NCBI GenBank assembly: GCA_903900235.1
Contig: CAIUMH010000025.1
Location: 1 to 40,885 of the forward strand
Source: an uncultured Actinomycetes bacterium
Lineage (GTDB): Bacteria; Actinomycetota; Acidimicrobiia; Acidimicrobiales; RAAP-2
Reading direction: 5' to 3'
DNA: 40,885 bases
In this document: in pieces, positions 1 through 40,885 of the stretch
Layout of the letters: the number at the start of each line of letters is the position of its first letter
Position numbering within the stretch: position 1 is the first letter of the stretch
Notes under the pieces: model-generated
The model's input: only the letters and a program-made list of their open reading frames with translations
Told to the model about the DNA's origin: nothing
The model's database searches: none
Made by a program: the position numbers and the translations under genes

Positions 1-59
1 TCCGCTTGCCCGTCACCAACAACCAAGATCCCCGCCGGATGACCCTCCGACGTGCGCAC
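1..59 (-). CDS. Start of an unidentified protein cut by the window edge (possible response-regulator-like N-terminus)
   Basis: Only 19 full codons are visible. A GTG at 59-57 is preceded by GGAG with a 6-nt spacer, and the frame stays open to the edge. It reads MRTSEGHPAGILVVGDGQA. The hydrophobic ILVVGD stretch resembles the first beta strand of a receiver or nucleotide-binding domain (ILVVDD in response regulators), but this is too short to assign. It lies 36 nt downstream of the NUDIX gene on the same strand, so it could be cotranscribed with it. The function is a guess; the start signal is the main support. Confidence 0.3.
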   Translation of the reverse strand, partial: MRTSEGHPAGILVVGDGQA

Positions 60-95
60 AGCCTACTCCGAGCGGCGAGGCTCTGAATCGCCCGC

Positions 96-854
96 TCAGT
101 GGGTCTGGCCGGGTAGATCGAGCCGCAGGGCGGCACACAGGAGGTCCACCAGAAGGCGACCAGTAGCTCCCCAGATCATCTCGCCCGACACCTCGAAGAA
201 CCACAGTGCGAAGCTGCCGTCGCCCGAGCGCGGAGAGGGCCGTTCCGGACGCCGCCAACGCTCCTCGTGAAACACGCCTGGGACGAGCAGGTCGGCGAAG
301 CTCACGTCGAACACCCGCTCGACCTCGCTCGGCGAAGCGGTGACCACCGGGCGCCCATCGAGGACGGCGACGACGGGCTGAATGAGTGACGACGATGCCA
401 GAGTCACGATCGGACGCAGGTGAGCCACCACCTCAACATGATCGAGGTCGAGCGCCACCTCTTCCACGGCCTCGCGAAGTGCAGCCTCGGTGGTCGACTC
501 TCCAACGTCGACACGCCCACCCGGAAAGGAGACCTCCCCGCGATGGCTGTTGAGGCGGGTCGATCTTCGGGTCAACAGCACTCGGGCCTCACTCTGCTCT
601 TCGAACAGGGCGATCAGCACAGCAGAACTGCGGAGGCGGCCGGTGAGGCCAACGCCGTCGAGGATCTCGACCTCTTCGTCCCGAGGCGATGGCGTGTGCG
701 GTGGCGGCCCCGAAAGTCCACACAGATCAAGACCGGAAAGGATCGTGGCCAGATCGATGCCGGTCAGTTTCTCTGCACAGAGCTGCTCCCACGGCCCCGG
801 TTCGCCCATCCGCCAATCCTCGGGCCTCGGAATGATCTGGGGGTACGACACCAT
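96..854 (-). CDS. NUDIX hydrolase, CoA pyrophosphatase (NudL/YeaB-like)
   Basis: A 252-residue protein. Around residues 94-130 it has the CoA-pyrophosphatase signature (LLTRRS, SHRGEVSFPGG) running into a NUDIX box of the form G-x5-E-x7-REAVEEVA. The usual glycine near the end of the box (EExG) is alanine here. Family members cleave CoA and related nucleotides to phosphopantetheine and 3',5'-ADP with Mg2+. The SFPGG element just before the box separates this group from MutT-type enzymes. About 60 N-terminal residues precede the domain and are not recognised. No Shine-Dalgarno sequence lies before the ATG; instead TAGCCT sits 9 nt upstream, suggesting a near-leaderless mRNA. The gene lies downstream of groEL with a 105-nt gap. 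The family call is firm; the exact substrate is inferred. Confidence 0.85.
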   Translation of the reverse strand: MVSYPQIIPRPEDWRMGEPGPWEQLCAEKLTGIDLATILSGLDLCGLSGPPPHTPSPRDEEVEILDGVGLTGRLRSSAVLIALFEEQSEARVLLTRRSTRLNSHRGEVSFPGGRVDVGESTTEAALREAVEEVALDLDHVEVVAHLRPIVTLASSSLIQPVVAVLDGRPVVTASPSEVERVFDVSFADLLVPGVFHEERWRRPERPSPRSGDGSFALWFFEVSGEMIWGATGRLLVDLLCAALRLDLPGQTH

Positions 855-863
855 GACAACGCG

Positions 864-869
864 AGGCTA
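864..869 (-). promoter_or_regulatory. Candidate -10 element TAGCCT for the NUDIX gene
   Basis: TAGCCT matches the actinobacterial TANNNT -10 pattern and ends 9 nt before the ATG of the NUDIX gene. Initiation about 7 nt downstream would give a leader of about 2 nt. No convincing -35 hexamer is seen. The lack of a ribosome-binding site before this ATG supports the idea. Confidence 0.3.
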
Positions 870-940
870 CGACATCTCCGCCTGAGCGCGACACTGGCCG
901 AGCCGCTCCGTGAAGAGTGACCCGGCCAGCGTCGAGACAG

Positions 941-956
941 TGCGCTTGAGAGCGCA
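941..956 (-). other. Small hairpin just after groEL
   Basis: A 6-bp perfect stem (TGCGCT/AGCGCA) with a 4-nt loop starts 3 nt after the groEL stop codon. There is no T-run after it, so it is not a classical intrinsic terminator. It may be a transcript 3'-end or a processing and stability structure. Confidence 0.3.
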
Positions 957-959
957 GAG

Positions 960-2615
<1,656 letters not shown>

Positions 2616-2686
2616 CTACTGGGAGGGCTTGGGTCGGTCACGACGCTCCCCCCGGCATGAGACCGAGGGAGCAGCGCCGCTGAGGA

Positions 2687-2980
2687 CTACTTGGAGACCT
2701 TGGCGAGTACGTCGCGGCTGGTGAGGATCAGAAGGTCCTCGCCATCCACGGCGATCTCGGTGCCGCCGTACTTCGAGTAGACGACGGTGTCGCCGACGAC
2801 GACGTCCATCGGGATGACCTCGCCCGAGGTGTCAGCACGGCGACCCGGGCCAACAGCCAGGACCTCGCCCTGCTGGGGCTTCTCCTTGGCGGAGTCGGGG
2901 ATCACGAGGCCAGACGCGGTGGTCTCCTCGCTCTCGTTCGGTCGGACCACGATGCGGTCGTCAAGAGGGTGCAGCTTCAT
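2687..2980 (-). CDS. groES: 10-kDa co-chaperonin GroES
   Basis: A 97-residue protein, the usual size. It starts [12 protein letters not shown], contains the mobile-loop region ([19 protein letters not shown]) that contacts GroEL, and ends [10 protein letters not shown]. The ATG at 2980 is chosen over an in-frame upstream start because AAGGAG lies 8 nt before it and because homologues begin here; the longer reading would run through the CIRCE operator. It is the first gene of the groES-groEL operon and is probably heat-inducible through HrcA release from CIRCE. Confidence 0.98.
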
Positions 2981-3001
2981 GGGAGTTGCTCCTTGGGGTA
3001 G

Positions 3002-3028
3002 TTGGCACTCTGTCGTGTCGAGTGCCAA
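3002..3028 (-). promoter_or_regulatory. CIRCE operator (HrcA binding site)
   Basis: A perfect inverted repeat TTGGCACTC / GAGTGCCAA with exactly 9 nt between the arms. It differs from the consensus TTAGCACTC-N9-GAGTGCTAA only at the A/G position of each arm, and it lies 21 nt upstream of the groES start. In other bacteria this element binds the HrcA repressor. Here it covers the predicted transcription start. Confidence 0.95.
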
Positions 3029-3057
3029 GACTAGCAGACTCCTACCGAGAGTGCCAA
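3028..3057 (-). promoter_or_regulatory. Predicted groES-groEL promoter
   Basis: Minus-strand TTGGCA (3057-3052) and TAGTCT (3033-3028) are separated by 18 nt, fitting a housekeeping-sigma promoter with a TANNNT -10. The -35 lies inside the second CIRCE arm and the start point (about 3021) inside the first CIRCE, so a bound HrcA would block initiation. Confidence 0.55.
3031..3057 (-). promoter_or_regulatory. Second, degenerate CIRCE copy overlapping the promoter
   Basis: The right arm GAGTGCCAA (3049-3057) is identical to the arm of the main CIRCE. Nine nt to its left, CTAGCAGAC (3031-3039) matches 6 of 9 positions of the consensus arm TTAGCACTC. The exact N9 spacing suggests a decayed or low-affinity second operator, 2 nt away from the first. 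Confidence 0.55.
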
Positions 3058-3124
3058 CACCCCCGTGGATCGCCTCGCGTGCTCGTTAGGCTCACGGGGT
3101 CTCGAGACTGGAGCCCGTCACACC

Positions 3125-4027
3125 ATGCCGACCATCAAGCCCAAGAAGACCAGCACCACCCCGGCGCCTTCGCGCACCGTGCCCCGCAAGCGGACGAGCA
3201 CGGCCGATGCCGCCCCGGCTCGAAGCCGACGGGGTTCAGCTCGCCGAGTTCCCTGGGAGCACCTTGGGCACCCCACGAGTGCGGTGGTGGTCACTGGCGC
3301 TGCCAGCGGGATCGGTCGAGCTTCCGCTTCCCACCTCGCCGAGGCCGGCCGACCGGTTGCGTTCTGGGACCTCGACGAACGCGCCGCCAAGGCCGCCGCC
3401 AAGGAGGCCAAGGCCGCATGGAAGGTTCCGACCATCGGCATCGGGATCGACGTGTCGAACTCCGCCCGTTTCGCCGATGCCATCAAGGCCTCCACCAAGG
3501 CCGTCGGGCCGATCGGAGGCCTCGTTCACGCGGCGGGCGTCTCGGGCCCGATGCAGATCACCGACATGGACGATGCCAACTGGGATGCGGTGCTCGACGT
3601 GAATCTGCGGGCCGCCGCCATCTTGACCAAGCAGCTCGCTCCAGAGCTCGAGCACACTGGCCCCGGATCAGCCATCGTCTACATCTCGTCAATCGAGGCA
3701 TTCTTCGGCCACGACTTCCTCCCGGCCTACTCGGCGTCGAAGGCCGGTCTCCTGGGCCTCACACGCTCCGCCTGCGCCACGCTGGGGCCCAAAGGCATTC
3801 GAGTCAACTCGGTCTGTCCCGGAGCCGTTGAGACCCCAATGCTCCAGCCAATGCTCGACATCGAGGGCGTCCGCTCAGGCCTAGAGACGAAAACTCCGCT
3901 GCTGCGCCTAGCCCAACCTGACGACATCGCCAAGGTGGTGCGCTTCCTGCTCTCCGACGAGGCCAGGTTCGTCACTGGCACTCAGCTCATCGTCGATGGC
4001 GGGCTCACGGCGATCGCGGGGATCTGA
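3125..4027 (+). CDS. Short-chain dehydrogenase/reductase with a basic N-terminal tail
   Basis: A 300-residue plus-strand protein. Residues 1-41 are a lysine/arginine, serine/threonine and proline-rich tail not found in typical 250-residue SDRs. The Rossmann domain follows, with the cofactor motif TGAASGIG (57-64), DLDE after beta-2 (82-85), HAAG (135-138, the NNAG position), N160, S188/S189 and the catalytic Y202-x3-K206. The end VTGTQLIVDGG is typical of classical SDRs. Acidic residues after beta-2 suggest NAD(H) over NADP(H), which is inferred. The substrate is unknown. The ATG at 3125 is preferred over an upstream GTG at 3065 because GGAG precedes it, although 11 nt away. It is divergent from groES, and a TAGGCT at 3087-3092 could be its -10. 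It converges on the RDD gene. Confidence 0.9.
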   Translation: MPTIKPKKTSTTPAPSRTVPRKRTSTADAAPARSRRGSARRVPWEHLGHPTSAVVVTGAASGIGRASASHLAEAGRPVAFWDLDERAAKAAAKEAKAAWKVPTIGIGIDVSNSARFADAIKASTKAVGPIGGLVHAAGVSGPMQITDMDDANWDAVLDVNLRAAAILTKQLAPELEHTGPGSAIVYISSIEAFFGHDFLPAYSASKAGLLGLTRSACATLGPKGIRVNSVCPGAVETPMLQPMLDIEGVRSGLETKTPLLRLAQPDDIAKVVRFLLSDEARFVTGTQLIVDGGLTAIAGI

Positions 4028-4063
4028 CCGAGGGCGACACCGTGGCTCGCACGCCAAGGTGGG

Positions 4064-4663
4064 TCAAACAGCTGCGACCTTCGCCGGCCGCAGCACCACA
4101 GTCCGTCCGATCTTGTCATGGAGCGTCTGATTCCGCTTATCCCAGATCGGCCACGCCAGGTCGATCACTTGGAGCAGGGCGCCAAATGGGATCACGAGAC
4201 CCACCGCCCTGATCACCCCGGCTCCGACCGACCGGACGAAGGATTGCGACATGGTGACGGGGCCCTGCGTGGCTGCATCGACGCAACGGATCCCAACCAG
4301 CTTCATGCCGACCGTCGCGCCGTCCCACTGAGCAATGAGGAGCGCGGGGTACAGGATCCCGGCAGCGATCGAGAAGGTCCACGTCACCCATATCGCCCCC
4401 CCACGAGCCACAAGAGCAGAGGCCACACTGAGGATCAACACATCGACCATGAGTCCGATCACCCTCCATCCGTAGCCGGCGAGGTTCGCGTCACCCACGC
4501 TCACCTCATTCCCGACGGCCTCGTTCCATGGCGGCGGCCGCCAGCCCTGCTGGTCAATGGGTGGAGGAAGTTCGGATGGTGGGACATTCTCCGCCGAGAT
4601 CGGGGCAGGAGCGTCGTCATGCCCGTCGTTGCTCGGGATCGGCAGGTTGTCGTCAACGCTCAC
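4064..4663 (-). CDS. RDD-family membrane protein (distal copy of a tandem pair)
   Basis: A 199-residue protein. An acidic, proline-rich N-terminal half-tail (about 60 residues) is followed by an RDD domain with the hallmark AGYGWRVIGLMVD, about three hydrophobic segments and a C-terminal WDKRNQTLHDKIGRTVV motif. RDD proteins are inner-membrane proteins; some have been linked to ion transport, but this one cannot be assigned a role. The GTG start at 4663 is chosen because GAGAGGAG precedes it and the longer frame would overlap the upstream gene. It is 38 nt downstream of a second RDD gene and shares the DLAWPIWDKRNQT block with it, so the pair is probably a tandem duplication. Confidence 0.8.
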   Translation of the reverse strand: MSVDDNLPIPSNDGHDDAPAPISAENVPPSELPPPIDQQGWRPPPWNEAVGNEVSVGDANLAGYGWRVIGLMVDVLILSVASALVARGGAIWVTWTFSIAAGILYPALLIAQWDGATVGMKLVGIRCVDAATQGPVTMSQSFVRSVGAGVIRAVGLVIPFGALLQVIDLAWPIWDKRNQTLHDKIGRTVVLRPAKVAAV

Positions 4664-4701
4664 GGCGCTCCTCTCGTTGCTCCCCGCCACAGCAGGGAAG
4701 T

Positions 4702-5211
4702 TCAGACCTTGACGACCACCGTCGAGGCCACCTTGTCGTGGATGGTCTGATTCCGCTTGTCCCAGATCGGCCAAGCCAAGTCAACGGGCGAGAGAGGCCA
4801 AATGATCACGAAGACGGCGTGCGTCAGGGCTCGCTTGAGCGAGGTCGACATCGAGACCTTGCTGCCGTCGGACGCGTTGACACAGCGGGTCCCCATGGCC
4901 TTCATCCCGATGGTCTGTCCGTTCCAGGCCCCGATCAAGATCCCCGCGTAGAGCAAGCCAAGGACAGCACCGAGGACAGAGAGCAGCACCGAGTTGAGGC
5001 GAGGGGTCATCAGAAGCAGGACACCCGCAAACATCAATACGAGCACCCCGTCGAGCATGTAGCCCGTCAAGCGAATGCCATAGCCCGCGAGATCGAGTGC
5101 AGATTCGTCCGTGGAAGCACGCACGACCATCGGAGAGGCCCCGGGAAGCTCGAAGGTCGGATCAGGGGTGCGAAGCTCACCCTCGGGACTCTGGCCACCT
5201 GCATCCGTCAT
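4702..5211 (-). CDS. RDD-family membrane protein (proximal copy of a tandem pair)
   Basis: A 169-residue protein beginning MTDAGGQSPEGE. A polar tail of about 45 residues is followed by LAGYGIRLTGYMLDGVLVL (first RDD helix), two more hydrophobic segments around LLLMTPRLNSVLLSVLGAVL and LLYAGILIGAWNG, and the conserved end DLAWPIWDKRNQTIHDK. The ATG at 5211 has AAGGGG about 7 nt upstream; an upstream in-frame start would run into the pdxH gap. A TATCCT at 5248-5243 may be its -10. The C-terminal block is nearly identical to that of the next gene. Function unknown; membrane location inferred from hydrophobicity. Confidence 0.8.
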   Translation of the reverse strand: MTDAGGQSPEGELRTPDPTFELPGASPMVVRASTDESALDLAGYGIRLTGYMLDGVLVLMFAGVLLLMTPRLNSVLLSVLGAVLGLLYAGILIGAWNGQTIGMKAMGTRCVNASDGSKVSMSTSLKRALTHAVFVIIWPLSPVDLAWPIWDKRNQTIHDKVASTVVVKV

Positions 5212-5276
5212 TGCCCACCCCTTTCGTCGAACATCTGGGATAAGGATACGACCCACCGGACCTGCTCGGGTGCCAC

Positions 5277-5903
5277 TCAGGGTTGGTGGCGATGTCGGTC
5301 CCATCCTCCGCCTTCGGCGGGGGCATAGAGAACGCGGTCGTGGATCCGATCCTCGCGGTGCTGCCAGAACTCGAAGCTGGTCGGCACGATCCGGTAGCCA
5401 CCCCAGTGCTCCGGCCGGGGCACGTCGGCGTCGGCGAAACGACGCTCTTGCTCGACCACGGCATCTTCGAGGGCCGATCGGCTCTCGATGGGTTGGCTCT
5501 GGTGGCTGGCATGGGCGCCGAGCTGGTGGCCTCGTGGCCGGGCAGCGAAGTAGTCATCGGACTCAGCTGCGGACACCTGCTCGACGGAACCCTCGATCCG
5601 GACCTGGCGGCCGAGTGGCTCGACGTACCAGAGCAGCGAGGCTCGTGGGTTCTCGGCAAGGTCCTCGCCCTTGCGACTCAAGTAGTTCGTGTAGATGCTG
5701 AACCCCCGCTCGTCTCGGCCTCGCAGCAGGACCATTCGAGCCCGGGGCTGACCAGAAGCATCAGCGGTGGCCAGACAGATCGCCTCGGGTTCGCGCACCA
5801 CAGCGACGGCCTCTTCCCACCAGCGCTCGAACTGCACGAAGGGATCCGGGTCAAGGGAACGCTCGTCAAGTGGGATCCAACGAGGGGTGTCGAATTCAGT
5901 CAT
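5277..5903 (-). CDS. pdxH: Pyridoxamine/pyridoxine 5'-phosphate oxidase
   Basis: A 208-residue FMN enzyme that oxidises pyridoxine or pyridoxamine 5'-phosphate to PLP with O2. Conserved blocks in order are RARMVLLRG (54-62), YTNYLSRKGEDLAENPRASLLWY (71-93, FMN and phosphate contacts), RGHQLGAHASHQSQPI (124-139) and WGGYRIVPTSFEFWQHREDRIHDR (167-190). The tail WDRHRHQP replaces the usual W-x3-RLAP ending, so the extreme C-terminus has diverged. Its ATG shares one base with the tsaD stop (TGATG), indicating translational coupling. The PLP it makes is the cofactor of alanine racemase encoded in the same run. Confidence 0.93.
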   Translation of the reverse strand: MTEFDTPRWIPLDERSLDPDPFVQFERWWEEAVAVVREPEAICLATADASGQPRARMVLLRGRDERGFSIYTNYLSRKGEDLAENPRASLLWYVEPLGRQVRIEGSVEQVSAAESDDYFAARPRGHQLGAHASHQSQPIESRSALEDAVVEQERRFADADVPRPEHWGGYRIVPTSFEFWQHREDRIHDRVLYAPAEGGGWDRHRHQP

Positions 5904-6922
5904 CAGTGGGCCTCCAAGAGCTCGAGCTTCATCGACGGGTTCGCGGCCAGCGAGAGCGGCGCCACATCACCGGACGAGAGGTGGTGCCATCCGGCAGCGG
6001 CGATCATGGCGGCGTTGTCGGTGCACATGGCCATCGTGGGCAGTGCGCAGTGGATGCCCGCCTCTTCGCAGGCAGCCGAAGCCGCTCGGCGCAGACCGGA
6101 GTTCGCCGCCACCCCTCCTCCGAGGACCAGTGCCCTGGCCCCGGTCATCTCAACGGCGGCCATCGCCTTGGTCACGAGCGTGTCGACCACCGCAGCCTGG
6201 AAACTCGCCGCCACATCGGCCACCGGGATCTCGTCGAGCTTGTCGACCGTGCGGACCACCGAGGTCTTGAGGCCGGAGAACGACATGTCAAGACCCCCAT
6301 CGCGCATCGAACGCGGGAATCGGAAGGCGGTCGGATTCCCTTCAGCGGCCAGGCGATCGATCGCTGGTCCTCCGGGGTAGCCCAATCCGAGGTAGCGGGC
6401 CACCTTGTCAAAGGCCTCCCCCGCTGCATCGTCGATGGTCTCTCCGAGGAGTCGATACTCGCCTGGTGCCTCAACGAGCAGCAGCATCGTGTGTCCGCCT
6501 GAGACCAACAGGGTCACATGGGGATGGGCGATGGCCGGGTGTTCGAGCTGGGCAGCAAAGAGGTGGCCCTCGAGGTGATTCACCGAGATGAGCGGGACGC
6601 CCCACACCCAGCTGAGCGCCTTGGCCGCCGAGAGTCCGACGAGCAGAGAGCCCACGAGTCCAGGACCCGAGGTCACCGCAATGGCCTCGACACCCGGATC
6701 GGTGATGGATGATCCAGCAGCGGCGAGCGCCTCGGCGACGACCGGCTCGACAAGCTCGACATGGGCACGGCCCGCCACTTCCGGCACGACGCCACCGAAG
6801 GCGGCATGAAGATCGATCTGGCTCGACACCACCGAGGAGATCACGGTCAGCTCGTCGTCGACCACCGCTGCGGCTGTCTCGTCGCAGCTCGTCTCGATCG
6901 CCAAGATCCGAGGTCGACTCAT
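5903..6922 (-). CDS. tsaD: tRNA N6-adenosine threonylcarbamoyltransferase TsaD
   Basis: A 339-residue ASKHA-fold enzyme that transfers the threonylcarbamoyl group to A37 of ANN-decoding tRNAs. The start is set at MSRPRILAIETSCDETAA, the universal N-terminus. The metal ligands sit in NHLEGH (H116, H120), followed by SGGHT (141-145) and the C-terminal GGGVAANSGLR region. It works with TsaB and TsaE, encoded just upstream, and TsaC (not in this window). No Shine-Dalgarno sequence precedes the ATG. TAGGAT ends exactly 7 nt before it, suggesting a leaderless mRNA. A 183-nt gap separates it from rimI, unlike the overlapping genes before it. Confidence 0.97.
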   Translation of the reverse strand: MSRPRILAIETSCDETAAAVVDDELTVISSVVSSQIDLHAAFGGVVPEVAGRAHVELVEPVVAEALAAAGSSITDPGVEAIAVTSGPGLVGSLLVGLSAAKALSWVWGVPLISVNHLEGHLFAAQLEHPAIAHPHVTLLVSGGHTMLLLVEAPGEYRLLGETIDDAAGEAFDKVARYLGLGYPGGPAIDRLAAEGNPTAFRFPRSMRDGGLDMSFSGLKTSVVRTVDKLDEIPVADVAASFQAAVVDTLVTKAMAAVEMTGARALVLGGGVAANSGLRRAASAACEEAGIHCALPTMAMCTDNAAMIAAAGWHHLSSGDVAPLSLAANPSMKLELLEAH

Positions 6923-6929
6923 GGCACCG

Positions 6930-6935
6930 ATCCTA
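6930..6935 (-). promoter_or_regulatory. Candidate -10 element TAGGAT giving a leaderless tsaD mRNA
   Basis: TAGGAT fits TANNNT and leaves exactly 7 nt to the tsaD ATG, so transcription would start at the A of ATG. No clear -35 is visible and no Shine-Dalgarno sequence is present. This arrangement is common for actinobacterial leaderless genes. Confidence 0.45.
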
Positions 6936-7105
6936 TGTGTGCCACCAGTCACTGCCTGCCGGCCACCAGGCTCTCTCTTCGACCGCGACAATGCTCACTC
7001 GCCACAATTCATCCGTCGAACTCCCCTTCGGATTCCGTCGAGGCCAGCCCGTGAGACCAAACCGGTGGTCACCACCACTCCCTCGGTCCTGGCCGGCGTC
7101 GAGTC

Positions 7106-7612
7106 TCAGTGCCCTGAGGGGAGCGACCGGGCAATGCCTTCTCGCCGCCGAATTTCATCGGGGCGATCAAGGTCATAGACCCACATCACGAGGCCATCCT
7201 CGCCGCCGGCGTAGTAGCCCCGTCGCACCCCCACCGGAGCGAGACCGAACTTGCGATAGAGCCCCTGGGCCGCCATGTTCGAGGCCGCCACCTCGAGGGT
7301 CAGATGACGAATCCCATCGGCGAGACAGGCATCGATCCCATCGAGCAGGAGCCGGGTCGCGATTCCCTGGCCCCGATGAGCGGGGTCACTCGACAGCGTG
7401 TTGACGTGTGCCTCGTCGTCCACCGTCATCAGTCCGAGACACCCGACAATCTTCCTGCCGAGCACCGCCACCGTATAGCGCCGGGAGGGCCCAGCACCGA
7501 TCTCGGACCGCAGCAGGTTCTCATTCCATGGTTCCGGGAAGCTGGCCTCCTCGAGGCGGACCAGGGCGCGCAGATCACGGATCGTCGCCGGCCGAATGGA
7601 CAGCGCTCTCAC
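7106..7612 (-). CDS. rimI: Ribosomal-protein-S18-alanine N-acetyltransferase-like GNAT enzyme
   Basis: A 168-residue GNAT protein. It has the RimI-type FPEPWN near residue 25, the acetyl-CoA loop RGQGIA (80-85), LEVAASNMAAQGLYRKFGL (106-124) and a GYY motif followed by EDGLVMW. RimI acetylates the N-terminal alanine of S18 in E. coli, and actinobacterial homologues acetylate a wider set of proteins, so the target here is uncertain. About 15 residues after the domain are extra. The ATG overlaps the tsaB stop by 4 nt (ATGA). Its place between tsaB and tsaD is typical for the phylum. Confidence 0.92.
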   Translation of the reverse strand: MRALSIRPATIRDLRALVRLEEASFPEPWNENLLRSEIGAGPSRRYTVAVLGRKIVGCLGLMTVDDEAHVNTLSSDPAHRGQGIATRLLLDGIDACLADGIRHLTLEVAASNMAAQGLYRKFGLAPVGVRRGYYAGGEDGLVMWVYDLDRPDEIRRREGIARSLPSGH

Positions 7613-8295
7613 CGGCTGATCTGCGCAGCCACCGTGAAATTCGCCACGGCGTCAGGGTCCCTGAGGTAGAGCGGCACCACGACAACCGGGTCGACCGGAG
7701 CGATGCTCGCCGCGTCTGCCAGCTGCCCGGCGACGCCGGGTGACGGCATTGCCAACTCAACGATGGTCGCGCCCGTCGACCCGAGTATGTCGGCGTAGCG
7801 CAGGGCCCCGTCGCCGACCAGCACGCCGCTGGTTCCAGCGAGACGCTCGGCCAGTCCGGTCGGCGTGATCACCAGCGGATCACCATCGGGCTCCGGTCGA
7901 ACTCCTCCCACCACGAATCGCTGAGCGAAGACCTCGCCACGCCGCGCGTCGACCACCGCAGTGACGTGGGTCTCGGCCTCGACCCGAGGGTCGGCGGCCA
8001 GGATCTCAAGGCTGGTGAGACCGATCAGGCCGATCCCCCGGGCGACAGCCAGACTGCGGGCAGTGGCCAGACCGACACGCAGGCCAGTGAAGAGCCCTGG
8101 GCCCACATCGACGATCACCCGATCGATCTGGCCCACCGAGAGGCCAAGGCCGCCGAGGAGCTCAGCGGCGGCAGGCAGCAGCGACTCGGTGTGGTGACGA
8201 TCATCTGAGGCCACCATCTCGGCGAGGAGCTCGCCATCATCGAGGAGCGCTACCGCCGCCGCGGTCGTGGCCGTCTCGAGGACCAGCGTGATCAC
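7609..8295 (-). CDS. tsaB: tRNA threonylcarbamoyladenosine biosynthesis protein TsaB
   Basis: A 228-residue ASKHA-fold scaffold partner of TsaD. The start MITLVLETATTAAAVAL, the HHTESLLP segment and the GPGLFTGLRVGLATARSLA block are diagnostic. TsaB lacks the metal-binding HxxxH of TsaD, as expected. The gene overlaps tsaE upstream and rimI downstream by 4 nt each, so the t6A genes are translationally coupled. Size and sequence look normal. Confidence 0.95.
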   Translation of the reverse strand: MITLVLETATTAAAVALLDDGELLAEMVASDDRHHTESLLPAAAELLGGLGLSVGQIDRVIVDVGPGLFTGLRVGLATARSLAVARGIGLIGLTSLEILAADPRVEAETHVTAVVDARRGEVFAQRFVVGGVRPEPDGDPLVITPTGLAERLAGTSGVLVGDGALRYADILGSTGATIVELAMPSPGVAGQLADAASIAPVDPVVVVPLYLRDPDAVANFTVAAQISR

Positions 8296-8786
8296 GAGGC
8301 CATCCAGGAAGCCAGCGCCGCCCTGGCCGCTTCCTCATCAATCGACGAGGTGGCCAGATCGAAGGTCAGGTGGCGATCATCCTCGGCGTCGCCAAGCGAG
8401 ATGGTGCAGGTGACCTGGGTGGGTCCAAGGACCCCGGGAGCCATGTCGCCCCATTCGACGAGTGCCACCGCCGCGTCCTCCACCATTTCGGCGATGGCGA
8501 GGTCGTCGGCCTCGGTGCCCGAGCCAACCCGATAGAGGTCGGCGTGGAGAAGTTGCGTAATCCCCCGCTGGCCGTCGGTGTCGTGGGTGGCCACCATGGT
8601 GAAGGTCGGACTGGTCACTCGATCTTCGACGCCCAGCCCTGCGGCCACGCCCTGGGTGAGCGCCGTCTTGCCCGCTCCGAGGCCGCCCGAGAGCACCAAC
8701 ACCGTTCCGGGCACCAGGACACCAGCCAACGCTCGGCCAAGGGCTCGGGTGTCGTGCACCGATGAGGTGGTGGTCTCGATCGTCAT
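8292..8786 (-). CDS. tsaE: tRNA threonylcarbamoyladenosine biosynthesis ATPase TsaE
   Basis: A 164-residue P-loop ATPase that resets the TsaB-TsaD complex during t6A synthesis. The Walker A is GGLGAGKT (34-41). SPTFTM (59-64), HADLYR (81-86) and VALVEWGD (107-114) are the family blocks. It overlaps the glycosylase gene before it and tsaB after it by 4 nt each. Length is typical and nothing is missing. Confidence 0.95.
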   Translation of the reverse strand: MTIETTTSSVHDTRALGRALAGVLVPGTVLVLSGGLGAGKTALTQGVAAGLGVEDRVTSPTFTMVATHDTDGQRGITQLLHADLYRVGSGTEADDLAIAEMVEDAAVALVEWGDMAPGVLGPTQVTCTISLGDAEDDRHLTFDLATSSIDEEAARAALASWMAS

Positions 8787-9367
8787 GCCACCTTCGCCCC
8801 GAGCAGTCGGCCGACAGTGGCCAGATCCTGGGTCAGCATCGACACCGCAGCCGGTCCACCGCGCAGGGCTGCCGCTGGGTGGATGGTCGCCACCACCGGT
8901 GCCGCCAGCCCTTCGACCTGCCGGGGCACGCCACGAAGCGACAAGATGCCCTCCCGGGTTCGAAGGACAGCACGAGTGGCCACGTTTCCCACCGTCACCA
9001 CGAGCTCACAACTCGATGCCAACGCCGACAATTGATCCACGAGGTGGCCATGACACGCGGCAATCTCTGAGATCCTGGGGTCACGATTCCCCGGCGGTCG
9101 ACACTTGACGGTGTTGGTGATGAAGACCTCGTCACGCGCCAGCCCCGCCTGTTCGGCCAGCAGAGTCAGCAGCAGGCGACCGGAACGCCCGACGAAGGGT
9201 TGGCCGCCCGCGTCCTCCTGGGCTCCGGGTGCCTCACCGATGAGCACCACGCGAGCGTGTGCCGGCCCGGAGCCGGCCACTGCCTGATTCCGGGTGGTTG
9301 CCAACGGACACGACGTGCACGAACGGACTGCCTCGGCCACCGTGGCCAGTTCGGTGGCGGCGCTCAT
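8783..9367 (-). CDS. Family 4 (iron-sulfur) uracil-DNA glycosylase
   Basis: A 194-residue enzyme that removes uracil from DNA. Four cysteines placed as in family 4 (C17, C20, C89, C105) should bind a 4Fe-4S cluster. The active-site motif GEAPGAQED (44-52) with PFVGRSG (57-63) and the HP motif (163-164) match the family. This type is common in actinobacteria and thermophiles, and is distinct from Ung. It is coupled by 4-nt overlaps to the alpha/beta hydrolase gene upstream and tsaE downstream. Those neighbours have no obvious link to DNA repair, so shared expression rather than shared pathway is likely. Confidence 0.92.
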   Translation of the reverse strand: MSAATELATVAEAVRSCTSCPLATTRNQAVAGSGPAHARVVLIGEAPGAQEDAGGQPFVGRSGRLLLTLLAEQAGLARDEVFITNTVKCRPPGNRDPRISEIAACHGHLVDQLSALASSCELVVTVGNVATRAVLRTREGILSLRGVPRQVEGLAAPVVATIHPAAALRGGPAAVSMLTQDLATVGRLLGAKVA

Positions 9368-10368
9368 GATGGTCCACTCAGATTCGCACTCGATGCTGCA
9401 TCGATGAGGCCACAGAGCGCGTCAGGCTCTTCAAGCATCATCATGTGGCCCATCTTGGAGACCGGAATGAGCTCCGCGGCTGGGATGGCAGCGGCCAGGC
9501 GACGGGCCAGCCTCGGCGGGGTCAACAGGTCACGGGTGCCGACGACCACGGTGGTGGGCGTGGTGATCCGACCGCAGGCCTCAGTGCCATCGAAATGGAG
9601 CAGCGGCTCGAGGAGCTCGGCCAGGATCGTTGGCGACAGCGACTGGGTCTGAGCGCGGGCAAGTTCGACCGCCGGGGCCTCTGCGTGGGCCCCGAAACTC
9701 AGTCGGGTCAGCCAGGTAGCGGCATCCTCGCCGGGGAAGACGCTCGATCCGTGATGAATCCGTCGGTGCAGCGTGCGGCGGGCCACCGCAGTGAGCGACG
9801 TCGCCATACGACGGCCGGCTCGGCTCGTCGACAGGGGCCCGGTCGTGGTCGACAGTGCCACGAAGGCCTTCACCGGTACTGGGCGTTCGGCATCGCCGAG
9901 AAGTACCTGGCTGATCATGCCGCCCATTGAGTGACCCACGAGGACGGCATCGGCGACCAAGAGGGCGGAGAGCACATCGCGTAGATCCTCAGCTTGGCGG
10001 TCGAAGCCCATGCCGGAGTCCCCAGCGGTCGAGGCGCCGTGGCCCCGCAGGTCGACAGCGAGGACCCGATAGGTCGGAGCCAGCAGCCGCAGCATCGCCG
10101 CCCAGATGGTGCTCGACAGAGTCACTCCGTGGACAAGCACCACCACCGGGCCACGCCCCACCTCGACGACGTGGATTCGGCCCCCATCGCTCATGGCGAT
10201 GAAGTGGTGCTGGGCGTCGGCCGGGATCGACAACCCGGCCTCGATCAGCTCATCCTCACCAGCCCGCAGACGCGCCGCGGCCGATCGTTCGACGGCCCAT
10301 CCGGTCCAGGCCAGCGCCCCGGCGGCGGCGACGCCTCCCCCGAGCACAGCCGCCCGGCGGCGCTGCAT
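9364..10368 (-). CDS. Membrane-anchored alpha/beta hydrolase
   Basis: A 334-residue protein. The start at 10368 shares one base with the alr stop (TGATG). The N-terminus MQRRRAAVLGGGVAAAGALAW is a basic stretch plus one hydrophobic segment, either a signal anchor or a Tat-like signal without a clear cleavage site. The hydrolase domain has the oxyanion region LVHGVTLSSTIW, DLRGHGAS, the nucleophile elbow GHSMGG, an acid in VVGTRDLLTPP and the histidine in MGHMMMLEEPD, so the catalytic triad is complete. Such folds include esterases, lipases and peroxidases; the substrate cannot be read from sequence. It lies between alr and the uracil-DNA glycosylase gene. Confidence 0.85.
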   Translation of the reverse strand: MQRRRAAVLGGGVAAAGALAWTGWAVERSAAARLRAGEDELIEAGLSIPADAQHHFIAMSDGGRIHVVEVGRGPVVVLVHGVTLSSTIWAAMLRLLAPTYRVLAVDLRGHGASTAGDSGMGFDRQAEDLRDVLSALLVADAVLVGHSMGGMISQVLLGDAERPVPVKAFVALSTTTGPLSTSRAGRRMATSLTAVARRTLHRRIHHGSSVFPGEDAATWLTRLSFGAHAEAPAVELARAQTQSLSPTILAELLEPLLHFDGTEACGRITTPTTVVVGTRDLLTPPRLARRLAAAIPAAELIPVSKMGHMMMLEEPDALCGLIDAASSANLSGPS

Positions 10369-11573
10369 CAGGCCCACCGCCCGAGCTTGCGCTTGGGGGC
10401 CTTGGGCACCGGAGACGCCGAACCCACCTCGCGTCGAGGCACCCTCGGGCCGATGCCACACAGGACCTCGTAGACGATGGTCCCCAAGTGCTCAGCCCAC
10501 TCCCCTGCCGTGATCTCTTCGGCACCTTGAGATCCGAGCAGCACCACCTCGTCGCCCACCGCCACGGGATCATCGCCCATGTCGACCACGATCTGGTCCA
10601 TCGTCACCATCCCAGCAAGCGGATGCCGATGGCCACCGATCAGGACCTCCTGGCCGGCTGCGAACAGTGCTCGAGGAAAGCCGTCGGCGTAACCGATGGG
10701 TACCGTGGCGATGGTGGCATCTCGCTCGAGGGCCCGTCGACGGCCATAGGACGGACGGCTGCCAGCCTCAACCCGCCGCACGGCCGACACTGCCGCCTTG
10801 ATGGTCAACGCCGGGGTGAGCTCGAGCGGTGCCTCGGTCTCGGCCTGGATGCGCACCGCCTCGTTGGGGACTTCCCCGTAGAGGACAAGTCCACAGCGCA
10901 CCATCGAAAAGCGCGCATCGGGCCGAGCGAGCGTTCCAGCCGAGTTGGCCACGTGCTTGACGGGGATATCGAGCCCGATTCCCTCGGCGATGGCCACCGC
11001 CTCGTCGAAACGATCGACCTGGAGACCAGTGAACGCCACGGAGTCCTCATCGTCCTCGTCGGCCGAGGCGAGGTGGGTCCAGATGCCCTCGACGATGAGT
11101 TGGTCGCAGGTGGCAATCCGTGCGAGGAGGTCGGCGAGACCTGAGATGTGCGTGCCCATGCGGTGCATGCCGGTGTCGATCTTGACGTGGACCGGCACCG
11201 CTCCGCCCATGATCTTGGCAGCATCGATCGCCGCCTCGACACCCTCAGCCGTGGTGAGCGTGAGGGTGAGTCCGGCTGCCACCGCAGCGGGCATGATGTC
11301 CGCTGGTGGCTCAGAGAGGAGCAGGATTGGCGCGGTGATGTTGGCATTGCGCAGCTCGAGACCCTCGTCCACGATGGCCACCGCGAGACCCTGAGCGCCG
11401 CCGTCGAGAAAGGCCAGTGCAGCGGTCACCGCTCCATGGCCGTAGCCGTCAGCCTTGACGACGGCACACAGCGCGGCCGGCGTGATCCGGCTCGCCACCG
11501 TCCGAGCATTCGCCCGGAGGGCGTCACGATCCACCTCAGCCCATGCCGGACGAGACAAGCCCTCAACGGCCAT
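10368..11573 (-). CDS. alr: Alanine racemase
   Basis: A 401-residue PLP enzyme that makes D-alanine for peptidoglycan. The PLP lysine is K40 in AVVKADGYGHG. The second catalytic base is probably Y276 in PSYGRRR, and IGYADGFPR (293-301) follows. YEVLCGIGPRVPR (368-380) is the family C-terminal block, after which about 20 basic residues extend the protein. GGGAGGTG-like Shine-Dalgarno (GGGAGG) lies about 6 nt before the ATG, which sits inside the nnr 3' end (11-nt overlap). It needs PLP, supplied by PdxH encoded at the end of the same run. Confidence 0.96.
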   Translation of the reverse strand: MAVEGLSRPAWAEVDRDALRANARTVASRITPAALCAVVKADGYGHGAVTAALAFLDGGAQGLAVAIVDEGLELRNANITAPILLLSEPPADIMPAAVAAGLTLTLTTAEGVEAAIDAAKIMGGAVPVHVKIDTGMHRMGTHISGLADLLARIATCDQLIVEGIWTHLASADEDDEDSVAFTGLQVDRFDEAVAIAEGIGLDIPVKHVANSAGTLARPDARFSMVRCGLVLYGEVPNEAVRIQAETEAPLELTPALTIKAAVSAVRRVEAGSRPSYGRRRALERDATIATVPIGYADGFPRALFAAGQEVLIGGHRHPLAGMVTMDQIVVDMGDDPVAVGDEVVLLGSQGAEEITAGEWAEHLGTIVYEVLCGIGPRVPRREVGSASPVPKAPKRKLGRWA

Positions 11574-12954
11574 GGTGCACCTCCCTGATCAGCTCTCCAA
11601 TGAGGCCTGGAAGCTCTGATGCCAACAGCACCCCTGAGAATCGTGCACCCGCCCGGCCGTGAAGGTGGGCCGCCAGCCCGGCCGCCAGCAGCGGCTCGAG
11701 ACCAGATGCGATAAGAGCAGCAATGACTCCCGACAGCACGTCACCGGTGCCGGCCGTGGCCAAAGCCTCAGTTCCCGAGGTCACCAACAGCACCGAGTTC
11801 GGTCCACCAGCTGATGAGGCGATGATGGTCGTCGGCCCCTTGAGCAACACCGTGGCACCGGAGCGTCGAGCCACGTCGAGGGCGCAACCGAGCCGATCAC
11901 CCGGCATCTCTGCGCCGAGGAGCCGTCGCATCTCGCCATCGTGCGGGGTGATCACTACCGGAGACGGGCGAGCAGCCACCAGAGCTGCGAGACCCTCGAC
12001 CCCCCCAACGGCCCCGAGCCCATCGGCATCGAGGACCACAGGACAGCGCCGTTCGGCGAGCAACTGGCGCATAGCCGCATGGGCCGGCGGAGTGGACCCG
12101 AGGCCCGGTCCGACCACCAGCGCACCGGAGCGCTCCGTCTCCTCCTGAGTCACCAAAGAGAGCGCCTCCATGGACACGGGCCGGCGCACCAGTTCAAGCG
12201 GCCACGCCACCGATGCTGAACCTGGGATGATCGGATGGATCAGGCGGACCATGCCAGCCCCGGCGCGCATCGCGCCAAGGCAGGCCAGAGCGCCGGCACC
12301 CTCCATGCCCGGTGCTCCAGACACCACCGTCACTGGCGTTGTCCACTTATGGGCGTCGGTCCCTCGCCGAGGGAGTAGATCAAGATCCTCGTCCCCGACG
12401 AGACGGCAGACGGTGTCGTGAACTGTGATGCCGATGTCAGCCACCACCACCTCGCCCGAGAGTCGGCGACCCTCACCGAGCAGGAGACCGACTTTGCGTG
12501 CCGCCATCGTCACCGTCACCGAGGCCGCCATGGCCCGACCCGCCACGGCGCCGGTGTCTGCATCCACTCCCGAAGGCAGGTCGACCGCCACGACGATGGC
12601 CGACGGCGGAGGCATGGGAGCCTCAAAGGTTCGAGCCAGCCCGGTACCGAAGGCCGCGTCGATTACCAGCTCGGCCCCAACGAGGTCCTCAGTGGAGACA
12701 GAGGGTTCGACGGTCGTGACCTCGGCTCCTTCAGCCGCCAACAGCCTCGCCGCCACTCGGCCATCGGCACCGTTCGAGCCCTTGCCGGCGACAACGACGA
12801 TCCGCCGATCGATCATCGGACCGAAGCGCTCGGAAACCTCGTGAGCCACAGCGCGACCCGCCGCCTCTATGAGCTCATCGTGCGATGTCGCTTCGATCGC
12901 CAGGGCATCGAAGGCCGCCATCTCGGCCACCGTCACGACGGGTTGCACGTGCAC
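11563..12954 (-). CDS. nnr: Bifunctional NAD(P)H-hydrate repair enzyme (epimerase and ADP-dependent dehydratase)
   Basis: A 463-residue two-domain enzyme. The N-terminal YjeF_N epimerase (about 1-200) contains AGKGSNGADGRVAARLL and AVDLPSGVDADTG. The C-terminal YjeF_C/CARKD kinase-like dehydratase has VVGPGLGS, VVLDADGLGAV, ITPHDGEMRRLLG and the ATAGTGDVLSG motif. Together they repair hydrated NADH and NADPH. The linker motif usually written HKG is HKW here (about residue 203). The start is one of two in-frame GTG codons (12954 or 12948). It overlaps acpS by 22 nt and alr by 11 nt, the usual actinobacterial acpS-nnr-alr order. Confidence 0.94.
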   Translation of the reverse strand: MHVQPVVTVAEMAAFDALAIEATSHDELIEAAGRAVAHEVSERFGPMIDRRIVVVAGKGSNGADGRVAARLLAAEGAEVTTVEPSVSTEDLVGAELVIDAAFGTGLARTFEAPMPPPSAIVVAVDLPSGVDADTGAVAGRAMAASVTVTMAARKVGLLLGEGRRLSGEVVVADIGITVHDTVCRLVGDEDLDLLPRRGTDAHKWTTPVTVVSGAPGMEGAGALACLGAMRAGAGMVRLIHPIIPGSASVAWPLELVRRPVSMEALSLVTQEETERSGALVVGPGLGSTPPAHAAMRQLLAERRCPVVLDADGLGAVGGVEGLAALVAARPSPVVITPHDGEMRRLLGAEMPGDRLGCALDVARRSGATVLLKGPTTIIASSAGGPNSVLLVTSGTEALATAGTGDVLSGVIAALIASGLEPLLAAGLAAHLHGRAGARFSGVLLASELPGLIGELIREVHHGR

Positions 12955-13364
12955 CGCCTCGTCGCCACGGCCACGGCCGACGCCAACCCGGCGTCATGGC
13001 TCATCGAGATGGCCACTGCTGTCACTCCGAGCATCTCGGCCCGCGTCGCCGCTCGGCCATGGAGCGCAACCAACGGCGCGTGTCCTCGACCGCCAGTGAT
13101 CTCGATCTCGCGAAAACCCACCTGTCCCATCCCAACACCGAGGGACTTCATGACTGCCTCTTTGGCCGCCAGACGGGCAGCCAACGATCGCGTCCGGCCC
13201 GTCGTCGTGCCGGTGGCTGTAGTCGCCAGTTCGGCGGAAGTGAACAGGCGCCCCGCCAGACGAGGGCGCCGAGCAAGGGCGCCGGCGAGTCGATCGATCG
13301 CCACAAGGTCCGTCCCGATCCCGACCACCGCGTCGGCAGCACCGACGGCCAAGGCGATGCTCAC
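12933..13364 (-). CDS. acpS: Holo-[acyl-carrier-protein] synthase
   Basis: A 143-residue phosphopantetheinyl transferase that converts apo-ACP to holo-ACP using CoA. GIGTDLVAIDRL (15-26, Mg2+ aspartate D19) and RLAAKEAVMKSLG (64-76, E69) are the two catalytic motifs, followed by LHGRA and SMSHDAGLA. The GTG start at 13364 overlaps the glmS stop as GTGA, which decides it over a longer frame that runs into glmS. It is slightly longer than the usual 120-130 residues because of about 12 residues before the first motif. Confidence 0.94.
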   Translation of the reverse strand: MSIALAVGAADAVVGIGTDLVAIDRLAGALARRPRLAGRLFTSAELATTATGTTTGRTRSLAARLAAKEAVMKSLGVGMGQVGFREIEITGGRGHAPLVALHGRAATRAEMLGVTAVAISMSHDAGLASAVAVATRRCTCNPS

Positions 13365-15202
13365 TCGACGGTCACCGTCTTGGCCAGGTTTCGTGGACGA
13401 TCGACGTCGAGACCCCTCCCGACCGCCAAGGCATAGGCGAACTGCTGGAGCGGGACGATGTCCTTGATGGGTGACTGCAGGTCCCGGCTGGCTGGCACCC
13501 AAAACGTGTAGTCCGCCACGGCCGCACCCTCGTCATCGCCATCCTCCAATACGAGGACCACCGTGGCACCTCGGGACTTGACCTCGGACACGTTCGACAG
13601 CATCTTCTCCCTGAGTGGCCCGCCTGTGGCCACCGCCACGACCACGCAGCCCGGCTCGATCACCGCTAGGGGTCCATGCTTGAGCTCGCCGCCGGGATAG
13701 CCCTCGGCGTGGAGGTAGGAGATCTCCTTGAGCTTGAGCGCCCCCTCGAGCGCTGTCGGAAACCCAGCGTGACGACCGAGAAAGAAGAAATCAGTGGCGT
13801 GGGCCAACTGAGCCGCCACCGCCGCAACGTCACCGGCACGACCCAAGGTCTCCGCGAGAACCGACTCGAGGCGGATCAGCTCGGCGAACTCGACGGCCAC
13901 CTGCTCGCCGGTCATCTCCCCGCGCACCTGGGCCAAGCGCAAGGCCAATAGCTCGAGGGCAGCGATCTGGGCCAGGACCGTCTTGGTGGCAGCCACCCCG
14001 ATCTCTGGGCCAGCTCGGGTATAGAGAACTCCGTCGGCCTCACGGGCCATGGACGAGTCCACGACGTTCGACACCACCACCACCCGGGCGCCATCGTCTC
14101 GGGCGTGGCGCATGGCCTGGAGTGTGTCCACGGTCTCGCCCGACTGGCTGACCCCAATCACGAGAGCCGTGGCGTCAAGGACTGGATCCCGATAGCGAAA
14201 CTCCGAGGCGATATCGACCTCGACAGGGATCCTCGCCCATCGCTCGAAGGCGTACTTGGCTACGAGGCCGGCATGGAAGCTCGACCCGCAGGCCACCACG
14301 ATGACCTTGGTCAGCAATCGCAGGTCATCGTCGCTGAGGTCGAGCTGGTCGAGGGCGATCATGCCGTCGTCGCCCATGCGACCCCGCAACGTGTCACGCA
14401 CCGCGGCGGGCTGATCGGCCATCTCCTTCGACATGAAGTCCTTAAAGCCGCCCTTCTGGGCTGCATCGATGTCCCAGTCGATACGCAGCACGGTGGCCGT
14501 TGCCGGCGCTCCTTGGGCATCGGTAACCATGACCGAGCCCGGACGCAGCTCTGCAATCTGGTCATCTTCGAGGGCGATCAGATCCCGTGTCCGGTCGAGT
14601 AGGGCCGGAATATCGGAAGCGAGGTAACTGGCCGTGTCGGTGAGCCCGACGATGAGCGGTGAGATCCGTCGAGTTGCCACGATCAGGTCGGGATCATCGA
14701 CACTCATCACCCCAAGGGCGAATGCACCGCGCACCTCGACCAGGGTCGACCGCACCGCTGCAATCAGGTCATCGCCGGCCGCCAGGCCCTCCTCGATGAG
14801 GTGGGCGAGGACTTCGGTGTCGGTATCGGAGGCCAGGATGTGACCGGTGGCGGTGAGTCGGCTGGCGAGTTCGGCATGGTTCTCGATGATCCCGTTGTGC
14901 ACCAAGGCCACCCGGCCAGAGCAGTCGAGATGCGGGTGCGCGTTGTGCTCCGTCGGGTGGCCATGGGTGGCCCACCGGGTGTGGCCGACGCCGCTCCGAC
15001 TCCGGCCGTTGAGCACCTCGGTGGCACCACGCAATGAAGCCACCGAGTGGGTACCGTCGGCGATACGGACGCGGTCGACGCCGGCCGGAGAGACGAGTGC
15101 CACCCCGGCAGAGTCGTACCCTCGATACTCGAGCCGCTCGAGGCCGTCGAGAAGGATGTCGAGGGCATCGGCCGCACCGGTGACGCCGATGATGCCGCAC
15201 AT
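13361..15202 (-). CDS. glmS: Glutamine-fructose-6-phosphate aminotransferase (isomerizing)
   Basis: A 613-residue enzyme that makes glucosamine-6-phosphate for peptidoglycan. It begins MCGIIGVTG with the nucleophilic cysteine C2. HTRWATHG and HNGIIENH belong to the glutaminase domain. Two SIS domains follow, with VVACGSSFHAGLVAKY and GVSQSGETVDTLQAM, and the protein ends PRNLAKTVTVE. GAAG precedes the ATG at 5 nt. TAATCT ends 9 nt before the ATG and overlaps the glmM stop, so an internal promoter is possible but unproven. It follows glmM by 12 nt, placing two steps of UDP-GlcNAc synthesis together. Confidence 0.97.
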   Translation of the reverse strand: MCGIIGVTGAADALDILLDGLERLEYRGYDSAGVALVSPAGVDRVRIADGTHSVASLRGATEVLNGRSRSGVGHTRWATHGHPTEHNAHPHLDCSGRVALVHNGIIENHAELASRLTATGHILASDTDTEVLAHLIEEGLAAGDDLIAAVRSTLVEVRGAFALGVMSVDDPDLIVATRRISPLIVGLTDTASYLASDIPALLDRTRDLIALEDDQIAELRPGSVMVTDAQGAPATATVLRIDWDIDAAQKGGFKDFMSKEMADQPAAVRDTLRGRMGDDGMIALDQLDLSDDDLRLLTKVIVVACGSSFHAGLVAKYAFERWARIPVEVDIASEFRYRDPVLDATALVIGVSQSGETVDTLQAMRHARDDGARVVVVSNVVDSSMAREADGVLYTRAGPEIGVAATKTVLAQIAALELLALRLAQVRGEMTGEQVAVEFAELIRLESVLAETLGRAGDVAAVAAQLAHATDFFFLGRHAGFPTALEGALKLKEISYLHAEGYPGGELKHGPLAVIEPGCVVVAVATGGPLREKMLSNVSEVKSRGATVVLVLEDGDDEGAAVADYTFWVPASRDLQSPIKDIVPLQQFAYALAVGRGLDVDRPRNLAKTVTVE

Positions 15203-15214
15203 GATGTCTTCAGA

Positions 15215-16570
15215 TTACCGGTCAGGCCAGGGGGTCGGTGAGCCGAGCCGATCAGCCACCAGGCGGGCGAGGTCATCGGCCTCCCGACGGGCCACCTCGG
15301 CGTCGGCGGCCTCGACCATGATCCTCACCAGCGGCTCGGTACCCGAGGGTCGCAGCAGCACTCGTCCGGTGGTCCCGAGGCGTTCAGCGAGAGCCGCCTC
15401 GGCCGCCAGGATCACCTCGTCAGAGAGCACATCGAGCTGATCTACCTCGACGTTGACAAGGACTTGGGGATAGAGCACGAGCGCACCGGCGGCCAGAGCC
15501 GAGAGCGTCTGTCCCGAGCGCTGGACGAGATCGGCGAGCAAGATCCCGGTCAGCAGTCCGTCGCCGGTGGTGGCCAGATCTCGGAAGATCACGTGGCCGG
15601 ACTGCTCACCTCCGAGGACAAGGCCGCGATCGTCGAGCGCGTGCAGGACGTTGCGGTCGCCGACGCCGACCTCGACGACCTCGATCCCGGCCTCGGCGAG
15701 TGCCACGTGGAGACCGAGATTGCTCATCACCGTGACCACGACTGCTCCGCCAAGGCGACCGGCCTCGGCGAGATCTCGGGCGAAGAGCACCAGCAGGGTG
15801 TCACCGTCGACGATCGACCCGGTCTCGTCAATCGCCACAAGCCGGTCAGCGTCTCCGTCAAGAGCCAGACCGATGTTGGCCCCTGAAGCGAGGACCGCGT
15901 CCGCCACGGTCATCGGATGCGTCGAGCCCACGCCATCATTGATATTGGTGCCATCGGGATCGGCGGCGAGTACCTCAACGACGGCGCCGAGCCGCCCGAG
16001 GACCTCGGACGCCACCGGCGTGGCAGCGCCGTTGGCGCAGTCGACCACGACTCGCAGTCCCGCGAGGCCGTCTGAACCGAGCACGGAGACAAGATGGTCG
16101 ACATAGGTGGCGGCGGCGTCGACATCATGGTCGTCAAGAGGGTGTTCGACGAGCAACGGCAACTCCACGCCCTCGGCAAGGAGCACATTGAGTGCCTCGG
16201 CCACGGCCGATTCCTCGTCGTCCGTCAACTTTGTTCCGCCTGCGCTGAGGATCTTGATCCCGTTGTCCTCGAAGGGATTGTGCGATGCGGACACCACCGC
16301 ACCAGGAAGACCCCTGACTGCGCAGAGGTGTGCCACCCCCGGTGTCGGCAGGACGCCGACGTCGAGAACACTGGCCCCGCAGTCGACGATCCCGGCGATC
16401 AGCGCGGCCGACAAGATGGGCCCCGAGATCCTGGTGTCACGCCCAACCACGACGGCATCGGCCCCGAGAACTTCAACGACCGCACGCCCGAGGGCATAGG
16501 CCACCTCGACGGTGAGCTCAGTGAGTGCCGTTCCGCGGATGCCGTCGGTTCCGAAGGCGACCGACGCCAC
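15215..16570 (-). CDS. glmM: Phosphoglucosamine mutase
   Basis: A 451-residue enzyme interconverting glucosamine-6-phosphate and glucosamine-1-phosphate. FGTDGIRG (6-13) is the N-terminal signature. The phosphorylated serine is S96 in SASHNPFEDNG, DGDADR binds Mg2+, and RPSGTEPLVRIMVE contacts the sugar phosphate. The GTG start is only 3 nt after the rpsI stop, with no strong ribosome-binding site, so translation probably depends on coupling with rpsI. In many actinobacteria coaA sits between glmM and glmS; here they are adjacent. Confidence 0.97.
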   Translation of the reverse strand: MASVAFGTDGIRGTALTELTVEVAYALGRAVVEVLGADAVVVGRDTRISGPILSAALIAGIVDCGASVLDVGVLPTPGVAHLCAVRGLPGAVVSASHNPFEDNGIKILSAGGTKLTDDEESAVAEALNVLLAEGVELPLLVEHPLDDHDVDAAATYVDHLVSVLGSDGLAGLRVVVDCANGAATPVASEVLGRLGAVVEVLAADPDGTNINDGVGSTHPMTVADAVLASGANIGLALDGDADRLVAIDETGSIVDGDTLLVLFARDLAEAGRLGGAVVVTVMSNLGLHVALAEAGIEVVEVGVGDRNVLHALDDRGLVLGGEQSGHVIFRDLATTGDGLLTGILLADLVQRSGQTLSALAAGALVLYPQVLVNVEVDQLDVLSDEVILAAEAALAERLGTTGRVLLRPSGTEPLVRIMVEAADAEVARREADDLARLVADRLGSPTPWPDR

Positions 16571-16573
16571 AAA

Positions 16574-16978
16574 TCAACGCTTCGAGTACTGCGGTGCCTT
16601 ACGAGCCTTCTTGAGGCCGTACTTCTTTGACTCCTTCTTCCGCGAGTCGCGGGTGAGGAGACCGGCCTTCTTGAGCTGGCCGCGAACCTCAGGGTCAAGC
16701 TCGATCAGCGAGCGAGCGATACCGAGACGAAGGGCTCCGGCCTGACCCGACATGCCGCCACCGTCCATGGTGGCATCGATGTCGTAGGTGCCATCCTCGA
16801 TGCCTGCCACTCGCATGGGCTCAAGGATGAGCATGCGGTGGGTGGCCGAGGTGAAGTAGTCCTCGAAGGTGCGTCCATTGACGGTGACACTGCCGGTCTC
16901 GCCGGCACAGGGGCGCAGGCGGATCCGTCCGACGGCCTGCTTGCGGCGGCCAGTGGTCTGAGTGAGAGGTGCGGGCAT
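16574..16978 (-). CDS. rpsI: 30S ribosomal protein S9 (uS9)
   Basis: A 134-residue small-subunit protein. It contains [14 protein letters not shown] near the N-terminus, the [19 protein letters not shown] core and the basic C-terminal tail ending APQYSKR, whose terminal arginine reaches the P-site tRNA in other bacteria. It follows rplM by 11 nt, the universal rplM-rpsI pair, and leads directly into glmM. Confidence 0.97.
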
Positions 16979-16989
16979 CGTGTTCTTCC

Positions 16990-17442
16990 TTAGGCCGAGA
17001 CGCGGCGGGCGCCGGGGACATCATGAGCAACGGGGCTCTGGGCTGCGTGGGGGTGCTCTGGTCCTGCATAGACCTTGAGCTTGGTCATCTGCTGACGGCC
17101 GAGACGGTTCTTCGGCACCATGCCACGCACTGAGCGCGTCACGAGCTCCACCGGATCGTCTGCAAGCAGCGTCGCGTACGAGGTGGCCTTGAGGCCACCC
17201 GGGTAACCGGAGTGCCGGTAGGCGAACTTGTCCGCGGCCTTGTTCGACGTCATGACTACCTTGTCGGCGTTCACGATGACCACGTGGTCACCGGTGTCGA
17301 GGTGCGGTGCGAAGTAGGGGCGGTGCTTGCCGCGCAGCAGACGGGCGACCTCACTGGCCAGACGACCGAGGACCATGCCATCGGCGTCGATGACGTACCA
17401 CGAGCGGGTGAAGTCGCTCGGCTTGGTGGAGTGGGTGGGCAC
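16990..17442 (-). CDS. rplM: 50S ribosomal protein L13 (uL13)
   Basis: A 150-residue protein with [16 protein letters not shown] (15-30), [21 protein letters not shown], the [12 protein letters not shown] segment and [21 protein letters not shown]. It starts at GTG (17442). The 104 nt separating it from truA suggests that rplM-rpsI may have its own promoter or leader, but I see no TTGGCR/TANNNT pair there. Confidence 0.97.
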
Positions 17443-17546
17443 CGTGATATCTCTTCTCTTCTCGTAACTCGGGTCTACCCCGCCGTCGGACGGAGGGTGA
17501 CCTCTCGGGGTTCGCTCAGACGTTGTCGTAGCGAGGGATTCCCATG

Positions 17547-18410
17547 TTAGGGCGCGACTGCCCTGATAGGCAAGCCGGTGGCCTGCTCAGCCTCGTGGTC
17601 ATACCCCACGCCGATCAAGCACAGTCCGTGGCTCGGAGCTGGCCGCACGGCAGTGACCCTCGATCCGGTGGCCATCAGGGCCACCAGATCGGCACCCGTC
17701 GAGTTCCCAAGACCGAGGTCGACCACCTGGCCGACAATGGATCGGACCATCTGATGGCAGAAAGACGATGCCTGGAGCTCCACCCGGACGAGCCGGCCTG
17801 AGGGGAGGTCCATCGCTCCCGACGGATCCACTACGCGCACCGAGGCGTGGGTAACGACCCGGACGATCGGGTCGAGCTTTGTGGTCCCCGGAGCCCTGCG
17901 ACAAAATGCCCGGAAGTCATGGCTCCCAATCAGGCTGCCAATCGCCTGATGCATGGCCCGGACATCGAGAGGTCCGGGCACCGTCCATGCCAATTCCGAG
18001 AGCAACGGGTCCCCGGCACTCGACTCATGAATCAGATAGCGATACCGCCGCCAGCGCGCGGAGTAACGGGCATCGAATCCCGAACCGACCGGCCGAGCTG
18101 CGATGATCGACACGTCGTTCGCCAGCAACCTGTTCACGTTGTGAGCGAATTGCTCTGGCGTCGGCGTGCCGCCGTGGCCCTCGGGGAGGGGGTCGGGAAG
18201 GTCAACATGGACCACCTGAGCCGTGGCATGGACTCCGGCGTCGGTTCGACCAGCGCAGGTCAGCCGTGGAGGCTCCTCAAGCCTGGTGATCGTCGCCAAT
18301 GCCGCGGCAACGTCTCCGGCGACTGTTCGCAACGAGGGCTGGGCGGCAAAGCCATGGAAGGCTGTGCCGCGATACGCCAGATCAAGTCGCCAGCGTTGAG
18401 TGGCGCCCAT
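17547..18410 (-). CDS. truA: tRNA pseudouridine(38-40) synthase
   Basis: A 287-residue enzyme that isomerises uridines 38-40 of the anticodon stem. The catalytic aspartate is D57 in CAGRTDAGVHA. Other family blocks are LDLAYRGTAFHGFAAQP, HDFRAFC, and SFCHQMVRSIVG near the C-terminus. The ATG at 18410 (MGATQRW) is chosen because homologues begin here; the longer frame would run into rplQ. It starts 16 nt after rplQ, the usual actinobacterial rplQ-truA-rplM order. Confidence 0.95.
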   Translation of the reverse strand: MGATQRWRLDLAYRGTAFHGFAAQPSLRTVAGDVAAALATITRLEEPPRLTCAGRTDAGVHATAQVVHVDLPDPLPEGHGGTPTPEQFAHNVNRLLANDVSIIAARPVGSGFDARYSARWRRYRYLIHESSAGDPLLSELAWTVPGPLDVRAMHQAIGSLIGSHDFRAFCRRAPGTTKLDPIVRVVTHASVRVVDPSGAMDLPSGRLVRVELQASSFCHQMVRSIVGQVVDLGLGNSTGADLVALMATGSRVTAVRPAPSHGLCLIGVGYDHEAEQATGLPIRAVAP

Positions 18411-18426
18411 CGGGGCGACCCTCAGA

Positions 18427-18780
18427 TCAGACGAGCTCGATGCGCGCCATCGGGGCGTTGTCCCCAGGACGCGGGCCGAGCTTGAGGATCCGGGTGTAGC
18501 CACCAGGACGCTCGACGTAGCGGGGGCCGATCTCCGCGAAGAGCTTGTGAGCCATGTCGCGGTCACGGATCAGGGCAACGACGCGGCGCTGGTTAGCCAC
18601 ACCACCCTTGGCTGCAGCAGTGATGCACTTCTCGGCGACAGGGCGAAGTGCCTTGGCCTTGGCCTCGGTTGTCACCACGAACTCGGCGGCGATGAGGCTG
18701 GCAACGAGGTTCCCCATCATTGCCTTCTGGTGCGAGGCAGATCCGCCGAAGCGCTTGCCCTTGGTCGGTGTCCCGCGCAT
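18427..18780 (-). CDS. rplQ: 50S ribosomal protein L17 (bL17)
   Basis: A 117-residue protein. [21 protein letters not shown] and [28 protein letters not shown] are the family blocks, and it ends [25 protein letters not shown]. It lacks the long alanine/lysine-rich tail seen in some actinobacterial L17 proteins. It follows rpoA with a single base between stop and start. Confidence 0.97.
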
Positions 18781-18781
18781 G

Positions 18782-19723
18782 TCAGTCCTCCGTGGTGCGC
18801 AGTGCCAGACCGCGCTCGTCGAGTCGGGCGTTCACGTCGTTGAGCGACGTGGCACCGAAGTTGGTGATGCTGAGTAGGTCCTTCTCGGCGCAGTTGACCA
18901 GTTCCCCGATCGAGTTGATCCCGGCGCGCTTGAGGCAGTTCCGAGCCCGCTCGGTCAATCCGAGGTCCTCGATCCGAGCGTCGAGCTCGCTAGAACTTCC
19001 CAGTGCAGCGCCGACGTCACCGAGCTCAAGGCCCTGCGGCTCATCATCGAGCGTGGCGACGAGGTTCACGAGCGAAGCCAAGGTGGCGCCCGCCGAGGCG
19101 ATGGCCTCACGGGGGCTGATGGTGCCGTCGGTCTCGATGTCAAGGACGAGGCGGTCGAAGTCGGTCGACTGCTCGACCCGCACTGGCTCGATCGTGTAGG
19201 TCACTCTCCGCACCGGCGAGAAGATCGAGTCAACCGGAATCACGCCGATCACATTGGTCCGCTTGTTGCGGTCCGCAGAGACATAGCCCCGGCCTCGATC
19301 GACGGTGACGTCGACGGAGAGCTTGCCCTTGGCGTTCACCGTGGCGATGTGCAGCTCAGGGTTGAGGATCTCGACGTCGCCCGAGACCTGAAGGTCAGCG
19401 GCAGTCACGTCAGCCGGACCCTTCTTGTCAAGGCGGATCACGACGGGCTCGTCGCTCGTCACTCGCAGCAGGAGGTCCTTGAGGTTCAAGATGACGTCGG
19501 TGACGTCTTCCTTGACTCCCTCAATGGTGTCGAACTCGTGCAGGGCATCGTCGAAGCGCAACTGGGTGACAGCCGCGCCGGGGATCGACGAGAGCAACGT
19601 GCGCCGCAGCGAGTTGCCGAGGGTGTGGCCGAAGCCGGGGTCAAGGGGTCCGACGGCAAACTGCTGACGGTTCCCCTGCTCCTCGTCGATGGCCTCGACG
19701 GTAGGACGCTGGATGATGAGCAT
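18782..19723 (-). CDS. rpoA: DNA-directed RNA polymerase subunit alpha
   Basis: A 313-residue subunit. The N-terminal assembly domain contains [25 protein letters not shown] and the C-terminal domain (about 240-313) contains the DNA- and activator-contacting helices [27 protein letters not shown]. The protein nucleates RNA polymerase assembly. The gene lies between rpsD (41 nt upstream) and rplQ (1 nt downstream), the classic alpha-operon position. Confidence 0.98.
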
Positions 19724-19764
19724 GGTGCTGGCTCCTCGTGTGTAGAAGTCGAGAGGTGGGTGGG

Positions 19765-20412
19765 TTACTTGGAGTACAGCTCGACGATGAGCTGCTCCTG
19801 GACGGGCTCGTGGATGTTCTCCCGAATCGGCGGGTGAAGCACGGTGACCTCGAAGCCATCCTGCGCGGCCTCAAGCCACGGCGGGAGCTGGTTGTCGAGG
19901 GTGTCGCGGTTGCGGCGGACGTGGAAGTTCTCCCGGGTCGATCCCTTGAGCACCACGACGTCACCCTTGCGGACACGGTACGACGGGATGTTCACCCGCT
20001 TGCCGTTCACCGTCACGTGACCATGGCGAACGAGCTGGCGAGCCTGGTTGCGGCTTGCACCCCATCCGGCACGGTAGGCCACGTTGTCGAGGCGAAGCTC
20101 GAGCATGATCAGCAAGTTCTCGCCGGTGATCCCCTCACGACGGTTCGCCTCCTCATAGAGATTGCGGAACTGCGTCTCGAGAAGGCCGTAGATACGGCGA
20201 GCCTTCTGCTTCTCACGAAGCTGCGAGAGGTACTCGGAGCCCTGGCGCATACGGTCACGACCGTGCTCGCCCGGGGGGTAGTTGCGACTGGCGCGGTCGG
20301 TGACCTGGTCAGAGACCGGGCACTTCATGGAGTAGCAGCGCTCTCCCTTAAGGAAAAGCTTTGTGCGCTCTCGACGGCAGAGCCGGCAGACGGGACCTGT
20401 GTAGCGGGCCAT
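19765..20412 (-). CDS. rpsD: 30S ribosomal protein S4 (uS4), zinc-binding form
   Basis: A 215-residue protein starting [15 protein letters not shown]. Four cysteines in the first 35 residues (CRLC and a later C-x4-C) mark the zinc-binding C+ form. The S4 RNA-binding domain is in the second half ([30 protein letters not shown]). S4 starts 16S assembly and in some bacteria represses the alpha operon. The start is set by homology and by a purine-rich stretch before the ATG; a long upstream open frame overlaps rpsK and is spurious. Confidence 0.97.
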
Positions 20413-20428
20413 GAGTTCTTCTTCTCTC

Positions 20429-20824
20429 TTAGACCCGGCGCCGCTTCTTGGGGCGGCAGCCGTTGTGGGGGATGGGGGTGACGTCCTTGATGCCAGCGAC
20501 CTCGATGCCAGCGGCAGCGATAGATCGAATGGCGGTCTCACGACCGGAACCGGGGCCCCGGACGAAGACATCGACCTTGCGGACGCCGTGCTCCATGGCC
20601 TTCTTGGCCGCCTGCTCGGCAGCCAGCTGTGCAGCGAAGGGGGTCGACTTGCGCGATCCCTTGAAGCCGACATTGCCAGCCGAGGCCCATGCGAGGACAT
20701 TGCCCTCAGGGTCGGTGATGGAGATGATCGTGTTGTTGAACGAGCTCTTGATGTGCGCAACGCCGAAGGCGATGTTCTTGCGCTCCCGACGACGCGGGCG
20801 CCGGGTTCCCTGGGGCTTTGCCAT
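20429..20824 (-). CDS. rpsK: 30S ribosomal protein S11 (uS11)
   Basis: A 131-residue protein. [42 protein letters not shown] and the C-terminal [16 protein letters not shown] are diagnostic. Its ATG shares one base with the rpsM stop (TAATG), so the two are translationally coupled. Confidence 0.98.
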
Positions 20825-21201
20825 TACTTCTTGACCTTCTTCTTCCCGGCCACGGTCTTCTTCGGGCCCTTCCTGGTGCGAGCATTGGTGTGGGTCCGCT
20901 GTCCGTGGACCGGAAGGCCCTTGCGGTGGCGAACGCCCTGGTAGCAGTTGATCTCCATCTTGCGTCGGATATCTTGTGCGACATCACGACGGAGGTCACC
21001 CTCGACGGTCAGGTTCTGGTCAATCCAGGCCCGCAGCGAGTTCACCTCTTCGTCGGTCAGGTCGCGCACCCGGGTGTCAGGATTGATTCCCGTCTCGGCG
21101 AGTGCGTGCTTCGACGTGGTGAGCCCAACTCCGAAGATGTAGGTCAACGAGATTTCAACCCGCTTCTCACGGGGGATGTCGACTCCGGCGATACGTGCCA
21201 T
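20824..21201 (-). CDS. rpsM: 30S ribosomal protein S13 (uS13)
   Basis: A 125-residue protein beginning [24 protein letters not shown]. It has the [26 protein letters not shown] block and a lysine-rich tail. It contacts the head of the 30S subunit and the P-site tRNA. It is preceded by rpmJ (13 nt) and overlaps rpsK by one base. Confidence 0.98.
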
Positions 21202-21214
21202 CTGGTCCTCTTCC

Positions 21215-21328
21215 TCAGCCCTGGCGCTGCTTGTGGCGCGGGTTCTCGCAGATGACGCGGACGTTCCCTGCCCGTCGGATCACCTTGCACTTTTCACACA
21301 TCGGCTTGACGCTCGGTCGTACCTTCAT
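21215..21328 (-). CDS. rpmJ: 50S ribosomal protein L36 (bL36), zinc form
   Basis: A 37-residue gene, shorter than most ORF cut-offs. It reads [18 protein letters not shown]... and ends NPRHKQRQG. Cysteines 11, 14 and 27 with H32 form the expected zinc ribbon (C+ type). It is 26 nt after infA and 13 nt before rpsM, the standard infA-rpmJ-rpsM order. Confidence 0.97.
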
Positions 21329-21354
21329 GATTGTTCCTCTCGAACCGGTCGGGA

Positions 21355-21579
21355 CTACTTGTACCGGTAGGTGATTCGCCCGCGGGTCAGGTCGTATGGC
21401 GTGAGCTCGACCTGGACCTTGTCCCCCGGCAGGATGCGGATGCGATGCATCCTCATCTTCCCGGAACTGTGCGCGAGGACCTTGTGCCCGTTCTCCAGCT
21501 CCACTCGGAACATGGCATTGGGCAATGGCTCGACGACGGTCCCCTCGAGCACGATCGCATCTTCCTTGGGCTTGGGCAG
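21355..21579 (-). CDS. infA: Translation initiation factor IF-1, apparently CTG-started
   Basis: A 74-residue factor that binds the A site of the 30S subunit during initiation. The OB-fold core [40 protein letters not shown] and [13 protein letters not shown] is nearly invariant. No ATG, GTG or TTG exists at the expected N-terminus. The frame reads CTG followed by [12 protein letters not shown], and AAGGAG sits 7 nt before the CTG. An internal GTG at 21552 would give only 65 residues and lose the N-terminal residues shared by homologues (usual size 72-74). I therefore place the start at CTG. One substitution is also seen: HSSGKM where most have HISGKM. Confidence 0.93.
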
Positions 21580-21701
21580 TTCACTTCTCCTTGAAATCTG
21601 ATGTCACAACACCACGAGGCGGGACGCTGTGAAGCATCTCAATCCACCACATTGGGGCCTGCCGCATGGTCGTCCCCGAAGGGCGCGACGAGCGGACTTC
21701 C

Positions 21702-21730
21702 ATCTTACTCAGATCTGGCGCCAGCGCCAA
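21702..21730 (-). promoter_or_regulatory. Predicted promoter of the infA-rpmJ-rpsM-rpsK-rpsD-rpoA-rplQ unit
   Basis: Minus-strand TTGGCG (21730-21725), 17-nt spacer, TAAGAT (21707-21702). The predicted start is near 21695, giving a leader of about 115 nt before the infA CTG. The spacer contains the perfect palindrome CTGGCGCCAG (21715-21724), a possible operator. The -35 matches the one predicted at rplC. Confidence 0.45.
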
Positions 21731-21746
21731 CCCGAACGACCATGGC

Positions 21747-22131
21747 AACCCAAACTTCGCACGGGCAGCCCTCTCAAAACATCTGTCCTCTCTTGCGAGT
21801 GCTTCAAAAGTCACGACCGACCCCAGGGTCCAAGGGGCCCGAACGAGCGAGAGCCCAACTCGCTAAAGCGCGTCGCTCGGTCGCCAACACCCGGCGACAT
21901 CTCGTTCATCAGGCGACGAAGTCCCTCGTGGAGAGATGTCAGGTTCTGGTGATCGAAGACCTAAACGTCGCGGACATGACCAAGAATCGACATCTGTCCC
22001 GGTCCATCTCGGACGCCGCCATGGCCGAGCTCACTCGCCAGATCCCCTACAAGGCCATATGGCATGGGGTCGAAGTCCGATCGATCGAGTGCCGCTTGGC
22101 TGATCAGTACCGTCGCCGCATCTCGCTGTGA
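21747..22131 (+). pseudogene. Decayed TnpB (IS200/IS605 OrfB) fragment
   Basis: An opposite-strand remnant with about 100 residues (21787-22089) that align by eye with the middle of TnpB. The match runs LRVLQKSRPTPGSKG, RARAQLAKARRSVANTRR, VLVIEDLNVADMTKNR (the RuvC-II glutamate) and ISDAAMAELTRQIPYKAIWHGVEV. A preceding piece, NPNFARAALSKHLSSLASASK (21747-21809), is in a different frame, so a frameshift is present. The first RuvC aspartate, the C-terminal zinc finger and the third catalytic residue are absent, so it cannot be an active nuclease. No TnpA gene or clear element ends are visible. It lies between infA and map, normally near neighbours. Confidence 0.75.
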
Positions 22132-22135
22132 TGCG

Positions 22136-22300
22136 CTAGTTCCCGCTCATTGCGATCCCGAGGATCGCCGACCCCACGACGACCGCCACACAGGCCACGG
22201 CAATAAAAGGTCCGGGATTGACCCGCGGCCGGGAATAGGTCACGGGGATCTGTCCGTGCGATGACGCAGGCCTCTCACCCTCTGTATATTCATCCAGCAT
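22136..22300 (-). CDS. Small single-pass membrane protein, unrecognised
   Basis: A 54-residue ORF, below common length cut-offs. It starts MLDEYTEGERPASSHGQIPV, with a polar, acidic-then-proline-containing half. The second half is one hydrophobic helix (PFIAVACVAVVVGSAILGIAM, residues 31-51) ending MSGN. GAGAGGA lies 8 nt before the ATG, a good ribosome-binding site. The amphipathic plan looks deliberate rather than random and the ORF ends 4 nt from the TnpB remnant stop on the other strand. I do not recognise a family. An inverted repeat at 22325-22352 sits just upstream and may control it. Confidence 0.6.
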   Translation of the reverse strand: MLDEYTEGERPASSHGQIPVTYSRPRVNPGPFIAVACVAVVVGSAILGIAMSGN

Positions 22301-23265
22301 CGCCGTCGTCCTCTCGGTCTACCTGCACGTTAGGACGATTCTCCCAACGTGCGGCCCGTGCCCTCCGGTTGAGTCACTGTGCCGAGCTCGTGAGCGAGCG
22401 CCGCATCGAGGCGAGGTCGGCCGGAGGGGATCGAACACGGTGACCGGCAAGCCAGATCCCCTGAACCAGGAGGACTGGTTCACGATCACCTTGGACCGAC
22501 GACCACTGAGGCTGGTTCGGTGCGTGATGCTCGAGAGGGTTCCGCACCGGGCAACCGAGACGATGCTTGTGGTCGAGCCGACCGGGAGGAATTCTCGACT
22601 CTGTTGTGTGACCTGCGGCGGAGCGGAGGACCGTCGGAAGCGGACGAAGATTTCCCCACTCGTGGTCCGCACCGCGAAACGATCCACGACGCGTCCCTCG
22701 ATGCACCCCTTGCCGAGGGAGCCCACTCTTTTGACGGCCGGCATGAGACCTCGAAGGACACCGCCCACATTGAGCTGACCCAAGCTGGTCACCGGCGCAA
22801 ACGGCCGAGCATCGAAGGACGTAAGCCTCATCGACAGCCAGACCTTGCCGGGAGGCAGGTCGAATGCCGCCTGGACGGTGGTCCCCGCTGAACACCTCCT
22901 GATCGGGTCGCCTGAGCCGGAGTTATCGGTGGACATTTCGAGATCTGAGCGACCCGGGACAGCAGGCCGAAGACGGTGGACGGCGAGAGGGTCGCCACTT
23001 CGACTACGACCGCGATGGCGGTTTGGTCGGCATGTCCGCTGGACCAGCCCGAAGAAGGAATCGCCTCGGACGGGTGGTCGTGGCTCGGTTGCTCGGTGAG
23101 GCGTCCCGCCGTGGTTCTCTGTTCCCCGTCCGCGTAGCTCCCCTGTCGGTCATCGGACCGGTCCAGGAGACGAGGAACCCGTCGGCGTATCTGACGAGCC
23201 CGTCAATCCGATCCGGGGTGATCCGGCGGTGTTAGCGCCAGTCGGGTCCACCAGCCAAGGGCGGG
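22301..23265. other. About 960 nt with no recognisable gene
   Basis: Long open frames exist on both strands (for example minus 22936-22319 and plus 22440-22778), but none has a convincing start, a known motif or a composition clearly better than its antisense frame. No tRNA, tmRNA, RNase P or SRP RNA core was recognised. It lies next to the TnpB remnant, so it may be remains of inserted DNA. Promoter signals for the small ORF should also be here. I cannot assign a function. Confidence 0.5.
22325..22352 (-). repeat. Inverted repeat upstream of the small membrane-protein ORF
   Basis: GCACGTT (22325-22331) and AACGTGC (22346-22352) pair perfectly. After one mismatch, GGA/TCC extend the stem around a 6-nt loop. 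It lies 24 nt before the ATG at 22300. It could be an operator or an RNA hairpin in the leader. Confidence 0.5.
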
Positions 23266-24009
23266 TCAGGGCAGGGTGAAGATCTCTGGCCCGTGGTCGG
23301 TCACGGCGATCGTGTGCTCGAAGTGCGCCGAGCGCTTTCCGTCAGCAGTGATCACACCCCAGCCGTCTTCGATGGTCATCGTCTCCGGCGTTCCGGCGTT
23401 GACCATGGGCTCGACGGCGAAGACCATCCCGGTCTTGAGCGTAGGCCCAGGGCTGCCGGGCCAGTAGTTGGGCACCTGGGGCTGCTCATGCATGGCGGTG
23501 CCGATGGCGTGTCCGACGTACTCGCGCACCACCGTGAAGCCAGCAGCCTCGGCCACATCCTGGACCGCCCGGCCGACCTCGTGGAGCCGGTTGCCCTTGG
23601 AGAGCTGATCGATGCCCGCGAAGAGGCTGCGCTCAGTGACATCGAGGAGGCGCTGGGACTCGGCGTCGATCTCTCCCACTCCAGCGGTGTAGGCAGCATC
23701 GCCGTGGTAGCCCTCGATGATCGCCCCGCAGTCGACGCTGATGATGTCCCCTTCGAGCAGGACGATCTCGTCAGAGGGGATGCCGTGGACGATCATGTCG
23801 TTGGGACTGGTGCATATCACCGCAGGGAAACCGTGATACCCGAGGAAGTTACTCGTCGCTCCACGCCGCTCGATGACTTCGGCGGCCACTTTGTTGAGAT
23901 CCATGGTCGTGATCCCCGGTCGGATCGCTGCCCGGGTCTTCTCGTGCATCTCGGCGACCACCAGGCCGGCTTTACGCATCTTGATGAGCTCACCCTCGTT
24001 GCGTCTCAC
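23266..24009 (-). CDS. map: Methionine aminopeptidase type I
   Basis: A 247-residue metalloenzyme that removes the initiator methionine from new proteins. The metal ligands are D93 (VDCGA), D104 (YHGDAA), H167 (GHAIG), E200 (FAVEP) and E231 (HFEHT), with H75 in NDMIVHGIP. All are present and the size is normal for type I without the N-terminal zinc-finger extension. The ATG overlaps the adk stop by 4 nt. It ends a secY-adk-map unit, after which the accessory gap begins. Confidence 0.97.
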   Translation of the reverse strand: MRRNEGELIKMRKAGLVVAEMHEKTRAAIRPGITTMDLNKVAAEVIERRGATSNFLGYHGFPAVICTSPNDMIVHGIPSDEIVLLEGDIISVDCGAIIEGYHGDAAYTAGVGEIDAESQRLLDVTERSLFAGIDQLSKGNRLHEVGRAVQDVAEAAGFTVVREYVGHAIGTAMHEQPQVPNYWPGSPGPTLKTGMVFAVEPMVNAGTPETMTIEDGWGVITADGKRSAHFEHTIAVTDHGPEIFTLP

Positions 24010-24677
24010 GACATCTCCTTCTTGCGGTGCTCCACCGCGATCACGGTCTCGGCCAGCACATCGTCTGCCGGCTGGTCGCCGTCGATCGTCTCAAGCAGCG
24101 CCCGGGCCTCGTAGAACTGGATGAGCGGCAATGTCTCTCGCTCGTAGGCCTGGAGTCTGGTCGTGATGGCCTCGGTCGTATCGTCGGGCCGCTGGACAAC
24201 TTCGCCACCACAGGTATCGCAATTCCAACCCTGGATGGGTGGCTCGTGGATGGAGTAGATCGCCCCGCAGTCCACACAGGTGCGTCGCGAGACGAGCCGT
24301 TCGAGCACCAGGCTCGTCGGCACCTCAAGGTTGACCACGCAGTGAAGTGGAAGTTCTCCATCGAGGATGGTGTCGAGCATCTCGGCCTGCGACACCGTGC
24401 GAGGGTAGCCGTCGAGGATGAATCCTCTGGTCGTGGCGTCGCGCTCTGCGAGTCGCTCAGCCACCATGCGAGAGATCAGATCGTCCGGCAACAGCTCACC
24501 GGTGGTCATGAGGCTCTCGGCCTCAAGCCCCAGCTCCGTCCGTGCTCGGACGGCAGCCCTGAGCATGTCGCCAGTGGAGATGTGCGGGACGGCGTAGCGG
24601 TGGGAAAGTCGGACGCACTGCGTCCCCTTCCCCGCCCCCTGCCGCCCGAGGACTACGAGCCTGACCCCGGTTGGCAT
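24006..24677 (-). CDS. adk: Adenylate kinase, zinc-LID type
   Basis: A 223-residue enzyme interconverting AMP, ADP and ATP. The P-loop reads GRQGAGKGTQ (11-20) where most have GPPGAGKGTQ. DGYPRT (89-94) and the AMP-binding STGDMLR (34-40) are intact. The LID domain has four cysteines (C134, C137, C153, C156) that should bind zinc. It starts 4 nt after the secY stop and overlaps map by 4 nt. Confidence 0.97.
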   Translation of the reverse strand: MPTGVRLVVLGRQGAGKGTQCVRLSHRYAVPHISTGDMLRAAVRARTELGLEAESLMTTGELLPDDLISRMVAERLAERDATTRGFILDGYPRTVSQAEMLDTILDGELPLHCVVNLEVPTSLVLERLVSRRTCVDCGAIYSIHEPPIQGWNCDTCGGEVVQRPDDTTEAITTRLQAYERETLPLIQFYEARALLETIDGDQPADDVLAETVIAVEHRKKEMS

Positions 24678-24681
24678 GGGC

Positions 24682-25968
24682 CTACTTGAGGAAGCCCTCG
24701 TAGTTGCGCATCATGAGCTGGCTGTCGATCTGGCGCATGGTCTCAAGTGCGACACCGACGCTGATGAGCAGCGTGGTCCCGTAGAAGGGGAAGTTGTTCA
24801 GATGCCACAGCGCCATCAGGATGCTCGGCAAGACCGCCACTGCACCAAGGAACAGGGCGCCGACCACGGTGATCCGACTCAGAAGGTGGGCGAAGTAGCG
24901 CTCAGTTGGAGGACCCGGACGGATGCCCGGCACGAAACCACCCTGCTTGCGGATGATGTCAGCCTGCTGGTGAGGATCGAAGGCGATGTAGACGTAGAAG
25001 AACGTGAACGCCACGATCAACAGGAAGTACATGCCGATGTAGATGAAACTCGTCGGCGAGAGCGACTTCGTGACGAAGGTCTGGAACCAAGGCCACGGGA
25101 TCACGTTGCTCAGCAGCACCGGGATGTACAGCACCGACGAGGCGAAGATGATCGGGATCACTCCCGACTGGTTCACCTTGAGCGGGATGTAGGTGGATGA
25201 ACCGCCGTACATCTTTCGACCCACCACTCGCTTGGCGAAGGTGACAGGAATTCGACGCTGACCCTGGTCCATGAACACGATGAATACGAGCAAGGCCAAG
25301 GAGACTGCCAGCATGACGGAGAACTTGATCCAGCCGCCCTCCTGAAAGATTGCCTTGCCGCCGGCAGGGATCGCCGAGACGACGTTGGCGAAGATCAGGA
25401 TCGACATACCTTGGCCGATACCCCGCTGGGTCACGAGCTCAGCGAGCCACATCACGAAGGCGGTCCCGGCAGTGAGGCAGAGCACCATGAACGCCCCGAG
25501 TGGGATGGTGAATTTGGGGATCAGGTCGATGGTCGAGCCGATCAGGGCTTGGTCGTGCCCATGGAAGGCATAGACGAGCCCTGTGGCCTGCATCAACGCA
25601 AGCGCAACGGTCACGTACCTGGTGGTCTGGGTGATTTTCTTCTGGCCCACCGCTCCCTGGTCTCGCCACTCCTCAAGCTTCGGTATCACCGTGGTCAGCA
25701 GTTGGATGATGATCGAGCTGGTGATGTACGGCATGACGCCGAGACCGAAGATGGCGAGGCGGGTGAGGGCCCCGCCCGAGAACAGGTTCAAGAAACCGAG
25801 CACACCCGAATGGCCCGCCCGGCTCTGGAGCAGTTGCACCTGGTGGTACGAAACTCCCGGAACCGGGATGTTCGCGCCGAACTGGTAGAGACCGATGATC
25901 GCCAGCGTGAAGACGACCTTGTTGCGAAGGTCGGGAACCCTGAAGATGTTGGCCAGGCGCGTCAGCAC
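24682..25968 (-). CDS. secY: Preprotein translocase subunit SecY
   Basis: A 428-residue channel subunit of SecYEG. Ten hydrophobic segments are expected and the visible landmarks are typical. These include LTRLANIFRVPDLRNKVVFT at the N-terminus, the plug and TM2 region (GGALTRLAIFGLGVMPYITSSII), GQGMSILIFANVVS, and the C-terminal QLMMRNYEGFLK. It follows rplO by 9 nt and precedes adk by 4 nt, the standard end of the spc operon. Confidence 0.98.
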   Translation of the reverse strand: MLTRLANIFRVPDLRNKVVFTLAIIGLYQFGANIPVPGVSYHQVQLLQSRAGHSGVLGFLNLFSGGALTRLAIFGLGVMPYITSSIIIQLLTTVIPKLEEWRDQGAVGQKKITQTTRYVTVALALMQATGLVYAFHGHDQALIGSTIDLIPKFTIPLGAFMVLCLTAGTAFVMWLAELVTQRGIGQGMSILIFANVVSAIPAGGKAIFQEGGWIKFSVMLAVSLALLVFIVFMDQGQRRIPVTFAKRVVGRKMYGGSSTYIPLKVNQSGVIPIIFASSVLYIPVLLSNVIPWPWFQTFVTKSLSPTSFIYIGMYFLLIVAFTFFYVYIAFDPHQQADIIRKQGGFVPGIRPGPPTERYFAHLLSRITVVGALFLGAVAVLPSILMALWHLNNFPFYGTTLLISVGVALETMRQIDSQLMMRNYEGFLK

Positions 25969-25977
25969 AGGAAGAAC

Positions 25978-26463
25978 CTACCTGTTGGTGTGCTGGTTGC
26001 CCTGCGCGGGCGGGCGCACGGCGAACGGCAAGGCGACTTTTTCGGTCGATCCACCTGCCGCAGCAATGGCCGACTCTGCCGACGCGCTGAACGCGTGGGC
26101 CTTGACCACGATGCCCTTGGACACCGAGCCTCGGCCAAGCACCTTGACGAACTCGTTCTTGCCGACGAGCCCACGGGCCACCAATACGTCAGGATCCACG
26201 GCGTCGAGGCCGAGGGCATCGAGCGCATCGAGGTTGACGGGCGTGTACTCAACACGGAACGGGTTGGTGAAGCCCTTGAGCTTCGGAAGGCGCTGCATCA
26301 GCGGGAGCTGACCACCTTCGAAGCCAGCAGGGATCGTCCCACGAGCCTTTTGGCCCTTGGTGCCACGTCCGGCGGTCTTGCCGCCCTTGCCGCCGATGCC
26401 GCGACCGACGCGCTTGCGGCTCTTCTTCGAACCCGCTGCGGGGCTCAGATCATGGATCTTCAC
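25978..26463 (-). CDS. rplO: 50S ribosomal protein L15 (uL15)
   Basis: A 161-residue protein. The glycine/lysine-rich N-terminus KRVGRGIGGKGGKTAGRGTKGQKAR and GGQLPLMQRLPKLKGF are diagnostic. The C-terminus runs about 12 residues past the usual end (AVRPPAQGNQHTNR). It overlaps rpmD by 4 nt (ATGA). Confidence 0.97.
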   Translation of the reverse strand: MKIHDLSPAAGSKKSRKRVGRGIGGKGGKTAGRGTKGQKARGTIPAGFEGGQLPLMQRLPKLKGFTNPFRVEYTPVNLDALDALGLDAVDPDVLVARGLVGKNEFVKVLGRGSVSKGIVVKAHAFSASAESAIAAAGGSTEKVALPFAVRPPAQGNQHTNR

Positions 26464-26651
26464 TGGGAGACCTCCTCGACCTCGATGAGGTGCGGAACTC
26501 GGGCGATCATGCCGCGAATTTCGGGGCGGTCAGGCAACGTGTTGGCCTGACCGATCCCGCGCAAGCCGAGTGCCCGCAATGTTCCGCGATGCTTGGGCTT
26601 GGTGCCGATGGCAGAACGCACCTGGGTGACCTTGATCATGGACTCAGCCAT
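26460..26651 (-). CDS. rpmD: 50S ribosomal protein L30 (uL30)
   Basis: A 63-residue protein starting MAESMIKVTQVRSAIG. The ATG at 26651 is preferred. A TTG at 26657 overlaps the rpsE stop, but GAGG and AGG elements at about 6-10 nt favour the ATG, and homologues begin near here. The TLRALGLRGIGQ and MIARVPHLIEVEEV blocks are typical. Confidence 0.95.
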   Translation of the reverse strand: MAESMIKVTQVRSAIGTKPKHRGTLRALGLRGIGQANTLPDRPEIRGMIARVPHLIEVEEVSQ

Positions 26652-26653
26652 CT

Positions 26654-27205
26654 TCAACCTGCCTCGTTGTAAAGATCGGTAGCCCGCTTGCGCTCACGGT
26701 AGGCACGCAGGACGCCGGCGGGGGTGACCTCTTCAGGGGTCTTGCCCCGGAGGCGAGCGATATCCTCTGGCCGCTTAAGGCCCTTCAGACCAGCGATCGT
26801 GGCATGGGCCACGTTGATGCCATTGGTCGATCCGAGCGACTTCGCCAGGATGTCGCGCACACCGGCCATCTCGAGGATGGCTCGAGCTGCGCCTCCGGCG
26901 ATGACCCCCGTACCGGGTGCTGCGGGCTTGAGCAGCACCTTTCCAGCTCCGGCCTGACCGAGGATCTCGTGGGTGATGGTGGAGCCGGCGAGGGGAACCT
27001 CGAACAGATTCTTGCGGGCCTCTTCAATCCCCTTCTGCACGGCCAACCCGGCCTCCTTGGCCTTGCCGTAGCCCAGACCCACCTGACCGTTACCGTCGCC
27101 GATGACCATCAGGGCGGCGAAGGAGAATCGACGTCCACCCTTGACCACCTTGGCCACACGGTTGACGTTGATCGTCCGCTCCTCAAACTGCTCGAAGTCA
27201 ACCAT
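26654..27205 (-). CDS. rpsE: 30S ribosomal protein S5 (uS5)
   Basis: A 183-residue protein. [42 protein letters not shown] is the conserved N-terminal double-stranded RNA-binding region, and [22 protein letters not shown] belongs to the C-terminal domain. Its ATG shares one base with the rplR stop (TGATG). Length is normal for actinobacteria. Confidence 0.98.
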
Positions 27206-27561
27206 CAGAACACCATTCCTTCTGCACGCATGGCGTCAGCCAGCGCTGCAACTCGACCGTGGTAGGCGAAGCCGCCTCGGTCGAACACGACCGAGGAGAT
27301 CCCGGCCTCCTTCATTCGGCCAGCGACTTCCTTGCCGACGGCCTTGGCGCCGTCGATGTTGCCACCGTCGGTCTTGATACCCTTCTCGACCGAGCTGGCC
27401 GAGACCAATGTACGGCCGGCCTCGTCGTCGATGATCTGGACGCTGATGTGCTTGTTGGAGCGGAAGACGGCGACGCGAGGCCGCTCTGCCGTCCCGGACA
27501 CCGAGAAGCGGACACGATTGTGCCGACGGATCCGGAGTTCACGTGTGGTTCGCTTGGCCAT
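27205..27561 (-). CDS. rplR: 50S ribosomal protein L18 (uL18)
   Basis: A 118-residue 5S rRNA-binding protein. [30 protein letters not shown] and [28 protein letters not shown] are diagnostic. It is 2 nt after rplF and overlaps rpsE by one base. Confidence 0.98.
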
Positions 27562-27563
27562 GA

Positions 27564-28103
27564 CTACTTCGCTGCCTTTCCGGCCTTGCGGAGGACCCGC
27601 TCGCCGGCGTAGCGCACGCCCTTGCCCTTGTAGGGCTCGGGCTTGCGGATCTTACGGATGTTGGCGGCCACCTGGCCGACGATCTCCTTGTCGTTGCCCT
27701 TGACCACGATCTTGGTCGGGCTCGGCACATCGAATGTCACGCCCTCCGGGGCGTCAAAGAAGACCGGGTGGCTGAAGCCGAGTGCAAGCTCAAGGGATCC
27801 AGGACCCTTCGCCTGGGCCCGGTAACCGACGCCCACGATCTCGAGTTCCTTGACGAAACCATCGGTGACGCCAATCACCATGTTGGCGATCAGCGTGCGG
27901 GTCAGGCCGTGAAGTGCACGACTCTCACGCTCGTCATTGGGACGCTCAACCGTCAGGGTCTCACCCTCCTGGTTGATCGTCAGCATCGGGGCGATGGTCC
28001 GCTCAAGGGTCCCTTGAGGACCCTTGACCGTGACATGATCACCGTCAACATTCACCGTCACCGAGGACGGCAGCGTGATGGGGTTCTTTCCGATACGGGA
28101 CAT
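27564..28103 (-). CDS. rplF: 50S ribosomal protein L6 (uL6)
   Basis: A 179-residue protein beginning [44 protein letters not shown] and the C-terminal [17 protein letters not shown] (rRNA contact) are typical. It follows rpsH by 31 nt, one of the larger gaps in the spc block. Confidence 0.98.
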
Positions 28104-28134
28104 CTACGCTCCTCTCCTCTCCGAGGTGGTGGAC

Positions 28135-28539
28135 TTACCAAACATGGCAGAGCACCTCCCCGCCGAGGTGGCGCTTCCGGGCTTCACGGTCGGTCATCAG
28201 CCCGGCCGAAGTGGACAGGACAGCGACACCGAAGCCTCCGAGAACGCGCGGGATGGCGTCGGCGGGGGCATAGATCCGCAACCCTGGCTTTGACACGCGC
28301 TTGAGGCCAGAGATGGTGCGCTGGCGCTCGGCGTCGTACTTGAGCCGGATCGTAAGGGCTTCGCCAGGCTTGCCCTCGTTGATGTTGGTGTCGAACCCTG
28401 CGATGTAGCCCTCGCGTTCGAGGATCTTCGCCAGGTTCGTCTTGAGCTTGGAGCTCGGCATGGACACCGTGTCGTGCTGCGCCTTGTTGGCGTTGCGGAT
28501 ACGGGTCAGCATGTCGGCGATCGGGTCGGTCATTGTCAT
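28135..28539 (-). CDS. rpsH: 30S ribosomal protein S8 (uS8)
   Basis: A 134-residue protein with [15 protein letters not shown] and the C-terminal [26 protein letters not shown]. Two in-frame ATG codons lie 6 nt apart; GAGGAGG is 7 nt before the first (28539), which decides the start. In E. coli S8 represses the spc operon by binding mRNA near rplE; I did not test for such a site here. Confidence 0.97.
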
Positions 28540-28551
28540 GTCAGAACCTCC

Positions 28552-28737
28552 TCACCAGCTCGCCTTCGTCACGCCGGGAATCTCCCCTGCGTGCACCATC
28601 TGCCGCAAGCAGATACGGCACAGGCCGAACTTGCGGTAGACGGCCTTCGGACGCCCGCAGCGCTGGCAGCGGGTGTAGCCGCGCACCTTGAACTTCGGGG
28701 TCTTCTGTTGCTTGATAATCAAAGCCTTCTTCGCCAT
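28552..28737 (-). CDS. rpsN: 30S ribosomal protein S14 type Z (uS14)
   Basis: A 61-residue zinc-binding S14. C24, C27, C40 and C43 form the zinc site in [22 protein letters not shown]. The start [11 protein letters not shown] is used; a longer frame would run into rplE. This short zinc form is the one in the spc operon of actinobacteria and firmicutes. Confidence 0.98.
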
Positions 28738-28738
28738 G

Positions 28739-29302
28739 TCAGCGGTTCTCCTGTCGGAACGGGAAGCCGAACGCAGTAAGGAACGCCCGTCCCTCATCGT
28801 CGTTGCGGGCGGTGGTCACGATGGTGATGTCCATCCCTCGCGGGGTGTCGATCTCGTCGTACTCGATCTCCGGGAAGATCAGTTGCTCAGTCACGCCAAA
28901 CGTGTAGTTGCCGTTCCCGTCGAAGGACTTCGGGGACAATCCCCGGAAGTCACGGATACGGGGGATGGCCAGCGAGATCACTCGGTCCATGAACTCCCAC
29001 GCACGATCGCCGCGTAGCGTCACCTTCACACCAATCGGCTGTCCTTCACGGAGCTTGAAGCCGGCAATCGACTTCTTGGCCCTCGTGATGGCCGGCTTCT
29101 GGCCGGTGATGCGCTCGAGGTCCCTTGTGGCGCCTTCAAGCAATGACTGCTGCTGCGTGGCCTTGCCAACGCCGGAGTTCACAACGATCTTGACGAGCCG
29201 AGGGGTCTCCATGATGTTGCCCAGCTCAAGGGTCTCCTTGATCTCAGCGCGCAACGTAGAGTCGTAGCGCTCCTTGAGGCGGGGTCGGGTTGTCGTACTC
29301 AC
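28739..29302 (-). CDS. rplE: 50S ribosomal protein L5 (uL5)
   Basis: A 187-residue 5S rRNA-binding protein. [53 protein letters not shown] and [17 protein letters not shown] are diagnostic. The GTG start overlaps the rplX stop as GTGA (4 nt), and one base separates it from rpsN. Confidence 0.98.
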
Positions 29303-29604
29303 AGGTCAGCTCCACACTTGCGGCAGATACGGGTCTTCTTCGCACCGTCGATCTTCATGCCCGCCCTGGTCGGGCCGTCACAGGCCTTGCACCAGAGGGA
29401 CACCGACGCCACCGGCATCGGCAGGTACTTGTCAATGATGCCGGCCTGCATGGTCTGCCCCTGTTGCTTGAGGTGGCGCTTGGCAACGTTGGCACCGGAC
29501 ACCTCAACCTTGCCTTCTGCAGGCAGGGCCCGGATCACCTCACCGCGGTGGCCGGCGTACTTGCCGACGCGAACCACGACGTCATCACCCTTCTTGATAC
29601 GCAT
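29299..29604 (-). CDS. rplX: 50S ribosomal protein L24 (uL24)
   Basis: A 101-residue KOW-domain protein ([23 protein letters not shown]). WCKAC and CRKCG near the C-terminus give four cysteines that could hold zinc. Its ATG shares one base with the rplN stop. Confidence 0.97.
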
Positions 29605-29972
29605 CAGAGCACCTCCGGTGCGAGCGAGACGATTCGCATGAACTTCTTGTCGCGCAGTTCACGGCCGACCGGGCCGAAGATGCGCGTCCCACGCGGCTGG
29701 AGCTGGTCGTTGATCAGCACGGCGGCATTCTCGTCGAAGCGGATGTAGCTACCGTCTGGACGGCGCTTCTCCTTCTTCACTCGAACGACGACGCACCGGA
29801 CGACGTCGCCGCGCTTCACGGCGGCACCGGGGATGGCGTCTTTCACCGTGGCGATGAAGACGTCACCAATCGAGGCGTAGCGACGGCGAGAACCACCGAG
29901 CACTCGAATACAGAGCACTTCCTTGGCGCCGCTGTTGTCAGCGACGCGGAGACGTGATTCCTGCTGAATCAT
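29604..29972 (-). CDS. rplN: 50S ribosomal protein L14 (uL14)
   Basis: A 122-residue protein, the invariant size, starting [58 protein letters not shown] and [28 protein letters not shown] confirm it. A longer upstream frame is rejected because it overlaps rpsQ. It overlaps rpsQ by 4 nt. Confidence 0.98.
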
Positions 29973-30241
29973 CGGGCACGCTCCAAGATCTCCACCAGGC
30001 GCCACCGCTTGGTCTTGCTCAGGGGTCGAGTCTCGACGACACGGACCCGGTCGCCGAGCTTGGCCTCGTTCTTCTCGTCGTGGACGTAGAGCTTCTTCGT
30101 CCGCTGCACGGTCTTGCCATACTTGGGGTGACGAACGCGGTCGTGCACCGATACGACGAGGGTGCAGTCCATCTTGTCGGACGACACAATGCCCTCGCGC
30201 ACCTTGCGCTGGCTACGCTCGTTGGTGGTCTCTGCGGTCAT
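29969..30241 (-). CDS. rpsQ: 30S ribosomal protein S17 (uS17)
   Basis: A 90-residue OB-fold protein. [47 protein letters not shown] and [16 protein letters not shown] are diagnostic. Coupled to rpmC (TGATG) and rplN (ATGA). Confidence 0.98.
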
Positions 30242-30474
30242 CAGGCCGCACCTCCCTGGGTCTCGAGAGCCTCAGCCTCGGTGATCTCGCGGTCTCTCAG
30301 CACGGTCAGCATGCGGGCGATGTTCTTGCGAACTACCCCCATGCGAGCCGTGTTGTCCAACTGGCCGGTGGCCAATTGGAACCGCAGGTTGAACAACTCG
30401 CGACGCGCCTCTGCGAGGCGGTCGACGATCTCGTCATCGCTCATGGCGAGGACGTCAGCGATCTTGGAACTCAT
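30241..30474 (-). CDS. rpmC: 50S ribosomal protein L29 (uL29)
   Basis: A 77-residue helical protein at the exit tunnel, near the trigger-factor and SRP docking site. [49 protein letters not shown] is the conserved helical hairpin; about 10 extra residues ([12 protein letters not shown]) follow. It overlaps rplP by 4 nt. Confidence 0.97.
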
Positions 30475-30908
30475 ACCTGCACCTCCGGTGTTCCGTGCGT
30501 GCCAGGACGGATGACGAAGCGAGCCTCGATCGGCAGCTTCTGGATGGCTCGCTCCATGGCGGCACGAGCCAGCGTCGGATCAACGCCAGCAAGCTCAAAC
30601 ATGATGCGTCCGGGCTTCACGACGGCGACCCAGTGCTCCGGGTTGCCTTTGCCCGATCCCATGCGTGTCTCGGCGGGCTTCTGCGTGACCGGCTTGTCCG
30701 GGAAGACCCGGATCCAAACCTTGCCGCCACGCTTGACGTGACGGGTCATGGCAATACGAGCAGCTTCGATCTGGCGAGCAGTGATCCAACCGGGCTCAAG
30801 GGCCTGGATACCGAAGTCACCGAACGTGACCTCGGTGCCTCCCTTGGCGTTGCCAGACATACGACCACGGTTCTGCTTCCGGTGGCGGACCCTACGGGGC
30901 ATCAGCAT
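30471..30908 (-). CDS. rplP: 50S ribosomal protein L16 (uL16)
   Basis: A 145-residue protein starting [27 protein letters not shown] is 8-9 nt before the first ATG, favouring it over the third codon. [26 protein letters not shown] is the tRNA-facing loop region. It begins 2 nt after the rpsC stop. Confidence 0.98.
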
Positions 30909-30910
30909 GT

Positions 30911-31855
30911 TCAGTCCACCTCCTTCTTGAAGTGCGGAGCCTCATGGTGCTCACTGGTGGTGCGACGCTCAATGTCCTCTTCGGCGTTGAACTGCTCGTC
31001 AAGCGAGTCACCTGTCGCTGCCGGAACGACGACCTCGGCCTCAACCTCGCTGGCGATGTCGGGCTTCCCGGGTTCCGGCATGTCGTCCTTGCGACGCCCA
31101 CCACCGGCGGTCACCAGGCGCTTCGGTCCAGCCGGAGCCTCTGCGGGGGCCGTGGTGGCCCCTGTCGCCTCGCCGACGGCCATCGCCGCCTCACGGGTGA
31201 TCTTCTCCTCGACCGAGACCTTGTAGGGGAGGATGTCACCCTTGTAGATCCACACCTTGACGCCGACGCGTCCCGTTGCCGTCTTGGCCTCACGGAACCC
31301 GTAGTCGATATCAGCCCGCAACGTGTGCAACGGGACGCGACCCTCTCGGTACTGCTCCTTGCGGCTCATCTCGGCGCCGCCAAGACGGCCCGAACACTGG
31401 ACCTTGATGCCAAGGGCTCCAGCCTTTTGAACATTCTGGATGGCCCGCTTCATTGCACGACGGAAGGCAATCCGACGGACCAGCTGGTCACAGATGCCCT
31501 GGGCGACGAGCGCCGCATCGAGCTCAGGCTGCTTGATCTCTTGGATGTTCAACTGGATGCGGTTGGGCAGTCCGGTGATCTCCTCGAGCTTCTTCTTGAG
31601 GCGATCGGCCTCAGCACCACGACGGCCGATGACGATACCGGGCCGAGCCGTGTGGATGTCCACACGGACCCGGTCACGGGTGCGCTCTACCTCGATACGA
31701 CTCACGGCGGCGGTCTCGAGCTCTCGGGTCAGGTAGTCCCGGATCTTCCAGTCCTCGATCACCAACTCCTTGTAGTTCCGGTCTGCGAACCAACGGGACT
31801 TCCAATCCGTGGTGATTCCGAGTCGGAAGCCGTAGGGGTTTACCTTCTGGCCCAT
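30911..31855 (-). CDS. rpsC: 30S ribosomal protein S3 (uS3) with long charged C-terminal extension
   Basis: A 314-residue protein. Residues 1-218 are normal S3: [14 protein letters not shown], a KH domain with GIVIGRRG (73-80) and the C-terminal domain with [33 protein letters not shown] (154-186). About 95 further residues are rich in Ala, Glu, Asp and Pro ([28 protein letters not shown]), beyond the usual 210-240 total. S3 lies at the mRNA entry tunnel, where it helps unwind mRNA. The ATG shares a base with the rplV stop (TAATG). The tail is predicted to be disordered. Confidence 0.97.
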
Positions 31856-32529
31856 TAGTTCTTCTCCTCGTCCGACGACTCCGTGTCGGCGTCGTCAGCG
31901 GTCGTCTCCTCTGCGGTGGCCTCGACGGCCTCCTCGGTGACGGCCTCGGTGGCCGGGGCCTCCGTGGTCGTCTCCTCGATCACTTCATCGGTGACGGTCT
32001 CGTCCTCGTCGACCGCCTCGGCGGCCTCTACGGCAGCTGCCTCACGAGCTGCGTCACGGCGACGGCCTCGACCCTGCTGGTCAGCCCGACGCTGGGACTC
32101 GGCAACCCGACGCGAGCGCTGGGCACCGGCGGCACGCTGTGCCTCAGCCCTGCGCTCGAGCAGGTCATCGTCCATCCGGGCAACGATGACCGTGATGTGG
32201 CAGGTCCGCTTGCGGATCTTGGTGGCCCGCCCTCGGGCACGGGGACGCCAGCGGCCCATCGTCGCACCTTCGTCAGCGAACGCCGTGGCGACAAACAGGT
32301 CGTCGGCGATCTGCCCATCGTTGTGCACGGCGTTGGCCACTGCCGATGCGAGCACCTTGGCGATAACCCGTGCGGCTTCCCGCTCGGTCCCGTTCAGGAT
32401 CTCGGCCGCCGTCTGGACGTCCTTGCCTCGGATGAGGTCGAGGACCTGTCGGGCCTTCGATGCCGACATGTGGAAGTGGCGCAGGACCGCCTTGGTCCCT
32501 GGGCGCTCGTTGGTCTTGGAAGCAGTCAT
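31855..32529 (-). CDS. rplV: 50S ribosomal protein L22 (uL22) with basic linker and acidic tail
   Basis: A 224-residue protein, about twice the usual 110-115. Residues 1-120 are L22: [30 protein letters not shown] and the tunnel-lining loop [26 protein letters not shown]. Residues 124-163 are a basic, arginine-rich helix-like linker, and 168-222 are a Glu/Asp/Thr/Ala tail (for example [19 protein letters not shown]). The ATG is 1 nt after the rpsS stop; a much longer upstream frame is spurious. Some actinobacterial L22 proteins also carry tails, but this one is long. Confidence 0.96.
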
Positions 32530-32530
32530 C

Positions 32531-32809
32531 TCAGCGACGCCCCACCTTCTCCTGTCCGGCGTGGAACCGGAACGTACGGGTTGGGGCGAACTCGCCCAAC
32601 TTGTGTCCCACCATCGACTCGGTGATGAAGACGGGCACGTGCTTGCGACCATCGTGCACACCCAGGGTGTGTCCCACCATGTCCGGAATGATCGTGCTCC
32701 GACGTGACCAGGTCTTGATGACCTTCTTCTCGCCGGCCTCGTTCGCCGCATCGATCTTCCTGAGCAGGTGATCGTCGACGAACGCGCCCTTCTTGAGGCT
32801 CCTCGGCAT
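32531..32809 (-). CDS. rpsS: 30S ribosomal protein S19 (uS19)
   Basis: A 92-residue protein beginning [69 protein letters not shown] is diagnostic. It follows rplB by 12 nt. Confidence 0.98.
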
Positions 32810-32821
32810 GTTCTATATCTC

Positions 32822-33658
32822 CTAGCGCCGGGACCCGCGGGTGCGGCGTCGGCGGACGATGAGCTTGTCGGACGGCTTGTTCCCTGCACGGGTCCGCCCC
32901 TCTGGCTTTCCCCAAGGCGAGACCGGGTGGCGACCACCGGAGGTCTTGCCCTCTCCACCACCAAGGGGGTGGTCGACAGGGTTCATGGCAACACCACGAG
33001 TCTGCGGACGCTTGCCCTTCCAACGGGCACGTCCAGCCTTTCCGATCTTGATGAGCTCGAACTCCGAGTTGCCGACCGTGCCAAGTGTGGCTCGGCAGTC
33101 AATCGGGACGCGCCGCATTTCCGTGGAGGGAAGACGCAGCGTGGCGAAGCCGCCATCCTTGGCCACGAGCTGCACGCTCATGCCTGCGGAACGGGCAATC
33201 TTGCCGCCGCCCCCAGGACGCAGCTCGACGTTGTGCACGACCGAACCAGTCGGGATGTACCGCATCGGAAGCGCGTTGCCGGTCCGGATGTCGGCACCTT
33301 GGCCGTTTTGGACCTTGTCGCCGACATTGAGACCCGCCGGGGCAAGGATGTAGCGCTTCTCACCGTCGTGGTAGTTCAGCAGGGCGATGCGGCAGTTGCG
33401 GTTCGGGTCGTACTCGATCGACGCAACAGTGGCGGGAATCCCGTCCTTGGCGCGCTTGAAGTCGATGATCCGGTACTGCTGCTTGTGACCACCACCGCGG
33501 TGACGGGACGTCTTGCGTCCGTAGTTGTTGCGGCCACCGCTCTTGGGCTTGGGCGCCAAGAGCGACTTCTCTGGAGTGGTCTTGGTGATCTCGGAGAAGT
33601 CCGAGACCGTCTGGAACCGACGGCCGGGGCTCGTCGGCTTACGTGAACGAAGTGCCAT
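32822..33658 (-). CDS. rplB: 50S ribosomal protein L2 (uL2)
   Basis: A 278-residue core protein needed for subunit joining and the peptidyl-transferase centre. [24 protein letters not shown], the central SH3-like domain and the C-terminal [17 protein letters not shown] (with the conserved histidine) are all present. It ends with a basic tail ([14 protein letters not shown]). Confidence 0.98.
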
Positions 33659-33668
33659 GGTGGTCTCT

Positions 33669-33959
33669 CTAGCTCTCGAACAGGTCGATCGAGTCGCCCG
33701 GCTGCAGCGTCACGAAGGCACGCTTGGTGTCGGGTCGTGATCCAGCCGTGTTCGTACGACGGTTACGGGTGGCCTTCCCCTTGCGGTTCAGGGTGTTGAC
33801 GTTCTTGACCTTGACGCCGAACGCCTGCTCGACGGCGTGGCGCACGTCGATCTTGGTGGCGGACTTGTCGACGATGAAGACATAGGTCCCCTCGTCCATT
33901 AGGGCGTAAGTCTTCTCCGACACCACCGGTCGGACGAGGACGGACATCGGATCGCGCAT
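33669..33959 (-). CDS. rplW: 50S ribosomal protein L23 (uL23)
   Basis: A 96-residue exit-tunnel protein that docks trigger factor and [53 protein letters not shown] is diagnostic. Its ATG shares one base with the rplD stop (TGATG). Confidence 0.98.
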
Positions 33960-34645
33960 CAGGCCGACTCCTCCGTGTTCTCAGGGGTCGTCGGGAGGGT
34001 GGCGTCGGTGAAGACGACCCACTCGGACCGGATGATGTCGTAGGGGTTCAGTTCGCCCGCAACGATCGTGTGGACGTTCTGGAGGTTGGCGAAGCTGCGA
34101 CGGGCCACCACGTCCTCACGACTCAATACCACGAGGACATGTCCATCGAGGCCGAGTGCCGCAAGGGCGGCGATGGCGTCCTTCGTCTTCGGTGACTCCC
34201 AGGTGAAGGAATCAACGAGGGCGATCCTGTTCTCGATGGCACGGTCCGAGAGGGCCGACCGCAACGCAAGGCGAATCATCTTCTTGGGAGTCTTCTGGGC
34301 GTAGCTGCGAGGCTTCGGCCCATGGGCAACCCCACCACCCACCATGTTCGGGGAGCGAGACGAACCCTGACGAGCCCGGCCGGTTCCCTTCTGGCGGAAC
34401 GGCTTGGCCCCGCCACCGCGGACCTCGGCCCGCGTCCTGGTCGACTGGGTTCCACTGCGAGCCGCAGCCAGCTGTGCGGTGATCACCTGGTGGAGTACCG
34501 GGCCGTTGGGCTCGATGCCGAACATCTCGAGGTCGAGGTCGACCGTTCCGAGGACCTTCCCGTCCTGGTCGCGACGTTCGACGGAGCGCTGCGTGGGAAC
34601 CGGACGATCCTTGACGATCGGGCGACGAAGAAGCGTATCGCTCAC
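33959..34645 (-). CDS. rplD: 50S ribosomal protein L4 (uL4)
   Basis: A 228-residue protein with an exit-tunnel loop (TRTRAEVRGGGAKPFRQKGTGRARQGSSRSPNMVGGGVAHGPKPR). In gamma-proteobacteria L4 also represses the S10 operon by binding its leader RNA, which is relevant to the structured leader just upstream of rplC here. The GTG start overlaps the rplC stop as GTGA. Confidence 0.98.
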   Translation of the reverse strand: MSDTLLRRPIVKDRPVPTQRSVERRDQDGKVLGTVDLDLEMFGIEPNGPVLHQVITAQLAAARSGTQSTRTRAEVRGGGAKPFRQKGTGRARQGSSRSPNMVGGGVAHGPKPRSYAQKTPKKMIRLALRSALSDRAIENRIALVDSFTWESPKTKDAIAALAALGLDGHVLVVLSREDVVARRSFANLQNVHTIVAGELNPYDIIRSEWVVFTDATLPTTPENTEESA

Positions 34646-35304
34646 TTGGCACCTCCACCCTTGCCCGAAGGCACCTTGACCGAATTGCGGAGCACGACGG
34701 TGCCGCCGCGAGAACCGGGGACGGCCCCCTTGACCAGCACGATGCCACGCTCGGCATCTACCCGAACGATCTGCAGGTTCGTCGTGGTGACCTGCTGGCC
34801 ACCCATGCGACCGGCCATGCGGGTTCCCTTAAAGACACGGCCTGGGGTGGCACAGCCACCGATAGACCCCGGCACGCGGTGCGCCTTGTGGTTACCGTGG
34901 CTGGCTCCCTGGCCCTTGAAGTTGTGACGCTTCATGCCACCGGCAAAGCCCTTGCCCTTGCTGACCGCAATGACGTCGATCTTCTCCCCGGCCTCGAAGA
35001 TATCCACCGAGATCTCTTGGCCGACGACGTAGTCGCCCACCGAATCAAGTCGGAGCTCCATCACCTGGGCACCAGGCTCAACGCCTGCCGCCTCAAAGTG
35101 TCCTGCCTCTGGCCGGTTGATCCGACTGGCCTTCTTCGTCCCCCAGGTGACCTGGAGTGCGGAGTAGCCATCGGTCTCAGGCGTTTTGACCTGCACGACC
35201 CTCAGGGGCGCGACCTTGACGGCCGTGACCGGGATGGCCCGGTTCTCCTCGTCCCAGATCTGGGTCATGCCGGTCTTCTCGCCGACGATCGCCTTCGTTG
35301 CCAC
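34642..35304 (-). CDS. rplC: 50S ribosomal protein L3 (uL3)
   Basis: A 220-residue protein. It starts at GTG (MATKAIVGEKTGMTQIW), with AAGGAAGG upstream. KGFAGGMKRHNFKGQGASHGNHKAHRVPGSIGGCATPGRVFKGTRMAGRMGG is the conserved loop reaching the peptidyl-transferase centre. It is separated from rpsJ by an unusually long, structured 255-nt gap. Confidence 0.98.
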   Translation of the reverse strand: MATKAIVGEKTGMTQIWDEENRAIPVTAVKVAPLRVVQVKTPETDGYSALQVTWGTKKASRINRPEAGHFEAAGVEPGAQVMELRLDSVGDYVVGQEISVDIFEAGEKIDVIAVSKGKGFAGGMKRHNFKGQGASHGNHKAHRVPGSIGGCATPGRVFKGTRMAGRMGGQQVTTTNLQIVRVDAERGIVLVKGAVPGSRGGTVVLRNSVKVPSGKGGGAK

Positions 35305-35324
35305 GATGTGACCTTCCTTGCCGG

Positions 35325-35498
35325 GTGTCGACGGTTACGCCGACACGCCAACGCTCCGCTCGGGGGGTCCCGAGCGGAGCGCTCGACTGGTGTGGCCCGG
35401 TGTCCCTCCACTTGGAGGCTGCCGGGCACATCTGCTGTTGGGCGCCTGCATCACGCAGGGGCCAGAGAGCTCACCCGCTCCGAAGAGCAGGGTCTCTC
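35325..35498 (-). ncRNA. Structured leader of rplC: five consecutive hairpins (candidate cis-regulatory RNA)
   Basis: In transcript order: (1) 35498-35465, with a GCTC/GAGC stem capped by a UUCG tetraloop, extended by ACCC/GGGT and GAGAG/CTCTC; (2) 35463-35441, CCTGC/GCAGG plus GGC/GCC; (3) 35427-35395, GCCCGG/CCGGGC outer and CCTCC/GGAGG inner stems; (4) 35381-35352, a perfect 13-bp stem with a 4-nt loop; (5) 35346-35325, GTGTCG/CGACAC. No T-run follows any stem, so these are not plain terminators. The whole lies between rpsJ and rplC. By analogy with S10-operon leaders it may mediate feedback by an encoded r-protein, but the ligand is unknown. Confidence 0.55.
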
Positions 35499-35528
35499 AC
35501 CCTAGTCGGTCCACTCCCCCTCCGCCAA
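35499..35528 (-). promoter_or_regulatory. Predicted promoter of the rplC-rplD-rplW... unit
   Basis: Minus-strand TTGGCG (35528-35523), an 18-nt spacer and TAGGGT (35504-35499). The start would be near 35492, so the transcript would begin at the UUCG hairpin and have a leader of about 190 nt. The -35 is identical to the one predicted at infA, and the spacer equals that at groES. Confidence 0.45.
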
Positions 35529-35559
35529 CCCGGCGGTGATGACAGCGGCCGGACGAGGG

Positions 35560-35868
35560 CTACTGGATCTTGATCTCGATGTCCACGCCCGCTGGGAGGT
35601 CAAGGCGCTGAAGCGAATCGACCGTCTTGGGGGTGTGCTCGATGATGTCGACAAGCCGCTTGTGCACACGCATCTCAAAGTGCTCGCGAGAGTCCTTGTA
35701 CTTGTGTGGCGAACGGATCACCGTGTAGCGGTGCTTCTCGGTCGGGAGCGGGACTGGACCTTGGACCTTCGCCTGCGTGCGGAGGACCGTCTGCACGATC
35801 TTCTCCGTCGACTGGTCGAGGATCTCGTGGTCGTAGGCCTTGAGCCGGATCCGGATCTTATTGGCCAT
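35560..35868 (-). CDS. rpsJ: 30S ribosomal protein S10 / NusE (uS10)
   Basis: A 102-residue protein with [23 protein letters not shown] and [39 protein letters not shown]. It also acts as NusE in antitermination. It is 32 nt upstream of... the tuf gene precedes it in transcription, and the structured rplC leader follows its stop. Confidence 0.98.
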
Positions 35869-35900
35869 GTTGCCTCTTCTCTCTTCCGGTTCTGCGTCTG

Positions 35901-37085
35901 CTACTTGAGGATCTTGACGACGCGACCGGCGCCGACAGTGCGGCCACCTTCACGGATGGCGAACCGAAGGCCCTCATCCATGGCGATCGGCTTGCCGAGC
36001 TCGACCGTCATCTCGGTGTTGTCACCCGGCATGACCATCTCGGTGCCAGCAGGCAGCGAGATCGAACCGGTGACGTCCGTGGTGCGGAAGTAGAACTGCG
36101 GTCGGTAGTTGGCGAAGAACGGCTTGTGACGGCCACCCTCATCCTTGGTCAGCACGTAGACGTTGGCCTCGAAGTTGGTGTGGGGAGTGATCGATCCCGG
36201 GGCACAGAGAACCTGGCCTCGCTCGACGTCTTCCTTCTTGGTGCCACGGAGCAGGGCGCCGACGTTGTCGCCAGCCTGGCCCTGGTCGAGGAGCTTGCGG
36301 AACATCTCGACACCGGTGATGGTGGTCTTCTGCGTGTCGCGCAGACCCACGATCTCCACCTCGTCGCCGACGTTGACGATGCCCTGCTCGATCTTGCCGG
36401 TCACCACGGTGCCACGGCCGGTGATGGACATGACATCTTCGACGGGCATCAGGAACGGCTTGCTCACGTCACGCTCGGGCTCAGGGATGAAGCTGTCGAC
36501 AGCGTCCATCAGTTCAAGCACCTTCGGAGTCCACGCCTCATCGCCCTCGAGGGCCTTGAGGGCAGAAACGCGAACGATCGGGGTGTCGTCACCGGGGAAG
36601 TCGTACTCGGAGAGGAGCTCGCGCACCTCCATCTCGACGAGGTCAAGAAGCTCCTCGTCATCGACCATGTCGGCCTTGTTGAGCGCGACCACGATGTACG
36701 GAACGCCTACCTGGCGAGCGAGCAGCACGTGCTCACGAGTCTGCGGCATCGGGCCATCGGCGGCCGAGACCACGAGGATGGCACCGTCGACCTGAGCAGC
36801 GCCGGTGATCATGTTCTTGATGTAGTCAGCGTGACCCGGCATGTCGACGTGGGCGTAGTGACGAAGGTCCGTCTCGTACTCGACGTGGGCGATGGAGATC
36901 GTGATGCCTCGCTGGCGCTCCTCCGGGGCCTTGTCGATCTGGTCGAAGGGGGTGAACTCGGTACCGTTCTTGTCGGCGAGCACCTTGGTGATGGCGGCCG
37001 TCAGGGTCGTCTTGCCATGGTCAATGTGACCCATCGTCCCGACGTTGACGTGCGGCTTGGTGCGCTCGAACTTCTGCTTGGCCAT
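35901..37085 (-). CDS. tuf: Elongation factor Tu
   Basis: A 394-residue GTPase that brings aminoacyl-tRNA to the ribosome. G1 is [12 protein letters not shown] (16-27), the G2 region is RGITI (59-63), G3 is [12 protein letters not shown] (81-92) and G4 is NKAD (136-139). The G3 motif has Met82 where nearly all EF-Tu proteins have Cys (DCPGH). The start [16 protein letters not shown] is used; the longer frame adds 15 non-conserved residues. It follows fusA by 169 nt containing two hairpins. Confidence 0.98.
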
Positions 37086-37182
37086 TTCGGGGACCTCTCC
37101 CTGGTGCTGAGCGGACCCCCTCGGGCCCACCGATTGTCTTCTGGTTGGTTGCTTGAACTTCTTGGGTTTCTCACTCTCCCCC

Positions 37183-37210
37183 GAGGAGTACCGGATACGC
37201 CCGGCTCCTC
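37183..37210 (-). other. Hairpin between fusA and tuf (middle)
   Basis: GAGGAG/CTCCTC (6 bp) plus CCGG/CCGG (4 bp) with a 2-nt bulge and a 6-nt loop, in the tuf leader. No T-run follows. It could be a processing or stability element that sets the EF-Tu to EF-G ratio. Confidence 0.35.
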
Positions 37211-37232
37211 AGTGGTGGGTGAAGATCTCTTC

Positions 37233-37249
37233 GTCGAGCTTGGCTCGAC
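37233..37249 (-). other. Hairpin directly after the fusA stop
   Basis: A perfect 7-bp stem, GTCGAGC/GCTCGAC, with a 3-nt loop begins 5 nt after the fusA stop. No T-run follows, so intrinsic termination is not supported. A partial terminator or an RNA-end stabiliser is possible. Confidence 0.35.
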
Positions 37250-37254
37250 CTTGC

Positions 37255-39348
37255 CTACTCTCCAGTCGCCCGGGCGACGATCTCCTTGGCGACCGCATCG
37301 GGGACTTCGTTGTAGGCGTGGAACTGCATCGAGTACGTCGCACGACCCTGCGTCCTTGAACGCAGATCTGTAGCGTAGCCGAACATGTCGGCCAAGGGAA
37401 CCTGAGCCCGAATCACCTGGGCGTTGCCCCGCTGATCCATGCCCTCAACCCGGCCACGACGAGACGACAGGTCGCCGATGACGTCGCCCATGTAGTCCTC
37501 GGGGGTGACGACCTCGACGGCCATCACCGGCTCGAGCAGGACGGGCTTGGCCGCTCGGGTAGCTTTCTTGATCGCCATCGATCCGGCGATCTTGAACGCC
37601 ATCTCCGAGGAGTCGACATCGTGGTACGAACCGTAGGTCAGCGTTACACGAAGGTCCACCATCGGGTACCCGGCGAGCACGCCCGAGGTGAGTGACTCCA
37701 CGATGCCTGCGTTGATGGAGGGGATGTACTCCTTGGGGATGACACCACCGGAGATTCCGTCGACGAACTCGTAGCCACCACCAGGTCCCGTGGGCTCAAC
37801 GGTGATCACCACGTGGCCGTACTGACCCTTACCACCGGTCTGACGGACGTACTTCTCCTCGACCTTCTCGATCTTGTTTCGGATCGTCTCGCGGTAGGCC
37901 ACCTGGGGCTTACCAACGTTGGCGTCCACACTGAACTCTCGCAACATACGGTCGACGAGCACCTCGAGGTGCAGTTCGCCCATCCCGGAGATGACCGTCT
38001 GGTTGGTCTCCTCGTCGGTGCGCACACGGAAGGTGGGGTCCTCCTCTGACAGGGCATAGAGCGCCTTGCCGAGCTTGTCTTGGTCAGCCTTGGTCTTCGG
38101 CTCGACGGCCACGTGGATGACGGGCTCCGGAAATTCCATGACCTCGAGGACGATCGGGTTGTCGACATCCGACAGGGTGTCTCCCGTCGTGGTCTGCTTG
38201 AGCCCTACGGCGGCGATGATGTCGCCGGTGCGGACCACATCTTGGTCCTCACGGGTATTGGCGTGCATCTGAAGGAGCCGGCCGATCCGCTCCTTCTTGC
38301 CCTTCGTCGTATTGGTGAGCGTGCCACCCTTCTCGAAGGTGCCCGAGTAGACCCGCATGTAGGTCAGCTTGCCGACATAGGGGTCGGTCATGATCTTGAA
38401 CGCCAGTGCGGAGAACGGGGCGTCGTCGGACACCTCACGGGTGACCACATCATCCTTGTTCGGCAGGGTTCCCTCGGTGGGAGGAAGATCAAGCGGCGAG
38501 GGGAGGTAATCGACCACTGCGTCGAGCATGGGCTGCACGCCCTTGTTCTTGAAGGCCGTTCCGCACAGGATCGGCACGATGGCAGCAGCCAAGGTCCCTG
38601 CACGCAGCGCAACCTTGAGGTCATCGGCCGTGATCTCCTCGTCGGCCAGATACTTCTCCATCACATTGTCGTCGAAGTTCGACAGCACATCGATGAGTTG
38701 GTGGCGTGCCTCTGCGGCCTGCTCGACCATGTCCGCTGGGATATCGACGGTCGTGTACTCCTCGCCCATCCCGTCATCACCCTCCCAGACAAGCGCCTGG
38801 TTGGAAACAAGGTCGACCACGCCGAGGAAGTCTGACTCGGCTCCGATGGGCAGCTGGGTCACTGCCACTGTGGCGTCAAGACGATCGATGATCATTTCCA
38901 CGCATCGATAGAAGTCAGCACCGACGCGGTCCATCTTGTTGACGAAACACATGCGCGGCACGTTGTACTTATTGGCCTGGCGCCAGACCGTCTCAGTCTG
39001 CGGCTCCACGCCAGCCACGGCGTCAAAGACGGCGACGGCGCCATCGAGCACGCGCAGTGAACGCTCGACCTCAACGGTGAAGTCAACGTGACCGGGGGTA
39101 TCGATGATGTTGATGATGTGGTCCCGCCACATGCAGGTGGTGGCTGCCGAAGTGATGGTGATGCCACGCTCTTGCTCTTGGACCATCCAGTCCATGGTCG
39201 CAGCGCCCTCGTGGACTTCACCGATCTTGTAATTCTTACCGGTGTAGTAGAGGATCCGCTCGGTGGTCGTCGTCTTGCCGGCGTCGATGTGCGCCATGAT
39301 TCCGATGTTTCGGATCCGCTCGAGCGGGGTGATGCGGGGCTCAGCCAT
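37255..39348 (-). CDS. fusA: Elongation factor G
   Basis: A 697-residue translocase GTPase of normal length. G1 is AHIDAGKTT (19-27), RGITI and DTPGHVDF (G3) follow, then NKMD (G4). Domain IV contains [15 protein letters not shown] and the tip region [14 protein letters not shown]. It translocates tRNA and mRNA after peptide bond formation. It is 54 nt after rpsG in the str operon. Confidence 0.98.
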
Positions 39349-39402
39349 TTCTCAACCTTGTGTACAGGGGGTGGGTGTTCGATGGGCCACCAGGGCCCGG
39401 GG

Positions 39403-39873
39403 CTACCAGCGGTAGTGGGCGAAGGCCTTGTTGGACTCGGCCATCTTGTGAAGATCTTCTCGGCGCTTCACGGCAGCTCCGACGCCGTTGGACGCATCAA
39501 GGATCTCGTTGGCCAAGCGCTCGGCCATGGTCTTCTCCCGGCGAGAGCGTGAGTACCCGACGAGCCATCGAATGGCCAGCGTGGTCGCACGACGAGGACG
39601 CACCTCGACGGGAACCTGGTACGTGGCGCCACCAACACGGCGCGAGCGGACCTCGAGCTCAGGGCGGACGTTCTCCACGGCTCGCTTCAGCACGGCGACC
39701 GGGTCGGAGTCAGTGCGCTCCTTCACGGTCTCAAGAGCGGTGTAGACGATGCGCTCAGCAATCGTGCGCTTGCCCTGGGAGAGGACCTTGTTGGTCACCT
39801 GGGTCACGAGGACCGAGCGGTAGACCGGGTCCGGAGCAAGCTCACGGCGGGGTGCGGGACCGGAACGGGGCAT
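39403..39873 (-). CDS. rpsG: 30S ribosomal protein S7 (uS7)
   Basis: A 156-residue protein starting [69 protein letters not shown] and the C-terminal [14 protein letters not shown] are diagnostic. In E. coli S7 represses the str operon. It begins 1 nt after the rpsL stop; a longer in-frame start overlapping rpsL is rejected. Confidence 0.98.
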
Positions 39874-39874
39874 A

Positions 39875-40246
39875 TCAGGACTCCTTCTTGGCGCCGTAGC
39901 GGCTTCGTGCCTGCGAACGCTCACGAACACCAGAGGTGTCGAGTGCGCCGCGGATGACCTTGTAGCGGACACCCGGAAGGTCCTTCACACGACCGCCACG
40001 GACGAGGACGATCGAGTGCTCCTGCAGGTTGTGCCCCACACCGGGGATGTAAGCGGTGATCTCGACGCCGCTGGTCAGTCGCACACGTGCGACCTTCCGC
40101 AGGGCCGAGTTCGGCTTCTTCGGGGTGGTGGTGTACACACGGGTGCACACACCGCGCCGCTGGGGCGCCCCTTTGAGGGCCGGAGTCTTGGACTTTGACG
40201 TCTTGGCCTTCCGTCCCTTGCGGACGAGTTGCTCGATCGTGGGCAC
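39875..40246 (-). CDS. rpsL: 30S ribosomal protein S12 (uS12)
   Basis: A 123-residue decoding-centre protein. It starts at GTG ([12 protein letters not shown]), with GAGG upstream. [13 protein letters not shown] (39-51) and [18 protein letters not shown] (83-100) are the universal blocks. K43 and K88, the positions changed in many streptomycin-resistant strains, are wild-type lysines here. It is the first gene of the str operon, 166 nt after rpoC. Confidence 0.98.
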
Positions 40247-40296
40247 GCGTTACCTCGTGAACTCTCTTCTTGGTGATTGCTGGGGGAAACTTCTTG

Positions 40297-40328
40297 GCGC
40301 GCTCGGCGAATTCGCCAGCAGAGCGCGC
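40297..40328 (-). other. Strong nested hairpin in the rpsL leader
   Basis: GCGCGCTC/GAGCGCGC (8 bp) encloses GGCG/CGCC (4 bp) around AATT, with a 4-nt bulge. It lies about 50 nt before rpsL. No T-run follows it on the minus strand. It may be a leader element of the str operon or a terminator without a U-tract. Confidence 0.45.
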
Positions 40329-40365
40329 AGGGCTTCAGAGCATAGGCCCAATGGGGGTCCCAAGT

Positions 40366-40397
40366 CCACCCGCAGCAGGAATCCCTCCTGCGGGTGG
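40366..40397 (-). terminator. Possible rpoC 3'-end hairpin (no U-tract)
   Basis: CCACCCGCAG/CTGCGGGTGG (10 bp), one mismatch, then AGG/CCT around a 4-nt loop, starting 15 nt after the rpoC stop. The position suits an rpoBC terminator or processing site, but there is no T-run, so read-through to rpsL is likely in part. Confidence 0.4.
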
Positions 40398-40412
40398 CTC
40401 TGGACCGGTGGA

Positions 40413-40885
40413 TCAGGCTCCCGCCTGGGCGCCACCCTCGATACCTTCATCGGTGGTCGGTGCCTCGCCGACCCAACTGGCTCCGAGCTCAAACTTCTCG
40501 TCAGGACCGTCGTCGAAGCCCTCGAGCAACCATGCAGCCAGATCATCGTCCTCGCTGTGGAGGTCGACGATCGGCTCGGCGTCAGGCAGGTCGAGACGGA
40601 TGGACCGATAGTCCTCGGTACCCGACCCTGCTGGGATCAGCTTGCCGATGATGATGTTCTCCTTGAGGCCGTGGAGGTCATCGGTCTTGCCCTCGAGGGC
40701 CGCCTCGGTCAGCACTCGGGTCGTCTCCTGGAAGGAGGCGGCCGAGAGCCAGCTCTCGGTGGCCAGCGAGGCCTTGGTGATTCCCATCAGCTCGTTGCGT
40801 CCCTCTGCGTGGCGCTTGCGATCGGCGAGCAGCTGACGGTTGGCCTCGGTGTTGTTCTGACGATCGACCTGCTGGCCCGGGAGGA
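40413..40885 (-). CDS. rpoC: DNA-directed RNA polymerase subunit beta' (C-terminal part)
   Basis: The 3' end of rpoC; the 5' part lies outside the window. From the edge it reads [15 protein letters not shown], then [36 protein letters not shown], the most conserved C-terminal block of beta', then [17 protein letters not shown]. The last 60 residues are an acidic, less conserved tail ([19 protein letters not shown]) ending in GGAQAGA. It is followed by a 166-nt gap with two strong hairpins before rpsL. Confidence 0.98.

Follow-up and report, generated by a model that had tools for sequence, protein, structure and literature searches.

The S10 operon of Escherichia coli is the textbook case of autoregulation by the ribosomal protein uL4. 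The uL4 site is reported to be narrowly distributed (PMC10931766) and, given this, the way in which S10 operon expression is balanced in other phyla remains largely open. We propose that in the Acidimicrobiia the 3' part of the gap between rpsJ and rplC is the 5' UTR leader of an independently promoted rplC-rplD-rplW-rplB... operon, under feedback control by a ribosomal protein, and assign this reading a probability of about 75%. On our best reading of the sequence comparisons, the RNA would be a new ribosomal-protein leader for an S10 operon that here starts at rplC. A single-copy, class-wide, covarying leader located one gene downstream provides a concrete and testable candidate regulator for one lineage.

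The window, a 40,885-nt stretch of DNA whose nearest relatives are Acidimicrobiales metagenome-assembled genomes, carries the following elements, given in the order in which they would be transcribed:

35560-35868, minus strand: rpsJ (S10), last gene of the upstream tuf-rpsJ unit, identified by Pfam.
35499-35560, minus strand: H0, a hairpin directly after the rpsJ stop (minimum free energy (MFE) fold), with the candidate promoter inside it (the -35 at or close to its loop, the -10 within its 3' base).
35523-35528, minus strand: candidate -35 element TTGGCG, read from the sequence and enriched at equivalent sites in relatives.
35499-35504, minus strand: candidate -10 element TAGGGT, read from the sequence, with TAnnnT at equivalent sites in relatives.
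35474-35492, minus strand: P0, a UUCG-capped hairpin at the predicted 5' end of the leader (MFE fold), a family-level feature with compensated equivalents in close relatives, judged by eye.
35441-35463, minus strand: a second hairpin between P0 and the core (MFE fold), conserved at most in close relatives.
35342-35435, minus strand: the conserved core of about 94 nt, matched by covariance model R1 at 89 bits.
35394-35432, minus strand: P1, a hairpin with an asymmetric internal loop (..G/CC...GG/RAC..) and a covarying stem, from the alignments and covariation tests.
35350-35383, minus strand: P2, a 13-bp hairpin with a nearly invariant lower stem, followed by a conserved GCGUG, from the alignments.
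35325-35346, minus strand: P3, a variable hairpin between P2 and the ribosome-binding site that overlaps the conserved GCGUG, from the MFE fold and the folds of relatives.
35312-35319, minus strand: Shine-Dalgarno-like AAGGAAGG of rplC, read from the sequence.
34642-35304, minus strand: rplC (L3), first gene of the proposed controlled operon, identified by Pfam.

The spacer between rpsJ and rplC is exactly 255 nt long. It stands out as exceptional, since the junctions downstream of it either overlap (rplC/rplD by 4 nt, rplD/rplW by 1 nt) or are separated by only 10 nt (rplW-rplB). The identities of S10, L3, L4, L23 and L2 were confirmed by Pfam, and tuf precedes rpsJ on the minus strand at 35901-37130. 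With a GC content of about 69%, the gap has a predicted minimum free energy of -145.3 kcal/mol, as low as which none of 200 dinucleotide shuffles fell (z -4.74). An earlier note on this DNA had described an almost fully structured 255-nt gap amid tightly spaced genes, and both the ORF coordinates and the shuffles bear this out. The UUCG-capped hairpin and the perfect 13-bp stem that it reported are also present, as P0 and within P2 (CGCUCCGCUCGGG/CCCGAGCGGAGCG) respectively. Its treatment of the whole 255 nt as leader holds in part: roughly the last half, comprising the core and the variable hairpin, is conserved beyond the family, and the rest is not.

The two candidate promoter hexamers are separated by 18 nt. 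A strict sigma-70 scan of the leader called no promoter, this pair included. The promoter proposed in the earlier note nonetheless gains support from its equivalents in relatives. When scored for a TTGACA-like and a TAnnnT box 16-19 nt apart, the sequence preceding the core reaches at least 7 in 72% of genomes and 12% of shuffles, and at least 8 in 36% and 5%, respectively. Within the window's family, a long, near-perfect hairpin follows the rpsJ stop with the -35 in its loop; its stem sequences differ from genome to genome, with folding z-scores of -4 to -9.7. At eight further loci (L007, L012, L046, L117, L134, L142, L147 and L174), as at 35499-35560 in the window, the -35 lies in the hairpin loop and the 3' arm forms the promoter spacer. 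Judging from sequence, hairpins of this type look like the terminator of the upstream tuf-rpsJ unit merged with a promoter. A short hairpin just after the -10 recurs in close relatives with compensated stems (judged by eye), the window's version being the UUCG hairpin. The leader RNA proper would then begin just after approximately 35492-35498, and the upstream 60 nt would constitute a separate, promoter-containing hairpin.

In the conserved 3' half, the gap alignment runs from P1 through P2 (GCUCCGCnCGGG...CCCGnGCGGAGCG), GCGUG and the variable P3 to the Shine-Dalgarno sequence. The P2 motif GCUCCG...CGGAGC is nearly invariant among the matches, and the flanking GAYGU and GCGUG are conserved, while the 5' hairpins upstream of the core show no conservation beyond close relatives. 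R1, a covariance model of 98 positions, detects the core in most of the genomes sampled from the same order (241 of 297; 207 of 242 when only good ones are counted). Within the class it matches 118 of 247 genomes, including members of many families outside the order. Across the phylum sample, 26 of 296 genomes match, 23 of them in the class; the three weak matches outside it (G367, G421 and G589; E 1.7e-4 to 7.9e-4) were taken as chance, and the only one fetched, G421 (locus L248), has no rplC nearby. The window's own genome holds one R1 site; at E < 0.1 the only further hit comes from the palindrome of this site on the opposite strand.

Genomic context ties the RNA to rplC. The core lies directly upstream of rplC in 178 of the 180 matches examined for context, with the rplC start downstream in 177, at a median distance from the core of 45 nt (range 10-196). 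The remaining three comprise one match truncated inside rplC, one at a contig end, and L248, which belongs to another class and lies away from rplC. In Acidimicrobiales relatives the rpsJ-rplC gap is neither absent nor unstructured, spanning 174-600 nt or more with the core conserved, while in Actinomadura, Streptomyces, Micromonospora, Nocardioides and similar genera it measures about 10-30 nt. Across the matched loci the rpsJ-rplC distance varies from 180 to 1678 nt, and the core keeps its place next to rplC. Furthermore, in several lineages of the class, represented by L053, L063 and L088, rpsJ and the RNA have an opposite-strand gene between them. With this gene in the way, transcription from rpsJ is unlikely to reach rplC at these loci, and rplC would need its own promoter within the RNA's interval; the same arrangement indicates that the RNA belongs to rplC. 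The inserted genes (L053 2793-3851, L063 2948-4189, L088 2904-4070) encode a 2OG-Fe(II) oxygenase or an AI-2E family transporter, as identified by Pfam for L053 and L088 and by likeness to L088 for L063.

Class members in which rpsJ and rplC are nearly adjacent (L255, L257, L259, L260, L262, L263, L264 and L065) have no core. Four loci of the class retain P1 while P2 is degenerate or missing: L254, L252, L258 and L261, the last two judged partly by eye, with P2 apparently lost from L252, L258 and L261. This pattern suggests that P1 is the essential part. At L009, L016, L028, L033, L034 and L123, the core lies about 165-196 nt from the rplC start, and additional predicted structure fills the interval. 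One contig labelled as a Bifidobacterium breve MAG (L054) carries an Acidimicrobiia-type rpsJ-rplC region together with the core, and its label looks wrong.

The covariation across relatives that the earlier note had called for was found in several ways. RNAalifold, run on a MAFFT alignment of the gaps that had not been fitted to the model structure, predicted 22 base pairs, 15 of which change on both sides. When 99 distinct sequences were aligned to the model, 93.7% of cells were paired and both-side changes occurred in 19 of the 22 pairs; none of 500 shuffles reached any pairing measure of this alignment, and slid controls paired in 36-49% of cells. Since this second alignment is fitted to the structure of R1, we added a tree-based null, a simplified, home-made version of R-scape in which Fitch changes are re-placed at random on a FastTree tree and scored with an APC-corrected G statistic. 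Of all 4278 column pairs, the five that rank highest are base pairs of P1, and four of these reach E < 0.05. The P2 lower stem proved too conserved to covary in this test, and because it hardly varies its pairing rests on complementarity instead. GU/UG cells number 87 on this strand against 35 AC/CA cells, which favours an RNA transcribed in the sense of the genes.

How such a leader might act can be outlined by analogy with known ribosomal-protein leaders. Feedback by a ribosomal protein is suggested by the gene context, the lineage-restricted, covarying RNA and its invariant loop letters. RNA polymerase would start just downstream of the TAGGGT box, and the transcript would fold into a short 5' hairpin followed by the P1-P2 core, the end of which lies about 45 nt short of the rplC start codon. 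When a ribosomal protein outnumbers its rRNA targets, it would then bind the core, with the P1 internal loop as the likeliest contact, and binding would lower expression of the operon. Only 47 of 140 folds pair the Shine-Dalgarno sequence, so its sequestration by the core is not the rule. A coding-strand scan of the leader found no intrinsic terminator with a U-tract; a GC-rich actinobacterial type lacking the U-tract may have escaped it. With the Shine-Dalgarno sequence mostly unpaired and no terminator recognised, no switching element is visible; for the same reasons, control is probably exerted when translation of rplC initiates or early in elongation.

Several explanations that involve no ribosomal-protein ligand were also weighed. 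Chance structure in GC-rich spacer DNA, for which the GC content of the gap would be the main argument, is already refuted by the comparative data, and we regard its probability as negligible in view of the folding z-score, the class-wide conservation and the covariation. The almost invariant arms of P2 are palindromic in DNA and could point to an operator or nucleoid site, with the RNA structure incidental. This is very improbable, as P1 covaries and its sense-strand pairs include G-U, P2 sits between the promoter and a nearby start codon in 178 of 180 cases, and R1 identifies just one site per genome, as judged from the window's genome. Somewhat easier to entertain, yet still unlikely, is an element for mRNA stabilisation, processing or transcription pausing that has no specific protein ligand. 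The great stability of P2, with its invariant lower stem, and the recurrence of the 5' terminal hairpin P0 in close relatives would fit such an element. A stabiliser, however, would not need conserved single-stranded letters in the P1 loop, nor the flanking GAYGU and GCGUG.

If the RNA is a ribosomal-protein leader, as we prefer, two kinds of ligand are possible, and we hold them equally and only tentatively. One is a protein of the operon itself, uL4 (or uL3 or uL23), which would bind a separately evolved RNA in the way that uL4 binds its E. coli leader. The genes for L3, L4 and L23 come first in the gene order, and control of the S10 operon by uL4 is established in E. coli (PMC10931766). Against this, the E. 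coli leader region does not resemble R1, an rRNA descriptor based on P1 (below) finds nothing in 23S rRNA, and the E. coli uL4 site is reported to be restricted even inside the gamma-proteobacteria (PMC10931766). A hand scan of 23S rRNA for leader motifs located GCGUGAA near GGAACC in domain I; this candidate was dropped, as the region folds differently and could not be tied to L4.

The other possible ligand is a protein of the 30S head, either uS10, encoded by the upstream rpsJ, or its neighbours uS3 and uS14 (the uS3 gene, rpsC, is expected within the S10 operon). P1 would in that case mimic the internal loop of 16S h38/h39, and the operon would be tuned to small-subunit assembly rather than to L4. 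Both P1 and h38/h39 consist of a helix with a 3-nt/4-nt internal loop (..G / RAC.) and CC-GG inner closing pairs, and the P1 invariants (5' ..G-CC, 3' GG-R-A-C) match the 3x4 loop UUG/RACU of the Rfam structure. They differ in the sequences of the inner hairpin and outer helix, and h38/h39 has no counterpart of P2. A descriptor combining the P1 letters with a stem of at least 5 bp matches each of 11 16S sequences, E. coli included, exactly once, at h38/h39 and with a 7-bp stem, and has no match in three 23S sequences; the chance expectation per shuffled 16S is 0.03-0.11 for stems of at least 5 bp and 0-0.03 for a 7-bp stem. In yeast, h39 is reported to be bound and stabilised by uS10 (PMC10695388), whose gene lies just upstream of the RNA here. 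The descriptor is nevertheless post hoc and fits exactly in only 38-40 of 100 leaders, and R2, a P1-only covariance model, singled out no rRNA site, h38/h39 included. Moreover, the uS10 contact is eukaryotic and may concern the tip of h39 rather than the internal loop, and uS10 is described as a late binder (PMC10695388), unlike most known autoregulators. We therefore regard the h38/h39 likeness as an only suggestive lead pointing away from L4. The earlier note's reading is thus supported in part: a structured, covarying leader before rplC with a candidate promoter of its own, unmatched in Rfam and distinct from the E. coli S10 leader, stands, autoregulation and the binding of L3, L4 or L23 are conjectural, and the one rRNA resemblance found is to 16S h38/h39, in the S10/S3/S14 neighbourhood, and not to 23S. 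The boldest form of the proposal, in which a class-wide, undescribed leader splits the S10 operon after rpsJ and senses uS10 or uS3/uS14 through a 16S h38/h39 mimic, so that a 30S protein rather than L4 governs L3-L4-L23-L2, is a doubtful one. Were the resemblance real, it would link the expression of large- and small-subunit genes.

The comparison with described systems most likely makes this leader an addition to the ribosomal-protein leaders, with no match in Rfam or the open literature. Searches of Rfam 15 at gathering and permissive thresholds returned nothing usable for the leader. This is weak evidence of novelty, because the E. coli S10 leader has no Rfam match either. No description of the leader was found in full-text searches of open-access papers. 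The conserved, structured RNA in the 5' UTR of a ribosomal-protein gene that defines such leaders is present here. Like the sites for uL1, uS15, bL20, uS8 and L10(L12)4 (PMC10931766), the Acidimicrobiia RNA has an irregular stem with an internal loop and lies just upstream of the first ribosomal-protein gene, and in common with such leaders generally it is lineage-restricted and possibly resembles rRNA. It differs from them in its gene (rplC) and its taxon (Acidimicrobiia), in matching no family in our Rfam copy, and in that its regulation is deduced. With the uL4-regulated S10 leader of E. coli, it shares a long, structured 5' UTR and an operon containing rplC-rplD-rplW-rplB, and like that leader it is preceded by a promoter, here a candidate one. 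The two come from different phyla, and the U-tract terminator/attenuator of the E. coli leader has no recognised equivalent on the coding strand here. As the earlier note had supposed, they also appear to be distinct RNAs: searched with R1 with filters off, the E. coli S10 leader locus gave a best score of 2.9 bits and no match in sequence or structure. Finally, the E. coli leader precedes rpsJ and that of the Acidimicrobiia precedes rplC, one gene later, suggesting that the S10 block has no fixed regulatory boundary.
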